A stretch of DNA of 64,000 bases from an uncultured Pseudomonadota bacterium (GTDB lineage Bacteria > Myxococcota_A > Bradymonadia > Bradymonadales > Bradymonadaceae), in NCBI GenBank assembly GCA_950059285.1, contig CATLTV010000005.1:1-64000 (forward strand). Reading direction: 5' to 3'. Every line of letters starts with the position of its first letter. Position 1 is the first letter of the stretch. Shown one piece after another: positions 1 to 64,000 of the stretch. Below the pieces are notes generated by a model, which had not been told where the DNA came from, did no database searches, and worked only from the letters and a program-made list of their open reading frames with translations. The position numbers were made by a program, and so were the translations under genes.

Positions 1-46
1 CAACCTCGCCTCACCACGCGCTTTTATTTTAATCTGCGTTGTGAAA

Positions 47-1585
47 CTAGAAGCGGAAGTTCAAGCCCACGTTGGCATCAAGGTTGATGCTGGTCTGGTC
101 GAGCGTGAGGAACATCAGGTAAGTATCCGCCACAATCTCCACGACGCTACCAAGAGGTACGGTGACACCGCCACCAAGGCCGAAGTGTCCCCAACCCGTA
201 CGCACAGTGTCGCGAACAAGGCAGTACTGGACGTTGTTGCCTGCGGAGTCCTGACCATTGGCAAGTGTTTTACCTGCACATTCCTGGTTATCCTGACCGT
301 TGGAAAGCAGAGCGTTTTCCTTCAATTGGACCCAGTGGCGCACGCGCCCAACGCCGAAACCAACGCTTGAATAGAATCGTGTGGCCTTGGGGTCTTTGTT
401 GGAGAAGAAGTAACGATACTTCAGACCCAACAAGCAATCACCAGAGAGACCAAGACCAAGACACTCTTCACGTGTGGAGGGGAAGGAGCCTGTCTTTTGC
501 TCCTCTGGCACGAGTGAGAAGTCCTGGGGTGGAGAGAACTGCCAGCGCGCATAGAGGCCAAGGCGCATGGAGGAGTTAATCACCCAGCCAAGATCGACCA
601 TGGCATGACCGATTGTTGCCGCGACACCAGGATTCACAGAGCGGGGCTCTGTACCTGAGACAGGGCGGGCAGTGGGTGTACCACCAGGCAGGAAGCCAAG
701 GCCAGAACCACCTGCAAGCATCAAGTACACGTAATCTTTTTCTGTGGGAGTCTCGGGTTCGACAGGATCGATATCAATGTCTCCACCGCCGCCACCGCCA
801 TCACCCTTGTCGGTGGTGACATCGCCGCCGCCACGAACAAGAACCTCAATGGGTTCATCCTTGCTACCCACGCCTGCGATGACGTTGCCAGCGCGGTCGA
901 GGGCTTCGATGTAATAGTCAAGCTGGCTTGTGGTGACGAGATCCTGGGGGATAGTACCCGCAAACGCAGTCGCGCTTGTGGGAGACATCTCGGTGCTCTG
1001 GAAGGACTCTTCACCAAAGCGTCTGTGATGCACAAACATGCGGAAAACAGGAATATTTTCAGAAACTTGCACATCAATCGTCAGGGGTTGCTTGCCCTGA
1101 GCGCTGATCAACTTGGTGTGTTGGAAACCATCCACATCAGGCACATCAGAGACATTCTCTGGAGGCTTGGCTTTCTTGCGTGCACCTTCAAAGATGGCTG
1201 CAAGTTCAGGGGTTTCGTAGACGGGGTTGAGCACGATCTTGGGGTAAGCTTCGATCGCAGCGATGAATGCTTGCTCGGTGCTTGCCTCGTCGCGGTCGCG
1301 AGCAAAACGCACAATGCCAAGCATCACAAAGACCTTGGCGAGCGGCTCACCAGAGATGCCTTTGGAGGCAGCGAGCGCGACAGCTTCTTCAAGCTTTTCT
1401 TCTGCTTCATCAAGCATCACCAGGTCGTAATCCTCCATGGCACCTTCAAGCAGGGACTTCATCTTGGCTTCCTGAGCATAGACATGCTGTACAGGAGTGG
1501 CGATCGTCAGAGCGCCAAAGCCTACTGAGGCGAGGATGATGAGACGAGCAGCGACACGGAGAGTGTTAAGATGTAGAGCAGACAT
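47..1585 (-). CDS. Outer-membrane beta-barrel protein with helical periplasmic N-terminus
   Basis: About 512 residues. A signal peptide (hydrophobic stretch at roughly residues 10-30, ending near VYAQEA) is followed by a helical TPR-like segment to about residue 140. A Gly/Asp-rich linker (GGDVTTDKGDGGGGGG) comes next. The C-terminal 200 residues alternate polar and hydrophobic residues and end in Phe (NVGLNFRF), as outer-membrane beta-barrels do. ATG at 1585 is preferred; an in-frame TTG at 1597 would add four residues and neither has a clear ribosome site. It is the last gene of a three-gene operon behind the TSP3-OmpA lipoprotein, so a role in envelope structure is likely. I do not recognise a named family, and the barrel call rests on composition and the terminal Phe. 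Confidence 0.75.
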   Translation of the reverse strand: MSALHLNTLRVAARLIILASVGFGALTIATPVQHVYAQEAKMKSLLEGAMEDYDLVMLDEAEEKLEEAVALAASKGISGEPLAKVFVMLGIVRFARDRDEASTEQAFIAAIEAYPKIVLNPVYETPELAAIFEGARKKAKPPENVSDVPDVDGFQHTKLISAQGKQPLTIDVQVSENIPVFRMFVHHRRFGEESFQSTEMSPTSATAFAGTIPQDLVTTSQLDYYIEALDRAGNVIAGVGSKDEPIEVLVRGGGDVTTDKGDGGGGGGDIDIDPVEPETPTEKDYVYLMLAGGSGLGFLPGGTPTARPVSGTEPRSVNPGVAATIGHAMVDLGWVINSSMRLGLYARWQFSPPQDFSLVPEEQKTGSFPSTREECLGLGLSGDCLLGLKYRYFFSNKDPKATRFYSSVGFGVGRVRHWVQLKENALLSNGQDNQECAGKTLANGQDSAGNNVQYCLVRDTVRTGWGHFGLGGGVTVPLGSVVEIVADTYLMFLTLDQTSINLDANVGLNFRF

Positions 1586-1657
1586 ACGAACCAGCAATGT
1601 TAGAGGCGTCGCACAAGGCGTGCGACACCTGAATTATTTATCAATTATTTCGGAAAC

Positions 1658-2812
1658 TTATCTCTTGGTAATGTGGATTTCCACACGACGGTTAGCAGCA
1701 CGACCCGCCTCGGTTGAGTTGTCCTCAATGGGTCGTTCCTCACCAAAGCCAACAGACTCAAGACGGTAGGCTTCAATGCCCTTGTCGACGAGGTACTGAA
1801 CCACGCTGGCAGCGCGCTCATCGCTCAACTTCTTGTTGTAGCGGTTGTTACCTTTGGAGTCGGTGTGACCCTCGATGCGTACATGGATAGAGGGGTTGGA
1901 GCGGAGCACATCAGCGACCTCATCAAGGAGGGGGTAGCTGACGGGCATGATCGTCGCCTTGTTGAACTTGAAGAAGACCTGCTCTTCGAGCTTGATCTGA
2001 TCGCCTTCCATCTTGACGCTCTTGCGTTCTTCGGGGCAGCCGTCTTCATCTTCGTCGTTATCGTAGTCTTCGGGCTGATCGATACACTTGTCGAGCACGT
2101 CAGCGATGCCATCGCCGTCGTTATCAGCGTCGGGACAGCCATCTTCATCCTGGAAGCCATCGAAGTCTTCGGCCTGATCTTTACAGGTGTCGTTCTGGTC
2201 AGCGATGCCATCACCGTCGTTATCAAACTCGGGGCAGCCATCTTCGTCCTGGAAGCCATCCTTGTCTTCAGCGACATCAGGGCAGCTATCACGCTCATCG
2301 AGGACGCCGTCGCCATCATTGTCAGTTTCAGGACAGCCATCTTCATCCTGATAGCCATCGAAATCTTCGGGTTCGTCGGGGCATTTGTCGTTTTCATCAA
2401 GGAAGCCATCACCATCACGGTCCGTTGGTGTGGGTTCAACCTCGACAATTTTTGCCTTGGGTGTGGTATCGACAACCATGGCGACCTTCTGATCGCGGCA
2501 CTCATCGAAATCGGAGAGTTTATCAGCGTTGCGAGCGTTCTCTTCAGCGATGATGAGGTGCTTCTTGGCGCGGACGAAGTTACCTTGACTGAGTTCGTAA
2601 TCACCAAACTCGCGGTTGCTCTTGGCGAGCGCGAGTTCCTTGGGAGCACAACGGTAAGCTCTTTGTTCAATGGATTCGTTGAGAGCTTTGACCTCATCGG
2701 CCTGACCTCTTAGCCTGGCACCTGTGGTGCAGCCGCTCAGGCATGTGCCACCAAAGAGTGCACAGATCAGCAGTGTTTTACCGTGGAGATAGAGGCGATT
2801 TTTAGCGTTCAT
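1658..2812 (-). CDS. OmpA-family lipoprotein with four thrombospondin type-3 repeats
   Basis: 384 residues. A lipoprotein signal with lipobox LSGC puts the lipidated Cys at 28. Residues 35-110 are a helical DUF4398-like segment. Residues 131-258 hold four ~32-residue acidic repeats of the type DNDGDGIAD...CPD...DGFQDEDGCP, which bind calcium in thrombospondin type-3 repeats. Residues 275-384 are an OmpA C-terminal domain with GHTDSKGNN, the peptidoglycan-binding Asp/Arg in LSDERAASV, and NRRVEI. The expected role is anchoring the outer membrane to peptidoglycan through a calcium-stiffened stalk. It lies between a DUF4398-like lipoprotein (64 nt upstream) and a barrel protein (72 nt downstream), all co-directional. 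Confidence 0.93.
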   Translation of the reverse strand: MNAKNRLYLHGKTLLICALFGGTCLSGCTTGARLRGQADEVKALNESIEQRAYRCAPKELALAKSNREFGDYELSQGNFVRAKKHLIIAEENARNADKLSDFDECRDQKVAMVVDTTPKAKIVEVEPTPTDRDGDGFLDENDKCPDEPEDFDGYQDEDGCPETDNDGDGVLDERDSCPDVAEDKDGFQDEDGCPEFDNDGDGIADQNDTCKDQAEDFDGFQDEDGCPDADNDGDGIADVLDKCIDQPEDYDNDEDEDGCPEERKSVKMEGDQIKLEEQVFFKFNKATIMPVSYPLLDEVADVLRSNPSIHVRIEGHTDSKGNNRYNKKLSDERAASVVQYLVDKGIEAYRLESVGFGEERPIEDNSTEAGRAANRRVEIHITKR

Positions 2813-2876
2813 GAGTTCTTACTCGGCTCAAAGTGATTGTGGTCCGTGCCGTGGGCAGCCATCCTCAAGACAAAGG

Positions 2877-3347
2877 TTACTCTTCTTCCATCATGTTGAC
2901 ATCTTCAAGGATGTCGGTGGGATCTTCCTTCTCCTTCTTGACGCCCTTGTTGGGATCAACGCCAAGACGAACCTTGGTGATCTTATCTTCGGGAACAGGA
3001 GAACCTGTGAAGGGATCTTCCTTGGCCTTGGTCAAGGAGCGCTCTGCTTGCCTTCTGGCTTCAGCAGCGTAGCGGTCAGCGGCCTGAAAGTCGGAGTAAC
3101 CCCACTCTTCCTTGGCCTTTCTCAAGAGCTCTTCAGCCATGTAGTATTCGTAAGGAGCACGCTCCTGAGCATCAGCCACGCGAGAACGCTCAAGCGCGGT
3201 TTCAGCATCCATGATTTTCTTGGTGGAGGTCACAGGACCAAAGCAGCCTGTGGACAACAAGCAAAGCATCGCGCCAACCAGGACCAAAAGACCAGGCTTG
3301 ACCGATGCGTTATAAAAACTCACCTCTGCTTTTGATGTGCTCTTCAT
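2877..3347 (-). CDS. DUF4398-like envelope lipoprotein
   Basis: 156 residues from ATG 3347, chosen because GAGGTG lies about 8 nt upstream; a longer frame to 3452 would run through an inverted repeat. The signal has lipobox LSTGC. The mature protein is a charged helical repeat with the pattern AEELLRKAKEEWGYSDFQAA...AEARRQAERSLTKAKE, typical of DUF4398. The acidic C-terminus ends in MMEEE. It is the first gene of the operon with the TSP3-OmpA lipoprotein, whose middle domain is similar, so the two may pack together in the periplasm. The function of DUF4398 is unknown. Confidence 0.8.
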   Translation of the reverse strand: MKSTSKAEVSFYNASVKPGLLVLVGAMLCLLSTGCFGPVTSTKKIMDAETALERSRVADAQERAPYEYYMAEELLRKAKEEWGYSDFQAADRYAAEARRQAERSLTKAKEDPFTGSPVPEDKITKVRLGVDPNKGVKKEKEDPTDILEDVNMMEEE

Positions 3348-3405
3348 TCCTCTACACCTCTGGAGTTGTGCCCAAGCTCTTGTATCAGGAGCCATCCTAC
3401 ACCAA

Positions 3406-3449
3406 ACCACGCGTGTTGTTAAAATTCTTATCCAAACAACACGCGTGGT
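3406..3449. repeat. 15-bp perfect inverted repeat between metK and the lipoprotein operon
   Basis: Arms 3406-3420 and 3435-3449 (ACCACGCGTGTTGTT and its exact complement) flank a 14-nt A/T-rich spacer. No T-run follows on the minus strand, so it is a poor terminator. It lies 59 nt before the ATG of the DUF4398-like lipoprotein, where an operator or a leader hairpin would be. Either reading is inference. Confidence 0.6.
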
Positions 3450-3535
3450 CATGATTCATCTTGTTTAGCGTCGCCGATCTTACCCCGCAAATCCCATGAT
3501 CTGCAAGACGCGATCTTGAGAGGCGACGCAGGTTG

Positions 3536-4693
3536 TTACGCGTTTTTAAGCGTCTCAGCCATGTCGGTCTTCTCCCAGCTGAAGAGATCGCGACCAAAGT
3601 GACCGTATGCAGCGGTCTTCTGGTAGCTCTGTGTCAGGAGCTGGAGGCTCTCTGTGATGCCCGCAGGCTTGAGTTCAAAGAACTCACGCACAAGCATGCT
3701 CAGACGATCTTCGCTGATCTTTCCTGTGCCAAAGGTATTGACCATCACACTCACGGGCTCGGCCACGCCGATGGCGTATGCAAGCTGCACTTCACAGCGC
3801 TCTGCAAGCTCAGCAGCCACGATGTTCTTGGCGATGTAACGTGCCATGTATGCAGCGCTGCGATCGACCTTGGATGGGTCCTTACCACTGAATGCGCCAC
3901 CACCATGACGACCCATACCACCGTAGGTGTCGACGATGATCTTACGACCTGTCAGGCCACTGTCGCCCTGAGGTCCACCGATCACGAAACGACCTGTGGG
4001 GTTGATGTGGTACTTGGTGCCTTCGTGAAGCAGGTGTGCAGGAATCACGGGCTTGATGATGCTCTCCATCACAGCCTCACGCACTTCTTCAATTGAAACT
4101 CTGTCAAGGTGCTGGGTGCTGACCACAACCGCATCGATTGCAACAGCTTTACCACCCTCATAGCGCACAGATACCTGGCCCTTTGCATCAGGACCAAAGA
4201 AATCAATCTCGCCGCTCTTACGCAGCTCGCTTTGACGCATCATCAACTTGTGTGAGTACATGATCGGCATGGGCATAAGCTCTTCTGTCTCGTTACATGC
4301 GTAACCAAACATCAAACCCTGATCGCCTGCGCCCTGCTCCTCAACTTCACCCATGGAAGGGATCACACCCTGCGCAATATCAGGGCTCTGCTTGTCCAAT
4401 GCGATCTGCACAGAACAGGTCTTGTAATCGTAGTAATAATCCGCAGCCGAGTCGTAACCAATCTCCTTGATTGTGTCACGAACAACCTGTGCGTAATCAA
4501 CCTGAGCTGTGGTGGTCACTTCACCAAAGATCATGGCGAGCCCTGTGTTGACAATTGTCTCACACGCGACCTTTGCGTTGGGATCCTGAGCAAGAATCGC
4601 ATCCAAGACACCATCCGAAACCTGATCTGCGATCTTGTCTGGATGTCCCTCGCCAACAGACTCTGAAGTAAATAGACAATCTTTGAGTTCCAT
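3536..4693 (-). CDS. metK: S-adenosylmethionine synthase
   Basis: 385 residues, the normal length. It makes S-adenosylmethionine from methionine and ATP in the cytoplasm. Visible family motifs are the N-terminal [28 protein letters not shown], the PFIGGPQG-like [17 protein letters not shown], and the Gly-rich [25 protein letters not shown] with the essential Lys/Asp residues. ATG 4693 follows AAGGAG at a 7-nt spacing. It stands alone, with a ~240-nt leader upstream and an inverted repeat downstream. Confidence 0.98.
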
Positions 4694-4935
4694 GAGCGTG
4701 CTCCTTAACCTTATCTCTTATCTTTGTAGTGATGAACTCCTGACTCTTCCTCAAGTACCAAAGCCCATCTTAATGTAATAATCGTTTGTTTATTTCCCTG
4801 GTTCACACACGTGTATTCACGCCCATAACCCCAGATGACTCTCGTTTAAACCTGCAAAACCCTTGGTCACCACAGGTAATCGTGTTGCTTTAATGGAATT
4901 TTTGCGTCAATGCAAGGATGTCTCCCTTAACTGCT
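4694..4935 (-). other. metK leader region, no recognised riboswitch
   Basis: This gene-free stretch of about 240 nt lies between the miaB terminator and metK. The last 15 nt carry the metK ribosome site. A TTGACG at 4905-4910 on the minus strand could be a -35 box, but no good -10 lies 16-18 nt on. I could not match the leader to the SAM-I, SAM-II or SAH riboswitch consensus by eye. A long leader before metK is often regulatory, so a covariance-model scan would be informative. Confidence 0.35.
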
Positions 4936-4984
4936 TGCAAAAATTGAGGAGTTGGTGTGCTCGCAAGCTCAAACCAACTCCTCA
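4936..4984 (-). terminator. Intrinsic terminator after miaB
   Basis: On the minus strand an 11-bp stem (TGAGGAGTTGG / CCAACTCCTCA, arms 4974-4984 and 4945-4955) is followed directly by ATTTTTGC. It begins 31 nt after the miaB stop. Stem plus T-run is the standard rho-independent layout. Confidence 0.85.
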
Positions 4985-5015
4985 TACAAACCTAAAACCA
5001 CCATAAAACAATGTG

Positions 5016-6404
5016 TTACACAATTTCGCCAATCAGCGTGTGTGATGTGCAACGGGTGATCTTGACATTGACCATGTCTCCCTCGCGCAAGCCTTCCTGG
5101 TAGGGGAAGATGGTCATCTTGAAGTCGTCGGTACGGCCACACCAATCAGCATCGGTCTTCTTGCTTGGCCCCTGGGCCATCACCTTGTAAACCTTACCAA
5201 TTCGGCTATTGAACACCTCGGCGCTGATCGACTCCTGAAGCTCGATAATCTCTTTCAAGCGACGACGCTTCACATCCTCGGGGATGTCATCGGCAAGCTT
5301 CCTTGATGCGAAGGTGCCGCTCCTCTCGGAGTACTTGAACAGGTATGAGAAATCAAAGCGGGTTTCACGCATCAGCTCCATTGTAAGCTGGAAATCTTCC
5401 TCGGTCTCACCAGGGAAGCCGACGATGATATCCGTGGAGAGCGCGACATCGGGCATCGCAGCGCGAATGTCCTTGACCAACTTGTCATACTCCACGCGTG
5501 TGTAGCCTCGGCGCATTCTCTTGAGCACAGGCTCAGAACCTGACTGCACAGGCAGGTGAAGGTATTTACAGATCTTGTCATGACGCGCCATCGTCTCAAT
5601 CAATTTCGGTGTGAAATCAATTGGGTATGGCGATGTGAAACGAATCCTCTCAAGCCCATCAATCTGCACGAGTGCTTCCAACAAGTCAGCAAAATCACTG
5701 TCCTCGTAGCGGTATGAGTTCACTGTCTGTCCCAACAGTGTCACTTCACGGAAACCGCTCGCAGCAAGATCTCTTGCCTGGCTCAAGATGTCCCTTGGAG
5801 GCACACCGCGCTCACGACCACGCACGAACGGTACAATGCAAAATGTACAGAACTTGTCACAACCGCGCTGCACTGTGATCCAGCCACTGATACCTTCCTG
5901 ACGATCAGGAGAAAGCCCCTCATAGGTTTCACGCTTATCAAGCCTCACATCAATAGCAGGATCATGAGCTTCCTCAACCTGCCCCTGAATAAGATCGGGC
6001 AAGCGTCTGTAAGCATCAGGACCAATCACCATGTCGACATAAGGCGCACGCTCCACGATCTGTCCCTTGAGGTGCTCTGCCATACAACCAGCCACGCCCA
6101 ACACAAGGTTTGGATTGGTCTGCTTGTACTGCAAAAGCTGGGAGAGACGCCCAAAGACACGCTCCTCGGCTTTCTCGCGCACCGCACAGGTGTTGACCAC
6201 GATGACATCAGCCTCTTCCATGCTTGTCGCTGCATCAAAGCCCTCTTTCTTGAGGATGCCTCCCATCAGCTCACTGTCAGCAACGTTCATCTGACATCCG
6301 TAAGTCTCAATAAACACGCGCTTGGCGCCCTGTTTGTTGGAGACAGGCATACTGTTTACACCGCCCTGATTTGCTTCTGGATTCTTCAACTCGTGCTGGG
6401 ACAT
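5016..6404 (-). CDS. miaB: tRNA-2-methylthio-N6-dimethylallyladenosine synthase
   Basis: 462 residues. This radical-SAM methylthiotransferase adds the 2-methylthio group to i6A37 of tRNAs. An N-terminal MTTase domain has three cluster cysteines (YGCQMN, NTCAVR, AGCMAEH). The radical-SAM core carries the CxxxCxxC motif in RGCDKFCTFCIVPFVRGRE. A C-terminal TRAM-like RNA-binding segment (about 395-462) follows. The first ~28 residues before RVFIETYGCQMN form a polar extension. A second methylthiotransferase, rimO, lies at 30.6 kb. This one is assigned to MiaB by the CDKFCTFC/VPFVRGRERG signature. Confidence 0.96.
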   Translation of the reverse strand: MSQHELKNPEANQGGVNSMPVSNKQGAKRVFIETYGCQMNVADSELMGGILKKEGFDAATSMEEADVIVVNTCAVREKAEERVFGRLSQLLQYKQTNPNLVLGVAGCMAEHLKGQIVERAPYVDMVIGPDAYRRLPDLIQGQVEEAHDPAIDVRLDKRETYEGLSPDRQEGISGWITVQRGCDKFCTFCIVPFVRGRERGVPPRDILSQARDLAASGFREVTLLGQTVNSYRYEDSDFADLLEALVQIDGLERIRFTSPYPIDFTPKLIETMARHDKICKYLHLPVQSGSEPVLKRMRRGYTRVEYDKLVKDIRAAMPDVALSTDIIVGFPGETEEDFQLTMELMRETRFDFSYLFKYSERSGTFASRKLADDIPEDVKRRRLKEIIELQESISAEVFNSRIGKVYKVMAQGPSKKTDADWCGRTDDFKMTIFPYQEGLREGDMVNVKITRCTSHTLIGEIV

Positions 6405-6644
6405 GTTCTCTTCTCTCTACAGTAACACTTGATAATCTCACAGGGGCAACATGAAGCGCTTGCTCCCATAATACTCAGGCTCCATAACCCTTTGTGATGC
6501 ATAAAGCAATCCCCACACTTCTTATTTTTTAAGCCACACCACATCACACGACTCAAATGAGTTTCATTGACATGTGGATTTAGAGTAGAATGTACCCCGT
6601 TACACCGTCACCTTACATATCACACACATCACAAGGTCTGGCTT

Positions 6645-7427
6645 ATGAAGTCCTTACCCCCATTTTATATCTTCTCTATCATCGCTCTCTCTGGCTGCCT
6701 GAACACCACACCTCCAGACTCACTGACAGGTCCAGAGGCCCTCTTTGATCCTCAAGTCACCGAATTGACGCTTGAGATTGACTACACGGGTGAGGATGCA
6801 GCTCCCAGTACAGGTCTTACACAGTTACGCCAGATCGATCCCTGGAGCCTGACTGAGGACAACCTCCGCGCCCTCTTCGGAGATGCTGTCACCATCAACG
6901 TGCCCAACGAACTTGATGAGATGCAAGACATCGGCGACCAGCCTGAAGGTGAGGATCAGGAATACAGCTCCAAAGAGATTCTGGAGATCTCATCACGCAC
7001 CCGAGACCAACAACCCACGGCCACATCTCAAAGCCTTCATATCATCTTTGTTGATGGCTACTTCAAGGATAGTGAAGGCGTGCGCAAGGAAAATGTCCTC
7101 GGCGTCTCTATCGGAGACACTGGCGTCATCGCCATGTTTAAACCTGTCATTGCAGGTGGCACCCTCGAAAAGTTTGTTGAACAAACCACGCTTATTCACG
7201 AGATCGGGCACGCCGCAGGACTGGTCAATAATGGCATCGATATGGAGGAGGACCACCACGACGAGGAACACGGCGCTCACTGCACAAACCAGGACTGCGT
7301 CATGTACTATCAAAACGAAGGGCTCGCTGATCTTCGCGACTTTATCACTCGCTACCAAACCAAAGGCACCACCGTCCTCTTTGATGCCAACTGCATTCAA
7401 GACACCCGCGCGGCTCGCGGGGAATAG
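6645..7427 (+). CDS. Lipoprotein with metzincin-like zinc protease motif
   Basis: 260 residues from ATG 6645 (AAGG nine nt upstream). The signal peptide has lipobox ALSGC. The C-terminal half holds HEIGHAAGLVNNG, a HExxHxxGxxN zinc motif. A His/Asp/Glu-rich insert follows, then HCTNQDCVMYY, which resembles the cysteine-flanked Met-turn of archaemetzincin- and matrixin-like peptidases. The N-terminal ~100 residues are acidic with no known domain. It is probably a surface or periplasmic metalloprotease; the substrate is unknown. It stands alone, divergent from miaB and convergent with the DUF547 lipoprotein, with the G-rich hairpin element straight after its stop. Confidence 0.75.
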   Translation: MKSLPPFYIFSIIALSGCLNTTPPDSLTGPEALFDPQVTELTLEIDYTGEDAAPSTGLTQLRQIDPWSLTEDNLRALFGDAVTINVPNELDEMQDIGDQPEGEDQEYSSKEILEISSRTRDQQPTATSQSLHIIFVDGYFKDSEGVRKENVLGVSIGDTGVIAMFKPVIAGGTLEKFVEQTTLIHEIGHAAGLVNNGIDMEEDHHDEEHGAHCTNQDCVMYYQNEGLADLRDFITRYQTKGTTVLFDANCIQDTRAARGE

Positions 7428-7480
7428 GGGTCAAGGGGTGAAATCCCTTGCGGGGGGCATGGGGGGCAGCGCCCCCTGGA
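7428..7480 (+). repeat. G-rich double-hairpin (REP-like) element
   Basis: It starts at the stop codon of the metalloprotease gene. Two hairpins stand in tandem: CAAGGG/CCCTTG (7432-7437, 7445-7450) and GGGGGC/GCCCCC (7462-7467, 7471-7476), with GGGGGG and CATGGGG runs between. The layout resembles the dispersed intergenic REP elements of many bacteria, and its composition differs sharply from the flanks. No other copy lies in this window. The four G-runs could also form a quadruplex. The rest of the gap to 7675 holds nothing I recognise. Confidence 0.5.
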
Positions 7481-7675
7481 GCGTAATAAAGAAGGATCTG
7501 TCGGGAAAAGCTTGTGTAAAGGTTGAATTTCAGTGTCGTGAAAACAGAAGGTAACACAGCTACATTTCTTGGTTTTTACTCCTTGAACTTCAATCCTTTC
7601 TCCTTCGCTCTTCTTCGAACAGCTCCTTCTCCATCACGCTCTGAAACACGAGGCAACCCCACAACAACAAACCAA

Positions 7676-8608
7676 TTAATCAACATTTTCCAGCGAGTTA
7701 AGACTCCAATCATAATCAAGTCTATCGTCAAGACTTACCCCATCAATCCCCCCTTCACGATGCGCTGCAATGAACGCCTCCACACTCCCCGCGTCCTGAT
7801 TAAAGTCATCCACAAACCACGTAAAAATCATCGAAATCCCATCTGGACCTGCGCCTTTTTCAGCGTTGGAGAGCCAGCGTGCTGTGGCCTGTTCAAGTTG
7901 CGCATCAAGCTGTGTAGCCTGATACACAAAGGGAGCGCTATCATTGAGGTTTGGGCAGCCAAGCGCCCCGCAATTCACCGCAGCATGCAAGCGTGCATCG
8001 ACAACACCATCAGGAAAGACCGCATCAAACCAGCTTCTGAGCACAACAAGCGTGGCATCATCAAGACCTGCTGTCTGTGTGGCATCCTCAAACTTTCCAC
8101 GCATCACAAGATTCTCAACCTGATCCAGTGAGAGCGTCTGCCCACCCACGGTGTAGAGCCTATCCTTGAAGAACCCCTCTGACTCGAGCACGCTAAAACC
8201 TGACGCATCACCATCAAAACGCTCAAGCACACCCCGAATCACGCTGACATTGTAGGCATTGATAAAGAACGCAAACCGTTCATCCTCACTCTCCAATGTC
8301 AGAGGATCAATGCTCGCAAGCAACGCAGCATAACGCTCAAGCTCATAAAGCGCCTCCTCGCTTTGACTCATGGAGGCGTAGTCGAGCACCACATAATTTT
8401 GATCGGTGCTGGTCGATGAATATGCGGCGAGCACACCTGCAAATGTAAGATGATCAAGTTGCTTGAATTTGGGGGCGTCCTCAAGGACCACGGGCATTGA
8501 CTCCACCTCGACGGCAGACGCATCACCATCGTAGCTCACATAGTTGCCACACCCCACAAGAGCACCACACACCACACATAACACGCTGACATAAAAAGAC
8601 TTTACCAT
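7676..8608 (-). CDS. DUF547-domain lipoprotein
   Basis: 310 residues. The signal peptide has lipobox LVGC. DUF547 fills most of the mature chain, with the two landmarks of the family: FAFFINAYNVSVIRGVLERF (about residues 108-127) and the Cys/His region RLHAAVNCGALGCPNL (about 205-220). DUF547 has a papain-like arrangement in some proteins, but its biochemical role is unsettled. A tail of ~50 residues follows. It lies 31 nt downstream of a co-directional outer-membrane protein gene, so the pair may form an operon. Confidence 0.85.
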   Translation of the reverse strand: MVKSFYVSVLCVVCGALVGCGNYVSYDGDASAVEVESMPVVLEDAPKFKQLDHLTFAGVLAAYSSTSTDQNYVVLDYASMSQSEEALYELERYAALLASIDPLTLESEDERFAFFINAYNVSVIRGVLERFDGDASGFSVLESEGFFKDRLYTVGGQTLSLDQVENLVMRGKFEDATQTAGLDDATLVVLRSWFDAVFPDGVVDARLHAAVNCGALGCPNLNDSAPFVYQATQLDAQLEQATARWLSNAEKGAGPDGISMIFTWFVDDFNQDAGSVEAFIAAHREGGIDGVSLDDRLDYDWSLNSLENVD

Positions 8609-8639
8609 ATCAAAACCAGTTTAACAGAGGTTCACAACC

Positions 8640-9488
8640 TCATTCATTCTTGTGAGAAATCCCTACACTCCAGGTTGTTCCAGGAGCGTTATTTTTGGAC
8701 CAGAGCATCGGGTCAGCAGTCATCTCAAGCCAGAAGTTATTCGCAAGATGAATTGCCACAGCAGGTCCCACGGTCAGAAAACTCTGCGTCACGAGATCAT
8801 CTGTAGGAGAGTACACGCCATTGATATTTCCAGCGATGAGTATGCGTTTTGCGAAGGTATAACCAACCTGCGCACGAAAGGTGACACCATCCGCGAACTC
8901 AAGGCCATTGCCCTGCCCATAAAAGAACTCGGTGCGCCTGCGATAGCCCACCTCACCCAAAAAATAGATTGGTTTTGGCCACAGTGATCCACCCACAGAA
9001 AGCCAGGTGGTCAGATCCACCTGTCCATCGCCAAGCGCGGGGAAGTTCTGAGCGTTCACACCACCTGCCCCCTGTACATCGTAGAGCGGGATCTTTCCCT
9101 CAAGACGTAATGCCCAGGGGAGCTGACCGATCTTGAAGGGTGTGCTCTGCACACCAAGCAACACATCACCCAGCCCCACGGTGGCATACTTGGTAGAGGA
9201 AGATGAGAAGGCATTGCGCGAAAACGTCCAGGGCAAGAAGAGCTGCACATGTAAGTTCTTCGCCAATCCAAACTCACCATAAAGAGCCGAGGTCATGGCG
9301 AGGTAGTCCGTGCCCTGAACACGCTCTCCAGAGGGCGCGACAAAGGTGTTGGAGCGAAAATACAACTCGCTGAATTTCAAGTAATATTTACCCTTCTCCT
9401 TGGTCCATGGCCCTGCCATGGCAGCAGAGGGCAAACACCACACGAAGACCACCCATATCCAAAATATCGCTCTGTTTCGATGACGCAC
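8640..9488 (-). CDS. Outer-membrane beta-barrel protein
   Basis: 282 residues. GTG start at 9488, chosen because GGAG lies 5 nt upstream. The cleaved signal peptide is IFWIWVVFVWCLPSAAMA. The mature protein has repeated short amphipathic strands separated by polar turns (GKYYLKFSELYFRSN, LHVQLFLPWTFS, LPWALRLEGKIPLY, RAQVGYTFAKRILIAGNINGVY), as in transporter-like barrels or MetA-pathway-type phenol-degradation porins. No named family is recognised. It is followed by the DUF547 lipoprotein and preceded by a long hairpin at 9566-9632. Confidence 0.7.
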   Translation of the reverse strand: MRHRNRAIFWIWVVFVWCLPSAAMAGPWTKEKGKYYLKFSELYFRSNTFVAPSGERVQGTDYLAMTSALYGEFGLAKNLHVQLFLPWTFSRNAFSSSSTKYATVGLGDVLLGVQSTPFKIGQLPWALRLEGKIPLYDVQGAGGVNAQNFPALGDGQVDLTTWLSVGGSLWPKPIYFLGEVGYRRRTEFFYGQGNGLEFADGVTFRAQVGYTFAKRILIAGNINGVYSPTDDLVTQSFLTVGPAVAIHLANNFWLEMTADPMLWSKNNAPGTTWSVGISHKNE

Positions 9489-9565
9489 AATATCTCCAGC
9501 GCAGTCTTCATCACTCCATTCATCGCAATCACTTCATTTTACCAATGTGCATCACATAGACAAAG

Positions 9566-9632
9566 GTTCAAAAAAAGAAGCGGGGGCGGCTAAATGTTTA
9601 AACATTTAGCCGCCCCCGCTTCTTTTTTGAAC
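9566..9632. terminator. Very long inverted repeat (29-bp perfect stem) after the 434-residue lipoprotein gene
   Basis: Perfect symmetry runs over 9571-9628 around GTTTAAAC. The core is GCGGGGGCGGC and its complement, with A6 and T6 outer arms. One bulge allows a further GTTC/GAAC pairing. It lies 19 nt beyond the stop of the minus-strand gene at 9651, so a terminator is the likely role. The A/T outer arms would let it work in both directions. Confidence 0.85.
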
Positions 9633-9650
9633 GACGCTTACCTTGCAAGA

Positions 9651-10955
9651 TCATTGTTCCACGAGTCGAATCGCAACCAGTTCAAGGCGATCATCCTTGA
9701 GGTGTTGGCGCAGCGCGATCAGCTCACCGTCCACGACCTTCATACCATAGCGCCCGATCAACATGGTGTCCTCATCGGACAGCGTATATCTGGCGATCTC
9801 ATCACCTGTAGTGGTGTTCAACACAATGAGCTCTGCGCCGAGTTTGGAGAGCAATCCAAAGCGATCCTCGCCAAGCCAGATGCCAAAGGAGCCAAGGCCC
9901 TGAACCTTGTTGACCTCCATCTGCATGATCTCATCGCCCGTTGCAAAGTCGAGCGTGACGAGCATCTGACCTGAATTTTTGGGAGACTGGAGCAGCAACA
10001 GCGCCTGTTTTCCAGAAGGAGACAACATGATGTCAAAGCTTGCAGGATGGCAGAAGATCTCCTCGATCTGCATTCGTGGCATCTCCACACCAAAGAGGCA
10101 GGTTTCAGAGCCACGCGCTTGTTTTCCGAACGCGTAAAGTGTGCGTGAGTCATGGGACCACACGGGAGTTCGCAAGCCATCACGCACACGACTTAATGCG
10201 TGGTGTTTAAGATCGTCCGTGCCTGCGACTCGAAGCACATAACCGATCTGTCGGCCTGGCAGCGCATATTCAGAGCTACCACCGATCCATGCGATCCATT
10301 TACCATCAGGAGAGAAGCTTGGGTGATAGCTTGCACGCAGGCCATAATCAAGGCGGCTGCTCTTTTTGGACATGGCGTTGAGCATCATCAACCAGTCGCC
10401 ATCACGCCCATCGCCTGGCTGCTGACCATAGATCACCATGCTGAGATCGGGCGAAGGAAGAACGCCAAGAGGAGGAGACGCCTCTTTGTAGGACCAACCA
10501 CCCACAGCATGAATCAACGAGGCATAACGAAGCAGATCACTGGAAAAAGCGCCATCCATGCCACGGAAGCTTGGATAGCCAAGGACCATATCACGCGCAT
10601 TTTCTTCGGTGGCATCCCAGCTTTCGGAGAGTTTGCCTGAACCAAGATCAATCTGTTGAATGGTTAATCGTGGGTTATCCTGTTGGCGATCTTTGAGCAG
10701 AAGGATTGCTTTTTTGGATGAGGAGTCCACCCCAACCAGAGAGACGCCCCAGGGAGCAGCAGGCCAGTCAATGTGATGGATCACACGCAGACTACCAAGT
10801 TCCAAACGAGGTGATTGAGATGGTTTGGGGGTCGTGGCAGCGACAGGTTTATCCTCGACCTGAGGGGTTGAGGATGAAGGGGCATGGGTCTTACAGGAGA
10901 GGACAAAAAGCAAAGGGAGCAGCGCGAGGCTTCTTTGGAGGAGTGGGGTAGTCAT
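9651..10955 (-). CDS. Lipoprotein with TolB/PD40-like beta-propeller
   Basis: 434 residues from ATG 10955 (a GTG directly before it is also in frame). The lipobox is VLSC. A Ser/Pro/Thr-rich tether follows to about residue 55. The rest reads as repeated propeller blades: FSPDGKWIAWIGG, TPVWSHDSRTLYAFG, LSPSGKQALLLLQS, all close to the PD40 consensus (SPDG...IAF). Such propellers usually bind proteins or peptidoglycan-associated partners at the outer membrane. It stands alone between mglA and a long terminator. The family call is from the blade motif; the role is unknown. Confidence 0.75.
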   Translation of the reverse strand: MTTPLLQRSLALLPLLFVLSCKTHAPSSSTPQVEDKPVAATTPKPSQSPRLELGSLRVIHHIDWPAAPWGVSLVGVDSSSKKAILLLKDRQQDNPRLTIQQIDLGSGKLSESWDATEENARDMVLGYPSFRGMDGAFSSDLLRYASLIHAVGGWSYKEASPPLGVLPSPDLSMVIYGQQPGDGRDGDWLMMLNAMSKKSSRLDYGLRASYHPSFSPDGKWIAWIGGSSEYALPGRQIGYVLRVAGTDDLKHHALSRVRDGLRTPVWSHDSRTLYAFGKQARGSETCLFGVEMPRMQIEEIFCHPASFDIMLSPSGKQALLLLQSPKNSGQMLVTLDFATGDEIMQMEVNKVQGLGSFGIWLGEDRFGLLSKLGAELIVLNTTTGDEIARYTLSDEDTMLIGRYGMKVVDGELIALRQHLKDDRLELVAIRLVEQ

Positions 10956-11129
10956 CACAAGCCATGGGGGTGGGGAAAAGGATCACAATGTGGTCAGATG
11001 TAGCACATCAAAAAAGGCGAGGACTCATTGACTTCTCGGGTGAGGGAAAAGTGAATGAGATCAGCTCGCCTGTGATCGTAGACAGAGGTTGAGAGCGCAA
11101 AGAAAGGGAGCGTCCTCAACCCTGTGAAA

Positions 11130-11726
11130 TTATTTAGTCTTTCGAAGTTCCATCAAGATCATCTTGACGACGCTCTTGAGGGTATCGAATACGCCAGGAC
11201 CATCGGGAGCGACTGCACAGGCTTCGTACTCGGGGTATTTTCCATCGGGGTTCAGATCAGCGCGAAGCTCTTCAAGAGGCATGGCAGTGGGGAGGTCCCG
11301 CTTGTTGTACTGAATACAGAAGGGGATCTTATCAATGTCATAACCATACGCCTGGAGGTTTTCTTTGAGGTCCTCCATGGAGATGATGTTGGCTTCTTTC
11401 CTGGCTCGCTGGCTATCAGCAACAAAGATCACGCCGTCAGCACCCTTCATGATCAACTTACGGCTTGCGCTGTAGAAGAGCTGACCAGGTACGGAGTACA
11501 GGTGCAAACGAGTCTTGAAGCCACGAATCGCGGGAAGACTTAACGGAAGGAAGTCAAAGAAAAGTGTACGTTCTTGCTTTGTTTCCAGACTGATCAATTT
11601 ACCACGGGCATCGGGGTTGGTGCCTGAATAGATAAATTTGATGTTCGTCGTCTTACCGCAGAGACCTGGACCGTAGTACACGATCTTCAAAATGATCTCT
11701 CGCTGCGCGTAGTTAATAAACGACAT
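11130..11726 (-). CDS. mglA: Ras-like GTPase MglA
   Basis: 198 residues, matching Myxococcus MglA in length and along the chain. The P-loop is GPGLCGKTTN, the switch-I region is FFDFLPLSLPAIRGFKTRLH, and the variant switch-II motif is YSVPGQ (MglA-type TVPGQ instead of DxxGQ). The base-recognition motif is NKRDLP. In Myxococcus, MglA-GTP marks the leading pole and drives both motility systems. Its GAP, MglB, is encoded 302 nt upstream on the same strand. GGTGAG precedes the ATG. Some relatives have other polarity or predation roles, so motility itself is not proven. Confidence 0.95.
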   Translation of the reverse strand: MSFINYAQREIILKIVYYGPGLCGKTTNIKFIYSGTNPDARGKLISLETKQERTLFFDFLPLSLPAIRGFKTRLHLYSVPGQLFYSASRKLIMKGADGVIFVADSQRARKEANIISMEDLKENLQAYGYDIDKIPFCIQYNKRDLPTAMPLEELRADLNPDGKYPEYEACAVAPDGPGVFDTLKSVVKMILMELRKTK

Positions 11727-12028
11727 ACGACTTACTCACCCTTGTGTCTTGGTTTGATCTCAACATGATGTGTGGTCTGAGATCTCGCCTCTTTTCCTGA
11801 AGTTTGTCAGCACACCCTGCATCCAGAGGACTGACGCCATTGTATCTCGTTTGAGATGACCGTCAGACCAAGCCTAACAAGCCATCGCCATTGGCAAAAG
11901 TTTTTTGTGCGATTACTTCCTGCCTCACCAGGTGTGACAGGCACTCACGCTCCACAGTCACCAATAAATGTCTTACGATTCCAGATCTTATCATCGAAAC
12001 AAAACCGTAAAACTTTCTCTCAACATTC
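11727..12028 (-). other. 302-nt gap between mglB and mglA
   Basis: No gene is seen here. A weak imperfect hairpin (TGCCT...AGGCA near 11921-11944) has no T-run. In Myxococcus the two genes form a tight operon, so the gap may hold an mglA promoter or a processing site. I could not pick a convincing -35/-10 pair. Confidence 0.3.
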
Positions 12029-12505
12029 TTAAAATGTATCGTTGAACAAGCTGTCGATGTCATCATCGGTGATCTCTCCGAAGATGTCGAGCTTTTGATC
12101 CTCATTGGCCATACGTGCCTGGATCTTTTCATAGACTGCCATCATATCCTTGTACGTACGCTTGACGCGCAACCTCACAAGGCCAAGGCTTGAACGATCG
12201 TCAAAGATCACAACCAGAATCAACGCTCCTGCAATCACCGAGATGTGCACGTGGCTATGTGTGCCCTCGTGGAAGTGAACAGGAAACTCCTCCTCACCCA
12301 ACATCTGCGCCAGACCACCTGTCGCCGCAGTACTACCCGCGACCAAGCTCGCCAAACCCGTCGTATCAATGCCTGCCGTCTCACCTGTCGATGTGACTAA
12401 CTGCCCATCCTTGTCGACCACAAAAATTGCTTTGGCAAGAGCATCCCTCGCCAATCGCTCACTGATCTCGGTCAGCTGCTGATGCTCTTCCTCATATATG
12501 ACCAT
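12029..12505 (-). CDS. mglB: Roadblock/LC7 GTPase-activating protein MglB
   Basis: 158 residues, the length of Myxococcus MglB. The Roadblock/LC7 fold runs through IFVVDKDGQLVTSTGE, IDTTGLASLVAGSTAATGG, FPVHFHEG and LILVVIFDDRSSLGLVRLRV. The C-terminal EITDDDIDSLFND matches the MglB tail helix that contacts MglA. MglB stimulates GTP hydrolysis by MglA and sits at the lagging pole. ATG 12505 follows AGGAGT at a 7-nt spacing. It is transcribed ahead of mglA and divergently from nadC. Confidence 0.95.
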   Translation of the reverse strand: MVIYEEEHQQLTEISERLARDALAKAIFVVDKDGQLVTSTGETAGIDTTGLASLVAGSTAATGGLAQMLGEEEFPVHFHEGTHSHVHISVIAGALILVVIFDDRSSLGLVRLRVKRTYKDMMAVYEKIQARMANEDQKLDIFGEITDDDIDSLFNDTF

Positions 12506-12873
12506 CGAAGGACTCCTGCGTCTTGCTACCTTCGAACCTGTTCGGTTGCTGTAAACGTCTCTAAAATTCAGAACGGTTTGCTGCTCAAGATCCAGTCACG
12601 ATCTCCAAACAATCTCAAACCGTTACACACTCTAACATCTCTTGTTGTGTCCTATTGACAACGCTGCTCTGGACACCACCTTACCAAAAATCAGATGGCT
12701 TTTTTACCCAAAAATTGGCTTTTTGTTCGGACCTCTCTGTCCAGACCTAAAACACAACCTCTTCCTCGATGCAGCCACCTCGTCTCACGACACTAACACA
12801 CTCCTTTGAACTCTGGCAATTAATCAACTCAAGTGTTTTTATTTCTCTCTTCTCCCTATGCCCAAAGTTTTCC

Positions 12874-12903
12874 TTGGCTTTCACAAACTTCACACGATAT
12901 AAA
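12874..12903 (+). promoter_or_regulatory. Possible nadC promoter
   Basis: TTGGCT (12874-12879), an 18-nt spacer and TATAAA (12898-12903) lie 60 nt before the nadC ATG. The 12506-12962 divergent gap is otherwise pyrimidine-rich with no gene. It also holds a widely spaced ACGGTTTG/CAAACCGT repeat near 12572-12635 that may be chance. Confidence 0.4.
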
Positions 12904-12962
12904 TCCTCCCACTCTCGCTTTTCTCCCCTTATCCCCCCTTACACACACAGATAAAACACGCC

Positions 12963-13814
12963 ATGTCACTCTTTATTAGCCCTCATATCCGACGCCTGAT
13001 TGACCTCTCCCTTGATGAAGACCAGATCGGCGCTGACTTTACCTCCGCCGCCTTCTTTGCTGAGTCCTCCAACAAGGCCTACTTCATCGCCAAATCCGAT
13101 CTTGTCGTCGCCTCTCTCGATATCATCCCTGCGGTCTTCCATCGTGTAGACCCTGCGCTCCACTTTGAGCCCCTCTGCAAGGACGGCGATGTCATCAAAA
13201 AAGGCACCATCCTCGCCAGAGCACATGGCCCCACCATCTCGCTGCTCCGCGCTGAACGCTCCGCGCTCAACTTCTTCCAACGTGCTTGTGGTATCGCCAC
13301 AAAAACACACACCTTTGTAAAAACTCTTGATAATTCTTCCATCCGCATCGCCGACACCCGCAAAACCCTCCCCGGTTATCGCGAGCTCGACAAGTATGCA
13401 GTCTCATGTGGACAGGGCTTTAACCACCGCTTCGCTCTCTCTGGTGGCATCATGCTCAAGGACAACCACATCGCCGCTGCTCAGGGCGACGTCAAAAAAG
13501 CGATCGACAAGGTCAAAGCCATCGCGCCTCATACCCTCAAGATTGAAGTCGAAGTCGAACGCATCGAACAAATTCAACCTGCCATCGATGCAGGCGCTGA
13601 AATCATCATGCTCGACAATATGACCACAAAAGACATGCACGAAGCCTCCGCGCTCATTCGTAAAAATAACCCACGCATCATCATTGAAGTCAGCGGCAAC
13701 GTCACGCTCGATCGCCTCCCTGAACTTGGCACCATCGATGTTGATGTCATCTCCACAGGCGCGATCACGCACTCCATCGAAGCTGCTGATATCTCAATGA
13801 AATTTGAAAAATAA
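12963..13814 (+). CDS. nadC: Nicotinate-nucleotide pyrophosphorylase (carboxylating)
   Basis: 283 residues. It converts quinolinate and PRPP to nicotinate mononucleotide, CO2 and PPi in de novo NAD synthesis. The type-II phosphoribosyltransferase signature is clear: ADTRKTLPGYRELDKYAV, then GGIMLKDNHIAA, IEVEVERIEQIQPAIDAGAE and IMLDNM, followed by IEVSGNVTLDRL and the C-terminal DVISTGAITHS. It starts a run with birA (3-nt gap) and the M20 gene (15-nt gap). The salvage half of NAD metabolism lies apart at 54.5-59.6 kb. No Shine-Dalgarno sequence is seen. Confidence 0.97.
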   Translation: MSLFISPHIRRLIDLSLDEDQIGADFTSAAFFAESSNKAYFIAKSDLVVASLDIIPAVFHRVDPALHFEPLCKDGDVIKKGTILARAHGPTISLLRAERSALNFFQRACGIATKTHTFVKTLDNSSIRIADTRKTLPGYRELDKYAVSCGQGFNHRFALSGGIMLKDNHIAAAQGDVKKAIDKVKAIAPHTLKIEVEVERIEQIQPAIDAGAEIIMLDNMTTKDMHEASALIRKNNPRIIIEVSGNVTLDRLPELGTIDVDVISTGAITHSIEAADISMKFEK

Positions 13815-13817
13815 GTC

Positions 13818-14600
13818 ATGTCACACACACTCCCCCCCATTCAACTTTTCAAGTCCACGCCCTCCACCAATGACCTCGCCATTGCGGCTGCAAAAACCAA
13901 CCCGCCGCATGGCTCCTGTTGGGTCGCTGATCAACAAACCAAGGGGCGTGGCCGACGCCAGTCCTCTGGAGAGAGCCGACCCTGGTTCTCTCCGCCTGGC
14001 AAAAACCTCTACCTCTCCCTCTTTGTTCGCCATCACCTGCCCCCTCACCTCGTCAGCACGCTCACACTCGCGGCTGCTCTTGGGGCCTGGCGAGCGATCA
14101 ATCCTTTGCTTGAACAAAAAGGTGAAGAGGTGCAGGATAAGTTGCTGATCAAGTGGCCAAATGACCTCTACATCGCACACAAAAAGCTCGGTGGAATCCT
14201 CTCCGAGGGTGTCATGGTCAACAACAAACTCGACACTGTCGTGATCGGGATTGGCCTCAATATCAACCTCTCCTCCGAAGATCTCCCCGATGAACTCAAG
14301 GACATCGCCACGAGCCTACAGATTGCAACCTCATCGACGCATGATCGACTGAGCCTTGCTCACACCCTTCGCGATGAACTCCTCCTTGCCTGCACTCAGC
14401 TTGAACAGCTCGGGCTCCCCTTCATCATCAAGAACCTACAACCCATCGACCAAACCATCGGACGCTCTGTCTCGACCACCGTCAACGGACAACCTCAACA
14501 GGGCACATCCCTTGGTATTGCACCCTCGGGCGGACTCCTCATTCAACTCACCACAGGACAAACCATCGAGGTTCAGTCCGGTGAGGTCCTCTTTATCTGA
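13818..14600 (+). CDS. birA: Biotin--[acetyl-CoA-carboxylase] ligase
   Basis: 260 residues. It activates biotin as biotinyl-AMP and attaches it to the carrier lysine of carboxylases. The ligase signatures are STNDLA near the start, GRGRRQSSGE followed by W (biotinyl-AMP loop), and KWPNDLYIAHKKLGGILSEG, with a C-terminal SH3-like part (SVSTTVNGQPQQGTSLGIA...). It lacks the N-terminal helix-turn-helix of E. coli BirA, so it should be an enzyme without repressor activity. It sits between nadC and an M20 amidohydrolase in a tight run. Confidence 0.94.
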   Translation: MSHTLPPIQLFKSTPSTNDLAIAAAKTNPPHGSCWVADQQTKGRGRRQSSGESRPWFSPPGKNLYLSLFVRHHLPPHLVSTLTLAAALGAWRAINPLLEQKGEEVQDKLLIKWPNDLYIAHKKLGGILSEGVMVNNKLDTVVIGIGLNINLSSEDLPDELKDIATSLQIATSSTHDRLSLAHTLRDELLLACTQLEQLGLPFIIKNLQPIDQTIGRSVSTTVNGQPQQGTSLGIAPSGGLLIQLTTGQTIEVQSGEVLFI

Positions 14601-14615
14601 GACTGGCATAACCTC

Positions 14616-15839
14616 ATGAACACACCAAAAATAAACACTATAAACCAAGAAGATACAGACACACTCATTCGTATTCGCCGTTACTTACATGCGCACCCCG
14701 AGCTCTCATTTGAAGAGAGCAATACGGCCAATTACATTGAGCAACAACTCGCCTCCTTTGGCATCGAATCCGTCACACGTTGTGCAGAGACAGGCGTCAT
14801 CGCCCTGATTCAAGGCGCTCACCCTGGACCCACGCTCGCTTTTCGTGGTGACATCGACGCGCTCCCCATCATTGAAGACAGCGACAAACCCTATTGCAGC
14901 ACCTCTCCTGGTGTCATGCACGCGTGCGGACATGATGTACACACCACACTTGGGCTTGGCGTCGCACAGCAACTTTACAAGCAGCGTGATCAACTCCACG
15001 GCACCATCAAGCTCATCTTCCAACCTGCCGAAGAAGCTCCTCCGCAAAATGAACCCATCGGCGCAGCACGTATGGTCCATGAAGGCGCGCTCGAAAACCC
15101 CGATGTTGACGCCATCTTCGCCTTTCACTGCATGCCCACGCTTGACGTTGGAAAAATCGGCTTTACACAAGGTCCTGTCTGGGCAGGCAGTGATCTCGTT
15201 GAAATCACCCTTCGAGGCAAAAAAACCCACGCGGCTTACCCTCACTCCGGGCGAGATGCCATCGTCGCAGCAAGCCAGCTCGTGATGGCCCTCCAGACCA
15301 TCACATCACGCCTGATCGACACACGCCAACCTACCGTACTGAGCTTTGGTAAAATCGAAGCGGGTGAGTCCTATAATATCATCGCGGACACAGCAAAACT
15401 GACAGGGATCTTGCGCTCACTTTCAAGCGAAGCCTCTCAAATCGCGCACACCGAGATCGACCGCATCACACACGGTATCGCACAGGCCACAGGTACCACC
15501 GCCGAGATCACGATCACAAAGGGTGCAAGACTCGTTGCGAACAACGTCAACCTTGAAGCTCGCTGCGTGCAACACATGCGCGAAGCACTTGGCGATCAGG
15601 CACTTGTTCACCACTTACCACAGCTTGGCGCAGAGGATTTCGCAGCATTCTCGCAAGCCGTACCTGCATGTTACCTTTTCCTCGGTATTCGCAATGAATC
15701 CAAGGGAATAACGCACATGCTTCACACACCAAAGTTCGATGTGGATGAAGACTGCATCTCACTTGGTGTGCAGGCCATGTCACACGCCATGCTCCAGATC
15801 GGACAACGCTGGGATGACCTCTCCCTGAATCAGAACTGA
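14616..15839 (+). CDS. M20-family amidohydrolase (N-acyl amino acid / hippurate hydrolase type)
   Basis: 407 residues. It is a di-metal peptidase-fold amidohydrolase of the M20D group, which cleaves N-acyl amino acids, hippurate or IAA conjugates. Visible features are RRYLHAHPELSFEE at the start, AFRGDIDALPI, the metal ligands in HACGHDVHTT, QPAEEAPP with the catalytic Glu pair, FHCMPTLDVGKIG, the dimerisation domain from about 185, and the late metal ligand in a GAEDFAAFS context. It may be co-transcribed with nadC-birA. The natural substrate cannot be read from sequence. Confidence 0.88.
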   Translation: MNTPKINTINQEDTDTLIRIRRYLHAHPELSFEESNTANYIEQQLASFGIESVTRCAETGVIALIQGAHPGPTLAFRGDIDALPIIEDSDKPYCSTSPGVMHACGHDVHTTLGLGVAQQLYKQRDQLHGTIKLIFQPAEEAPPQNEPIGAARMVHEGALENPDVDAIFAFHCMPTLDVGKIGFTQGPVWAGSDLVEITLRGKKTHAAYPHSGRDAIVAASQLVMALQTITSRLIDTRQPTVLSFGKIEAGESYNIIADTAKLTGILRSLSSEASQIAHTEIDRITHGIAQATGTTAEITITKGARLVANNVNLEARCVQHMREALGDQALVHHLPQLGAEDFAAFSQAVPACYLFLGIRNESKGITHMLHTPKFDVDEDCISLGVQAMSHAMLQIGQRWDDLSLNQN

Positions 15840-15984
15840 TTTGGATTTACTCGCCAAGTGGTGTATGTAGCTTCTCTGTACTCGCGTGAACGCGTGGCGT
15901 TCACTGAACACGCTAACTTTTAATCTATCAATCGATCGTTCCACGATCATTTTGATCTGGGAACTTCTCTCCACGGAGCTTATA

Positions 15985-16299
15985 ATGAGAAACGACATGA
16001 ACGGCATCGTGCGCCAAGCACAGAAGATGCAAAACCAAATCTCCAAAGTTCAAGAAGATTTTGGAACCAAAAAAGTAGAAGCCTCCACTGGTGGCGGCAT
16101 GGTCACAGCCGTGGTGAACGGAAAGCGCGAACTCCTCGCGCTCAAAATTAACCCCGAGGTGGTCGACGCTGAAGACGTGGCGCTTCTTGAAGATATGGTC
16201 GTTGGTGCTATCAACCAGGCAATGCAAAATGCCGATGATATGCTCAACTCCGAGATCGAAAAAATCACTGGTGGATTCAACATCCCAGGTCTCTTCTAA
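15985..16299 (+). CDS. ybaB: YbaB/EbfC family nucleoid-associated protein
   Basis: 104 residues from ATG 15985 (CGGAG 7 nt upstream). It is a small DNA-binding dimer with the family core AQKMQNQISKVQEDF, VEASTGGGMVTAVVNGKRELLALKINPEVV, EDMVVGAINQAMQNAD and the C-terminal GGFNIPGLF. It lies directly before recR as in most bacteria, but the usual upstream dnaX is absent here and an amidohydrolase takes its place. A 19-bp hairpin separates it from recR. A small GTGAACGC/GCGTTCAC hairpin lies upstream at 15886-15904. Confidence 0.93.
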   Translation: MRNDMNGIVRQAQKMQNQISKVQEDFGTKKVEASTGGGMVTAVVNGKRELLALKINPEVVDAEDVALLEDMVVGAINQAMQNADDMLNSEIEKITGGFNIPGLF

Positions 16300-16312
16300 G
16301 TCTTGATTTCAG

Positions 16313-16364
16313 GACAAAAAGAAAGCCAGTGATTTTGTACAAAATCACTGGCTTTCTCTTTTTC
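16313..16364. terminator. Hairpin terminator between ybaB and recR
   Basis: A perfect 19-bp self-complementary stretch at 16320-16357 centres on TTGTACAA, with A-rich sequence before and CTCTTTTTC after. It starts 20 nt past the ybaB stop. It should end ybaB transcription, at least partly, so recR may need its own promoter or read-through. Confidence 0.8.
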
Positions 16365-16397
16365 TTGTGCACAGCCATTATCAATGGAGCTCACACC

Positions 16398-17024
16398 ATG
16401 AAGACCGCAGATCCTATTACAGACCTTATTAACAACCTCTCCAAACTCCCTGGCATCGGCGAACGCACCGCCTCAAGACTTGCGTTCTTCATCCTCAATC
16501 AACCTGAAGAGCTGGCAAAAAACCTCGCCGAGTCACTCACCAACGTCAAAGACAAGATCGGTCTCTGCAAGCGCTGCTGCAACCTCACCGAAGGCGACTA
16601 CTGCTCCATCTGCATGAACGTCAAACGCGACCGCGACAAGATCTGTGTTGTGGAGAGCGCACCCGATCTGCGTGCCATTGAAAACACTGGCGAATTTCGT
16701 GGCACCTATCATGTACTCCATGGACTGATTAGCCCACTGGAGGGGATTGGCCCCGATGACCTCCGCATCGCAGAACTTCTTCGACGTCTTCAAGGCGCAC
16801 AGGAAGACGAGCCACCCGAAATTGCCGAGGACATCACCGAGGTGATCCTTGCAACTAGCCCTTCTGTCGATGGTGAAGCCACGTCGCTCTACCTCACAAG
16901 ACTCCTCAAACCAATGGGCATCAAGGTCTCAAGGATCGCCAGCGGCGTCCCCATTGGCTCTGATCTTGAGTACACTGACCGCATGACACTCTCCCGAGCA
17001 TTGCTTGAGAGGCGTGAGCTATAA
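16398..17024 (+). CDS. recR: Recombination mediator protein RecR
   Basis: 208 residues from ATG 16398 (GGAGC 8 nt upstream). It works with RecF/RecO to load RecA at gaps. The helix-hairpin-helix region is LPGIGERTASRLAFFIL, the C4 zinc finger is CKRCCNLTEGDYCSIC, the Toprim domain starts ICVVESAPDLRAIENT...YHVLHGLISPLEGIGP, and the C-terminal Walker-like part holds TRLLKPMGIKVSRIASGVPIGSDLEY. Domain order and length are normal. It is flanked on both sides by hairpin terminators. Confidence 0.97.
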   Translation: MKTADPITDLINNLSKLPGIGERTASRLAFFILNQPEELAKNLAESLTNVKDKIGLCKRCCNLTEGDYCSICMNVKRDRDKICVVESAPDLRAIENTGEFRGTYHVLHGLISPLEGIGPDDLRIAELLRRLQGAQEDEPPEIAEDITEVILATSPSVDGEATSLYLTRLLKPMGIKVSRIASGVPIGSDLEYTDRMTLSRALLERREL

Positions 17025-17044
17025 GCTCATCTCACACATTGAAC

Positions 17045-17098
17045 AGACACGAAAAAGAGTGTTATGATGACTCCATCATAACACTCTTTTTCGTGTCT
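17045..17098. terminator. 25-bp perfect hairpin after recR
   Basis: Arms 17045-17069 and 17074-17098 are exact complements with a 4-nt loop (ACTC). The stem contains GAAAAAGAGTG and its complement, so the exit side reads CACTCTTTTTCG. It begins 20 nt after the recR stop and ends 15 nt before the next ATG, so it may also shape the 5' end of the next mRNA. Confidence 0.82.
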
Positions 17099-17113
17099 AC
17101 TCGTGGTTCTCAA

Positions 17114-17632
17114 ATGAGCGAATATCTAGATAAAATCAATGAGATTGACTCTCAAATCGGACTGCTTGAACTTGATCTATGCACAGTTCAAACTCAAATC
17201 ACACCTGAAGAGCTTGAGCCGAAATCATTAACCACAATTTTTGCTGAGTTTATCCAGGCATGGTTCTCATTCTCTGTGTTGGGTGTGTTTCTCTATTACC
17301 TCGCCAATTCTGAGTTCCACACCACACCATCTCTGACCTTTCGGCAAGCCATCATCGCCTCCTCCTTTGGGGGATTGGCTCTCGCCATACTCTTTTATTA
17401 CGTGGGGCTCTACGGTTCATTTGTACGCCGAGAAAAGAAGTGGCACGCCTCGGATGAGTACAAAGAGCTTAAAGACAAAGAAGCCGAACTGACTCAGGAT
17501 ATACGCCTGCTACGCAGCAAGAAAGCGGCACAGCAAGTCAGGCTTAACGCTGAAATAAAAACACATGTTGGCCAAATATCAATCGCTCAAGCACCTGTAG
17601 GAGCGCTCACAGAAACGAATCACAATGATTGA
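17114..17632 (+). CDS. Coiled-coil/two-TM membrane protein, paralog A
   Basis: 172 residues from ATG 17114. No family is recognised. An N-terminal helix (MSEYLDKINEIDSQIGLLELDL) precedes TM1 (about 55-75) and TM2 (about 90-112, SSFGGLALAILFYYVGLYG). A charged coiled coil (EYKELKDKEAELTQDIRLLRSKK...) and the tail APVGALTETNHND follow. The next gene has the same plan and tail, so the two are a tandem duplication. The reading frames overlap by 8 nt, which suggests translational coupling. Both ends of the protein are probably cytoplasmic. The function is unknown. Confidence 0.7.
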   Translation: MSEYLDKINEIDSQIGLLELDLCTVQTQITPEELEPKSLTTIFAEFIQAWFSFSVLGVFLYYLANSEFHTTPSLTFRQAIIASSFGGLALAILFYYVGLYGSFVRREKKWHASDEYKELKDKEAELTQDIRLLRSKKAAQQVRLNAEIKTHVGQISIAQAPVGALTETNHND

Positions 17633-18149
17633 CCACGCCAAGGAAATCCAGGAGCTCGATAAACAGATTGATTGCCTTGATAACGAGCTGTTTGATGTAA
17701 CAGCACAATTAAGTCACGCAGAAGAATATAACAGCGCCTCCTCAGGATGGCTTGAAAACATCATCAAGTTCATCTTCTACTGGATAGGAATCAGTCATAT
17801 ATCCGTTTTTGCTGCTGTGATAGTGTGTAGCTACTTACCTATGCTTAATAGTCTTGACTTCATTGAAAAGTGCATCGCTGGAATCATCGTCGCTTTTTTT
17901 GGTGCCGGGTACGTCGTATTGAAAGACCACATCGATGAAAAAAGAGCATTCGTCACATTAAATCGAGATGCACAACGACTTACCAATGAGCAATCCAGGC
18001 TTGAAGAAGCCATTGCAAACCTGCAACACCAAAAGCAGTCACATCAAGCACAGCTCAAAGCTCTGGCAAAAGAACGTGGTGGGCAACTATCATTATCTGA
18101 CCCAACCACACCCGCAGGTGCACTCACAGAAACAGATCATACTGAATAA
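17625..18149 (+). CDS. Coiled-coil/two-TM membrane protein, paralog B
   Basis: 174 residues. It has the same plan as the gene it overlaps by 8 nt: an N-terminal helix (EIQELDKQIDCLDNELFDV), two membrane spans (about 45-68 and 77-97), a C-terminal coiled coil (RDAQRLTNEQSRLEEAIANL...), and a tail GQLSLSDPTTPAGALTETDHTE. The shared element is GQ(I/L)S, then P-x-GALTET-(N/D)-H. The rest of the sequence has diverged, so the tail is under constraint and may be a docking peptide. It converges with the FNR-like gene with a 4-nt gap and no terminator hairpin. The function is unknown. Confidence 0.7.
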   Translation: MIDHAKEIQELDKQIDCLDNELFDVTAQLSHAEEYNSASSGWLENIIKFIFYWIGISHISVFAAVIVCSYLPMLNSLDFIEKCIAGIIVAFFGAGYVVLKDHIDEKRAFVTLNRDAQRLTNEQSRLEEAIANLQHQKQSHQAQLKALAKERGGQLSLSDPTTPAGALTETDHTE

Positions 18150-18153
18150 AATA

Positions 18154-18924
18154 TTACACGTTCAACAAAATCTGCATCGGCTCAACGCCTCGCTCAAGTA
18201 ATGCCTTACTCGCAAAATGAAGCATTGGCTTTGAACCACTGAGCAAGAACAACCCCTCCTTGAGCTGATCCTCGGAGTGATGTTGCACAACAGGATCTTG
18301 CACAAAACTCCAGGGATAATCATCCTGAAGCGGCGAATCGTAAGCCATGGTGATCTCCATCCCCATCCCGCTCCAGCGCTGCAAACACTCGGTGTATGCA
18401 ATGCTCTGCTCATTGTACTCGCCATAATACAAATAAGCGTGCTCAAGGCGCTCAGGATAATTGTGTGTCAACCACTGCAAGACGCTCCTCATGGTCGCAA
18501 CACCACTGCCTGTGGTGAGTAAAAACAGAGGTTGCGTCACAGCAGGCAACGGAAATCCTGTTCCTTCTGGAGCACTTACATGAACTTGAGACAGGGCATC
18601 TCTGGCATCCATGATCGCGCTGCCAAGCGTAGAGTCACGCGTAATTAGACAACACCAACGGGCCTCTCCTGGCGCATTCGCCAGGACAATATAACGAGGT
18701 GACACATGCTCGCCGATTCCAATCGTAATATATTGTGCAGGATATTGGTGACTCTGATTGAACGCCTCCGAGACATCGAAACTGAGCTCAATATAACGAG
18801 GTCCATGTTCCTTGAGTTCTATATTCTGAGCGACCTCTCTGACCCTCTCCTGTGATGCATCGTTCGCTGGTTTGCGTGATGCATTGTGTTCTGCAATTGA
18901 TATAATCTGTTCCAACGTAAGCAT
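18154..18924 (-). CDS. FNR-like oxidoreductase domain protein
   Basis: 256 residues, ATG 18924 with AAGGTC just upstream. After a polar N-terminus (~35 residues) comes a ferredoxin-reductase-like barrel (YIELSFDVSEAF, YPAQYITIGIG). A segment resembles the flavin RxY(S/T) motif (PRYIVLANAPGE), although the Ser/Thr is Ile. The nucleotide-binding half has TTGSGVATMRSVLQWL, YGEYNE and the C-terminal LLSGSKPMLHFASKALLERGV, the usual pattern for NAD(P)H binding. No Fe-S cysteines are present. Its partner and reaction are unknown. Confidence 0.65.
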   Translation of the reverse strand: MLTLEQIISIAEHNASRKPANDASQERVREVAQNIELKEHGPRYIELSFDVSEAFNQSHQYPAQYITIGIGEHVSPRYIVLANAPGEARWCCLITRDSTLGSAIMDARDALSQVHVSAPEGTGFPLPAVTQPLFLLTTGSGVATMRSVLQWLTHNYPERLEHAYLYYGEYNEQSIAYTECLQRWSGMGMEITMAYDSPLQDDYPWSFVQDPVVQHHSEDQLKEGLFLLSGSKPMLHFASKALLERGVEPMQILLNV

Positions 18925-19099
18925 AAGACCTTATAATTAAAGCACAATAACCCGAAACAAAACTCCACTCAAAAAGCCGAACCTCTCTGGTTCATCTTTT
19001 GGTTGGATGCAATCACGCCCTGTTTTTGATGCAAAAAGGGCGCACTTGTGAGTAAAATAGACGCATCAGAGTTTCAAGCAACGAGTCTTATTTAAAGCG

Positions 19100-19128
19100 T
19101 TGATGCCTTTCTCATTGTGCGCTATGTT
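19100..19128 (+). promoter_or_regulatory. Possible promoter of the 279-residue gene
   Basis: TTGATG (19100-19105), a 17-nt spacer and TATGTT (19123-19128) lie about 105 nt before the ATG at 19234. The remaining 18925-19233 divergent gap shows no gene. Confidence 0.35.
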
Positions 19129-19233
19129 TCGCTCGGCTCGCAAAGTCACTGATTCAACGCAGGTAAAACCCTGCTTCTCGTTCCAGAATATAAACGTTGA
19201 TATTCACCACGATTCAACCAGGATAATCATATT

Positions 19234-20073
19234 ATGTCGGCTCCCTACTTCTTTGAACTGATTGGCCATGTCTTTGTTGCCGCAGAGTCTGCGCACCATC
19301 ACAAGGAACTCTCCAAAGTCCTAAGCCCTGGCGGTTTGAACGACGCAAAGGTCAAGCAAGGTCTTGATTTTGTGAAACAAGGAGAGGCGCTCCTCAAGAA
19401 GATGTTTGAGGTCATGCCTGATAACAAAACCCTTGAACACAACATCCACGCCGCTGTGATGGATGTCGAAGTGTGGCTGCAATCTGTAAAGTTGAAGTTC
19501 AAGAAGGCTGGCTTTAACAGCTCCATCTGCAAGGTTGTTGTGGGACACGATCTCCACGCACACGACCACACAGTCACAGCCATCGGCCAGGCACTTCGTG
19601 CAATCGGCTACTTGCGTGCTCTTGATGATGAGCAAATTGGCAAGATTGGCGGCGAGCAGAGCGTGCGCGACTTGATGATGCGTGGAAACACCAAGGTCAA
19701 AAAACTTTACAAGGTCGCGGATCCTCTGATGACCCCCTCCTCCATGCTCGACCGCTCACACGAGATCTTCAAGCAGATCGACGACCTGAACATCAAGATG
19801 TCCACATGGATCGCTGAGCTGATGATCATCACCACCAAGGTCAAGAGCATCAAGGTGCTCGGTGTCATCGGTCACGTGCCTGATGACAAGGGCCTCCCTG
19901 CTGGTGGAGCTGCCTTTAACGTCGTGCTCCACGAACGCGCACAGCAAACTCCTCCTGATATCAGAGGTGCTGAAAAGACCTCGGGTTGGAGCGTTGGACG
20001 CCAGGGCAACAACGAAAACCAGGATCGTGGCGGCTGGTTGCCTTCTCAAACAGGCTCCGCAATGGGTGACTAA
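19234..20073 (+). CDS. Unrecognised soluble helical protein
   Basis: 279 residues, ATG 19234 with AGGATAA nine nt upstream. I do not recognise a family. There is no signal peptide or membrane span. It is helical to about residue 215, with His-rich patches (ESAHHHKELSK, GHDLHAHDHTV). A short strand-rich part follows (VLGVIGHVPDDKGLPAGGAAFNVVLHE). The tail is disordered and rich in Gly, Asn and Gln (GWSVGRQGNNENQDRGGW). Coding quality is good, with codon use like its neighbours. It stands 93 nt upstream of a DnaJ-like co-chaperone. A lineage-specific cytoplasmic protein is the safest description. Confidence 0.6.
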   Translation: MSAPYFFELIGHVFVAAESAHHHKELSKVLSPGGLNDAKVKQGLDFVKQGEALLKKMFEVMPDNKTLEHNIHAAVMDVEVWLQSVKLKFKKAGFNSSICKVVVGHDLHAHDHTVTAIGQALRAIGYLRALDDEQIGKIGGEQSVRDLMMRGNTKVKKLYKVADPLMTPSSMLDRSHEIFKQIDDLNIKMSTWIAELMIITTKVKSIKVLGVIGHVPDDKGLPAGGAAFNVVLHERAQQTPPDIRGAEKTSGWSVGRQGNNENQDRGGWLPSQTGSAMGD

Positions 20074-20166
20074 TCCCCATTAAATACCAACAACTTATGG
20101 CGATTCGGCTCATTACGCTGAATCGCCATAACTTTATCTACTCCACGCTCAACATCAAGGTTTGCC

Positions 20167-21201
20167 ATGACACACACTGACGACCCGCAAAGTCTCTATG
20201 ACATTCTGGAGATCTCATCGGACGCTGATGAGCGCACCATCAAGAGCGCTTTCCGACGCATGGCAAGACAACATCACCCCGATGTCAATCCTGATGACCC
20301 ACAGGCCAATGAACGGTTCATCGAAATCACCGCCGCCTTTGAAATCCTGAGCTCTCCCGAGCGACGCGAGCTTTACGATGAGTTCGGCCTTGAAGGACTT
20401 GATCAAAACTTTGATCCAGTTCGAGCACGCTGGAAAAAGCGCGCAGAAGATCACGCACAACGTGATCAACAACGCTGGCAACAGCAGAAAGAAGAGTCCT
20501 GGAGCGCCAAATTCAAACGCGAATATGATGTAAACAACTCCTCGTTCAAGTCCGTATTTGAGAAAGCATTTCGAGATTTTAACCCGTTCCAACAGGACAA
20601 AGAAACCAAGGAAACTCAGGACGACACACCATCATCTGACTCCACATCAACACCACCCACTCGTGGTGAAGATGTACGATCAAAGGTGTCCATCTCGATG
20701 GCACATGCGCTCAAGGGAGGACCTGTCGCATTCGAACATCATGATGGAAGTATGCTTACGATCAACGTCCCCGCAGGGGTGGATCATAATGAAGTACTCC
20801 TGATCAAAGCAGAAGGGCTCCCTTCGCCACATCCTCAAGGTCAACCAGGCGATCTCCTGCTCACGATCGAAGTATCAAATCCCAGCGAGGCGATCTCGCG
20901 TGATGGATTGGATCTCACGCTCAAACTTCCCGTGACCATGCCCGAGGCCATCCTTGGCGCAAAGATCTCCATCCCCACACCTCATGGTGATTGCTTGATG
21001 ACACTCCCCGAAGGACTACATTCGGGAGCAAAGCTTCGACTCAAGGAAATGGGCGTCTGGCGAGGAAGCAAAAAAGGCGACTTCTACGTCATCATCGAGA
21101 TTAGATCCCCCGTCAAAATGAACGCTCGCCTACGTGAACTCGCACGCGAACTTGAGGCAGGTTATCCCGACGACCCTCGCAAAGACATCTCATTTAAATA
21201 A
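20167..21201 (+). CDS. DnaJ-like co-chaperone without zinc finger (CbpA type)
   Basis: 344 residues. The J domain is at about 8-75 with helix motif RRMARQHHPDVNPDD (HPD triad) and LSSPERRELYDEFG. It should stimulate DnaK ATPase. The linker is charged (RWKKRAEDHAQRDQQRWQQQ) instead of Gly/Phe-rich, and no CxxCxGxG repeats are present, so it is not the main DnaJ. C-terminal substrate-binding domains run from about 170 (VRSKVSISMAHALKGG, VPAGVDHNEVLLIKAEG, GDLLLTIEVS, LPVTMPEAILGAKISIPT). It ends just before a 31-bp hairpin shared with the convergent gene. Confidence 0.9.
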   Translation: MTHTDDPQSLYDILEISSDADERTIKSAFRRMARQHHPDVNPDDPQANERFIEITAAFEILSSPERRELYDEFGLEGLDQNFDPVRARWKKRAEDHAQRDQQRWQQQKEESWSAKFKREYDVNNSSFKSVFEKAFRDFNPFQQDKETKETQDDTPSSDSTSTPPTRGEDVRSKVSISMAHALKGGPVAFEHHDGSMLTINVPAGVDHNEVLLIKAEGLPSPHPQGQPGDLLLTIEVSNPSEAISRDGLDLTLKLPVTMPEAILGAKISIPTPHGDCLMTLPEGLHSGAKLRLKEMGVWRGSKKGDFYVIIEIRSPVKMNARLRELARELEAGYPDDPRKDISFK

Positions 21202-21210
21202 ATAATTTCA

Positions 21211-21275
21211 ACAAGATAAGGCAACCCAGGCAAGTTTTTGCTGCGCAAAAACTCGCCTGGGTTGCCTTATCTTGT
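21211..21275. terminator. 31-bp hairpin at the dnaJ-like/membrane protein convergent junction
   Basis: Arms 21211-21241 and 21245-21275 pair with one A-C mismatch and a TGC triloop. The apex reads TTGC-TGC-GCAA. It starts 9 nt after the dnaJ-like stop and touches the stop codon of the minus-strand gene at 21275, so it can serve both genes. Its outer arm CAACAAGATAAGG recurs in the hairpin at 23487. Confidence 0.85.
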
Positions 21276-21658
21276 CAGCTCATAATCTCTGACACTTTTG
21301 TCTCCTGCTCCAGGTCAATTCCCTGCAACACTTTTTGCTGTCTTCTATATGTGCGATACCACACCAGCGGCGCGATCAACATCAATGGCCCCATGAAAAA
21401 GGAAAACATGAGCGTTGGTCCCATACCCCAAACATCACCCAGGCGAGCAAATGGAGAAAGAGCAAAGAGCCACAATAAAACGCATGTCATCCCACCCGAG
21501 ACACACAACACAGACTGCCAACCATATTGAGCCCAGAACCCAGGTGTGTACTCAATAATATCCTGCTCATAATCGCCTGACACAGCCTTCAGCTCTCGCT
21601 TGAGCACACGCTCTACTGGTTTGGCTGCCTTCTGAACTGATCCTGCTCCTGACATCAT
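21275..21658 (-). CDS. Small two-TM membrane protein
   Basis: 127 residues, ATG 21658 with AGGAGGTG 5-6 nt upstream. A basic N-terminal segment (KAAKPVERVLKRELKAV) is followed by an acidic stretch. Two membrane spans lie at about 48-68 (WQSVLCVSGGMTCVLLWLFAL) and 80-101 (MGPTLMFSFFMGPLMLIAPLVW). A polar tail completes it (RTYRRQQKVLQGIDLEQETK). No family is recognised. It converges with the dnaJ-like gene and shares its terminator. Confidence 0.6.
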   Translation of the reverse strand: MMSGAGSVQKAAKPVERVLKRELKAVSGDYEQDIIEYTPGFWAQYGWQSVLCVSGGMTCVLLWLFALSPFARLGDVWGMGPTLMFSFFMGPLMLIAPLVWYRTYRRQQKVLQGIDLEQETKVSEIMS

Positions 21659-21771
21659 ATGTACACCTCCTCACTTCAAGTGAACGAATAACTCATGATG
21701 TAAGGGTAACCAGCAGGGCTCCTGTGAAAATCATATAAACCGAATCAAATCATTCGAGTCAGACGAATGAT

Positions 21772-21826
21772 AAACCAAAGAAGGGGCGAGGTTTTGCGCA
21801 GCAAAACCTCGCCCCTTCTTTGGTTT
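21772..21826. terminator. 26-bp perfect hairpin after the LRR gene
   Basis: Arms 21772-21797 and 21801-21826 are exact complements with triloop GCA (apex TTGC-GCA-GCAA). The core is GAAGGGGCGAGG. It begins 13 nt past the stop of the minus-strand LRR gene, and the minus-strand exit reads TTCTTTGGTTT. Confidence 0.83.
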
Positions 21827-21838
21827 GCTCTAAAAGTA

Positions 21839-23410
21839 TCAAATGTCAGCTTGCACGCTCAACACAAGGTGATCCACAAAACCATCTGCGTTGGCTGGCC
21901 CCATCATGTCCGCAGGATCAAACTCCTCACCAAGCATCCCCTGGAACTGTGCGACAAGCTGCTGCACGACGGGATCATCAAGATCGATTGTCTCCTGGGT
22001 AAGGTGGCCCAAATGCTCGGAGCTACACAACACATCAACGCCTGCCTTTGTGACCTGATTATTGCTCAAATCAAACTTGTGCAGCTTCTCAAATGACTTC
22101 ACGCCTGCAAGCAATTTCGCACCTTCATCTGTGATCTGGTTGTCTGCAAGTGTAAGTTCGGTCAGTGCAAGTTCACTCTCCTGCTCAACAAGCGCTTTCA
22201 GGCTCGCATCATCAAGCTCGCAACTTGCCAACTCAAGGCTCTCCAACCCTGCAAACCATGACGCACCAAAGATCGCTGCTGCGCCCTCGCTGCCAATCGA
22301 GTTAAGCGTCAGTGACAACCCTTTTAACTTCTCAAAACCAAGCCCAGCAAGTGTTTTGGCGCTCTCTGCATCAAGGCTGTTATTGCCAAGACCAAACTCT
22401 GTCAAACCACTGATAAATTTGGCATTCTCAAGAGCATCGACACCTCCTGCAAGTTGGTTGGACTGCATGTCCAACATCTCAAGGTGAGCCAGTCCGCTTG
22501 ACTGCGCAAGTGACGCAAAAGACTTACCCGTCAGCTCATTCTGACCCACACTCAATGCCTGAAGTTCGTATGAGAGAGGTGAGTTCATCAACGCCTCAAA
22601 TCCCTCATCACCAAGCCTGATGCTCAACAACTGGAGCTGCTTCAAGTTGCTTGCCTCAACCTTGGCGAGCGTCTTGATGGCACGATCACCCATCGTATAA
22701 CCCGACATATCGAGGAACGTCAGGTTCTCCACAAAGCTCGCCTTTTTCAGCGCCTTGATCCCCTTGTAAGACACGTCGCGGCTCACCTCATCAGTGCTCA
22801 CCACAAGCTCCTCAAGGTTGCTCAAACATGACGCCTCAGACACGATGCGCAATCCCTTGTCACTCACCTTGGTGTTGTACAACAAGAAGCTCTTCAATCC
22901 TGTCAGCGTATTGCCCTCAAGCAATGCACCAAGCTCCTTGTCGCCCACTCCACCCACAAAGGAGAGCGTTGTCAGATTTGGAGCAATCTCAGAGGTCGCC
23001 AGCGTGGACAGCACTTTGGTTGTCAAAGGAATCTCAAGAAAGGAGAGATCCTTGAGATTTGCCAGGTAGGGAGAATTGATAAACTCTTTAAATCCTTTAA
23101 GATCTTGAACACCCCAAAAGTCAATGGACTGTACTTGCTCAAGCTCAGGAACCGCCACAAGATCGGTCATCTCCACTGCAAACTTGGCAAATGGAAACAG
23201 GCGAGTCGCTGACATACACAAAAACTCCATCGCGATCGGAAACACATCTTCCTTCATGAAAGGTGCGTTCTCCTCGAGATAAGGAATCCAGGTTGCGATG
23301 TACTCCTCTTCATCGGAGTCAAAGAACTCCACACACAGATCAAAGATCGCAGGCATGTTGGGCTCTTGTTCCTGAACAAGTACAGCAAGTTGCTCAAATG
23401 GGGTGGTCAT
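21839..23410 (-). CDS. Leucine-rich-repeat protein (ribonuclease-inhibitor type)
   Basis: 523 residues from ATG 23410 (GGAG 8 nt upstream). After an acidic helical N-terminus (about 1-70) come some fifteen LRR units of the LxxLxLxxNxLxxxGAxxLA type. Examples are LTFLDMSGYTMGDRAIKTLA, LQALSVGQNELTGKSFASLA, LTLADNQITDEGAKLLAG and FDLSNNQVTKAGVDVL. There is no signal peptide or membrane span, so it is probably cytoplasmic. Such proteins act as protein-binding scaffolds; the partner is unknown. It is followed by a 26-bp hairpin and lies downstream of the VIT/vWA gene but behind that gene's terminator. Confidence 0.85.
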   Translation of the reverse strand: MTTPFEQLAVLVQEQEPNMPAIFDLCVEFFDSDEEEYIATWIPYLEENAPFMKEDVFPIAMEFLCMSATRLFPFAKFAVEMTDLVAVPELEQVQSIDFWGVQDLKGFKEFINSPYLANLKDLSFLEIPLTTKVLSTLATSEIAPNLTTLSFVGGVGDKELGALLEGNTLTGLKSFLLYNTKVSDKGLRIVSEASCLSNLEELVVSTDEVSRDVSYKGIKALKKASFVENLTFLDMSGYTMGDRAIKTLAKVEASNLKQLQLLSIRLGDEGFEALMNSPLSYELQALSVGQNELTGKSFASLAQSSGLAHLEMLDMQSNQLAGGVDALENAKFISGLTEFGLGNNSLDAESAKTLAGLGFEKLKGLSLTLNSIGSEGAAAIFGASWFAGLESLELASCELDDASLKALVEQESELALTELTLADNQITDEGAKLLAGVKSFEKLHKFDLSNNQVTKAGVDVLCSSEHLGHLTQETIDLDDPVVQQLVAQFQGMLGEEFDPADMMGPANADGFVDHLVLSVQADI

Positions 23411-23486
23411 ACGATGGCTCCAGATTAAAAGGGAATGTTTATACTCAGTGACCGATCGGCAACCTATGTAGACCACTCTGTGCTGT

Positions 23487-23557
23487 CAACAAGATAAGGG
23501 CGAAGGGGGCGGCGATTTACTGCGTAAATCGCCGCCCCCTTCGCCCTTATCTTGTTG
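23487..23557. terminator. 34-bp perfect hairpin after the VIT/vWA gene
   Basis: Arms 23487-23520 and 23524-23557 are exact complements over 34 bp with triloop TGC (apex TTAC-TGC-GTAA). The core is GAAGGGGGCGGCG. The outer arm CAACAAGATAAGG is the same as at 21209. It lies 31 nt past the stop of the minus-strand VIT/vWA gene. The sequence CTTGTTGCA is repeated directly after it (23551-23569). Confidence 0.85.
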
Positions 23558-23588
23558 CATCTTGTTGCAGGTTATCTACAATAACCTG

Positions 23589-25985
23589 TCAGTCTTTTGC
23601 AGGCTCAAACCTGTACAACTTCCCGTCAAGCTTGATCAAAACCTTGGGACCAAGCTGGAGAACCTTGGCAAGATCTCTGTGTTTCTTCAACAACTTGAAG
23701 TATGTCGATGAGAACGCCTCGACCTCCTTGATCTTCCTGGACTTGAGGCTCAGGCCATCTTCAACCCAGTATTCACCAGACCACTCAAAGGTACGACCTG
23801 CGACCCACTGCCTTGTGGTCATCTGAAGCTCGTCGTCCACATAGCTCTTCTCCTTGTAATCCCTTGTGGCCTCACTTGCCGCGACGCTGCCCTCACCTGT
23901 ATCAGCTTCAAAGTCCTTGAAAGAGTCGGCCTTTGAAGGTGCGCTCTGAGGCATTCCCCCTGCCGACTTGCCTCGACTGCCAAAGAACTTGCCCTTGCGC
24001 TTCTTGGCGAGACCTGAAGAAGAGGGGCGTCTTGTAGAAGACTCTTCCTTTGGCGCATCAAGACTACCAAACAGATCATCTATGTTTTCGTTGTTTTCGC
24101 GCATGCCAACACCCCTGCTGGTCGTTGTTGGCTGTTGCTCAAACTCGGAGTCATCCACGGCAAGATACGAGGTGTAAGGAGTCACAAGACCAAACTTTTT
24201 GGAGAGGCGAATCACCTCATCTTTAAGCTCTGCCTGCTCGCCATTCAGGCGGATTTGCTCCAACAAAAATCCAACTTTGCGTGTCGCCCAAAGTTTGGGA
24301 AGGAACTCCAAAGGAGCCTCATAAGCTGCTGATGGTGCTGTCTTTTTCGCCTTTGGCGAAGATGCGCCATTGGACTCACCAAATGTATACGACTTCTTCT
24401 CAAGCCCCACACGACCTGTCACCGTGATGGGTGATGTAAACCCCTTACGGAAACGCCCAAACAAGACCACCTGATCACCTCGAAACAGGTCAGGAATGGG
24501 CGCAGGATACATGTCGTAGATGCGCGCATCGCCAAAGTCGATCTTGATGTCCGTCAACACTGGAGCCGAAATTCTTGAGTACAACGCAGATACAGCCGAC
24601 TCGAGCTCCTCATTTGGCCTCACATAATCGCTTCGCCCCTGAGCCATGCTCGCCATGCCATCAAGCAAGGAGGTGTTCACATCATAACCCACACCAAAGG
24701 TGAAGATACGTGCTTTACCCTTGCGACTCTTGACGCTGGACAGAATATCCGCAGGCTCGGTGAGCCCCACAGTAGGAATGCCATCAGTGACAAAGATCAC
24801 CTGATGGGGTTGATCCTCTCTAACTTTTTGCTCAAACACACGATCCATCGCAGGTCCAATCGCTGTACCACCTGCGGGCTCAAGCGCCCTGGAGAAGGCC
24901 ACGCCCTGATCGATGTGTGTTGCTGTGGCCTTCACAGGATTACTAAACAACGCCTCCACATCGGTGGAGAACCTGATCACATTGAATGTGTCCTGCGGTC
25001 GAAGTCGCTTCAAACAAAACTCAAGTGTTTCGCGAGCTTGCTTCATCTTGTCGCCCGCCATTGAACCTGATGTGTCCATCACAAATGTAAATGTCTGGCC
25101 AATTTCATCGTGTGCAGCAGCTTCCACGCGTGGAGCGAGCGCCATCATGAAGTAACCATGTTCACCACCTGCACCATCGGGATCGTGGGTCATGATATTC
25201 AACCCAATATCCTGTTTGGAGAGCCCCAAAAACAGCTCAAAGTCCTGATCGAGCGTGGTGTACATCTCCTCGGTGCCAAGCACGACCTCGGTATCAGACT
25301 TACGATGTGTGCTGATCTTGTGCGAGGGCGAATACACTGTGGTGATAGGAATTGGACCGTTGATCTTTGCGGTCAACGTGAAGTCCTTTTCAGTCTTTGC
25401 GGTCACATAGTCCTGCCCCACAGCGAGCGGGTAGTGATATCTGTACAAACCACCCTTCTTTTCAAGCACCTGGCCGAACTTGATCTCAAGCTTCTGCGTC
25501 CCTCCCGCAGGGATAGGAAAGATGCTCGCCTTGAACAACTTGCCATCAAGGTATTCGATCAAACCTGGATCTTCCACGCGACGCACGATTGACTCGTAGA
25601 TCTGACGAGCTTCCTTTTTTTCAAGTACGGCCCCCTTGGTCTTCTTGCCATTGATCCACAGTGAGAAGTCACTCACCGTGGCACCTTCTGGAATGGGGAA
25701 CACAAACGTTGCCTCAAGAGGTCGATCCGTATGGTTTTTAAAGACCTGCTCAATCGATGTCACTGCCGCAGTGTTGCTGATCGTCACATTGACGCGATGA
25801 GACTCCACATCAAAAGGGCGCACGCGCGAGTCCTTGGGAATCATCAATCCAATGGCAAACGCTGACGAGGAATAGAGTATGCTCAGGGCACAAAGAAGCA
25901 CCCCAAACGTCAAGCCACGCTTGAGTTTGTGATGCCTGTGGTTGCCCTTGTAATTTGTATTGTTTTTGACCCGATGACCAGACAC
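23589..25985 (-). CDS. VIT and von Willebrand factor A domain protein
   Basis: 798 residues. The start is GTG 25985, fixed by AGGAGG six nt upstream; a TTG at 26012 would lie before that site. The basic N-terminus and hydrophobic stretch GLTFGVLLCALSILYSSSAFA form a signal peptide. The VIT domain (about 35-170) holds ATFVFPIPEGATVSDF and EKKEARQIYESIVRRVEDPGL. The vWA domain (about 290-460) has an intact MIDAS start, FVMDTSGSMAGDKM, and later TDGIPTVG. The C-terminal third is lower in complexity, with a basic KKRKGKFFGSRGKSAGG stretch. The architecture matches inter-alpha-trypsin-inhibitor-like bacterial surface proteins, probably adhesive and metal-dependent. Confidence 0.92.
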   Translation of the reverse strand: MSGHRVKNNTNYKGNHRHHKLKRGLTFGVLLCALSILYSSSAFAIGLMIPKDSRVRPFDVESHRVNVTISNTAAVTSIEQVFKNHTDRPLEATFVFPIPEGATVSDFSLWINGKKTKGAVLEKKEARQIYESIVRRVEDPGLIEYLDGKLFKASIFPIPAGGTQKLEIKFGQVLEKKGGLYRYHYPLAVGQDYVTAKTEKDFTLTAKINGPIPITTVYSPSHKISTHRKSDTEVVLGTEEMYTTLDQDFELFLGLSKQDIGLNIMTHDPDGAGGEHGYFMMALAPRVEAAAHDEIGQTFTFVMDTSGSMAGDKMKQARETLEFCLKRLRPQDTFNVIRFSTDVEALFSNPVKATATHIDQGVAFSRALEPAGGTAIGPAMDRVFEQKVREDQPHQVIFVTDGIPTVGLTEPADILSSVKSRKGKARIFTFGVGYDVNTSLLDGMASMAQGRSDYVRPNEELESAVSALYSRISAPVLTDIKIDFGDARIYDMYPAPIPDLFRGDQVVLFGRFRKGFTSPITVTGRVGLEKKSYTFGESNGASSPKAKKTAPSAAYEAPLEFLPKLWATRKVGFLLEQIRLNGEQAELKDEVIRLSKKFGLVTPYTSYLAVDDSEFEQQPTTTSRGVGMRENNENIDDLFGSLDAPKEESSTRRPSSSGLAKKRKGKFFGSRGKSAGGMPQSAPSKADSFKDFEADTGEGSVAASEATRDYKEKSYVDDELQMTTRQWVAGRTFEWSGEYWVEDGLSLKSRKIKEVEAFSSTYFKLLKKHRDLAKVLQLGPKVLIKLDGKLYRFEPAKD

Positions 25986-26071
25986 GCGAAACCTCCTGTA
26001 TATATGCAACAAGACTCAGTTATACCTCATCTAACGCGTCTACAGACATCTGGATCTATGTTTGGTTCAAT

Positions 26072-27154
26072 TTAATCAGAGTTTTTACGTCTCTTTGGAC
26101 GACCTCGACGACGCCTACTACCAGAAGACGCATCATCCGACTGAGAGGACTGCTCATGGCGATGTCCTCGCCTGCGCTTTGGCGCAGTTTGGCTCTTCTC
26201 CTCGTCATCCCAGTACTTGGCCATACGCTCCATTTCTTCATGGCCCGTAGGTTCCTCATCGGACTTCTGGTTTGTAGGTGCGCCATGACGCTTCTTCTTG
26301 CCATAGCCATCAAGACCGAGCGCCTCACGTTTCTTGCGCTCCTGCTCCTCGAAGTACGCGATTTCAGCGAGAATGTTGGCCGTATCCACATCAATCTCGG
26401 GGGCCTCGTAATGGCCTGTGAGAAGCGTATCAGGTGTCAACTCCGCGCTGCGGTAGAGTTCCCATAACTCTTCACCATAATTAAGATTTTCAAATCCTTT
26501 TTGATGCGACATCAGCTCTCGAGTGAGGCTATCAAGGTCACGCACAAGAAGCTCCTTGGCGTTCGGGTTTACAGCCGCATCCACTGCCTGAGGGAAATCA
26601 ATAATGACTGCATGACCTTGCTTTGACATCAGAATATTAAACAGGGACAGGTCACCATGTACGATATCTGCAAAGAGCATGATTACAACCTGCTCAAGGA
26701 TCTCCTTGAACAGACGCTCGCGTTGTACAAGTGTCAGCTCAAGCTCGGCCAGTCGTGGAGCAGGCTCCTTTGCCTCATCACAGATATACTCCATCAGCAG
26801 CACGCCTTCAAAGAAGACGTGAGGTTGTGGCACGCGAGCACCAGCAGAGTAAAGCTTTGATATAATTTCACTTTCAGCAATTCTCCACGCCGCCTCGTCT
26901 TGCTCTCGGCCATAGGAGGAGCGACGCCCAATCGCACGCTGATCGCGGGACTTACGAACCTGTCTCCCCTCAGTATATGTGGATCTATTCTTGAAGCTTC
27001 GATGATCTGCGTCCTTGTAAATCTTGGCCACACGGATCTCTCCTTGCGACTCGACCAGATACACCTGTGCCTCTTTTCCGCTCTTCAAAGCACGAACCAC
27101 ACGGTCTACAAGGCCGTGCTCAACAAGGGGTTGAAGTAACTCGGGAGTTCTCAT
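26072..27154 (-). CDS. RIO-family serine kinase with basic C-terminal tail
   Basis: 360 residues from ATG 27154. The kinase core is of the RIO type: ALKSGKEAQVYLVE (ATP loop), RVAKIYKDA (Lys), MEYI hinge, catalytic HGDLSLFNILM, and metal-binding IIDFPQAVD. Eukaryotic RIO kinases act in ribosome maturation; the bacterial role is not established. After the kinase (about 1-260) a ~100-residue charged tail ends in clusters such as KRRRGHRHE and RRRRGRPKRRK. The RGRP core resembles an AT-hook, so the tail may bind nucleic acid. It is the last gene of a run with Nudix, acyltransferase and aminotransferase genes. Confidence 0.92.
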   Translation of the reverse strand: MRTPELLQPLVEHGLVDRVVRALKSGKEAQVYLVESQGEIRVAKIYKDADHRSFKNRSTYTEGRQVRKSRDQRAIGRRSSYGREQDEAAWRIAESEIISKLYSAGARVPQPHVFFEGVLLMEYICDEAKEPAPRLAELELTLVQRERLFKEILEQVVIMLFADIVHGDLSLFNILMSKQGHAVIIDFPQAVDAAVNPNAKELLVRDLDSLTRELMSHQKGFENLNYGEELWELYRSAELTPDTLLTGHYEAPEIDVDTANILAEIAYFEEQERKKREALGLDGYGKKKRHGAPTNQKSDEEPTGHEEMERMAKYWDDEEKSQTAPKRRRGHRHEQSSQSDDASSGSRRRRGRPKRRKNSD

Positions 27155-27209
27155 CACACCTACTTTTCTTACGTTATCCCAAGCTCCTCATATCCAAGGA
27201 GCACATGAC

Positions 27210-27707
27210 TTAATCTCGTGAAGCGAGCCAGTGCTTGACCGCTTCTCCTGTACCAAATGGCCAGGGCTTGAGCCTGGACACGGGCACCAATTTGTATGCT
27301 TCGAGTTCATTTGCATCCAGTGTAATCTCTACATCCTCTTGAATTACAACATGATACGCAATGATTAATTGATTCATCCTCTCAAAAGAGTAAAGACCGA
27401 TCAAGTCTCCAAGCTGAACATCATCCACGCCAAGCTCTTCCTTGACCTCTCGCACCACTGCGACCTCGGGATGCTCCTCACGCTCCAGAAATCCTGTCAC
27501 CAGACCAAACCATGTCTCTGGCCAACCAATGGAGCGTACCAACACCACATCATCACCACGTTGCACAATCGCAGCGACCACGGGCGTGGGATTTTCATAG
27601 TGTACAAAGTTACACGAGGAGCATGCCTTGCGCACCTGACCATCAGGATCAACCTTTTCCCCCAGAGGGTCCGCGCACACAGGACAGAACTTGAACTGAA
27701 CAGGCAT
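27210..27707 (-). CDS. Zinc-ribbon Nudix hydrolase
   Basis: 165 residues, ATG 27707 after AAGGGGAAGAA. An N-terminal zinc ribbon (FCPVC...ACSSC, about 7-33) comes before a Nudix domain. The Nudix box is complete: GFLEREEHPEVAVV followed by REVKEELGV. The ribbon plus FVHYENPTPVVAAIV is typical of NudC-like or ADP-ribose/NADH pyrophosphatase-like proteins, but at 165 residues it lacks the NudC N-terminal domain. The substrate is undetermined. It is 16 nt downstream of the acyltransferase and 52 nt upstream of the RIO kinase. Confidence 0.9.
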   Translation of the reverse strand: MPVQFKFCPVCADPLGEKVDPDGQVRKACSSCNFVHYENPTPVVAAIVQRGDDVVLVRSIGWPETWFGLVTGFLEREEHPEVAVVREVKEELGVDDVQLGDLIGLYSFERMNQLIIAYHVVIQEDVEITLDANELEAYKLVPVSRLKPWPFGTGEAVKHWLASRD

Positions 27708-27723
27708 TTCTTCCCCTTACAGG

Positions 27724-28701
27724 TTAAATAAAGCGTTTAACACCTTGCTTTCCATCACTCTCGCGATCAGCGGCCCATTGGTACTCGGGCTCAAGCAATG
27801 CGTTAATACGCTCCATCAACACATCTGTCACCTCCTGTAACAGCTCTCTGTATCGACGCTCATCCTCGGGATGAAACGGCCTGAAGTCCGAAGGAACATC
27901 CACCACATCAGACACGTATAAAGGTTCACCAATACGCATCACAACCTCCCCGCCCTTGAGGATTGGAAGCTCCTTATCTCTAAACACATCAGGAGCACCG
28001 CTCAATCCCATCGGCACAAGAGGAAGGTCCATGGCGATCGCAAGTTCCACAGCACCAATGCGCCCTTGAGACAATCTTGAGGAGACTGTCCCCTGTGGAT
28101 AAATGTGAATGGATTGATTCTCACGCACCAGATCACGCGTCATCCTTAACAGGTGCTCATTTTGAAAACGAAAGTACAGCTCCTGCACAAACTCTCGGTA
28201 TGAAACCTGCGATGGTTCAAAGCGTGCACCAAGCACATCACGAGGAGTGGAGAGGATTTTTGCATACACCTCATCATCCTCTGAAAGCTCCTCACCACGG
28301 TCCACATAACCACGCACTGCGCGGTAAACCTCCTCGGAAGGACGCTCACCAAGCAATGACTTCAGATCCACAGAAAGAATGTAACCCTTTGAAACCATGG
28401 GCAAAGCGTCAAGAAACCGACATCCAAACCTCGCCATGGGTTCGTGCCAGTTCTTCCCCTTGCTAATGATGGGCGCACGCAGACCAAGGTTCATGAACAG
28501 CTCTTGAAAAAAGAACCAGTCCATCTTGTGCGTGGAGTTACAGGCAAAGACTGCTGAGGTTTCAGGGAGATTCTCAACGCCTTCAAGCGCAACGTGCGTC
28601 CTGGTCAGCTTCTTCATCTGATCCCACAGAACCCGAAAGCTTTGAATCACCATGGGAGAGCCGAGAGGTTGAATCGTGTTGGCCAGCTGCAAGGTGAGCA
28701 T
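27724..28701 (-). CDS. PlsC-like acyltransferase
   Basis: 325 residues. The start is ATG 28701, set by AAGGAGG eight nt upstream; an in-frame TTG at 28737 lies before this site. Acyltransferase signatures are present in variant form: NSTHKMDWFFF for the NHxxxxD block (His then Asp two residues on), and YPQGTVSSRLSQGRIG for FPEGTRS, then LVPMGLSG. It should acylate lysophosphatidate or a related lipid at the inner membrane. The gene begins 119 nt inside the end of the aminotransferase gene, pointing to translational coupling. Confidence 0.85.
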   Translation of the reverse strand: MLTLQLANTIQPLGSPMVIQSFRVLWDQMKKLTRTHVALEGVENLPETSAVFACNSTHKMDWFFFQELFMNLGLRAPIISKGKNWHEPMARFGCRFLDALPMVSKGYILSVDLKSLLGERPSEEVYRAVRGYVDRGEELSEDDEVYAKILSTPRDVLGARFEPSQVSYREFVQELYFRFQNEHLLRMTRDLVRENQSIHIYPQGTVSSRLSQGRIGAVELAIAMDLPLVPMGLSGAPDVFRDKELPILKGGEVVMRIGEPLYVSDVVDVPSDFRPFHPEDERRYRELLQEVTDVLMERINALLEPEYQWAADRESDGKQGVKRFI

Positions 28702-29956
28702 GATGAGATCCTCCTTGAGTAGTCTTGAGGTAATCAATAATGAGTGAGCTCATACGATCAAGCGCCCTGTCATCCATGGCAGGATCAATAGGAAGGTAGA
28801 GGATCGAGCTCATCACCCTCCTTGCGTTGACAGGAATGTCATCACTCCCCTCGGGAGGATGAACCCAGGTGATGCTGGTACTTCCAAGCGCGGCATCAAA
28901 GCCTGCATCCTGTAAAATGACCCTCAGCGTATCGGGCGATGGCACCACCACAGCAAATAACCACCAGGTGCGATGACTCGCTGATACGCCTGGAATTTCA
29001 ACATGATCACGAAGTCGATCGCTTAACGCCTGACCAAGCTTACGTCGGATAAACAAGTGTGACTCGTGCGCCTGCTCCAGGCGACGCCGCAACACTGTAA
29101 GCAGCGCATAACAGGGCCTGAAACGGATGCGTGGAATCAGCTCACTGCCAGGAAAGCCCCTCGTCAAACTCATCACAAGATGGTCATGACCTTCGCCAAA
29201 GGTGCTGGCCATCACCGCAAGCACGCTGTAACGACGTGGAGAACCGCCCACATAACGCAAGGGCACATGCTTCAAAATCTTCTTGAAGTATTCTCCCTCG
29301 TTCTGAATGTCATAGGACGACATCAAATCCCTGATCGCGTTGCGAACCTCACGGTTGGCCACAGAAATCATCGCACCACCAAGCGCTGTGAACGACTTGA
29401 TGGAGCCAAAACTAAACATGCTAAAGTCAGCCTGTTCATGCCCCACATAATCATCTGCGATAAAGGCCTGAGCCGCGTCCTCAAACAACAACAAATCATG
29501 CTTCTTGGCGACCTCCGCGATGGCATCAAGACACATGCGACTGCCAAACAGGTGCGCGACCAGAATCGCCTTTGTTTTGGGAGTAATCCTTGATTCAAAC
29601 GCAGAAGCATCCACGGACAAGGCTGCCATATCAAGGTCTACGGGCACTGCAACAAGGCCGTGAAACTCAATAATATCAAGCATATGTGGAATTGTAATCG
29701 CGCTTACAAGAATCTCGCTGCCTCGGGGCAACGCCAACGCCTGCAACGCAAGATCAAAACCTGTCCTCACTGAGAGTGTACACACCCATGGTGTCTCACC
29801 ATGCAACGAAGCACTCTTGTAATGCGGCCCTTGCCAGAGATGCTCGATCTTGTACACAAGCTCTCTATGGGACTGCTCATCATGGCCTGTTTTTGAGGCA
29901 AACAAACCAGCGCCAAGATCGCTCCAGCCTATATCAATTCGTTTTCTGGGATACAT
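28583..29956 (-). CDS. DegT/DnrJ/EryC1-type PLP aminotransferase
   Basis: 457 residues, ATG 29956 with AAGGTGAG upstream. The fold-type-I PLP enzyme signatures of sugar aminotransferases are present: SGTxA-like SVRTGFDLALQAL, SAITIPHMLDIIE, PVDLD, ILVAHLFGS, LLFEDAAQAF and the PLP lysine in FSFGSIKSFTALGGAMI. Family members usually aminate nucleotide-linked sugars. The recognisable domain ends near IIDYLKTTQGG (about residue 417). The last ~40 residues are Ser/His/Asp-rich and read through the start of the acyltransferase gene in another frame. It is first in the run leading to the RIO kinase. Confidence 0.88.
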   Translation of the reverse strand: MYPRKRIDIGWSDLGAGLFASKTGHDEQSHRELVYKIEHLWQGPHYKSASLHGETPWVCTLSVRTGFDLALQALALPRGSEILVSAITIPHMLDIIEFHGLVAVPVDLDMAALSVDASAFESRITPKTKAILVAHLFGSRMCLDAIAEVAKKHDLLLFEDAAQAFIADDYVGHEQADFSMFSFGSIKSFTALGGAMISVANREVRNAIRDLMSSYDIQNEGEYFKKILKHVPLRYVGGSPRRYSVLAVMASTFGEGHDHLVMSLTRGFPGSELIPRIRFRPCYALLTVLRRRLEQAHESHLFIRRKLGQALSDRLRDHVEIPGVSASHRTWWLFAVVVPSPDTLRVILQDAGFDAALGSTSITWVHPPEGSDDIPVNARRVMSSILYLPIDPAMDDRALDRMSSLIIDYLKTTQGGSHHAHLAAGQHDSTSRLSHGDSKLSGSVGSDEEADQDARCA

Positions 29957-30273
29957 CGCTCACCTTGTAGTTCATTGAGGGAACATCCGAAGACATAGAC
30001 CTCAGCATGTTTCGTGCCACCGCCCCAAGTCCTTGAATTGGTCGCAGAACATGCCACTTATAATGCCTCTTACTTATTTCGCGTAACAAAAAATGTACAG
30101 TGAAAGTGCGTTTTTTGTCTTTTTGGTTAAAACAAACACAAATCAACAACCTCCCACAGCTTGAACGCAAAATAATCGCGCTGTGATGTTGCGTTATCTG
30201 CTTACAATGATTACAGAGAGCTACGAGGCCCTGCCTTAAACCTCACACACGTGTTCAACCTCAAGGAGCTGAT
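29957..30273. other. Divergent intergenic region, aminotransferase / rhodanese
   Basis: 317 nt with no gene. The rhodanese ribosome site AAGGAG is at 30263-30268. A T-rich segment (GCGTTTTTTGTCTTTTTGG near 30105-30125) may hold promoter elements, but no clear -35/-10 pair is seen. Confidence 0.3.
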
Positions 30274-30585
30274 ATGGAGCGCATGGGATACGCCAAGTTC
30301 GTGATCGCATCAGAAGATCAAGACATCCGATTAATCGACGTGAGAGAACCCTTCGAGTTCACTCAGGGACATGTCAAGGGCGCGGAGCTCTTCCCCATGT
30401 CTGCCATTCAAAATGGCGAACTCCCTGAGAATGATGGGCGCACCGTAGCGCTGATTTGTCGCTCTGGCTCACGCAGTGCCATGGTCGCTTCTATCCTTGA
30501 AAGCCAGGGTTTTGAGCACACCATCAACATTGAGGGAGGCACGCTCGCTGCTGCTTCACTCTACCCCGAACACATTGAAAAGTAA
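30274..30585 (+). CDS. Single-domain rhodanese
   Basis: 103 residues, ATG 30274 five nt after AAGGAG. It is one rhodanese domain: IRLIDVREPFEFTQGHVKGA, then the active-site loop CRSGSRS, then INIEGGT. It transfers sulfane sulfur to a thiol acceptor in the cytoplasm. It ends 37 nt before rimO, a sulfur-inserting enzyme, and may be co-transcribed with it. A role in supplying sulfur to RimO is speculation from position. Confidence 0.9.
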   Translation: MERMGYAKFVIASEDQDIRLIDVREPFEFTQGHVKGAELFPMSAIQNGELPENDGRTVALICRSGSRSAMVASILESQGFEHTINIEGGTLAAASLYPEHIEK

Positions 30586-30622
30586 CCACTTCCTCACACC
30601 ACCCACATCGAATTCAAAAGTT

Positions 30623-32026
30623 ATGACAACGACCAAGCGCGTTCATATGATCTCTCTGGGCTGCCCCAAAAACAGGGTCGACTCCGAGGTCATGGTAGGA
30701 CTGATCCAGAAAGACCAAGACTTCACCATGGTCCCTGACGCTGACGATGCAGACATCGTCGTCGTCAACACCTGTGGCTTTATCGATAATGCAAAAAAAG
30801 AGTCCATCGACACCATCCTTGAGATGGTCGACCTCAAGGAAAAGGGGTTGCTCGAGAAGGTCGTCGTGACAGGATGCCTCTCCCAGCGCTACTCCGACGA
30901 GCTTGAAGTTGAGCTCCCCGAAGTAGACACCTTCCTTGGCACCAAAACCTTCACCGAGATCAATCGCGCCCTGCGTGGTGAACTTGATGAGAAGAGCTAC
31001 ATTCAGCCTGGAAGCTTCCTGATGAGCAATGAGAGCGCACGCACCAACACCATTCGTGGTGGTACGGCCTACCTCAAGATTGCGGAAGGTTGCTCGCGTA
31101 ACTGTAGCTTCTGTATCATCCCAAGTATCCGTGGCAAGCAGGTCAGCCGCACCATCGATGATGTGATCGCTGAAGCCAACCGACTTGGCGAGAGCGGGAT
31201 CAAAGAGGTGGTCCTGGTGGCACAGGATATGACGAGCTATGGTATTGACCTTGACCCCAAGGCCAACCGTAACTACCTCGAAAGACTCCTGAAACGTCTT
31301 GACAAGGAAGCCACAAACATCGACTGGGTTCGCCTGCTGTACATGTACCCATGGAACTTCACCGATGAGCTTGTTGAGATCTTCGCGACCAGCGAACGCA
31401 TCCTCCCTTATGTGGACATGCCTCTCCAACACATCAATCGCCGTATCCTCAAGTCGATGCGCCGCAACATTCAACGCGACGCTCAGATCAGGCTGATTGA
31501 AAAACTCCGCGAGATACCTGACCTCATCCTCCGCACAACCTTTATCGTCGGTTATCCTGGCGAAACCGAGGAAGAGTTCATGGAGCTCTATGAGTGGGTC
31601 AAAGAGGTTGAGTTTGATCGCGTTGGTGTGTTCACCTACTCACCTGAGGAAGGCACCTATGCAGCGACACTTGAAGATGATGTCCCCGAAGAGGTCAAGC
31701 ACGAGCGTCGCGAGCGACTGATGACCTTACAGCAGGAAATCAGCCTCAAGAAGAACAAGGAATGGGTCGGCACCACCACAGAGGTCATCGTGGATGGTAT
31801 CTCCGAGGAGCACGAGCTTGTCTTTGAGGGACGCCATTATGGACAGGCCCCTGACATCGACGGTGTGGTCTATCTGTCCTTTGACTATGGCGGAAAGATG
31901 CCCACACCTGGTGACATCGTGGAGGTCGAAATTCAGAACGCCACAGAGTATGATCTTGTCGGGATTGTGATCCCCGAGCAACCGATCAACCTCGACAAAG
32001 GCAACCTTGATTTCTCAATGAATTAA
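30623..32026 (+). CDS. rimO: Ribosomal protein uS12 methylthiotransferase
   Basis: 467 residues from ATG 30623, which fits the family N-terminus (VHMISLGCPKNRVDSEVM). A longer frame upstream reads into the rhodanese gene out of phase. This radical-SAM enzyme adds a methylthio group to an Asp of ribosomal protein S12. The MTTase cysteines lie in SLGCPKN, NTCGFI and VTGCLSQRY; the radical-SAM motif is CSRNCSFCIIPSIRG. A TRAM-like C-terminus runs from about 400. The GCPKNRVDSE and CSFCIIP forms separate it from MiaB. Only a weak ribosome site is seen. The gene ends just before a 34-bp hairpin. Confidence 0.96.
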   Translation: MTTTKRVHMISLGCPKNRVDSEVMVGLIQKDQDFTMVPDADDADIVVVNTCGFIDNAKKESIDTILEMVDLKEKGLLEKVVVTGCLSQRYSDELEVELPEVDTFLGTKTFTEINRALRGELDEKSYIQPGSFLMSNESARTNTIRGGTAYLKIAEGCSRNCSFCIIPSIRGKQVSRTIDDVIAEANRLGESGIKEVVLVAQDMTSYGIDLDPKANRNYLERLLKRLDKEATNIDWVRLLYMYPWNFTDELVEIFATSERILPYVDMPLQHINRRILKSMRRNIQRDAQIRLIEKLREIPDLILRTTFIVGYPGETEEEFMELYEWVKEVEFDRVGVFTYSPEEGTYAATLEDDVPEEVKHERRERLMTLQQEISLKKNKEWVGTTTEVIVDGISEEHELVFEGRHYGQAPDIDGVVYLSFDYGGKMPTPGDIVEVEIQNATEYDLVGIVIPEQPINLDKGNLDFSMN

Positions 32027-32031
32027 GTCAG

Positions 32032-32101
32032 TTGAGAACGCAAAAAAGAGGAGGCGCCTGCTGATAAATCAGCAGGCGCCTCCTCTTTTTTGCGTTCTCA
32101 A
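32032..32101. terminator. 34-bp perfect hairpin at the rimO/dps convergent junction
   Basis: Arms 32032-32065 and 32068-32101 are exact complements, with core GAGGAGGCGCCTGCTGA and outer GAGAACGCAAAAAAG. The exit side on either strand is CTCTTTTTTGCG. It starts 6 nt past the rimO stop and ends 7 nt before the dps stop, so it should stop transcription from both sides. Confidence 0.87.
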
Positions 32102-32107
32102 GCGGGA

Positions 32108-32629
32108 TTATGCTTCCTGCAAGTGAGCCTCAAGGAACCAGAGAGATTCGTCAAGTTGGTTACTCACTGCGGTGAAGATATCCGCTGTGTTGGGGTCACC
32201 AAGTTCTTCGCTGGTTGCGATAGCTGCACGAGTGGTTTTTGCCACATGAGCGAAGCGATCTGCGAGAGCAGAGATGAACTTTTTGCTTCCGCCACTGCCT
32301 TCAGGGAAGGCGTCAAGACGACTCATTGCAGCGGTCTGACGCGCGGTGCCGTTAGCCACACCACCCAGTGTGGTCACGCGCTCAGCGAGGGTGTCCACGA
32401 AGGGGAAGATGTCCTGAGCAACCTTGTCAAAGAGCTCGTGAGCCTGAAGGAAGTGAATGCCTTTCACGTTCCAGTGAGCCTGCTTGGCTTGTGAGTAAAG
32501 GTCGAAGGTATCGACGAGCTGCTGGTTGATCAATTTGGTCAATTCAGCACGTGCTTCAGCATCGATATCGTGACGAGTTTGGTGGAGATTTGCTTTTGTC
32601 ATTGGGACTGCCGTTTTGTTCACATTCAT
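32108..32629 (-). CDS. dps: Dps-family ferritin-like DNA protection protein
   Basis: 173 residues from ATG 32629 (AAGGA 8 nt upstream). It forms a dodecameric shell that oxidises Fe2+ with peroxide and may bind DNA in starvation. The ferroxidase helix is YSQAKQAHWNVKGIHFLQAHELFD, with conserved His and Asp/Glu further on (FPFVDTLAERVTTLGG). The final helices end in NQLDESLWFLEAHLQE, typical of Dps. A slightly long polar N-terminus (about 25 residues, several Lys/Arg) could contact DNA. Confidence 0.95.
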   Translation of the reverse strand: MNVNKTAVPMTKANLHQTRHDIDAEARAELTKLINQQLVDTFDLYSQAKQAHWNVKGIHFLQAHELFDKVAQDIFPFVDTLAERVTTLGGVANGTARQTAAMSRLDAFPEGSGGSKKFISALADRFAHVAKTTRAAIATSEELGDPNTADIFTAVSNQLDESLWFLEAHLQEA

Positions 32630-32765
32630 GATGAATATCCTTGGTTTGTGTGAATGGCACGCGTCGCTACGAGAGGCGCAGTGCCGTGTAATTCGTTCAC
32701 CCAGTAACCTAAGACCACTCACTGGCCCGACAAGAGATTGTCCCAACTTTTTTTGGAGATAAGGC

Positions 32766-33500
32766 TCAAGGAGGGGGTATCGACTCGGCAGGAGGCGCGA
32801 GGATATCACGTAGTCGTTCGAGCGCTCGTGCGTGCATGCGGGAACACCATGATTTGGACTTGTTCAAGTCCTTTGCGATGTCCGTCAGAGAGTCCCCATA
32901 GTAGTGGTGTCGCTTGATGAGGACACGCTCCTCAAACTCAAGTTGGGCGAGCGCCTTGTTCAAGCGCTCATTCTCGTGTTTTTGCTCAAGGCGTTTATCC
33001 TGACGAGGAGCAATCGAGGTTTCGACCTGCTCAAGATCGCTCTCCTCCACCATGATCACAGTCAACACGTTACCCACCATGGAGCTCACACGATCGACGC
33101 TCTCGGAGAGGCTCTGTGAGGGAGGCTGACTCGCCGCAGTGGACTGATAATGTTCTTCCAGGTGGTCGTTAATTGCCTTGTGTGTCTGCACACGCTCGGA
33201 GCGTCGACGCGATTGCCAACCCTCCTTGCGACACCCGTCAAGGATGGCGCCACGGATGCGGTAGTAGGCATAGGTGGAGAAGTTCACCTTGCCGCCATGA
33301 TCGTAACGACGCCATGCCTGTAATAGACCCATATTACCATACGCAACGAGGTCATCACGCTCGACGTCCAGCTTGAGCCCCATGAGGACCTTCTGGACGA
33401 TGGACTGGACCAACCCCTGGTAGCGCTCAACGACCTGGCTTTCAGGAGCATCCGCAGGAGGTATCCCCCTGTCATCACTATGTTTAACCATATCACTCAT
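32766..33500 (-). CDS. Sigma-70 family factor, FliA/WhiG type
   Basis: 244 residues from ATG 33500 (a second ATG at 33491 is possible). Region 2 reads LVAYGNMGLLQAWRRYDHGGKVNFSTYAYYRIRGAILDGCRKEGW, shown here only as the conserved order YGNMGLLQAWRRYD / FSTYAYYRIRGAI / DGCRKE. Region 3 follows with ERVQTHKAINDHLEE. Region 4 holds FEERVLIKRHHYYGDSLTDI and KSWCSRMHARALERLRD. There is no region 1, and no flagellar or anti-sigma gene is adjacent. It is divergent from trhO and upstream of dps. The target promoters are unknown. Confidence 0.9.
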   Translation of the reverse strand: MSDMVKHSDDRGIPPADAPESQVVERYQGLVQSIVQKVLMGLKLDVERDDLVAYGNMGLLQAWRRYDHGGKVNFSTYAYYRIRGAILDGCRKEGWQSRRRSERVQTHKAINDHLEEHYQSTAASQPPSQSLSESVDRVSSMVGNVLTVIMVEESDLEQVETSIAPRQDKRLEQKHENERLNKALAQLEFEERVLIKRHHYYGDSLTDIAKDLNKSKSWCSRMHARALERLRDILAPPAESIPPP

Positions 33501-33766
33501 GCGGCATCTTGGGCTGCGATAAACTCTTCGCGAACGTTGTGAGGTATGACAAACCACCAAAACATACTGAGTATCATGATTTTGCCATTCGATGCAACTG
33601 TGCGGTCATGGTGTCATTTTTCAGATCTGTGATCGCGAACTCTGGTCGAAACCATGGGAGTATGGTACTGCATTAAGCGGGTGCAGAGCGCCTCAAAATA
33701 CGGAAGTAGAACCTAGACATACCATGTGCACGTGCCCCGTCACATCGAGAAGAGAGAGGATAGATC

Positions 33767-34555
33767 ATGTCTGACTCAACCCCAGTGCTCAACGTAGCCT
33801 TTTACATGTTCACCGACATGAGCCCGTTAAATGGCCTCCCAGAGGCCGTCAAAAGCCTTGACAACTACGAGCACATCAAGGGCTCCATCATCCTGAGCTA
33901 CGAGGGAATCAATGGCATGTTGGCTGGCATGCCCGAGCATCTTGAGCCCTTTATGGAGCAACTTATTGCGCTCCGACCTGCGCTCGGAGACATGCCCATC
34001 AAAAAAAGCTACTCCAGCGATATTCCGTTCAAAAAGCTGTTGATCAAAACCAAGCCTGAAATCGTCACCATGCGTGTCGATGGAGTCAACGCCATCGGCA
34101 AGACAGGACCTCATCTGCCTCCTGAAAAACTCCGTGACTGGATTCGCGAAGACAAGGACATGGTGTTTATCGATGTGCGCAACGACTTTGAATGCCAGAT
34201 TGGCACCTTCAAGGGCGCCATTAACCCCAAAACAACCGCGTTCCATGAATTCCCTGATTACGTGCGTGAGCATCGTGAGGAATGGGCGGGCAAGGATGTC
34301 GTCATGTGCTGCACAGGCGGCATTCGCTGCGAGAAAGCAACCAGTTGGATGCTCGATGAAGGCTTTGACAACATCTACCAACTTGAAGGCGGTATCCTGA
34401 ACTACTTTGAGAAAATCCCCGATGCAGAAAAAGACTGGGATGGTGACCTGTTTGTGTTTGATGAGCGTATCGCAGTCAAAACCAACCTTGAAGAGTCCCC
34501 CCTGACCATGGAGGAGGTAAAAGAAAAATACCCGTCTCAAAGCAGCGACGCATAA
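33767..34555 (+). CDS. trhO: tRNA uridine(34) hydroxylase (rhodanese-related)
   Basis: 262 residues, ATG 33767 after GAGAGGATAGATC. It belongs to the YceA/TrhO family that makes 5-hydroxyuridine at the tRNA wobble position with O2. The N-terminal acylphosphatase-like domain holds GSIILSYEGINGMLAG and KKSYSSDIPFKKLLIKTK. The rhodanese domain holds MVFIDVRNDFECQIGTFKGA, the active-site loop CCTGGIRCEKATSWM and YQLEGGILNYFE. Length and order match the family. Confidence 0.94.
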   Translation: MSDSTPVLNVAFYMFTDMSPLNGLPEAVKSLDNYEHIKGSIILSYEGINGMLAGMPEHLEPFMEQLIALRPALGDMPIKKSYSSDIPFKKLLIKTKPEIVTMRVDGVNAIGKTGPHLPPEKLRDWIREDKDMVFIDVRNDFECQIGTFKGAINPKTTAFHEFPDYVREHREEWAGKDVVMCCTGGIRCEKATSWMLDEGFDNIYQLEGGILNYFEKIPDAEKDWDGDLFVFDERIAVKTNLEESPLTMEEVKEKYPSQSSDA

Positions 34556-34669
34556 ACACAGATGCCACGCACCGAGGGGGATGCGACCGCGTCTGTATCA
34601 CTGATTGTTTGATGAAATTGTGTACTATTATTCCCCCTAACCAGATCTACTACGAACATGGCACGCTAA

Positions 34670-35704
34670 ATGACCTTTTGGAAAGATATCGCTGAACACA
34701 TCACCAAAGATGACCTCCTTAAAAACCTGACTCAACAAGAATGCGAAGCAGTCATCGATGCGCTCAACCTTCTTGTGTACGCTGATGGACAGGAGACTGT
34801 CCTCGAGCGCGCAGAACTGGAAAACCTCATTCATGACCTCCCCTGGGTCATCTCGGAGGGCAACAAGGCCGATGCTTACCTCAAGGAAAGCGCCCTGCTC
34901 TCACTGGGCATCAGTCAAAACGGCAAGAGTTTCGTCAAGGAGCGTGCCTTTGATATCGCCACTCGCCTACAGGGCGCAAAGCTCCGTAAACGCACACTGA
35001 AAATGGCCGCTGCTGTGGCCTATGCTGACTGGAACGCGGGCGAACAGGAGAGGTTTACACTGCTCACACTTGCAGAAGCATTTGAAATTCCTGCACCTTT
35101 TGCACATGCCATTATCGCAGATATCGAAAACGAATCGCGTGGCCTCTCTTTCCTTGATGAGCCCACCGAACCCGAGCTCGTCCCTCGTGCTGCTGAGCAA
35201 ACCATTCGCAATGTCATCTCTTCAAACTTCCTCCAGGGATTCTTCCACGGACTTTTTGAAGACAATGACCTCAAACACCTCAGCAGCCAGGAGGCGCTCG
35301 CATTTATCGATGCGCTCTCCATCGCACTTGTCGCGGATGGATACCCTGAAAAAGAGGAACTCACCGAGTTTAAAACACAGCTCGAAAAGCTCCCCTTCTC
35401 CAGCGAAGATGTGGGCAAAGTCCAGCTCCGCGTGGAGTCCTGTCTTCACACCCTGCGCGCCACACCTGACGATGAACTCGACAACTTCATCAATGAAGTC
35501 GCCGTGCGCATCCCCTCTGAACACCTCAGAGAGCGTGCCCTGATCATGGCTATCCACATCACACACGCAGATCTCGATATCACCGAGGAAGAGCAGCGCA
35601 TGCTTGTCAGGCTCGCTCAAAACTTTGATATCTCCAGCGAGCGTCTCAATGATCTCATCCTCAGCATCAAAGAAGATACCGAGGAAGGATTCCTGGCCCA
35701 CTGA
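34670..35704 (+). CDS. Protein with two TerB-like helical domains
   Basis: 344 residues. There is no signal peptide. It has two similar halves of ~165 residues. The first includes LTQQECEAVIDALNLLVYAD, then DLPW, then RTLKMAAAVAYADWN. The second includes LSSQEALAFIDALSIALVAD, then KLPF, then RALIMAIHITHADLD. The acidic D-G or AD-x-D ends of helices are typical of TerB/TerB-like folds, which have been linked to tellurite resistance and phage defence. A direct family match is not certain. No ribosome site is seen. The next gene starts 6 nt after the stop, so they form an operon. Confidence 0.7.
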   Translation: MTFWKDIAEHITKDDLLKNLTQQECEAVIDALNLLVYADGQETVLERAELENLIHDLPWVISEGNKADAYLKESALLSLGISQNGKSFVKERAFDIATRLQGAKLRKRTLKMAAAVAYADWNAGEQERFTLLTLAEAFEIPAPFAHAIIADIENESRGLSFLDEPTEPELVPRAAEQTIRNVISSNFLQGFFHGLFEDNDLKHLSSQEALAFIDALSIALVADGYPEKEELTEFKTQLEKLPFSSEDVGKVQLRVESCLHTLRATPDDELDNFINEVAVRIPSEHLRERALIMAIHITHADLDITEEEQRMLVRLAQNFDISSERLNDLILSIKEDTEEGFLAH

Positions 35705-35710
35705 TCTCAC

Positions 35711-36040
35711 ATGAATCACGCTTTATCTCAGCAGCAGCTCGTTGAGCTGCTCACATCGCCAAGCTCCCCACTCTTTGGGGAGCTTGTCTTACTTGTGGAT
35801 GACGTCGAGCTTGAACTCAACATCAAGCGCTTTGGCTACCCCAAGGATAACGCGTTTAGCCACTCCTCTCTTGCCGATAAACTGCGTGATGCAGATTACC
35901 TTCACACACTCATCGACATGGCCACCTTACGCCTTGAAGAAGACGATGATGACGCTCCTGTGCTACTTGAACTCCTCGACATGTTGCAAAAACTCAAGAA
36001 AATTAACCAAGCAAACACAGACACTTACAATGGATTTTAA
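35711..36040 (+). CDS. Small acidic protein downstream of the TerB-like gene
   Basis: 109 residues, starting 6 nt after the TerB-like stop. No family is recognised. It is mostly helical and acidic (ELVLLVDDVELELNIK; LRLEEDDDDAPVLLELLDML). The close spacing suggests translational coupling and a joint function with the TerB-like protein. No second ribosome site or terminator lies between them. Confidence 0.6.
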   Translation: MNHALSQQQLVELLTSPSSPLFGELVLLVDDVELELNIKRFGYPKDNAFSHSSLADKLRDADYLHTLIDMATLRLEEDDDDAPVLLELLDMLQKLKKINQANTDTYNGF

Positions 36041-36066
36041 TTTTCTTGTTTGACTCACATCAATTC

Positions 36067-36083
36067 GTAACAACAATAATTAC
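36067..36083. promoter_or_regulatory. GTAAC-N7-(A/G)TTAC operator upstream of the Rrf2 gene
   Basis: GTAACAACAATAATTAC is a near-perfect inverted repeat 28 nt before the Rrf2-family ATG. A version in which both arms are perfect lies before qorB (36624-36640), and both are preceded by AATTC. This suggests autoregulation by the Rrf2 protein. Confidence 0.6.
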
Positions 36084-36110
36084 AAATCCGACCGACAAGG
36101 ATCTCGGACC

Positions 36111-36536
36111 ATGAACACAAGCAGCCGTTTCTCTACAACTATTCATATCCTCACCTTACTGGCACACATGACCCCGGAGCGCGTAAACTCCGAGTTCATC
36201 GCAGGAAGTGTGAATACCAATGCTGTAGTTATTCGACGATTGCTCTCATTGCTTCGAGACGCCCAGGTCGTCTCTTCTCGCAGCGGACCAGGTGGTGGTT
36301 GGCAGCTCGACCAAAAGCCAGCATCCATATCTCTTCTGGATGTCTTCAAGCTTGTCGAACACCATGACCTCCTCCCCTTGCCCGCTCAGGAACCAAACCC
36401 AAAGTGCCCCGTAGGTCAAAACATACAGGCAGCTCTGGAAGGCCATATTCAAGACGCTCAAAGCGCCTTTGAACTCAGCCTGTCACACGTCACAATCCAG
36501 GATCTTCTCGAAGATATGGATTTGCCCGACCTATAA
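36111..36536 (+). CDS. Rrf2-family transcriptional regulator
   Basis: 141 residues, ATG 36111 with AAGGAT nine nt upstream. The winged-helix domain includes FSTTIHILTLLAHM, NTNAVVIRRLLSLLRDAQVV and the wing SRSGPGGGWQLDQ. It lacks the three-Cys Fe-S ligand set of IscR/NsrR. Only one Cys (KCPVGQ) remains, as in YwnA/CymR-like members, so thiol sensing is possible. It lies 131 nt upstream of qorB, with matching inverted repeats before both genes. It probably represses itself and qorB in response to quinone or electrophile stress (inferred). Confidence 0.9.
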   Translation: MNTSSRFSTTIHILTLLAHMTPERVNSEFIAGSVNTNAVVIRRLLSLLRDAQVVSSRSGPGGGWQLDQKPASISLLDVFKLVEHHDLLPLPAQEPNPKCPVGQNIQAALEGHIQDAQSAFELSLSHVTIQDLLEDMDLPDL

Positions 36537-36623
36537 AGAATCCGAAGTACGCCCCACCCCAGGTCAACGCACTTCACTTACTCACGAGCTTCTTTGAACG
36601 TTTTACTTCGTGCACGCAAATTC

Positions 36624-36640
36624 GTAACAACTATAGTTAC
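36624..36640. promoter_or_regulatory. GTAAC-N7-GTTAC operator upstream of qorB
   Basis: GTAACAACTATAGTTAC has perfect 5-bp arms and a nested AACTATAGTT palindrome. TATAGT within it could serve as a -10 box, so a bound regulator would block RNA polymerase. It lies 27 nt before the qorB ATG. Confidence 0.62.
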
Positions 36641-36667
36641 ATTAACAACCACTCAAGGAGAAATCTC

Positions 36668-37522
36668 ATGTCAACCATCGCAGTTACAGGCTCAACAGGA
36701 CAACTCGGCGCTCTCATCATCAAATCTCTCAAAACCAAAGGCGCAAACGACGTCATCGCGCTTGCTCGCACTCCCAGCAAAGCAGAAGCCCTCGACGTCC
36801 CCGCACGCAAAGCTGATTACAACCAGCCCAACACACTCCTCTCAGCTCTCCAGGGCGTGGACACCTTGTGTCTTGTCTCCTCCAGCGAGGTGGGAAAACG
36901 CCTTGAGCAACACGCCAATGTCATCAACGCTGCCAAGGAAGCTGGCGTCAAAAATATCGTCTACACTAGCCTGCTTAACGCCGACACCTCCACGCTCTCT
37001 CTTGCTGGCGAACACATCGGCACCGAAAAACTCCTGAAAGAAAGTGGCCTCAACTACACACTGCTCAGAAATGGCTGGTACACAGAAAACTACGCCTCCG
37101 CAATCTCCGCCGCTCCGCAAATCGGTGGTGTATTCGGAAGCGCCAAGGACGGCAAAATCTCGGCTGCTACACGCCAGGATTACGCCGAGGCTGCTGCGGT
37201 AGTCCTGACACACATTGATGACCACAAAAACGCCTCTCATGAGCTCTCTGGTGATGTCGCATTCACCCTGGAAGACCTTGCCAATGAAATCGGCAAACAA
37301 ACCAACAAATCAATCTCTTACACAAATCTTCCTGCAGAAGAATACGCAAGCGTTCTTATCAAAAATGGCGTCCCAGAAGGCTTCGCACATATGCTCGCTG
37401 ATCTCGATGTAGAAACAGCAAAAGGCGCGCTCCACGATCCAAATAACAACACTCTCTCCACACTGATTGGCCGCCCCACCACACCACTCTCCACAGCGGT
37501 CAAAGACATCCTTAATGGCTAA
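36668..37522 (+). CDS. qorB: NAD(P)H:quinone oxidoreductase, QorB/NmrA-like
   Basis: 284 residues, ATG 36668 with AAGGAG eight nt upstream. It is an atypical short-chain dehydrogenase close to E. coli QorB (286 residues). The NADP-binding ITVTG-type start is AVTGSTGQLG. Family blocks follow: SSEVGKRLEQHANVINAAKE, IVYTSLLNADTS, LLRNGWYTENY, and a C-terminal LSTLIGRPTTPLS. It reduces quinones with NAD(P)H in the cytoplasm. In E. coli the neighbour is an HxlR regulator; here it is an Rrf2 protein with a shared operator. The stop codon lies within a 39-bp hairpin. Confidence 0.93.
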   Translation: MSTIAVTGSTGQLGALIIKSLKTKGANDVIALARTPSKAEALDVPARKADYNQPNTLLSALQGVDTLCLVSSSEVGKRLEQHANVINAAKEAGVKNIVYTSLLNADTSTLSLAGEHIGTEKLLKESGLNYTLLRNGWYTENYASAISAAPQIGGVFGSAKDGKISAATRQDYAEAAAVVLTHIDDHKNASHELSGDVAFTLEDLANEIGKQTNKSISYTNLPAEEYASVLIKNGVPEGFAHMLADLDVETAKGALHDPNNNTLSTLIGRPTTPLSTAVKDILNG

Positions 37523-37600
37523 GAAAAACAAGCGACCATAACAGGGGCGGCCATTTGACAAGTCAAATGGCCGCCCCTGTTATGGTCGCTTGTTTTTCTT
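37521..37600. terminator. 39-bp perfect hairpin covering both stop codons (qorB / GIN lipoprotein)
   Basis: Arms 37521-37559 and 37562-37600 pair at all 39 positions with a 2-nt spacer (AA). The outer arm AAGAAAAACAAGCGACC includes part of the qorB TAA, and the other end reaches the first base of the opposing stop. The core is ACAGGGGCGGCC. It is the longest stem in the window. Confidence 0.88.
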
Positions 37601-38379
37601 TAATCTCTGCGTCTTACATCACCACTACCTGACACGCTTTTGCTCACATGCTTTGTGCCACAGTAGTAATTGACATCACCGCTTCCTGACACCGACACAT
37701 CAAGTCGCTCAGTCACACACACGTCCACATCAGATGAACCCGTGGTCGTGACGCTTGCCTCATACGCAACAAGCTCTGCTGCCCTGATATCAGACGATCC
37801 CGAGGTTTCGATCTCCAACACATCTACCTCGCCCACAAGCTCCATGTCTGATGAGCCCGAGGCAAACAAATGCAACGCGCCAGCATCAAGCTCCACAATG
37901 TCAATATCTGATGAGCCTGATGTCTCCACCACGAGGTCATCTAACTTGCCTCGTAGCTTCACATCGGATGATCCCGACGTGCTCACGTGCAACGAACCTC
38001 CTGTCAGATCAATCACCCTCAAATTAGACGAACCGCTCACGTGAATGTCGTCCACATAAGGTGTGTAAATCTCCATCACCAGAGGTAAATCAGGGGCTAA
38101 CCACTCGTCGGTATCAATGTACAACGACTCTCCATCCTGATCTGCGTTCACGTAAGGAAGCAGGTTGTCATCGCCTGTAACGACGACCTTACTGCAATCA
38201 CACACGTACACATCCACCGTGTTAAATGAGCCGCCTGAAACCTCGATTTCACGCACAACTCCAATCTCTTTGGTGACGCTCCCCTCCACACCATTGCCTT
38301 CCACTCGGACGAGCTGACATCCTGTGCCTAGCACCATGGCAAACAGCATTCCACACACCACACCTACACGTGTAAACAT
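37600..38379 (-). CDS. GIN-domain (DUF2807) lipoprotein
   Basis: 259 residues. The signal peptide has lipobox LGTGC. After ~35 residues comes the DUF2807 head-GIN fold, a beta-solenoid with the repeated Gly/Ser turn SGSSD at about every 20-22 residues (HVSGSSNL, STSGSSDV, ETSGSSDI, FASGSSDM, ETSGSSDI, TTTGSSDV, SVSGSGDV twice). Such domains are found in surface or adhesin-like proteins, often with redox or stress neighbours. It converges on qorB and shares its terminator. The ligand is unknown. Confidence 0.9.
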   Translation of the reverse strand: MFTRVGVVCGMLFAMVLGTGCQLVRVEGNGVEGSVTKEIGVVREIEVSGGSFNTVDVYVCDCSKVVVTGDDNLLPYVNADQDGESLYIDTDEWLAPDLPLVMEIYTPYVDDIHVSGSSNLRVIDLTGGSLHVSTSGSSDVKLRGKLDDLVVETSGSSDIDIVELDAGALHLFASGSSDMELVGEVDVLEIETSGSSDIRAAELVAYEASVTTTGSSDVDVCVTERLDVSVSGSGDVNYYCGTKHVSKSVSGSGDVRRRD

Positions 38380-38497
38380 CTAAAACTCCTTGAAAAATTA
38401 AGCATTCACTTCACGACTTGCGTCTCATTACTTTGAACACATGATAGGTCTAGGAATCGTTTCTTTTTTGTGCATTTATTTTTAAATAGGTTCACCC

Positions 38498-38526
38498 TTG
38501 CATCTGTAAGTATTTAAAATTATTAT
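38498..38526 (+). promoter_or_regulatory. Promoter of the glutamate-type dehydrogenase gene
   Basis: TTGCAT (38498-38503), a 17-nt spacer and TATTAT (38521-38526) lie in A/T-rich sequence, giving a ~120-nt leader. A half copy of the Rrf2-type motif, GTCGTAACAACT, lies at 38535-38546, just where transcription would start. Confidence 0.55.
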
Positions 38527-38655
38527 CAAATCAAGTCGTAACAACTGTGAACTCATACTATCCACACAGAGGTGCACATGCATCTTTGCGCGCAGAGTTC
38601 GCATCTTGAAGTCAAAGTCGTCTTACCTATTAACCTTTTGGCAGGAGCAGATCTT

Positions 38656-39900
38656 ATGGCCACACGTACAGCCAATGAAACCACCAACTATTTCATCAAT
38701 CAGGCGTTTAATATCCTCGATATCGACCCCACCATGCGCGATGTCCTTGAGACACCAAGCCGCGAAGTGCGCGTTGAACTCATCATCACCAAGGATGATG
38801 GCTCGCTTGGGCACTACATCGGTTTCCGTGTTCAACACGATGACACGCTCGGTCCGTTCAAAGGTGGTTTGCGCTATCACCCCAATGTGGACATCGATCA
38901 TGCGCGCTCACTTGCCAGTCTCATGACATGGAAGACCGCGCTCATTGGTGTCCCTTTTGGAGGTGGCAAGGGCGGAATCCAGGTCAATCCTCATGAACTC
39001 TCCGAAGCCGAACTTGAGCGCCTCACACGTAAATTTATTGATGCGATTCACGACATCATCGGGCCTCATCGCGACATTCCTGCGCCTGATATGAACACCA
39101 ACGCCAAGGTCATGAGCTGGATCTTTGACCACTACTCTCGCTATCACGGCTTTAGCCCTGGTGTGGTCACGGGTAAATCAGTGGACCTGCACGGCTCACT
39201 TGGTCGTGATGCTGCCACAGGCCGAGGCTGCGCCTTCGCCTTGCGCGAGGTTTTACACCATGACGACAAAAAGGTTGAAGGCACACGCGTCGCCATTCAG
39301 GGATTTGGTAACGTGGGGAGCTGGGCAGCAAGGCTTCTTCACGAACAGGGCGCTCGCATCGTCGCGCTCAGTGATATTAGTGGCGCCATCTACAATGCTG
39401 ATGGCTTCAACATCCCCGATGTCATGAAGCACACATATGAGGAAGAAAACACACTCGTAAGTTATCCAGGTGCCCAGGTCATCGATGGCTGTGACCTCCT
39501 CACCTGTGAATGCGATGTCCTGATGCCCGCAGCCATTGGACACGTCCTTACCGAGGAGAACGCCCGTGACGTTCAAGCAAAATACATCATTGAAGCAGCC
39601 AACGGCCCCACCACTGTTGAGGCTGACGCAATCTTCAACGAGCGTGGCATCATTACCGTCCCTGATATCTACGCCAACGCGGGTGGTGTCACCGTCAGTT
39701 ACTTTGAGTGGACTCAGAATATCCAACAACACCGATGGGAAGAGGATGAGGTCAACCGCAAGCTCGAAAACCACATGGTTCGCGCGCACAACAAACTTCG
39801 CGAGACCATGCACGCTTATAACATCCCCATGCGTCAGGCAGCCTTTGTCACTGCGGTCGAACGTGTGCTGAAAGCGACACAGGAGCGCGGACTCCAGTAA
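38656..39900 (+). CDS. gdhA: Glu/Leu/Phe/Val dehydrogenase (glutamate dehydrogenase type)
   Basis: 414 residues from ATG 38656 (GGAG 8 nt upstream), close to the ~420 residues of hexameric glutamate dehydrogenases. It interconverts glutamate and 2-oxoglutarate plus ammonia with NAD(P). The substrate Lys lies in PFKGGLRYHPNVD and the catalytic Lys in GVPFGGGKGGI. PAPDMNTNAKVMSW follows, then the Rossmann loop IQGFGNVGSWAA, AANGPTT and NAGGVTVSYFEW. Substrate preference within the family cannot be fixed by eye, but the length and motifs favour glutamate. Two long hairpins follow. Confidence 0.92.
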   Translation: MATRTANETTNYFINQAFNILDIDPTMRDVLETPSREVRVELIITKDDGSLGHYIGFRVQHDDTLGPFKGGLRYHPNVDIDHARSLASLMTWKTALIGVPFGGGKGGIQVNPHELSEAELERLTRKFIDAIHDIIGPHRDIPAPDMNTNAKVMSWIFDHYSRYHGFSPGVVTGKSVDLHGSLGRDAATGRGCAFALREVLHHDDKKVEGTRVAIQGFGNVGSWAARLLHEQGARIVALSDISGAIYNADGFNIPDVMKHTYEEENTLVSYPGAQVIDGCDLLTCECDVLMPAAIGHVLTEENARDVQAKYIIEAANGPTTVEADAIFNERGIITVPDIYANAGGVTVSYFEWTQNIQQHRWEEDEVNRKLENHMVRAHNKLRETMHAYNIPMRQAAFVTAVERVLKATQERGLQ

Positions 39901-39910
39901 CATACTGTAT

Positions 39911-39967
39911 ATAAAAGCAAATTGGGCCAGTTTATCTTCAAGATAAACTGGCCCAATTTGCTTTTAT
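39911..39967. terminator. 27-bp perfect hairpin after gdhA
   Basis: Arms 39911-39937 and 39941-39967 are exact complements with triloop TCA. The core is AATTGGGCCAG. It begins 10 nt after the gdhA stop, with exit GCTTTTATCTTTC. A second, unrelated hairpin follows 6 nt later. Confidence 0.85.
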
Positions 39968-39973
39968 CTTTCA

Positions 39974-40036
39974 GATAAACAAATCAATGGGGCGAGGAAT
40001 TGCGCAGCAATTCCTCGCCCCATTGATTTGTTTATC
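39974..40036. terminator. 30-bp perfect hairpin before the cysS stop
   Basis: Arms 39974-40003 and 40007-40036 are exact complements with triloop GCA (apex TTGC-GCA-GCAA). The core is ATGGGGCGAGG. It ends 7 nt before the stop of minus-strand cysS. With the previous hairpin it forms a tandem pair, one for each convergent gene. Confidence 0.85.
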
Positions 40037-40043
40037 GTGGTTC

Positions 40044-41579
40044 TTAGTGGTCCTTTTCAGCGTAGTGAATACGCCAGCTTGTACCCTCGGTGCCGTCCAT
40101 AATTTCGACCTGCATGGCGAGCAGTTCGTCACGGATTTCGTCAGCACGAGACCATTCCTTGTTGGCGCGCGCTTCGTTGCGTGCATCGATTTTGGCTTCG
40201 ATCTCAGCGGTATCAAGACCAAGTGTTTTCACCGTGAGATCCCTGAGTTCAAGCAACTTCTCGGAGGGCTCACCTTGCAAGACACCCAGAATGTGGCCTG
40301 CGTTGCGGATGTTCTCGTAAATGGCGAGCATGGTGCGAATTGCAGGGGCCTTGGGTTTCTTCTTGGACTGGGTGAGTTCGTTAGCCCACTTGGCCTGCTC
40401 GTGAAGCAATGTAACAGCCATACCAGTGTTGAAATCTGATGCCATCACATCTTCAAGGCGATCCATAAAGCTCACGATCTGCTCGCCGCGCTTCTTGTCC
40501 ATCCACTCATCGGTGGGTGCATCATCGCCTGGCTTGAAGCCGCCGCGCTCAAGTGATTCCTCAAGACGTGCAAGCACGTCGTAGAAGTAGACCATGTGAC
40601 GTGTGGCCTCGTTGAGCGCATCAAAGGAGTAGTTCAGGGGGTTGCGATAGTGCGTGTTGTACATAAAGAGCCTGATCACCTCGGGGTGATACTTCTCCAA
40701 CACATCGCGTGTGGTCCAGAAGTTGCCAAGAGACTTGCTCATCTTCTCGCCGTCGATGTTCAACATTGCGACGTGCATCCAGTTGTTGGCAAACGTCTTT
40801 CCTGTGCAGCCCTCGGATTGCGCGATCTCGTTCTCGTGGTGTGGGAAGCTAAGATCCTGACCACCACCGTGAATGTCGAGCGTCTGGCCAAGGTGCTTCA
40901 TGCTCATGGCAGAGCATTCGATGTGCCAACCAGGACGGCCAGCGCCCCATGGAGACTCCCATGAAGGCTCACCAGGCTTTGCGCTCTTCCAGAGTGCGAA
41001 GTCAAATGGATGCTCTTTCTGCAAGTCATCATCGCTCTGGACGCGACCACTTCGGCCAGCTTCCATATCTTCCAGACGCCTCTTGGAGAGCTTGCCATAA
41101 TCATCAAAACGATTGACGCGATAGAACACATCACCATCGCCTGTGACATAGGCGTATTCACGCTCAACGAGGGTCTTGACCATCTCAATGATCTCCTCGA
41201 TATGGGTGGATACCTTGGGCTCAACATCAGGGCGTTGAATGTGAAGGCTGTCAAAGTCGCGCTCAAGCTCCTTGATGAATTGCTCTGACAAATCAAGGGG
41301 TTCCACACCTCGCTCTGCGGCTCGCTTGATGATCTTATCGTCCACATCTGTGTGGTTGCGCACGTGAGTGACATCGTAGCCAAGGTGACGCAAGAAGCGC
41401 TGCACCACATCAAAGAAGACGAACGTGCGCGCGTGTCCAATGTGAGTCAGATCGTAGACAGTGACACCACAGACGTACATCTTGATCTTGCCTGGCTCAA
41501 TCGGGATAAGCTCCTTCTTTGAGCGACTCATGGTGTCATAGATCGTCACACTTCGGAGAGAACTGGCTTCTTGTGTCAT
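40044..41579 (-). CDS. cysS: Cysteinyl-tRNA synthetase
   Basis: 511 residues. It charges tRNA-Cys. The class-I signatures are intact: HIGH at GHIGHARTFVFFDVV-like THIGHARTF, and KMSKS in GEKMSKSLGNF. Zinc ligands are visible in MYVCGVTVYD, GWHIECSAM and the SFPHHENEIAQSE block. The catalytic core spans about 20-310, followed by the DALR-like helical C-terminus. A polar ~30-residue N-terminal extension precedes KIKMYVCG. It lies alone between the gdhA terminators and uvrB. Confidence 0.98.
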   Translation of the reverse strand: MTQEASSLRSVTIYDTMSRSKKELIPIEPGKIKMYVCGVTVYDLTHIGHARTFVFFDVVQRFLRHLGYDVTHVRNHTDVDDKIIKRAAERGVEPLDLSEQFIKELERDFDSLHIQRPDVEPKVSTHIEEIIEMVKTLVEREYAYVTGDGDVFYRVNRFDDYGKLSKRRLEDMEAGRSGRVQSDDDLQKEHPFDFALWKSAKPGEPSWESPWGAGRPGWHIECSAMSMKHLGQTLDIHGGGQDLSFPHHENEIAQSEGCTGKTFANNWMHVAMLNIDGEKMSKSLGNFWTTRDVLEKYHPEVIRLFMYNTHYRNPLNYSFDALNEATRHMVYFYDVLARLEESLERGGFKPGDDAPTDEWMDKKRGEQIVSFMDRLEDVMASDFNTGMAVTLLHEQAKWANELTQSKKKPKAPAIRTMLAIYENIRNAGHILGVLQGEPSEKLLELRDLTVKTLGLDTAEIEAKIDARNEARANKEWSRADEIRDELLAMQVEIMDGTEGTSWRIHYAEKDH

Positions 41580-41702
41580 CTTGCTACTCTTTGCTGTTTG
41601 CGAATCACGCCGCCCAACGCAGCGTTTCCATGGTGATTGTATAGATTACCTGACAGGCAAGCCTATTTAATCCGCTTTATTTCATTTCGCAAGCATACGT
41701 TC

Positions 41703-41768
41703 CAGGTTCAGTGGACACAGGCAGACCAAGCAGCTCAATGACGGGAGCTTCTGTCCACTGAACCTGGG
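41703..41768. terminator. Two-part inverted repeat after uvrB
   Basis: Outer arms 41703-41718 and 41753-41768 (CCAGGTTCAGTGGACA and complement, 16 bp) enclose a 34-nt loop with an inner AGCTC/GAGCT hairpin (41733-41737, 41746-41750). It lies 9 nt past the uvrB stop. No T-run follows on the minus strand, so termination efficiency is uncertain and mRNA 3'-end protection is an alternative. Confidence 0.6.
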
Positions 41769-41777
41769 ACAAAGGGT

Positions 41778-43847
41778 TCAGGCCGTGAGCAAGAGCGACT
41801 CTGCTTCTCGCATCACATCACGCAATCGAGCGGCTTCCTCAAACTTCAACTCCTTGGCAGCCTCCTTCATCTGTTCGCGCAACGTCTTGATGTATGCTTC
41901 AAGCTCTTTTGAGGTCATGCTGCGCAAGGAGAGCGTCTCACCATTTCCACTGCCTGCTGCTTCAGCTGTGGCGTTTTCATCCTCGGGCACATGCTGCTCA
42001 AGATCGTGGATTTTCTTGCGAATTGTCCTGGGCGTAATGTTGTGCTCAAGGTTGTGAGCTTCCTGCAATCCTCGGCGACGATTGGTCTCGGAGATCGCCT
42101 CCTTCATGGAATCTGTCATCTTGTCAGCATACAGAATCACGCGACCATTCTGGTTACGCGCAGCCCTACCAATGGTCTGCACAAGGCTTCGTGTACTGCG
42201 CAAGAAACCTTCCTTGTCCGCATCGAGAATGGCGACAAGGCTCACCTCGGGAATATCAATCCCCTCTCGCAGGAGGTTAATCCCCACAAGCACATCAAAG
42301 ATGCCCTTTCGCAAATCGCGCAGCAAATTCATGCGCTCAATGGTGTCGATGTCGCTGTGCAGGTACTTGACCTTGATGCCAAGCTCATGAAGATACTCTG
42401 TCAGATCCTCACTCATGCGCTTGGTCAACGTGGTGATCAACACACGCTCGCCTTTGTTAATCGTCGCCACGACCTCACCATACACATCATCCACCTGGTC
42501 TGTGGCTGGCCTGACCTCGATCTGAGGATCGACCAGACCTGTGGGGCGAATGATCTGCTCGACCACAATACCTTCGGTCTTCTCAAGCTCCCAGTTTCCT
42601 GGCGTAGCCGAGACATAAATCCCCTGATTTACACGCTCCATAAACTCATCAAACTTGAGAGGGCGGTTGTCCTTTGCGCTTGGCAACCTGAACCCGTGTT
42701 CGATAAGCGTGGATTTACGCGATTGATCACCTCGGAACATTCCCCCAATCTGTGGAATCGTCACGTGGGACTCATCGACCACCAACAACCAGTCGTCAGG
42801 GAAGTAGTCCAACAAACAGGGAGGTGGTGCGCCTGGCCCCCTGCCAGACAGATGCCTTGAGTAGTTCTCAACGCCCTTACAGTACCCCATGGTGATCATC
42901 ATCTCGATGTCATACTGGGTGCGCTGTGATAATCGCTGCGCCTCAACAAGCTTGCCAACCGCTTGATATTCTTCAAGAACTTCGGTGAGCTCTTCCTGAA
43001 TCGATTCGACTGCGCTCTTCTTGCGCTCGGGCAAAATAACGTGGTGACTGTTTGGATACACGGCGACGCGTTCAAGCTCACGTAAACGCTTGCCTCGCAA
43101 AGGATCAATCTCGTACAACGCCTCCACCTCGTCACCAAAGAGTTCGATGCGAAGCGCCTTCTCCTCCTCGTGCGCAGGGAAGACTTCAATCACATCGCCC
43201 CTGACCCTGAATGTACCACGGAAGAAGTCGAGATCCTTGCGCTCATACTGAATCGCCACGAGCTTCTCGAGGATGCTCTTACGCGACATGATCGCACCCT
43301 TCTCAAGAAACAGCATCATGTTCAAATAGGCTTCACTTGAACCAAGACCATAAATACATGACACGCTCGACACGATGATCACATCACGACGCTCAAACAA
43401 ACTCCTCGTCGCCGCGTGTCGCATTCTGTCAATCGCATCGTTAATTGCGCTGTCCTTCTCAATGAAGGTGTCCGTGGATGGAATGTACGCCTCGGGCTGA
43501 TAATAATCATAGTAGGAGACGAAATACTCCACGGCGTTGTTCGGGAAGAACTCCTTGATCTCATTGTAAAGCTGCGCGGCCAACGTCTTGTTGTGCGCCA
43601 TCAGCAAGGTTGGCTTTTGCACCTGCTCAATCACCTGACAGATCGTGTAGGTCTTGCCTGTCCCTGTGGCACCAAGTAACACCTGATGCTTGTCGCCATT
43701 CTCAAGCCCATCGACAAGCTCCTTGATCGCGGTCGGCTGATCGCCTGCTGGCTCGTACTCACTGACAAGCTCAAACCGCCTGTTCGCATACGATGGATCT
43801 GTCTCCTGTGGCTCCACATTGATCTGCTCTTTTGTCACCATTGTCAC
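41778..43847 (-). CDS. uvrB: Excinuclease ABC subunit B
   Basis: 689 residues. It is the damage-verifying helicase of nucleotide excision repair. The Walker A is [12 protein letters not shown], and the beta-hairpin region is [21 protein letters not shown] (given only as a marker). The DEAD-like box is [11 protein letters not shown]. Helicase motifs follow in [17 protein letters not shown] and [23 protein letters not shown]. The C-terminal UVR domain is [22 protein letters not shown] 43847 is preferred, six nt after GAGGA; ATG 43841 is possible. The 330-nt gap to the MoxR gene holds nothing else I recognise. Confidence 0.97.
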
Positions 43848-44177
43848 AATATATCCTCATCCTGAATGAATCGCACACCCGACCCCATATCGGGAGTGAT
43901 GCAACCTTTGACGCGCTCGTCCTATTCCCTGAACACTGTACCAAATTTCAGTATTCAAAACAGCTCAAAACATCATCTCTGTGCAGGCCAACGCCACACA
44001 TAAACCGCAACGATGAAATCTGAAATAAAAGATCGTATCGCCTTGTTTTGAGGGGGCTCTTGGGGTTGACTTTTTGCACCAATCTGACCGATGCTGACCT
44101 CATAATTCCCCATGGTCTGGAGCGCTGCTCCACCATCACCCTTTACCACATCCCCTCTTTCAGGAGAGTTCTTCACT

Positions 44178-45194
44178 ATGAGTGAATATGTCGATCCCCA
44201 TGATATCTACGCCATTAGCGATATAGAGCCCGAGGTCGATGACCTGCGTCGTCGCATCAATAACCTCCGTAAGGATCTCCACCGCTACTGGGTTGACAAG
44301 GAAACCCTTGTGGATTTGATGACCATCTGCACGCTCGCTCAGGAACCTCTCCTTCTTGTGGGTAAGCCAGGCACGGCCAAATCTGACCTCGTCGTCAAGT
44401 TCGTACAGGCCATCGGCCTTGATACAAACTCCGAGGATTACTTCGAATACATGCTCACACAGTTCACCGAACCTGGTGAAATTGTCGGCCCTATTGACAT
44501 CAATCAGCTCAAAGATGGACGCTACATGCGTCGTGTCAGCGGCAAGCTCCCACAGGCTCGCGTGGTCTTCCTTGATGAGATCTTCAAATCAAACTCCGCG
44601 ATCCTCAACACGCTGCTCACCATCATCAACGAACGCAAGTTCTACCAGGATGGTAAACCTGCCAAAGTCCCGATGTTGATGCTCTTTGCTGCCACCAACG
44701 AGATCCCCGACAACGCTGAACTTGCCGCATTGCGCGACAGGTTCACGCTCAAAGCCGAGAGCCGTCCTGTGCGTTCCTACGCCTTTGATGACCTGCTCGC
44801 CAAGGGCCTCCAAAACGAGGTCTACAAGGCCACCAAACAACGCCCGTGGGCCGATCGTGCGAGCCTTGAAGACTTCCTCAAACTCAAGGTCTACCTCGAT
44901 CATATCTTTGCAGGTGAACTTGAAGATGGTGTCCACCACCGCGACCGCTACTTCCCCGATGACGTCTACAGACTCTTTGTACGCATCCTGAAGTCTCTTG
45001 AAAAAGAGTTCCGCTACGAAGTCAGCGACCGTAAAGTCATCAAACTTTACAAGCTCATTCGTACACGCGCGTTCCTCATGCACGGCGGTGTGGTCAGCAA
45101 ATCTGACCTTGTGCTGCTTCGCTACATCTCCGACCGCGCAGAAGACCTCGACGCCATGCGCGATATGGTCGATCGTATGCTCAGCGTCGACTGA
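44178..45194 (+). CDS. MoxR-family AAA+ ATPase, RavA-like
   Basis: 338 residues from ATG 44178 (AGGAGAG about 10 nt upstream). The Walker A is VGKPGTAKSDLVV and the Walker B is VVFLDEIFKSNSAILNTLL. The block FTEPGEIVGPIDINQLKDGRY and sensor 1 in LFAATNEIPDNAELAALRDRF place it in the RavA branch of MoxR ATPases. These remodel complexes together with a von Willebrand A partner. The next gene encodes such a partner, after a 25-bp hairpin in the 108-nt gap. It is divergent from uvrB. The target complex is unknown. Confidence 0.92.
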   Translation: MSEYVDPHDIYAISDIEPEVDDLRRRINNLRKDLHRYWVDKETLVDLMTICTLAQEPLLLVGKPGTAKSDLVVKFVQAIGLDTNSEDYFEYMLTQFTEPGEIVGPIDINQLKDGRYMRRVSGKLPQARVVFLDEIFKSNSAILNTLLTIINERKFYQDGKPAKVPMLMLFAATNEIPDNAELAALRDRFTLKAESRPVRSYAFDDLLAKGLQNEVYKATKQRPWADRASLEDFLKLKVYLDHIFAGELEDGVHHRDRYFPDDVYRLFVRILKSLEKEFRYEVSDRKVIKLYKLIRTRAFLMHGGVVSKSDLVLLRYISDRAEDLDAMRDMVDRMLSVD

Positions 45195-45216
45195 TCTGCT
45201 GCACACGTATACCCTC

Positions 45217-45269
45217 AAAGGAGAATTTGGCGACCATTTGCTGCGCAAATGGTCGCCAAATTCTCCTTT
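45217..45269. terminator. 25-bp perfect hairpin between the MoxR gene and its partner
   Basis: Arms 45217-45241 and 45245-45269 are exact complements with triloop TGC (apex TTGC-TGC-GCAA). The exit reads CTCCTTTTAAAAC. It lies 22 nt after the MoxR stop and 33 nt before the partner ATG. It could attenuate the downstream gene and so set the ratio of the two proteins. Confidence 0.8.
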
Positions 45270-45302
45270 TAAAACAACCACTTCAAAACACCACACAACA
45301 CC

Positions 45303-46943
45303 ATGACCTCGCAATCCCAGTCACAGCCTGAATCCCACGACGCTGAGCTTGCTCCTGAAGTGGTTCACTTCCACACCCTTGAACGCTCATCCCAGAAGGT
45401 TGAACGCAGCATCCTTGAAGCCTACCTCCTTGGTAGCCTCAACCTCTCCGCCATGCGCTGGTGGGAACATCTCAACCTCCTTGAAGATGCTCTGGAATGT
45501 TACCGCTATCTGAGCGGTCGCATCTATGACAAGGGACAGCGCGGATTCACACACCTCCCCTTTATGCTCATCGTCGATCTGGTGATCCTTATTGAACTTG
45601 GTGACAGAGCCCCCTTTGCATCAGAAACCCTCTCCTCACAATGGCTCCCTCAGGAGCGACGCCTTCGCATTGATTACGAAAACTTGCTCCTTGGCACCTT
45701 GCTTCAGGAGCGCTCCTTCGTGGAGGCGCGCGAACGTCTCTCCACAAAACGTGACGTGCGTCAGGGCGCAGTACAGCGCCTTGCAGAGCTTTTACTCCAG
45801 ACCTTTGGGCGCTATTACCCACAGTGGCTCACCGTCAACCCATCTCACCTGCGTGGCTTTGGATTCCCTCCGATCACCAACATCAGCAGCGCCGAGATGC
45901 GCACATCTCTGGAACAAAGACTCGACGATGAGCTCATCTTCACGGATGCACTCCACCACATGCTCCAGGGCATCTCCAACAACGTCTACTGGAAAGACAT
46001 CCTCAAACAAGAAGACCTCTTTGAAATCGAACACTGGGAACTTCTCGACAATGAATCCACACGCATTGGCGTGCGACAAATTACCGAGATAGAACGACGA
46101 CTTGGAGAGTTTCGACTCCCTCGTGTCAGGCTCCAACAGGAGGCCATGGAGGTCGACACCGACTTTGATGATGACACAGTCTACCCCACGGGCGGCTTTT
46201 CTGGCCTCACCACACGTGGCTCCTTTGAAAACCTCGTGCGCTCCGAACTTGTCTACCTCGGAGAGGGGAGCCCCATTAGCCTGTTTGACCTGCGGTTTAG
46301 CGAAAACGAGCTGCTGTTTTACATGCGTAACGATGGCGTCATGCGTCGTCGCCGCCGCTTTGTACACGTGGTCCTCGACCTCGACACTGCGTTTCATTAC
46401 AAGTCACCAGGTTATGAATACCCGTTCTCAACCCTCACACAGGGCCTCATCGTTCGACTGATACATGACCTGATCACCACCTTTGAAGAGGATGCTGTCA
46501 CCATTCACATCCACTATATTCACAAACCTGATCAATCACTCCCCCACGATGTCATGGTCAGAAACAGGGAGCGCGTTGAACGTGAGATGTCTCTTGTCAA
46601 GCTCTCGCTTGACCGCGAAATCCGACAGGAACTCGTCGAAATCTCCATCAAGGAAGACATCGACCTCGACGAGATCCAGTTTGCCAAGGGCCGCATCTAC
46701 GCGCTCGCTTTTTGCTTTAGCGCCACACAAGAAACCTTCTGGCGTAGCTTGTTTAACGACCTCCAACACGTCAGAAATCCTGTGCAAGGCATCGTCTATC
46801 CTGTCGCTCTCGACGAACCCTCCGAAGACACTGTCTCCTCCGAGTTGCCTCTCTTCTTCCCCATGAAAGGGCTCTCCTTTACAGAGGTCGCCTCGCAGAA
46901 AAACGAACTCTTCGCGCGCATTGTCAGCGGCAAACGCATTTAA
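45303..46943 (+). CDS. MoxR-associated protein with degenerate vWA-like domain
   Basis: 546 residues. The N-terminal ~290 residues are helical and charged, without a known domain. A block at about 295-345 (YPTGGFSGLTTRGSFENL, then FDLRFSENELLFYMRND) resembles the segment ahead of vWA domains in MoxR partners. From about 345 to 520 a Rossmann-like alternation begins VHVVLDLDTAFHY, where a MIDAS vWA would have DxSxS; here the Ser residues are Thr/Phe or missing, so metal binding is doubtful. The position next to a RavA-like ATPase suggests a ViaA-type adaptor. The assignment is by context and weak motif only. Confidence 0.65.
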   Translation: MTSQSQSQPESHDAELAPEVVHFHTLERSSQKVERSILEAYLLGSLNLSAMRWWEHLNLLEDALECYRYLSGRIYDKGQRGFTHLPFMLIVDLVILIELGDRAPFASETLSSQWLPQERRLRIDYENLLLGTLLQERSFVEARERLSTKRDVRQGAVQRLAELLLQTFGRYYPQWLTVNPSHLRGFGFPPITNISSAEMRTSLEQRLDDELIFTDALHHMLQGISNNVYWKDILKQEDLFEIEHWELLDNESTRIGVRQITEIERRLGEFRLPRVRLQQEAMEVDTDFDDDTVYPTGGFSGLTTRGSFENLVRSELVYLGEGSPISLFDLRFSENELLFYMRNDGVMRRRRRFVHVVLDLDTAFHYKSPGYEYPFSTLTQGLIVRLIHDLITTFEEDAVTIHIHYIHKPDQSLPHDVMVRNRERVEREMSLVKLSLDREIRQELVEISIKEDIDLDEIQFAKGRIYALAFCFSATQETFWRSLFNDLQHVRNPVQGIVYPVALDEPSEDTVSSELPLFFPMKGLSFTEVASQKNELFARIVSGKRI

Positions 46944-46951
46944 CAACCTCA

Positions 46952-47008
46952 AAATAAAAAGAGGGGGCGGCCAAAATCGAAGATTTTGGCCGCCCCCTCT
47001 TTTTATTT
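46952..47008. terminator. 27-bp perfect hairpin at the MoxR-partner/mscS convergent junction
   Basis: Arms 46952-46978 and 46982-47008 are exact complements with triloop GAA. AAATAAAAAGAGGGGGCGGCC forms one arm (core GAGGGGGCGG), so both exits are CTCTTTTTATTT. It starts 9 nt after the stop of the partner gene; mscS ends at 47035 on the other strand. Confidence 0.87.
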
Positions 47009-47034
47009 CTTTATCAATAACTTAGAAACTTAAA

Positions 47035-48654
47035 CTACAAAAGATTTTCTTTCTCGCGATCATCTCCAGATTCAAGCTGCTGATCGAGGTTCTTGTCCTC
47101 ATTAATCGAGTCTTGCATCGTGGTGTCCTCAAGAGGTTCTGCTGGACGCTTGCTGCTCTCAACCTGCTCTTCGTCCTCATCATCCACCATCGCATGCTCT
47201 GTGATTTGCAAACGATAAATCGGCTCGGGCATATCAAAGCCCTCCTTGTCGTAACGCACCTTCACACGACGAATCGCTTCACTACGCATCGCCACCCAGT
47301 CATGCTCGCGCTGATCAACCCAGCCATAAAACGCACACACCACACTTGAATCGGCCAGCTCATCAATCGTCATAAACGGCGCGGGATCTTTCATCACGCC
47401 ATCAATGCTTGCGATCGCTTCAAGACCAATACGACGTGCCTCAAGGAGGTTCTCCTTGGTACCAATACCCACATTGAAGGTAAAGCGGCGGCGAGGATTG
47501 TGAGAATAGTTGGTCAACACCGACTTGAAGACCTGTGCGTTAGGGATACGTACATGGTTACCATCAAAGGTCATCAACACGGTATCTCGCATCGTCATGC
47601 GCACGATCTTACCTGTTTGGTCGCCAATCTGAACCACATCACCCTTTTTGTAAGGTTGTCTGGCGCTGAGCATCAAACTCGACAGATAGTTCTCCACAAT
47701 ATCCTGGAACGCAAAACCAATCGCCAAACCAGCGATACCCGCAGTACCAAGCAATGCGCCCACAACCGCAGTGATATCAAGGAGTTCAAAGATCAACAAC
47801 AAGCCAAGAATAAGCACCGCAGTGCTCACAACCTGACGTACAAGCTCACGAATGAGAGGTCTTCCCTCAAGGCGTCGGTAAGGCCAGTCCCAGCGCTTGA
47901 CTGCACCAGATACTGTCCATGTGATGACCAACAACACCAACGCGATTAACAACAGAGGCAACGCAGCCACAACTTTTGCCACGATTGTCTTGGCCTGTGA
48001 AAACGCAGGTCTCACGCGCTCCGAGATCTCGGTTGGAATACTCAGATCGTTGACCACATAGAGCACGCCATCAACTTTCTGCGTAAGCTCGGCTGCCTGA
48101 GTACGCTCATCCTCTCCAAGAACCTCCCCTGTCAAGGTGACGATGCCACTCTTAACCTTGACCTTCACATCAGATAAGCCATTGACTTCACTGTATATGT
48201 CTTCAAGCTTTTCTTTGAGTGCCTGCGCCTCTTCATCAGCGACTTCGGCCTGTGACTTGGAGTTACTGGTCTCCTGAGGGACCGCAGACTCTTGCACTTG
48301 AATCAGGTTTTGAACTGCAAGTACATGCTCAACCTTTGACGCAATCCTCTCGGCCTGCTGTCGTTGCTCAAGCTCTGACACGGCTCCTGTCAGCGTCACA
48401 AGGCCAGCTCTGACCTTGAACTCCACGCTTTTTAGCCCCTCGAACTGACCAAACAACTCGCCAATATGCTGAGTAATTTGCTCATCGTGTGACAAATACG
48501 CAGGAGCTGGTGGAGCCTCTTGCTGCACAACCTCCGCAGCAGGTGCTTCAGCACCTTCCTGAGCAAGCGCAATCGAGCCCACTGACAAACTGGCCAACAC
48601 ACCAAGGCCAAGAATATACTTGCCTCTTCCTTTCAAAACTCGACTCAAACTCAC
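47035..48654 (-). CDS. Mechanosensitive channel MscS with two N-terminal BON domains
   Basis: 539 residues. The start is GTG 48654, supported by GGAG six nt upstream. A signal peptide (YILGLGVLASLSVGSIALAQ) and Pro/Ala linker come first. Two BON domains follow (about 55-120 and 140-205), each with the VTLTG core (GLVTLTGAVSE; GIVTLTGEVLG). Membrane spans lie at about 228-250 and 270-292, and the pore helix is VGALLGTAGIAGLAIGFAFQD. The MscS cytoplasmic domain has KKGDVVQIGDQTGKI and HVRIPNAQVF. An acidic tail of ~70 residues ends it. BON domains bind lipid or peptidoglycan and could couple gating to the envelope. Confidence 0.93.
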   Translation of the reverse strand: MSLSRVLKGRGKYILGLGVLASLSVGSIALAQEGAEAPAAEVVQQEAPPAPAYLSHDEQITQHIGELFGQFEGLKSVEFKVRAGLVTLTGAVSELEQRQQAERIASKVEHVLAVQNLIQVQESAVPQETSNSKSQAEVADEEAQALKEKLEDIYSEVNGLSDVKVKVKSGIVTLTGEVLGEDERTQAAELTQKVDGVLYVVNDLSIPTEISERVRPAFSQAKTIVAKVVAALPLLLIALVLLVITWTVSGAVKRWDWPYRRLEGRPLIRELVRQVVSTAVLILGLLLIFELLDITAVVGALLGTAGIAGLAIGFAFQDIVENYLSSLMLSARQPYKKGDVVQIGDQTGKIVRMTMRDTVLMTFDGNHVRIPNAQVFKSVLTNYSHNPRRRFTFNVGIGTKENLLEARRIGLEAIASIDGVMKDPAPFMTIDELADSSVVCAFYGWVDQREHDWVAMRSEAIRRVKVRYDKEGFDMPEPIYRLQITEHAMVDDEDEEQVESSKRPAEPLEDTTMQDSINEDKNLDQQLESGDDREKENLL

Positions 48655-48770
48655 AAAAACTCCATAAAATTAGTACACATACATCATGACGAGCAGCAAC
48701 CACTTCAACAGCAGCAAAATGGCACCTCTTATCCTGAACGGGTATGGGCATTTTAAGCACTCGCACACGC

Positions 48771-48844
48771 TCGCCCATGACAAAAACGAGGAGAGAGGAT
48801 GTTTCATGTGAAACATCCTCTCTCCTCGTTTTTGTCATGGGCGA
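48771..48844. terminator. 36-bp perfect hairpin after the M23 peptidase gene
   Basis: Arms 48771-48806 and 48809-48844 are exact complements over 36 bp (core GAGGAGAGAGGATGTTTCA). The outer TCGCCCATGACAAAAACGAG yields an exit CTCGTTTTTGTC. It starts 6 nt beyond the stop of the minus-strand peptidase gene and separates it from mscS. Confidence 0.86.
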
Positions 48845-48850
48845 TAATTT

Positions 48851-50338
48851 TCAGTACAGCTCTTCGCCATTCTCCACGTAGACCTGTGCACCTTTCACAT
48901 CCACACGGTTGTGATGCACAGATGGGCTGGCTGATGTCGCTCTGTCAAACTCCATGTTTGTTGGCGTTAACACAAGCTCCTCAAAACGCTTCATCTCTTT
49001 ACCACGCAGTGAAGGGGCTCGCATGATATCAACCTTCAGGGGATCGACGAACTTGCCACCCTTCTTCATTCCGAAGTGAAGGTGAGGCCCTGTGGAACGC
49101 CCTGTGGAGCCCACCTTTCCAATCAATGTCTTCTTGGTCACCTTTACACCAGGCTTGATCGTGCGTGGAATATGAGAAAGGTGCGCATAATGTGTGGAGT
49201 AGCCATTCTTGTGCTTGACCACGACCAGCTTTCCATTTGCGCCTTTCCAACCTGCAAAGGTCACCGTGCCATCTGCCACGCTCATCACAGGTGTTCCTGT
49301 GGGCGCACCATAATCCACACCTGCATGGAGCTTCCATCGCTTGAGCACGGGGTGAAAACGCTTACCATAAGTGCTTGTAATACGGACATTTGAGAGTGGG
49401 TTCTTCAAGAACAGTCGCTGCAAACTCTTGCCCTGCCCATCGTAATATCCCTGCTCATCATCTTCGGTCTCATAAAAGTACGCGCCGTAAGATTCTGTAG
49501 GTGTCTTGTAGCGTGCTGCCAGTACACGACCTGTACGCAACATCTCACCATCAAGATGAATCGTCTCAAACACCACGGCAAACTCATCACCAGGTCTGGT
49601 CTTGGCGTTGAAGTCGATCTCGGACGCAAAAATATCGATGAATGAACCCACGATCGGCGCGGTGAGCCCTGACTTCTCCATTGATTGCCACAGAGATGTC
49701 GTGACTTTTCCACCAATCACCTCGCGCTTGATCTCAAGTGGTACTTTAACTTTTTCGCTTACATATGTGCCATCAGACTTTCGGCGCGCCTCCCAGATGT
49801 CCTCTGGCGAGGTCTTGTAGCGAAAGCGTGAAATATTGCCAGCGATGTCGACCGATGCGCTCCACTCGTTGCCTGGCTTGCTCTGACGGAAATCAAAGAG
49901 CTTCCCCACACTGCTGACAGCAAGGTGGATGGCATGATTACTCAGGCCATGTTTTTGCAACGCCGCCGAGACAGACTCATTACGTGCGATCACGCCCTTG
50001 AAGTCCATGCTCTTGCCCTCTTCCCAGCGCTTGAGCTCGGGCTTGCTTGTGACATCCCCTGTTTTGCTGTTCTCTTCCGCAATTTCAACCACGCTGATCG
50101 GTTGACGCGCAGCGTCCACGCTCTGCAAGACAATCTCGTGTGCGAGCACGATCGTCTCGGATTTTTGCAGCGCTAACTCCTGTGGTGTCTCTTCAAAGTC
50201 ATGAAAACCCACAAAATAGACAAGTCCACCCAGCACAAGAAGCGCCATCACCACGACTCGCCATCGTCCTTGATGGCTCTTGCCTCCGTAGCTTCGCGGC
50301 TGACGCAAAAGATCGTTGAGAAACGGATCTTGATTCAC
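48851..50338 (-). CDS. M23 peptidase (MepM-like murein endopeptidase)
   Basis: 495 residues with a GTG start. A single membrane anchor lies at about 27-45 (VVVMALLVLGGLVYFVGF), preceded by a short basic cytoplasmic part. The middle region (about 100-320) is the OapA/LysM-like and pre-catalytic part of MepM proteins (GVIARNESVSAALQKHGL, PGDEFAVVFE). The LytM domain (about 330-440) has intact zinc ligands: HAGVDYGAPTGTPV, HYAHLS and GPHLHFGM. It should cleave peptide cross-links in peptidoglycan in the periplasm. It stands alone, upstream of mscS but behind a 36-bp hairpin. Confidence 0.94.
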   Translation of the reverse strand: MNQDPFLNDLLRQPRSYGGKSHQGRWRVVVMALLVLGGLVYFVGFHDFEETPQELALQKSETIVLAHEIVLQSVDAARQPISVVEIAEENSKTGDVTSKPELKRWEEGKSMDFKGVIARNESVSAALQKHGLSNHAIHLAVSSVGKLFDFRQSKPGNEWSASVDIAGNISRFRYKTSPEDIWEARRKSDGTYVSEKVKVPLEIKREVIGGKVTTSLWQSMEKSGLTAPIVGSFIDIFASEIDFNAKTRPGDEFAVVFETIHLDGEMLRTGRVLAARYKTPTESYGAYFYETEDDEQGYYDGQGKSLQRLFLKNPLSNVRITSTYGKRFHPVLKRWKLHAGVDYGAPTGTPVMSVADGTVTFAGWKGANGKLVVVKHKNGYSTHYAHLSHIPRTIKPGVKVTKKTLIGKVGSTGRSTGPHLHFGMKKGGKFVDPLKVDIMRAPSLRGKEMKRFEELVLTPTNMEFDRATSASPSVHHNRVDVKGAQVYVENGEELY

Positions 50339-50574
50339 TGTATTCTCTCTTTGCCGTTCCAGCCAACGCCCAAAAATAAACCATTTCTTGTTTTATCCCA
50401 GAAACTTACAAGACAAAACACAGGTCCATCCACATGATCATCCTCTGGAGAGGCTTCAAACTCAATACGACCATGCATGGGCTCGAATCATTGGTACAGA
50501 TGTCCGCAAAATCATTCACGATAGCATCTGATTCACCACTTGGCCCCCCTTGTTAGTCGTCCCTTAAGTTGAAG

Positions 50575-51327
50575 TCAAGCACCTACAACATATCGCTCGC
50601 CCTCCTGGGCAAGCCTGAGACCGCTCTCAAATGTCGATCCACTGAGTTCATCAGGATAGTGTACCACACGCATCTTTTGCTGAAGCTCTTCAGGCAGTTC
50701 CAGCAGCTTGAAGAGTGGCGTGTGCGCAGCTCCCAGACTTGACTCATGCAGAATAAAGTCTGCATCCGAGAGCCACGCCACAAGCTCATCATCATATGCC
50801 GTGTCACAGGAATACCCAAAGGTGTGCTCTCCATCGCTGATCCTCATCGCCATGGCAGGCAAGTGATGACGTGTCGCACGGATCTCAATAGAAAACGGCC
50901 CGATGGTATGTGTCTCGCTCCAATCAAGCGTGGTGACATCAAGGAAGTCATCCAGGCTCTGCTCATGAAAATCCTTACCATCCCACAACACATGCAGTGA
51001 GGCTTTTAACCTTGTCCAGAGGTCCTCATTGGCCTCATGTGAAGTGTACAACTTGAGCTTCTTCTCGTACGCAAACCTCAAGTAACATGCGGTCATCTCC
51101 AGACCATTGACATGATCACCATGAAGGTGTGTCAGAATCATCGCATCAAGGTGCTGCGCATCAAGAGGCTCTCCCTTGTGCATAAAACCACTACTCCTGA
51201 GCGCTCGGCGATAGCTATCAGGGCAATCCACGCCCAACACAAAGTCGTCCTTTCTTAACACAAAGTGCGTTCCCCAGTGCTTGACCGAAAACGCGTCTCC
51301 TACACCTGTCATGAGCACTTCAAACAT
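50575..51327 (-). CDS. Metallo-beta-lactamase-fold hydrolase
   Basis: 250 residues, ATG 51327 after GGAGGAAGT. The MBL fold has the metal motif ILTHLHGDHVNGLE. Later ligands lie in ATRHHLPAMAMRI, YSCDTAYDDELV (Asp bridge) and VVHYPDEL. It resembles ribonuclease Z/YycJ-like hydrolases but lacks the rnz exosite arm, and a true rnz is at 53.5 kb. The substrate is unknown. It is preceded by nothing co-directional nearby; the gap 50339-50574 holds no gene. Confidence 0.85.
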   Translation of the reverse strand: MFEVLMTGVGDAFSVKHWGTHFVLRKDDFVLGVDCPDSYRRALRSSGFMHKGEPLDAQHLDAMILTHLHGDHVNGLEMTACYLRFAYEKKLKLYTSHEANEDLWTRLKASLHVLWDGKDFHEQSLDDFLDVTTLDWSETHTIGPFSIEIRATRHHLPAMAMRISDGEHTFGYSCDTAYDDELVAWLSDADFILHESSLGAAHTPLFKLLELPEELQQKMRVVHYPDELSGSTFESGLRLAQEGERYVVGA

Positions 51328-51381
51328 ACTTCCTCCGATTTAGAGCGTGATAAAGGGTATCAAAATCCCTCACACACTATC

Positions 51382-51448
51382 GACAAATAGAGGAAAAAGA
51401 AAGGGCGTGTTCCTGAGGAACACGCCCTTTCTTTTTCCTCTATTTGTC
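51382..51448. terminator. 32-bp perfect hairpin after the DUF4397 lipoprotein gene
   Basis: Arms 51382-51413 and 51417-51448 are exact complements with triloop TGA. The core is AAAGGGCGTGTTCC, with AGGAAAAAGAAAG outside it. It begins 12 nt after the stop of the minus-strand DUF4397 gene. The exit reads CTTTCTTTTTCCTC. Confidence 0.86.
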
Positions 51449-51459
51449 AGCCACTTGGA

Positions 51460-53124
51460 CTAGGGGAGAATCAAAGGAAGAGTGGTCACTGTGCCGTCAG
51501 GCAACACGGCGATAAGCGCGATTGATTCAAGGTTCACACCAGCCTCAAAGATATCTGTCACCAGTCCTGTCGAACCGCTGGCCATCACAACCACAGGTGT
51601 TGTGAAGTTACTAAAGTCGATCGCTGCGTCTGTCTTCACCACAGTTGCAAAATCAGCGACAGGATTCACAACCTCAAGGACGGTATTGGTTTCAGACGAC
51701 AGCGGTACATAGCCCACAAAGTCCTTGTATTCAAAACTATCCACGATGTTTGTATCAGCACCTTCTGCACGTATACCCACTGCAGGAGTGTCGGGAGAGC
51801 CATGGTGCAACTTGACCAACACACTATCAGGATCGGCAGCACCAAGCCCCTCATTACCTTCTGTGGTCAAGATCTCAAACGCTGCATCGCCCTCGGCGCC
51901 TACCACCCCTGAAGCCACTGCAATTGTAGTGGAGCCAGGATCAAGGTTAATGGTTGGCGCGTCGACCACGGGTGTGGTGTCATCTTCGGAATCAGGCGCT
52001 GCAATATTAAGATCAAGGTCGGTGCCTGAAGGCACTGTGATAAATGGCGTTGCTGTACGGAATGCAAAATCATCAATGAGCTTCACACCATTGCCGTACA
52101 CATCGACCACCTCGGCGGCAGGATCAGGAGAATTATGAACAACCTGCAATCGTGCAGCGCTGCTCAACGCAAGACCTGGACTCGCAGCAGGGGTCGCAGC
52201 GTCAAGACCAAGGAATGCAGTCAAACCAAACGTACCTTCTGCAAGAGAACCTGTCGCAGCAATCACAACCTGTTGACCTGCAAGACTACTCAGATCTGTG
52301 GTTTGAAAACCTGCCACAAATTCATCTGTCGTCGCCTCGTTGATATTCACCAGCGCTGTCCCGCCAAAGGTCAACGCAGCAGGGTCAATGTCGATGTACT
52401 GGGCCATACCAGCAGCATCAGATGTGTATGAACCAAACGCGAAGTTATCGACAGCTGTTTCGCCAGAAAACCCTTGTTCCAAAACAACATCCACGGTCGG
52501 CGCGTCATCCACAGCGTGGACCAACATTGCCCCTACTGGGCCTGTACCAACCTCGTTAGGTGTCCTCGCGCCACCAATGGCCACGACGCGAAACGCGCTG
52601 GCTTCATCGTCCGAGTTCACATCTCCCATCGCAGCGAGCACATACTTTGTATCTGCCACAAGTCCATCCGCCAGAGTGACGGTGTACACAGGATCACTGT
52701 TATCCAGAGCATCGCCCGCAACCACATCAACAGTAAGCTCTGCGCCTGCAGTCACAGGGAAGAACCCTGTCCCTGTCTCCTCTGCGAAGTCATCCAAAAG
52801 GATCTCACCGTTGACGTAAATATCAACCTCACCTGCGCCATCTGCAAGGTGGAGTAACTGCACACGTGCTTCTCCTGTGGGAGGAAGGTCAGCCTCCATA
52901 TCTGATGGCGTCATGTCTTCGGCCATGTCTTCAACCATATCATCAAGGCCCATATCGTCTACGCCCTGATCCTGAACAGACATGTCTTCCATCGCAGACA
53001 TGTCCTCAGTCGTTGTGTTGTTGCTGGCGTTGTTTTCGCCGTTACCACATGCCATCAACATTGCCAGTGAGGCGCTGGTCGTGAGTAGCCATACTTTGCT
53101 TGTGTAATCTTGCCCTGCTCTCAT
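51460..53124 (-). CDS. DUF4397 repeat lipoprotein with Asp/Met-rich tether
   Basis: 554 residues from ATG 53124 (AAAGGAG 7 nt upstream; two earlier in-frame starts lack such a site). The signal peptide has lipobox LMAC. The tether (about 25-75) is an Asp/Met/Glu-rich low-complexity run (EDMSAMEDMSVQDQGVDDMG). Four DUF4397-type units follow, each opening like VQLLHLADGAGEVDIYVNG, MLVHAVDDAPTVDVVLEQG, LQVVHNSPDPAAEVVDVYGNG and VKLHHGSPDTPAVGI. DUF4397 is a beta-sandwich of unknown function in surface proteins. Asp-rich tethers of this sort are common in Myxococcota outer-membrane lipoproteins. Confidence 0.9.
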   Translation of the reverse strand: MRAGQDYTSKVWLLTTSASLAMLMACGNGENNASNNTTTEDMSAMEDMSVQDQGVDDMGLDDMVEDMAEDMTPSDMEADLPPTGEARVQLLHLADGAGEVDIYVNGEILLDDFAEETGTGFFPVTAGAELTVDVVAGDALDNSDPVYTVTLADGLVADTKYVLAAMGDVNSDDEASAFRVVAIGGARTPNEVGTGPVGAMLVHAVDDAPTVDVVLEQGFSGETAVDNFAFGSYTSDAAGMAQYIDIDPAALTFGGTALVNINEATTDEFVAGFQTTDLSSLAGQQVVIAATGSLAEGTFGLTAFLGLDAATPAASPGLALSSAARLQVVHNSPDPAAEVVDVYGNGVKLIDDFAFRTATPFITVPSGTDLDLNIAAPDSEDDTTPVVDAPTINLDPGSTTIAVASGVVGAEGDAAFEILTTEGNEGLGAADPDSVLVKLHHGSPDTPAVGIRAEGADTNIVDSFEYKDFVGYVPLSSETNTVLEVVNPVADFATVVKTDAAIDFSNFTTPVVVMASGSTGLVTDIFEAGVNLESIALIAVLPDGTVTTLPLILP

Positions 53125-53537
53125 TTGTGACTCCTTTATCATACATTTGGTCAGTGAGAACCTCCGTCGGGACACATCGCGGAGATAAATATAAAAATCA
53201 ACAACTTGCGCTCACATCAGGCCAAGAACCAAATAAAATAACGTACTCTTTTACCTGAAGATGCTCGCGAACCATGAGATGCAACTTACGCCAGAATCAA
53301 TGCATATCTCATGACAAAACACGCCCAACAAAACGCACAAAACCATTTAAAATAAAACACTTAAAACAACGAAAACTTTTCACCTCGACAGATTAGCTGC
53401 ACTCAACACGGAGCTAAATCAAGCGTGATTCTATCGTGGCAGGAACAAATAAGTTGTGTTAGTTGCTTCATCCCCCATTGCCCCTGAAATGAGGGGAAGA
53501 TCGTTGACTTATCCTTATCTCAGCCCCCCACACGATT
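53125..53537. other. Divergent intergenic region, DUF4397 lipoprotein / rnz
   Basis: 413 nt with no gene. The left half is A/T-rich (runs such as TTTAAAATAAAACACTTAAAAC near 53345-53366 in shortened form). A small CCCCT/AGGGG hairpin lies near 53482-53497, and TTGACT occurs about 35 nt before the rnz ATG, too close for a standard promoter. I see no clear promoter. Confidence 0.3.
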
Positions 53538-54464
53538 ATGTCTTCTGTAAAGCTTGTATTTCTCGGTACTGGAAGTGGTAAACCCTTACCTTCACGAGGT
53601 GTCTCCAGCGTGGCACTCTTTCGCGATGGTCAGATGTTCATGTTCGATTGCGGCGAAGGGACACAGGTCCAGCTCGCCAAGTCCAGCATGCGACCTGGTA
53701 CGCTTGAAGCGATCCTCCTGACCCACTTTCACGGCGATCACATCAATGGCTTGCCTGGCTTACTTGGCACATTGACACTCAATCAACGCCAGGGAGCCTT
53801 GCCATTGCTCGCACCCAAGGGCCTGAAGCAATGGTTCAAGACATTGCGTCAGGTAGGTATCCTGAACACAGGGTTCACCATGGAATTGCAGGAAGTGGGA
53901 AAGGCAGGTGTGGTCCTACAGGGAGATGGTTGGCACATTGAAGCCCACAAACTCAAGCATCGTGTCCCTTGCTGGGGTTACGCGTTTGTTGAGAATGCCC
54001 GTCCAGGACGCTTTGATCTTGAGCGCGCCAAGGCGTTGGGCGTGCCTCCTGGACCCATGTTTGGAAAGCTTCAACGTGGTGAAAGCATTGTACTTGAGGA
54101 TGGAAAGACGATCTCACCTGATGATGTGCTTGGACCAAGCCGACCAGGGCTCAAGATCGCGTACTGCTGTGACACTGTACCTTGTGAAGGCGCAATCGAA
54201 CTTGCCAGAGATGCAGACGTCCTCATTCATGAGTCCACCTATCTGGCAGGTGAGGAGAAGATGGCTCACAAACGTGGACACTCCACATGTGCAGATGCCG
54301 CGCGCTGTGCCAAGGAAGCCAACGCCCACGCGCTTATCCTGACCCACTTCTCTCAAAAACATCCCCATGTCGGGCCGTTTGTTGAGGGAGCAAAGGCCAT
54401 CTTTGAAAACACGTATGCCGCAAATGACTTCTTTGAATTTGAAGTTCAGCGCAGAGAAAGTTGA
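53538..54464 (+). CDS. rnz: Ribonuclease Z
   Basis: 308 residues, the normal length of the short form. It is an MBL-fold endonuclease that removes the 3' trailer of tRNA precursors. Signatures are LVFLGTGSGKPLPSRGVSS at the start, FDCGEGTQVQLAKS, the metal motif LLTHFHGDHINGLPGLL, the exosite-like Gly/Pro segment PPGPMFGKLQRGE, CDTVPCEGAIELARDADVLIHEST, HSTCADAARCAKEA and the final LTHFSQK. The gene stop falls inside a 34-bp hairpin shared with pncA. Confidence 0.96.
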   Translation: MSSVKLVFLGTGSGKPLPSRGVSSVALFRDGQMFMFDCGEGTQVQLAKSSMRPGTLEAILLTHFHGDHINGLPGLLGTLTLNQRQGALPLLAPKGLKQWFKTLRQVGILNTGFTMELQEVGKAGVVLQGDGWHIEAHKLKHRVPCWGYAFVENARPGRFDLERAKALGVPPGPMFGKLQRGESIVLEDGKTISPDDVLGPSRPGLKIAYCCDTVPCEGAIELARDADVLIHESTYLAGEEKMAHKRGHSTCADAARCAKEANAHALILTHFSQKHPHVGPFVEGAKAIFENTYAANDFFEFEVQRRES

Positions 54465-54531
54465 GCTAATCTGAAACATGGAATTGAAATTCATGCCATG
54501 AATTTCAACTCCATGTTTCAGATTAGCTCAA
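54461..54531. terminator. 34-bp hairpin overlapping the ends of rnz and pncA
   Basis: Arms 54461-54494 and 54498-54531 pair with one mismatch and triloop GCC. It includes the rnz stop (54462-54464) and the pncA stop (54523-54525), so the last three pncA codons also lie in the stem. Unlike the others it has no G-run core (CTGAAACATGGAATTGAAAT). No T-run follows either exit, so termination needs testing. Confidence 0.75.
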
Positions 54532-55182
54532 TAAAGTCTCATCACGCACGGTCGCACCCGCAACGCGCATCTCTTCCACAGCGCGTTCCACATCGCCATC
54601 TTCAAGTTCGACGCCGCGACAACCTGCCAACAGAAGTTCAACGCCAAAACCTTCCTTCAGCGCATCAAGCACCGTGAACTTGACGCAATAGTCGGTGGCT
54701 ACCCCCATGACTACGACCTCCTGAATACCAAGCTCTCGTAGGTATCCAGCGAGCCCCGTGGAGCGTCGATGCCCATTATCATGAAAGCCTGAATAACTGT
54801 CGACCTCTGGAGACATCCCCTTGCGGAAGACAGCACACACAGGGCTCATATCAAGTTCCTCAACAAACGCCGCACCTGGAGAGCCCTGCACACAATGATC
54901 GGGCCACAAGACCTGAGGCAATCCGTGAAGATCGATCAGCTCCCCTGGCCCATGATCGGCATGCTGAGAGGCAAAACTCTGATGATCTGCGGGGTGCCAG
55001 TCCTGTGTCGCGACCACAACCTTGTAATGTTTGCTCACACGGTTCGCGATGGCGATGACTTCATCGGCATAGGCCACAGCGAGCGCACCACCTGGCATAA
55101 AATCAACTTGCAGATCCACAAGTATCAATGCCTTGTCTATCACCTCACCAGACTCACCACCAAACGTATAATCTAAAGGCAT
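54523..55182 (-). CDS. pncA: Nicotinamidase
   Basis: 219 residues, ATG 55182 with AGGAGG five nt upstream. It hydrolyses nicotinamide to nicotinate and ammonia. The catalytic triad is visible as Asp in ILVDLQVDFMPGG, Lys in VFRKGMSPEVDSYSGF and Cys in GVATDYCVKFTVLDA. Metal ligands lie in TQDWHPADHQSFA. It is the last gene of a pncB-nadE-nrtR-pncA run and feeds nicotinate to PncB. The last codons lie in a hairpin shared with rnz. Confidence 0.95.
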   Translation of the reverse strand: MPLDYTFGGESGEVIDKALILVDLQVDFMPGGALAVAYADEVIAIANRVSKHYKVVVATQDWHPADHQSFASQHADHGPGELIDLHGLPQVLWPDHCVQGSPGAAFVEELDMSPVCAVFRKGMSPEVDSYSGFHDNGHRRSTGLAGYLRELGIQEVVVMGVATDYCVKFTVLDALKEGFGVELLLAGCRGVELEDGDVERAVEEMRVAGATVRDETLLS

Positions 55183-55259
55183 GTAACCTCCTGTAACTCA
55201 CACACATCCTGATTAAAAGCTTACCAATCAAGGGTCAAAACAACAATGAAATTGACACC

Positions 55260-55964
55260 TTAAATGGAGAACTCTGTACCATCTCGTTCAAGTTGCTTGT
55301 ACGCTTTCTCATCAAAGGAGTAGTACCGCGCGGCTCTGTGCGCCACGTTTTGTTGTACTTCACCTGTATCAATCAGGATGTTCATCCTGTGGAGCTTGCG
55401 CTGAAAGTTTCGCTTGTCGAGTTTCTGACCAAGAATCATCTCGTAGAGCCTCTGAAGCTCGGAGAGTGTAAATTTTTCAGGCAAAAGCTCAAAACCAATG
55501 GGACGATACCGCACCTTGCCACGTAGACGCTCCCGCGCCACCTCTAGAATTTGGCCGTGGTCAAAAGCCAGCTCACCAGGCAACTCATCGAGCGCAAACC
55601 AGGCCGCATCACGAGCATCTGTGGCTGCCTGAGCAGCGTGTTGCTCAGGCTCCACCAGCGCATAATACGCCACACTCACCACGCGACCTCGCGGGTCCCT
55701 ATCTGTCGAACTAAACGTATATAATTGTTCAAGAAAAACATCCTTCAGCCCTGCCTCCTCTTCAAGCTCGCGGATCGCAGCAACCTCAAGAGTCTCATGC
55801 TCTCGCATAAACCCTCCCGGCAGCGCCCACTTTCCTGAAAAAGGATCGATATCACGCTGAATCAAGAGGACTTTTAACCTGTCCTCTCGCAAGTCAGCAC
55901 CAAACACCACGCAGTCCACAGTGACTGCCGGGCGAGGATAATCATACACAAAAGATTGACTCAT
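55260..55964 (-). CDS. nrtR: Nudix-type regulator of NAD metabolism (NrtR-like)
   Basis: 234 residues. An N-terminal Nudix domain (about 12-150) is followed by a winged-helix DNA-binding domain (about 150-225, [19 protein letters not shown] then [12 protein letters not shown]), the NrtR architecture. NrtR senses ADP-ribose and represses NAD genes. The Nudix box here is complete ([24 protein letters not shown] with all catalytic Glu), whereas many NrtR proteins are catalytically dead, so it may also hydrolyse its ligand. It lies 21 nt after nadE and before pncA in the salvage operon, which strongly supports the call. Confidence 0.92.
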
Positions 55965-55985
55965 CGTACGTACTCAACACATTGT

Positions 55986-57986
55986 CTAAATATTTAAATT
56001 ATCTACATAAACCTTGAGTTCATGAAGCTCTTTCTTGAAGCTTCCTGACAGGATCGGCCACCTGCACCAGGTCTTGGGATCAAGGTTCTTGTCATCCAGA
56101 TGGAACGAGGGAGCATACCTCTCGCGTTTCCACTGGTTGCGGCTCCACAGCTTGAAGAACCGCTCTACCCAGGTATGTAAATCAGGCACACTGTACTGGG
56201 GGTAACGTTGATGCATGATCCTGAACACGTCCACAGGAGACTTCTTCTCACCAATAGCCACATCCTCGATCGCATCAAGCAAATCATAAGGCATCAAATC
56301 ACCCTCATCGGTCTGCTTGGCGGACTGTGGACGAAGCTCGGCGGTGGGTTGCTGCGCGTTGATGTAGTGCATTGCCTTGACAGCACCATAACCCTCAGGT
56401 CCTTCGGTCTCCATCCAGCGGAGCCACTGACGCAAAAATGCCTTATCAATCCCTGCAATCGGAGACACACCACCGCTGGTATCACCATCCATCGTGGCAT
56501 AACCCACAGCGGCCTCACTTCGGTTTGAGGTGGAGAGTAACAACGCATTATTGATGTTTGCAAACATCCAGATACTCGGGCTTCTCACGCGGGCCTGAAT
56601 GTTTTGCAAGGTGATGTCATCACGTTCCCAGGTGAGGTCGCGATCAAGTGCCTTCTCGATCATCCCCACATAACCATTGACGAGCGCATCGATATCAAGC
56701 TCGTAAAATGTAGCGCCCACGGCACGTGCGACTTCCTGCGCCGCCTCTCGCGTGACAGAGCCACTGTTTTGTGTCGCTTGATATGCACAGGTGATCAATT
56801 TTGGGAGCATCTCTCTGGCGCTCTCACACTCATTGATCCCCCTGATATAGAACAGCTTTTCCTTCAATCCATCAAGACCAATGCTCTGCTCAGCAAGCTC
56901 AATGGCAAGCGCCGAAAGCATGGATACAGCGGCACTGTCTGCGCCTCCAGACAGGCTGACAACAAAACCTGATGACCAGGACTTGCGAAGGTAATCAAAG
57001 AGCGCCAGCGCCACTGCGCGCGAAAACTCCTCTTCCTCAAGCGTGTCACTCTTCTCCCAGGCTGGTTGACTTAAATCGGGATCTTCAGGTTCTATCACGG
57101 GGTATGTAAACACATCATGACGCACCGCTTTTGAAGGACTCTCATCAAAGCTTGGCGTGTATGAACCACGACCAGAGCGACGCATCCTTGTATCCTCCAC
57201 ATCCACAACCGCCGTGGTAATCTGATAATCCTGATAAGAGAAGCGCTCTCCAATAGCGCGCAGCTCACCGCCAGAAGCGATCAACGAACCACCATCAAAG
57301 ATTGCACGACCTGATTCATTACCAAGCAGGTTGGAGTAAATGTAAGTCACGCCAAATGCACGAGATCCTTCAAGCACAAAACGTTGCCTGACCGAAAACT
57401 TTCCAAACGCGAAGTGAGAACCGCTGGGGTTTAAAATGATGTCCACACCATGCTTGGCAAGTGTCACGCCTGGCCGTCCAGCAACCCATGCATCCTCACA
57501 AATTTCAAAGCCAATCTTGACGCCTGCCACATCAAAATAGAGATCGCCAATGGGGATAATCTGACCATTGTGATGCACTTCACCCTGCACACCAGCGGGC
57601 CATGGTCTGAACCACCTTGGCTCATAATAAATCCCATCACCAGCCAGGAACTTCTTGGCCGCCAACCCAAGCAGCTTTCCATCTGCGATGAACGCCGCCG
57701 TGTTAAAGAGTCCGTTCTTGTACAGTGTTGGCAAGCCAACGCTCACAAGCATGCCATGTGTGTGGGGCAAGATCTCGTCGAGCAATGCCCAGGAACGCTC
57801 CACAGTATTCAACGCATAGAAGGCATCCTCACTGCCATAACCAGGGATGCAAAGCTCTGGAAAACAAAGCAATGTCACACCTTGTGAACGAGCATCTTCA
57901 ATGGCATCCAGGATGTGCTCAAGGTTTCTATCCCAATCCAGAGGGGTCTGGTTAACGATCGCAGCTGCGACTTTCACTAGCTTCAT
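55986..57986 (-). CDS. nadE: Glutamine-dependent NAD+ synthetase
   Basis: 666 residues, ATG 57986 after GGAG. It amidates nicotinate adenine dinucleotide to NAD with ATP and glutamine. The N-terminal nitrilase-like glutaminase domain (about 1-270) has the Glu in CFPELCIPGYG, the Lys in AAKKFLAGDG and the nucleophile Cys in FEICEDAWV. The C-terminal synthetase domain (about 320-650) has the PP-loop VVSLSGGADSAAVSML and LLSTSNRSEAAVGYATMDGD, then GGVSPIAGIDK. Both active sites look complete. It is in the middle of the NAD salvage run. Confidence 0.97.
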   Translation of the reverse strand: MKLVKVAAAIVNQTPLDWDRNLEHILDAIEDARSQGVTLLCFPELCIPGYGSEDAFYALNTVERSWALLDEILPHTHGMLVSVGLPTLYKNGLFNTAAFIADGKLLGLAAKKFLAGDGIYYEPRWFRPWPAGVQGEVHHNGQIIPIGDLYFDVAGVKIGFEICEDAWVAGRPGVTLAKHGVDIILNPSGSHFAFGKFSVRQRFVLEGSRAFGVTYIYSNLLGNESGRAIFDGGSLIASGGELRAIGERFSYQDYQITTAVVDVEDTRMRRSGRGSYTPSFDESPSKAVRHDVFTYPVIEPEDPDLSQPAWEKSDTLEEEEFSRAVALALFDYLRKSWSSGFVVSLSGGADSAAVSMLSALAIELAEQSIGLDGLKEKLFYIRGINECESAREMLPKLITCAYQATQNSGSVTREAAQEVARAVGATFYELDIDALVNGYVGMIEKALDRDLTWERDDITLQNIQARVRSPSIWMFANINNALLLSTSNRSEAAVGYATMDGDTSGGVSPIAGIDKAFLRQWLRWMETEGPEGYGAVKAMHYINAQQPTAELRPQSAKQTDEGDLMPYDLLDAIEDVAIGEKKSPVDVFRIMHQRYPQYSVPDLHTWVERFFKLWSRNQWKRERYAPSFHLDDKNLDPKTWCRWPILSGSFKKELHELKVYVDNLNI

Positions 57987-58040
57987 AACTACTCCAATTT
58001 AAAGCAAAATCAGGAACATATCCCCGACCAACCTCGTATC

Positions 58041-59558
58041 TTATTCGTGTCCACGCGCTTCAAGAATCATTCGTGTCTTGCGCTCAAACAACGCAAGCTC
58101 AAGGCCCACAGGATACTGGTGCGGCTGATCCAGGCGACGCACGCCCGAGTGGAATGACTCAAGTCCCTGACGTACACGTGCTCGAATCAGCTCCAGACTA
58201 TCAGTCAATACGCAACTTCCCTCCACAAGCGCGCCGCGACGCATCACAGGCTGCAACAAGTCCATATGTTGCAAGTCTCGCGTCATGCGCTTGCGACGAG
58301 TCATGTCCATGGGATCGACCATGACCACATCACCATCTGCGCCAAGTCGCTCATCAAAGATTACATCGCCCACATACTCACCACTCTCAGAGATGTACCT
58401 CCTGACCTGCAATAGCCCGGGGTTTGACACCTTGATCGCCTGCTCACTGAGCTTGATACGATCTTGCCATCCCTGATCCGAAGGGCGTCTCACCGCAGCG
58501 AGCTTGTACACACCACCAAGCGCAGGCTGATCGTATGCAGTGGACAGCTTCGTGCCCACTCCCCATGTATCAATCTTTGCCCCCTGGCTCTTCAAACTTG
58601 CTATTGTGTACTCATCCAGCGAGTTACTTGCCACAATTGAAGCGTTCTCAAAACCTGCGGCATCAAGCATCTTCCTCGCTTCAATACTGAGGTAACTCAA
58701 GTCACCAGAATCAAGCCTGATCCCCACCAGTTCATGCCCCTTGGCACGCAACTTCTCGCCTACCTGAATCGCATGTTTCACGCCCTCAATGGTGTCATAT
58801 GTGTCTACAAGAAAGACACAGTTATTGGGCATCGCCTCGGCGTAACGCTCAAACGATTCAAGTTCACTGTCAAAACACATCACCCAGCTGTGCGCGTGCG
58901 TACCCTTGACGGGCATGCCAAACAGTCGACCAGCAAGCACGTTGGAGGTCGCAGCCACACCACCCACATAAGCAGCGCGCGCTGCGCTGATACCACCATC
59001 GATGCCTTGCGCGCGGCGCAAACCAAACTCAAGCACAGGCTCTCCCTGTGCTGCATGAACCACACGAGCCGCCTTGGTTGCAATCAAGGTCTGGAAGTTA
59101 ATCACGGTCAGTAGCGCAGTCTCCATGAGCTGGCACTCGATCAGGCTTCCTCTTAACCTGAGCAGTGGCTGGTGTGGAAACACCAGCGTCCCCTCGGGGA
59201 TAGCATCAATATCACAGCGAAATGAAAGCGTTGAAAGGTACTCAAGAAACTCCTGGCTAAACAGAGGTTTACCATCGTTGCCCTGAATGCTCGCGAGGTA
59301 CTCAATGTCGTCCTGGTCAAAACCAAGGCTTCTGGCGAGGTCTACTGCTGCGGCAAGGCCACAAGCGACCGTGTAACCTCCCTTGAAGGGATGTTTGCGA
59401 AAGAAGAGGTTGAACACAGCCTCGGTGTCGGCCTCACCTGACTCGAAATACCCCTGCGCCATGGTCAATTGATAGAGGTCTGTCAACAGGCTCAAGGATG
59501 GTTTGTAAAGTTGTGATGGAAGCCCTGATGTAGGGATGTCGTGTGATGCATCTACCAT
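58041..59558 (-). CDS. pncB: Nicotinate phosphoribosyltransferase
   Basis: 505 residues. ATG 59558 is chosen because AAGGAG lies seven nt upstream; a longer frame would run through the terminator. It joins nicotinate to PRPP to make nicotinate mononucleotide. Family blocks are LLTDLYQLTMAQGYF, FNLFFRKHPFKGGYTVACGL, EFGLRRAQGIDGGISAARAA, the catalytic His region VKGTHAHSWVMCF, LVDTYDTIEGVKHA and IRLDSGDLSYLSIEARK. It heads the pncB-nadE-nrtR-pncA run with 21-77 nt gaps, so one promoter just upstream is likely. Confidence 0.96.
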   Translation of the reverse strand: MVDASHDIPTSGLPSQLYKPSLSLLTDLYQLTMAQGYFESGEADTEAVFNLFFRKHPFKGGYTVACGLAAAVDLARSLGFDQDDIEYLASIQGNDGKPLFSQEFLEYLSTLSFRCDIDAIPEGTLVFPHQPLLRLRGSLIECQLMETALLTVINFQTLIATKAARVVHAAQGEPVLEFGLRRAQGIDGGISAARAAYVGGVAATSNVLAGRLFGMPVKGTHAHSWVMCFDSELESFERYAEAMPNNCVFLVDTYDTIEGVKHAIQVGEKLRAKGHELVGIRLDSGDLSYLSIEARKMLDAAGFENASIVASNSLDEYTIASLKSQGAKIDTWGVGTKLSTAYDQPALGGVYKLAAVRRPSDQGWQDRIKLSEQAIKVSNPGLLQVRRYISESGEYVGDVIFDERLGADGDVVMVDPMDMTRRKRMTRDLQHMDLLQPVMRRGALVEGSCVLTDSLELIRARVRQGLESFHSGVRRLDQPHQYPVGLELALFERKTRMILEARGHE

Positions 59559-59599
59559 AATCATCTCCTTGCAATTGCTTATAAATAAGGCGTTTAAAT

Positions 59600-59642
59600 A
59601 ATAAAGAAAGACCCTTTGTGTTGAATATACACAAAGGGTCTT
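59600..59642 (-). terminator. Intrinsic terminator of the 1299-residue lipoprotein gene
   Basis: On the minus strand a 14-bp stem (arms 59629-59642 and 59608-59621, AAGACCCTTTGTGT and complement) has a 7-nt loop and is followed by TCTTTATTATTT. It lies 27 nt past the gene stop. The remaining ~50 nt before pncB must hold that operon's promoter; a GCAATTGC palindrome there lies next to the ribosome site. Confidence 0.8.
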
Positions 59643-59669
59643 CAAAGTCAAGCTATCAACTGTCGAAAA

Positions 59670-62600
59670 TCACTTTAACGTCACGAGGACAACCTCGCTT
59701 TTGGCGACATCGCTGGCCCACTTCTGAAACACATCATACTGCTTTACCTGCACACGTTGGATGTCCAGAGACAATCTTGAGCCCAGCGTGAGAGTATCGC
59801 CATCAAGCACAGTCTTGCGGTTCAGTGTGCCAAACTCGGAGTCATGCGTCCACTCTCCACTTTGGCTCCTGACCTGAGCTTTCATACCTGAAGGAAGTTT
59901 GATCACAAGCTCCTGATCACTGTTTACAGGGTTGCCAACCATCATCGGCGTGACACGGTCAGGGAGCGTGGCATAAGCCTGTTCCACACCAGAGCGGAAG
60001 AGCGCAACCTCGATTAACAGTGCCTTGCCCGACGCATCTCTTCGCGCAAATTGCTCACGCTCAAAGTCGATGACGATTTCCACAGGCGCATCACGATCAG
60101 CGAGCGCTCTGATATCGTACTGTTTTACTACGGAGCCAGGGATGACAGCGTTCATGATGCTGTCCATGATCAGATCGCGCTGGCGCGTCTCCTGACGCTT
60201 TCTAAACAAATCGCGAAGAGTCATGGCAAAGTCGCCATTCATGGTGAATACGGCCTTTCCCTTGAGCGTCCCGTTTGCATCGAGCGTGGTATCAAGTCTA
60301 TGTGTGACTTTCCTTTCGCTGAATCCCTCTGTGGGCACAGTATCAAAGGCAGCCTCTTCACAGCTTACACACACAGCAGGTTCACCTGTAAATGCAGGTG
60401 ACATCTGATCAAACATGGCATCCTTTGCAAAGCTCGTTAGCCACACCACCTTCCCCGAGTCAGGCATCACCACACGCAGCGCCGCATGAGAGTATTGCTG
60501 GAACTCAAACATGGGATGAAACACTGGTGACGCGTACTTGCTGCGAATGAGGTACACCTGATTCTCAATGCCAAGTCGATCGTAAATGGCCTTGAGCGCC
60601 AACATGGGATTGCCTTCCTTTTCAAGCACGCTGTGAGCGAGCTCTTTCTTGAGGCTAGTGGAGCTATCCACAAAGTAATCTGTCACCTTGTAGAAGATCT
60701 GTTTGACGCGCTCATCTTCGCTTTCTGCCTGAACAGATTTTGTCAGATCTTTGAGGATGTGCTCGCTTTCATCACTTAAACGAATGTGATCAAGCAATGT
60801 TTCTCGCACAAACAAACGAGAGGACTCGGGAGATGGTTGTATTGTCCCCTCATTCACATTTTGAATCCATGGCAGGAACTCATCCTGAGGCAAAGTCCTT
60901 GGTTCATCACGAGGTCGTGGGCTGTTTGTTTTGAGGAACCTCACAGCGTTCTGCCCCTGATAAGAAAAGCTCTCCATGTTGGGTGCATCATTGATACGCA
61001 AGAACTCGCCAGAGGGGTTGATGACCACATACTCGGAACGCATGCTGGAGATGCCCGTCATCTTGAAGTAGAAACGTGTACCTTCGCGATGTGTCCTCGA
61101 CTTTAAAAATGAGCTTTCATAGGTCAGATAAGCAAGCTCCACAAAGTCACCAGGCGCAAGCCCAGGCATGCTGAGCGTGCTCTTGCCCGAAACTCTCTTG
61201 GGTGTTTGTACGCTGCCATCCTGCTTGATCGTACGCGCATGAATCAAGCGCGCACCCTTTGGAATCGAAACCTCACCATAGGCGTCAATTGCATTCTTGG
61301 TCATCACACGCTTGAGCGTATGTGTCAGCTGGATCGAAGAACCATCCTTGAAGTACTTGTTTGCAGCAAAGTCGATGGCATAAAACGCTTCATCCCCAAC
61401 GCTGTTGACCGCAGTACCTTCACCACCCACGGGCTCTTTTTTGGCGATCTCCACGGCCACCTTTTTCGCATCCTCCAGCAGGTCCATCAATGGGAGCTCG
61501 CTGGTGATGTCAGCCCTCTTCCAGACTATCCAACTTGAGTTGGTGTATTCATCTTTGTATGCATCAAGCAACTTGAGCGCGGCCTCTTCACCCTCCTGAG
61601 CAAGCGCCATATCGATGCGCTCCTCAAGGAGGTTCGTGGACCATGGCATGCGCTCAAAAGTATCCATAAGCACCTGTGTTGCCTTCTCTTTTTGGCCACG
61701 AGCAACAAGCTCTCGAGCATAGGCAATCTGAGAAGTTGAGCTGTAGGGATAACGACTTGCAGAACGCTCAGTCAGGGCAAACGCCTCGTCCTCAGCGAGT
61801 TTGCCACGCTTCTTGACCCAGGTCTCATGGAGGGTTGGGCACTGCTCATGTGAAGGTGTAATCTTGGCGGGCTCGACTACAGCTTCGCGCGCATACATCA
61901 AGCTCTGGAGCGCAATAGCAGCGCCACAGTTAGATGGAGCCACCGCAATCGCATCCTTGTATGCGGCCTCGGCAAGCTCATCCCAGCCCTCACCTTCAAG
62001 ATAGCTCCCCCATGCATTGAGCGCGCGCACATTGCGCAAGCGTCTCTGACCATCTTTTGACTCAACAACTGCTGCATCATGGCCGTACTTGAGGAGCGTC
62101 TTTACTTCCTTGGAGGTCTCCTTCTTCTTGAGCCAGTTGCCAAGCTCCATCGAGAACATCACGCTTGTGGGGTCCTCCTTGTAGGCCTTACGCAAGGACT
62201 GAATAGAGGTGGACTCACGCATGGTGCTTGGCACTTCCCACAAGGTCTTGACCTGTCTGCTCTTCAAACCATGGAGCGCAGCAAAGTTGGGATACCGAGC
62301 AAGCAACTCGTTGTATGCAAGCTCAAAGCTGGTGTTCTGTCTGTCGTAAAGTGCAGCAGATGCAGCAAGATAAAGCTCTGTGCCCGAGGCATTTGATACA
62401 TCATCCTTGTGAAGCAAGAAGGGATCTAGCTGGTCCTGAGTATAAAGCGCGCTTAACACCTCAACGCCATCTTTGGATGCCTTGTAGTCTGTGGAGGGCG
62501 GCACCTCCGAGAAGGTCAACGCGCTTCCGCCAAGGATCGAACCATCGCGGTTTAAAAAGCTCAGATCAAACCAGTCTCTGTAGTTCTCCTCATGGGCAAG

Positions 62601-63569
62601 CTTTACCAACACGCGGTGTGTGCCTGGCGAGAGCTTAATACGACGCCAGCGTTGGCCAGGAGAATAATCACCCTCCTGACGCTCCAGCACCACTTCACCA
62701 TCAACCCAGACACGGGCTGCGCTGGCAAAGTTTCCATACAGCCAGTACACCTGTGGCGCATCTGCGGTGACCGTGGCAAATGTCTCAAGGTAGTAGATTC
62801 CCGATGACCCGAGGTCTGGAGCAATCGTGGTGTTCGATGAGATGGAGGGATAACTTTGCTTGAGGTTGATGCTGACATCTTCTGCCGTGAGCGGTGAGAT
62901 GTATGCGCTGGAGAGGGCCTGCTCTTGCTCGGGCTTCATGGGAGTGTCAAAATCGGAGAGCCTGAACATCGAGAGCAGAGGTGAGTACATCCAGCGGAGC
63001 GGGAGTCCAATCTGCTGAGTCTCAAAAGGTTGTGCGCTGCGTGTACGATTCCAGTTATTGTACGCCGCTGTTTGACCTGCCATGGAGAGGTAGGCAGCCG
63101 TCAGAGGATGAACCTGATGGAACTTAAGCTGCCCAAGCGATTGCGTGAGCCTTGAATCGAAGTCGATCACATCATCCGCAAGATCATTGATTCGCGCAGC
63201 AGATAACCACGTCAACGGGCTCTCTGGCATTCTGGCGATCAGCTCAAGGTGACGATCAAAGGAGCGCTCCACATCACCAGACCAGTAGTCCACCTCGGCA
63301 TGAAAGAAGAGCGCCTCCACGGAGCTTTCTTGCACATTGCTTTGGTTGGACACCTGTGCAGCCCCCTCTTCATCACCACCAGCCCATGTCTCAAAAGCGG
63401 CCTCCTTGGTCTTATCCTGAGGCCATTGATACTGTGCAGCAAGCTTTGCACGCAGCTCATCCTGACCACTCTTCTGCTTTCCAGTACAGCCAGAACCCAG
63501 TGCGATAAAAGCTGCGATAGAGATCAACGCCCATTGTTGACCACGACACCAAGAGAGACCTTTCTTCAT
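59670..63569 (-). CDS. Large lipoprotein: TPR, DUF3857 and degenerate transglutaminase-like fold
   Basis: 1299 residues. The lipobox is LGSGC. Residues 30-240 look like helical TPRs. Residues 245-355 resemble a PA14/galactose-binding jelly roll (YWLYGNFASAARVWVDGEVV; SPGTHRVLVKLAHEE). More TPRs follow to about 700. DUF3857 covers about 735-900 (IQLTHTLKRVMTKNAIDAYGE; FVELAYLTYESSFLKSR). At about 950-1080 is a transglutaminase-like fold whose GDCKDK-like catalytic Cys block is replaced by EGNPMLALKAIYDRLGI, so it is probably inactive; a His context (YSHAALRVV) remains. The C-terminus is beta-rich. DUF3857-transglutaminase proteins are common in Bacteroidota and Myxococcota envelopes. The role is unknown. 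Confidence 0.85.
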   Translation of the reverse strand: MKKGLSWCRGQQWALISIAAFIALGSGCTGKQKSGQDELRAKLAAQYQWPQDKTKEAAFETWAGGDEEGAAQVSNQSNVQESSVEALFFHAEVDYWSGDVERSFDRHLELIARMPESPLTWLSAARINDLADDVIDFDSRLTQSLGQLKFHQVHPLTAAYLSMAGQTAAYNNWNRTRSAQPFETQQIGLPLRWMYSPLLSMFRLSDFDTPMKPEQEQALSSAYISPLTAEDVSINLKQSYPSISSNTTIAPDLGSSGIYYLETFATVTADAPQVYWLYGNFASAARVWVDGEVVLERQEGDYSPGQRWRRIKLSPGTHRVLVKLAHEENYRDWFDLSFLNRDGSILGGSALTFSEVPPSTDYKASKDGVEVLSALYTQDQLDPFLLHKDDVSNASGTELYLAASAALYDRQNTSFELAYNELLARYPNFAALHGLKSRQVKTLWEVPSTMRESTSIQSLRKAYKEDPTSVMFSMELGNWLKKKETSKEVKTLLKYGHDAAVVESKDGQRRLRNVRALNAWGSYLEGEGWDELAEAAYKDAIAVAPSNCGAAIALQSLMYAREAVVEPAKITPSHEQCPTLHETWVKKRGKLAEDEAFALTERSASRYPYSSTSQIAYARELVARGQKEKATQVLMDTFERMPWSTNLLEERIDMALAQEGEEAALKLLDAYKDEYTNSSWIVWKRADITSELPLMDLLEDAKKVAVEIAKKEPVGGEGTAVNSVGDEAFYAIDFAANKYFKDGSSIQLTHTLKRVMTKNAIDAYGEVSIPKGARLIHARTIKQDGSVQTPKRVSGKSTLSMPGLAPGDFVELAYLTYESSFLKSRTHREGTRFYFKMTGISSMRSEYVVINPSGEFLRINDAPNMESFSYQGQNAVRFLKTNSPRPRDEPRTLPQDEFLPWIQNVNEGTIQPSPESSRLFVRETLLDHIRLSDESEHILKDLTKSVQAESEDERVKQIFYKVTDYFVDSSTSLKKELAHSVLEKEGNPMLALKAIYDRLGIENQVYLIRSKYASPVFHPMFEFQQYSHAALRVVMPDSGKVVWLTSFAKDAMFDQMSPAFTGEPAVCVSCEEAAFDTVPTEGFSERKVTHRLDTTLDANGTLKGKAVFTMNGDFAMTLRDLFRKRQETRQRDLIMDSIMNAVIPGSVVKQYDIRALADRDAPVEIVIDFEREQFARRDASGKALLIEVALFRSGVEQAYATLPDRVTPMMVGNPVNSDQELVIKLPSGMKAQVRSQSGEWTHDSEFGTLNRKTVLDGDTLTLGSRLSLDIQRVQVKQYDVFQKWASDVAKSEVVLVTLK

Positions 63570-63775
63570 AAAGATGATCCTAATTCAGTCCAAATAAGTT
63601 GCTTGACTAATCCAAAGACGAGGCCACTGTATGTACCACAGCGACGAGGTGCTGGGTAGCATAAGACAGCCACTGATACCTCGCCTACAATGTCCCACAG
63701 ACCCACACAGCAGTACTAACGTACCTGTCCCACCTGAGATTCCTACCACATCCCCCCAACCTGGAGATTATCCAC

Positions 63776-64000
63776 ATGAGCAACGCATTTATGATGCTTG
63801 GCGCAAAAAAAGAGCGCGTCGAAGAAGAATGGATTCAAGGCTTTCTGGCCATGCGCCCCAAGACCGCCATGGAAACCGTGCAGGCAGAATTAACCGCCAT
63901 CAATGATCAGGAAGCTGTCATGGAATTTGACATCTCTGATGCTGCGCGACAGCCCGCAGGGCTACTGCATGGCGGCGTCAGCATGATGATCAGCGAGAGC
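63776..64000 (+). CDS. PaaI-like hotdog thioesterase (truncated by window end)
   Basis: 75 codons are visible from ATG 63776 (GGAG about 9 nt upstream); the gene continues past 64000. The start is MSNAFMMLGAKKERVEEEW, and the hotdog landmark QPAGLLHGGVSMMISES comes at the right place, matching the LHGGV helix of PaaI/YbgC-type acyl-CoA thioesterases. The catalytic Asp/Glu region would lie beyond the window edge except for the Glu/Ser just at the end. It is divergent from the 1299-residue gene; the 206-nt gap holds no other gene. Confidence 0.75.
   Translation, partial: MSNAFMMLGAKKERVEEEWIQGFLAMRPKTAMETVQAELTAINDQEAVMEFDISDAARQPAGLLHGGVSMMISES

Follow-up and report, generated by a model that had tools for sequence, protein, structure and literature searches.

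A MoxR ATPase and a vWA-type partner lacking its metal site, probable motor and adaptor of an FtsH ternary system encoded at two loci

What does a RavA-branch ATPase do with a vWA-type partner whose metal site is missing? MoxR-vWA machines are usually explained by a metal site that holds the client, and the pair that raises this question stands apart in the window, the 64,000-nucleotide stretch of DNA analyzed here, flanked by uvrB and an mscS-like gene, which lie on the minus strand and were named from their sequences without a family search. The two genes and the gap between them hold the following features:

44178..45194, plus strand: MoxR AAA+ ATPase of the RavA branch, 338 aa (PF20030, bpMoxR)
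44361..44384, plus strand: Walker A GKPGTAKS of MoxR, the GXXXTAKS variant of FtsH and beta-propeller ternary-system MoxRs; GTAKS invariant in 11 relatives
44568..44579, plus strand: Walker B FLDE of MoxR, invariant in 11 relatives
45217..45269, no strand assigned: perfect inverted repeat between MoxR and ivWA, with 25-nt arms and a 3-nt loop
45303..46943, plus strand: ivWA protein, 546 aa; PF19997 above cut-off, PF19996 slightly below
45405..46106, plus strand: predicted all-helical N-terminal domain of ivWA, residues 35-268 (AlphaFold2, block pLDDT mostly 82-97; PF19996)
46182..46337, plus strand: finger-position segment, residues 294-345 (YPTGGFSGLTTRGSFENLVRSELVY...LFDLRFSENELLFYMRNDG), the most conserved part of ivWA
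46356..46802, plus strand: Rossmann-like, vWA-type C-terminal domain of ivWA, residues 352-500 (structure models and fold search)
46377..46391, plus strand: degenerate MIDAS position, residues 359-363, DLDTA in place of DxSxS; K367 lies further on in the same loop

An AGGAG precedes the MoxR start at 44178, and an in-frame ATG lies further upstream at 44112. The protein matches PF20030 (bpMoxR) with E=1.5e-59, and an earlier note, made from the letters of this DNA, had rightly given it all AAA+ motifs of the RavA branch: besides the Walker motifs, sensor-1 N174, the Arg-finger D187/R188 and sensor-2 S283-D-R-K are invariant in the MoxR of 11 relatives. RavA is the only solved structure related to it by sequence, the match covering the 498-position RavA model only as far as position 283. 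The GXXXTAKS P-loop has been described for the MoxR of FtsH and beta-propeller ternary systems (Kaur et al. 2020, PMC7159879).

The partner leads to the same literature. ivWA matches PF19997 (‘ivWA, vWA domain found in the FtsH ternary systems’) with E=1.6e-20, at 73.9 bits against a cut-off of 35, and its N-terminus matches PF19996 (ivWA-helical_N) with E=2.3e-5, slightly below the curated cut-off. Kaur et al. 2020 (PMC7159879) distinguish four MoxR-vWA ternary systems. In the FtsH type the vWA is divergent and possibly without the metal-chelating aspartates; in the simple form of this type, the vWA is fused to a large N-terminal helical domain and a radical-SAM gene is present. The Pfam families of the FtsH ternary system are PF19996, PF19997 and PF20002-PF20005. 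Since that publication and these families already cover the pair, the earlier note’s statements that the N-terminus belongs to no known family and that the set is unusual cannot be upheld. Its guess at a link with conflict systems fares better, as the pair appears, judged by sequence, to match the published FtsH ternary system.

ivWA was sought in 96 related genomes, and 11 were positive, the window’s own included. A single-protein scan of public genome contigs returned no ivWA relatives, and an alignment query of public genomes returned 79 further loci, mostly from Myxococcota and partly overlapping the 96-genome set. With genes at the relatives’ loci called by a codon-model caller, profile searches give the canonical order rSAM-fvmX6-fvmX5-FtsH-fvmX3-analog-fvmX7-MoxR-ivWA, which is kept as far as Myxococcus and Nannocystis. 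The two genes do travel together elsewhere, MoxR lying immediately 5’ of ivWA in 53 of the 68 loci that have enough sequence, and the neighbor survey that the earlier note had proposed places the pair at the end of a conserved eight-gene operon in relatives. fvmX7 is linked in 34/41 eligible loci, and FtsH in 24/36. In Archangium, a Myxococcus and a Myxococcaceae MAG (L121, L122, L123, L129, L137), several kb lie between MoxR and ivWA. More distant second vWA-like proteins of ~475-545 aa (L071-L075, in genomes G049, G021, G043, G022 and G031) are perhaps from another MoxR-vWA system.

Where, then, are the other six genes? In the window’s own genome (G000), in which a single ivWA was found, MoxR-ivWA is on contig C5, and fvmX7 and FtsH are on contig C30, which also carries the fvmX3-analog, fvmX5, fvmX6 (a match below the Pfam cut-off) and rSAM in canonical order. 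As C30 stops inside fvmX7, and the rest of that gene and anything after it are absent from the assembly, this genome by itself cannot prove a split. In the closest relative (G007), a complete fvmX7 is followed by opposite-strand genes, and MoxR-ivWA is on a different contig. The split is thus common to both genomes and probably predates the two genera, and the pair seemed isolated because the eight genes sit at two genomic places in this species. Related proteins (30% identity) are encoded 5’ of rSAM in both split genomes (L038:8448-10370 and L054:13692-14447), the L038 one being a right-handed beta-helix; possibly they are part of the ternary system.

The earlier note had also read DLDTAF at the MIDAS position and taken the metal site to be missing, and the family bears this out: DxSxS occurs at the aligned position in 0/73 ivWA family members, and the first MIDAS Asp is retained in 37/73, compared with an intact DxSxS in 15/15 ViaA-like proteins. 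MIDAS loss is family-wide and no quirk of the 546-aa protein found here; Kaur et al. 2020 (PMC7159879) had already noted that metal-binding aspartates are lost in ivWA. Where the MIDAS serines would lie, the loop has R365 in 60 of the 73 members and K367 likewise in 60 of 73. The window’s ivWA has H365 and K367 at these positions, and so retains the Lys alone of the Arg/Lys pair. Purely as a hypothesis, these basic residues might stand in for the metal.

So what does ivWA conserve instead? Conservation averages 3.29 bits per column over residues 294-345 and 1.4-2.4 in the rest of the C-terminal half (73 members), a contrast that is partly built in because most of the 73 sequences had been found by searching with two stretches of the segment as patterns; in the 11 relatives for which the full-length protein was the query, invariant residues likewise cluster there. 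In NorQD, a finger directly ahead of the first vWA strand reaches into the ATPase pore and is indispensable for remodelling, a mode that the authors propose to be general, naming RavA/ViaA (PMC13036017, PMC9976466). New here is the indication from the alignments that ivWA has lost the metal site but conserves the stretch at the position of the NorD pore finger more strongly than any other part of the protein. Neither phmmer nor profile searches of ivWA against PDB sequences gave a match, and with no sequence similarity between ivWA and solved structures, ‘finger’ denotes equivalence of position and does not imply homology with NorD. Across much of the segment pLDDT is below 50 in both monomer models, which may also reflect a shallow alignment; its position, conservation and low monomer confidence would suit a segment that folds on its partner.

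That the partner is ViaA-like, as the earlier note held, gains from a profile comparison of ivWA with a 15-member ViaA set, which gave E=2.7e-5 for the C-terminal and 1.6e-5 for the full-length alignment, E-values of a single comparison (74-79% probability), against 0.77 for an unrelated alignment as negative control. The profile alignment spans the 294-345 segment into strand 1, where D359 meets the first MIDAS Asp. Only the 15-member set matched, single-sequence ViaA against ivWA not being significant (E=0.28 and 0.4). These comparisons lend good support, short of proof, to homology of ivWA with ViaA through the segment ahead of vWA strand 1, which is likewise new here. The structure models show a Rossmann-like sheet for the C-terminal domain at high confidence, and the fold search puts the vWA of Ku70/80 among the best matches, with low TM-scores and other Rossmann folds mixed in; with a best value of E=1.1e-3 (Ku70/80) and nothing below E=0.001, it is not statistically decisive. 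A vWA fold is nevertheless likely, the family and the ViaA comparison being the main grounds.

We consider it likely that the pair supplies motor and adaptor to a ‘simple’-type FtsH ternary system with its genes in two loci, and that it works by the general pore-finger mechanism. Speaking for this are the Pfam families at curated cut-offs, the published system, the eight-gene order, the genes on C30, the shared split in G007, co-occurrence, the ViaA profile match, the conservation of the segment, the loss of DxSxS, R365/K367 and the NorQD finger. Counted against this explanation are the literature and PADLOC results given below, the lack of a fold match below E=0.001 and the end of C30 inside fvmX7. 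MoxR would assemble as a hexameric ring, the conserved ivWA segment would enter its pore in the manner of the NorD finger in NorQ, and the helical N-domain would anchor on the rim of the ring, so that the finger and vWA, driven by ATP to rotate against the N-domain, could remodel the client. Having no metal site, ivWA would not grip the client via a metal-bridged acidic residue, and the conserved Arg/Lys pair in the same loop may hold it instead. A likely client would be the fvmX7/FtsH assembly, any particular client being much less certain than membership and the general mechanism, and the MoxR step may arm or release an FtsH proteolytic response, probably against an invader.

A bolder version, which we think rather unlikely, is that ivWA has swapped the metal for the conserved Arg/Lys pair in the strand-1/helix-1 loop, that MoxR grips and remodels its client metal-free with the finger segment as the conserved function, and that the system acts in trans from two separately controlled loci. 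A whole family that retains the finger-position segment but is without the metal would part the needs of the motor from those of client binding. A literature search turned up no experimental study of an FtsH ternary system, and the defence role of these systems rests on phyletic and architectural arguments (Kaur et al., PMC7159879), by which the system is thought to fight infections. Because the eight-gene order is conserved in cultured Myxococcus and Nannocystis, such systems are open to experiment.

The FtsH on C30, which is unlinked to MoxR-ivWA, is 64% identical to the operonic FtsH of a relative (G006). It retains GPPGTGKT, DELD and HEAGH, its hydropathy profile shows no membrane segment, and it should therefore be a soluble ATP-dependent protease. 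Pfam finds one AAA domain and a complete M41 protease in it, and its N-terminal ~290 residues match nothing; the published component has two FtsH-type AAA copies, the first inactive (PMC7159879). The rSAM adjoining fvmX6 on C30 matches Fer4_12/Radical_SAM and has CxxxCxxC. In one relative (G023, L025:12448-15990), FtsH carries an intein with a LAGLIDADG domain inside the ATPase domain, and that of another (G025), which matches in two separate pieces, probably has the same insert. With ATPase and zinc-protease motifs intact and no membrane segment, this FtsH would also fit a stress or proteostasis device, in which the gene set regulates soluble FtsH proteolysis and is not a conflict system. This reading, which rivals the last step of the mechanism only, is possible but on the unlikely side. 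No conventional toxin-like effector was seen in the gene set, and no defence genes or defence island were found around the MoxR-ivWA or the FtsH locus, which would suit such a device; PADLOC on the pair and its neighbors gave no specific defence family, its uvrB and FtsH matches being generic helicase and AAA. However, the distribution is patchy, with a strong match in 11/57 genomes of the class, and enrichment in multicellular bacteria has been reported (PMC7159879).

The pair alone might also be a RavA-ViaA-like chaperone that works apart from the FtsH locus on a housekeeping client (e.g. a respiratory complex or one with a metal cofactor), as its place between uvrB and the mscS-like gene, RavA as the sole solved relative and the homology of ivWA with ViaA would have it. 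We hold this to be improbable, since ivWA never occurs without soluble FtsH where both were sought: of 25 genomes of the family and order, 6 have ivWA and FtsH, 1 has FtsH only and 18 have neither. The chance of this co-occurrence, 7/177100 (~4e-5), treats the 25 genomes as independent and makes the evidence look stronger than it is, given their common ancestry. Moreover, most linked homologues belong to the same operon, and the metal-inserting NorQD requires the MIDAS (PMC9976466) that all ivWA family members lack. That the pair is a decaying remnant, stranded from its operon and without function, is very improbable: it is apart from the other six genes, and the intergenic hairpin could lower co-expression, but both ORFs are intact with all motifs present, and the same split persists in G007 (86% identity to the window in MoxR, 56% in ivWA) with the conserved segment retained in both.

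The hairpin between the genes, which had been taken as a mark of the set, is real, but it is far from special to it. It is one of 12 perfect hairpins with arms of at least 25 nt in the window, another of which lies just past the pair:

46952..47008, no strand assigned: 27-nt perfect hairpin 3’ of the pair, between convergent genes

Further long perfect hairpins lie at 9571-9628, 23487-23557, 32032-32101, 37521-37600, 39911-40036, 48771-48844 and 51382-51448 of the window (see also L172-L191). Counted as perfect inverted repeats with arms of at least 20 nt and loops of 0-6 nt, 488 kb of the genome contain 78, with arms of 20-41 nt that mostly differ in sequence, compared with 1 in five family members (~446 kb), 0 in eleven more relatives (~299 kb), 1 in the 79 other loci (1.26 Mb, overlapping the relatives in part) and, in a Markov control of 464 kb, 0 even with arms of at least 15. 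The hairpins sit at gene ends, at a median of 21 nt past the stop codon, and 31 are in convergent gaps, of which crude gene calls give 39. The outer part of the 5’ arm is A-rich and its middle G-rich, and such purine-rich arms suggest bidirectional terminators. 45217..45269 is probably a terminator (attenuating) and belongs to a class spread across the genome, and 46952..47008 is a probable terminator between convergent genes. An operon-specific switch was rejected because the genome has so many hairpins of this kind; loss of SbcD and REP/Y1 transposases are unsupported as causes, SbcD being present and no Y1/REP transposase having been found. Although the genome is a draft of 441 contigs, assembly error is an unlikely origin. 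For bacteria, a survey covering 118,019 genomes found perfect inverted repeats enriched 3’ of stop codons (PMC13155455). The genome-wide excess seen here may be more surprising than the MoxR-ivWA pair itself.

How does the pair compare with other MoxR-vWA machines? With the beta-propeller ternary system it shares the MoxR family name (PF20030), the P-loop variant and a divergent vWA, but no beta-propeller follows the vWA here, ivWA having no propeller family match and stopping after the Rossmann-like domain. NorQ-NorD likewise combines a MoxR motor with an N-domain, a linker, a finger-position segment and a vWA; NorD, however, requires its MIDAS and serves iron insertion into cNOR. RavA-ViaA of E. 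coli has the same layout of a RavA-branch ATPase followed by a partner with a helical N-domain, a pre-vWA segment and a C-terminal vWA-type domain, whereas the MoxR found here is without RavA’s C-terminal extension (338 vs 498 aa), ivWA is without a MIDAS, and the pair belongs to a larger gene set. From the FtsH ternary system as published, the present one differs in having its genes at two loci, here and in G007, and in that Pfam sees one AAA followed by M41 where two AAA copies are described. It shares with that system the GXXXTAKS MoxR, ivWA with its helical N-terminus, FtsH, fvmX5, fvmX6, fvmX7, the fvmX3-analog and the radical SAM protein.
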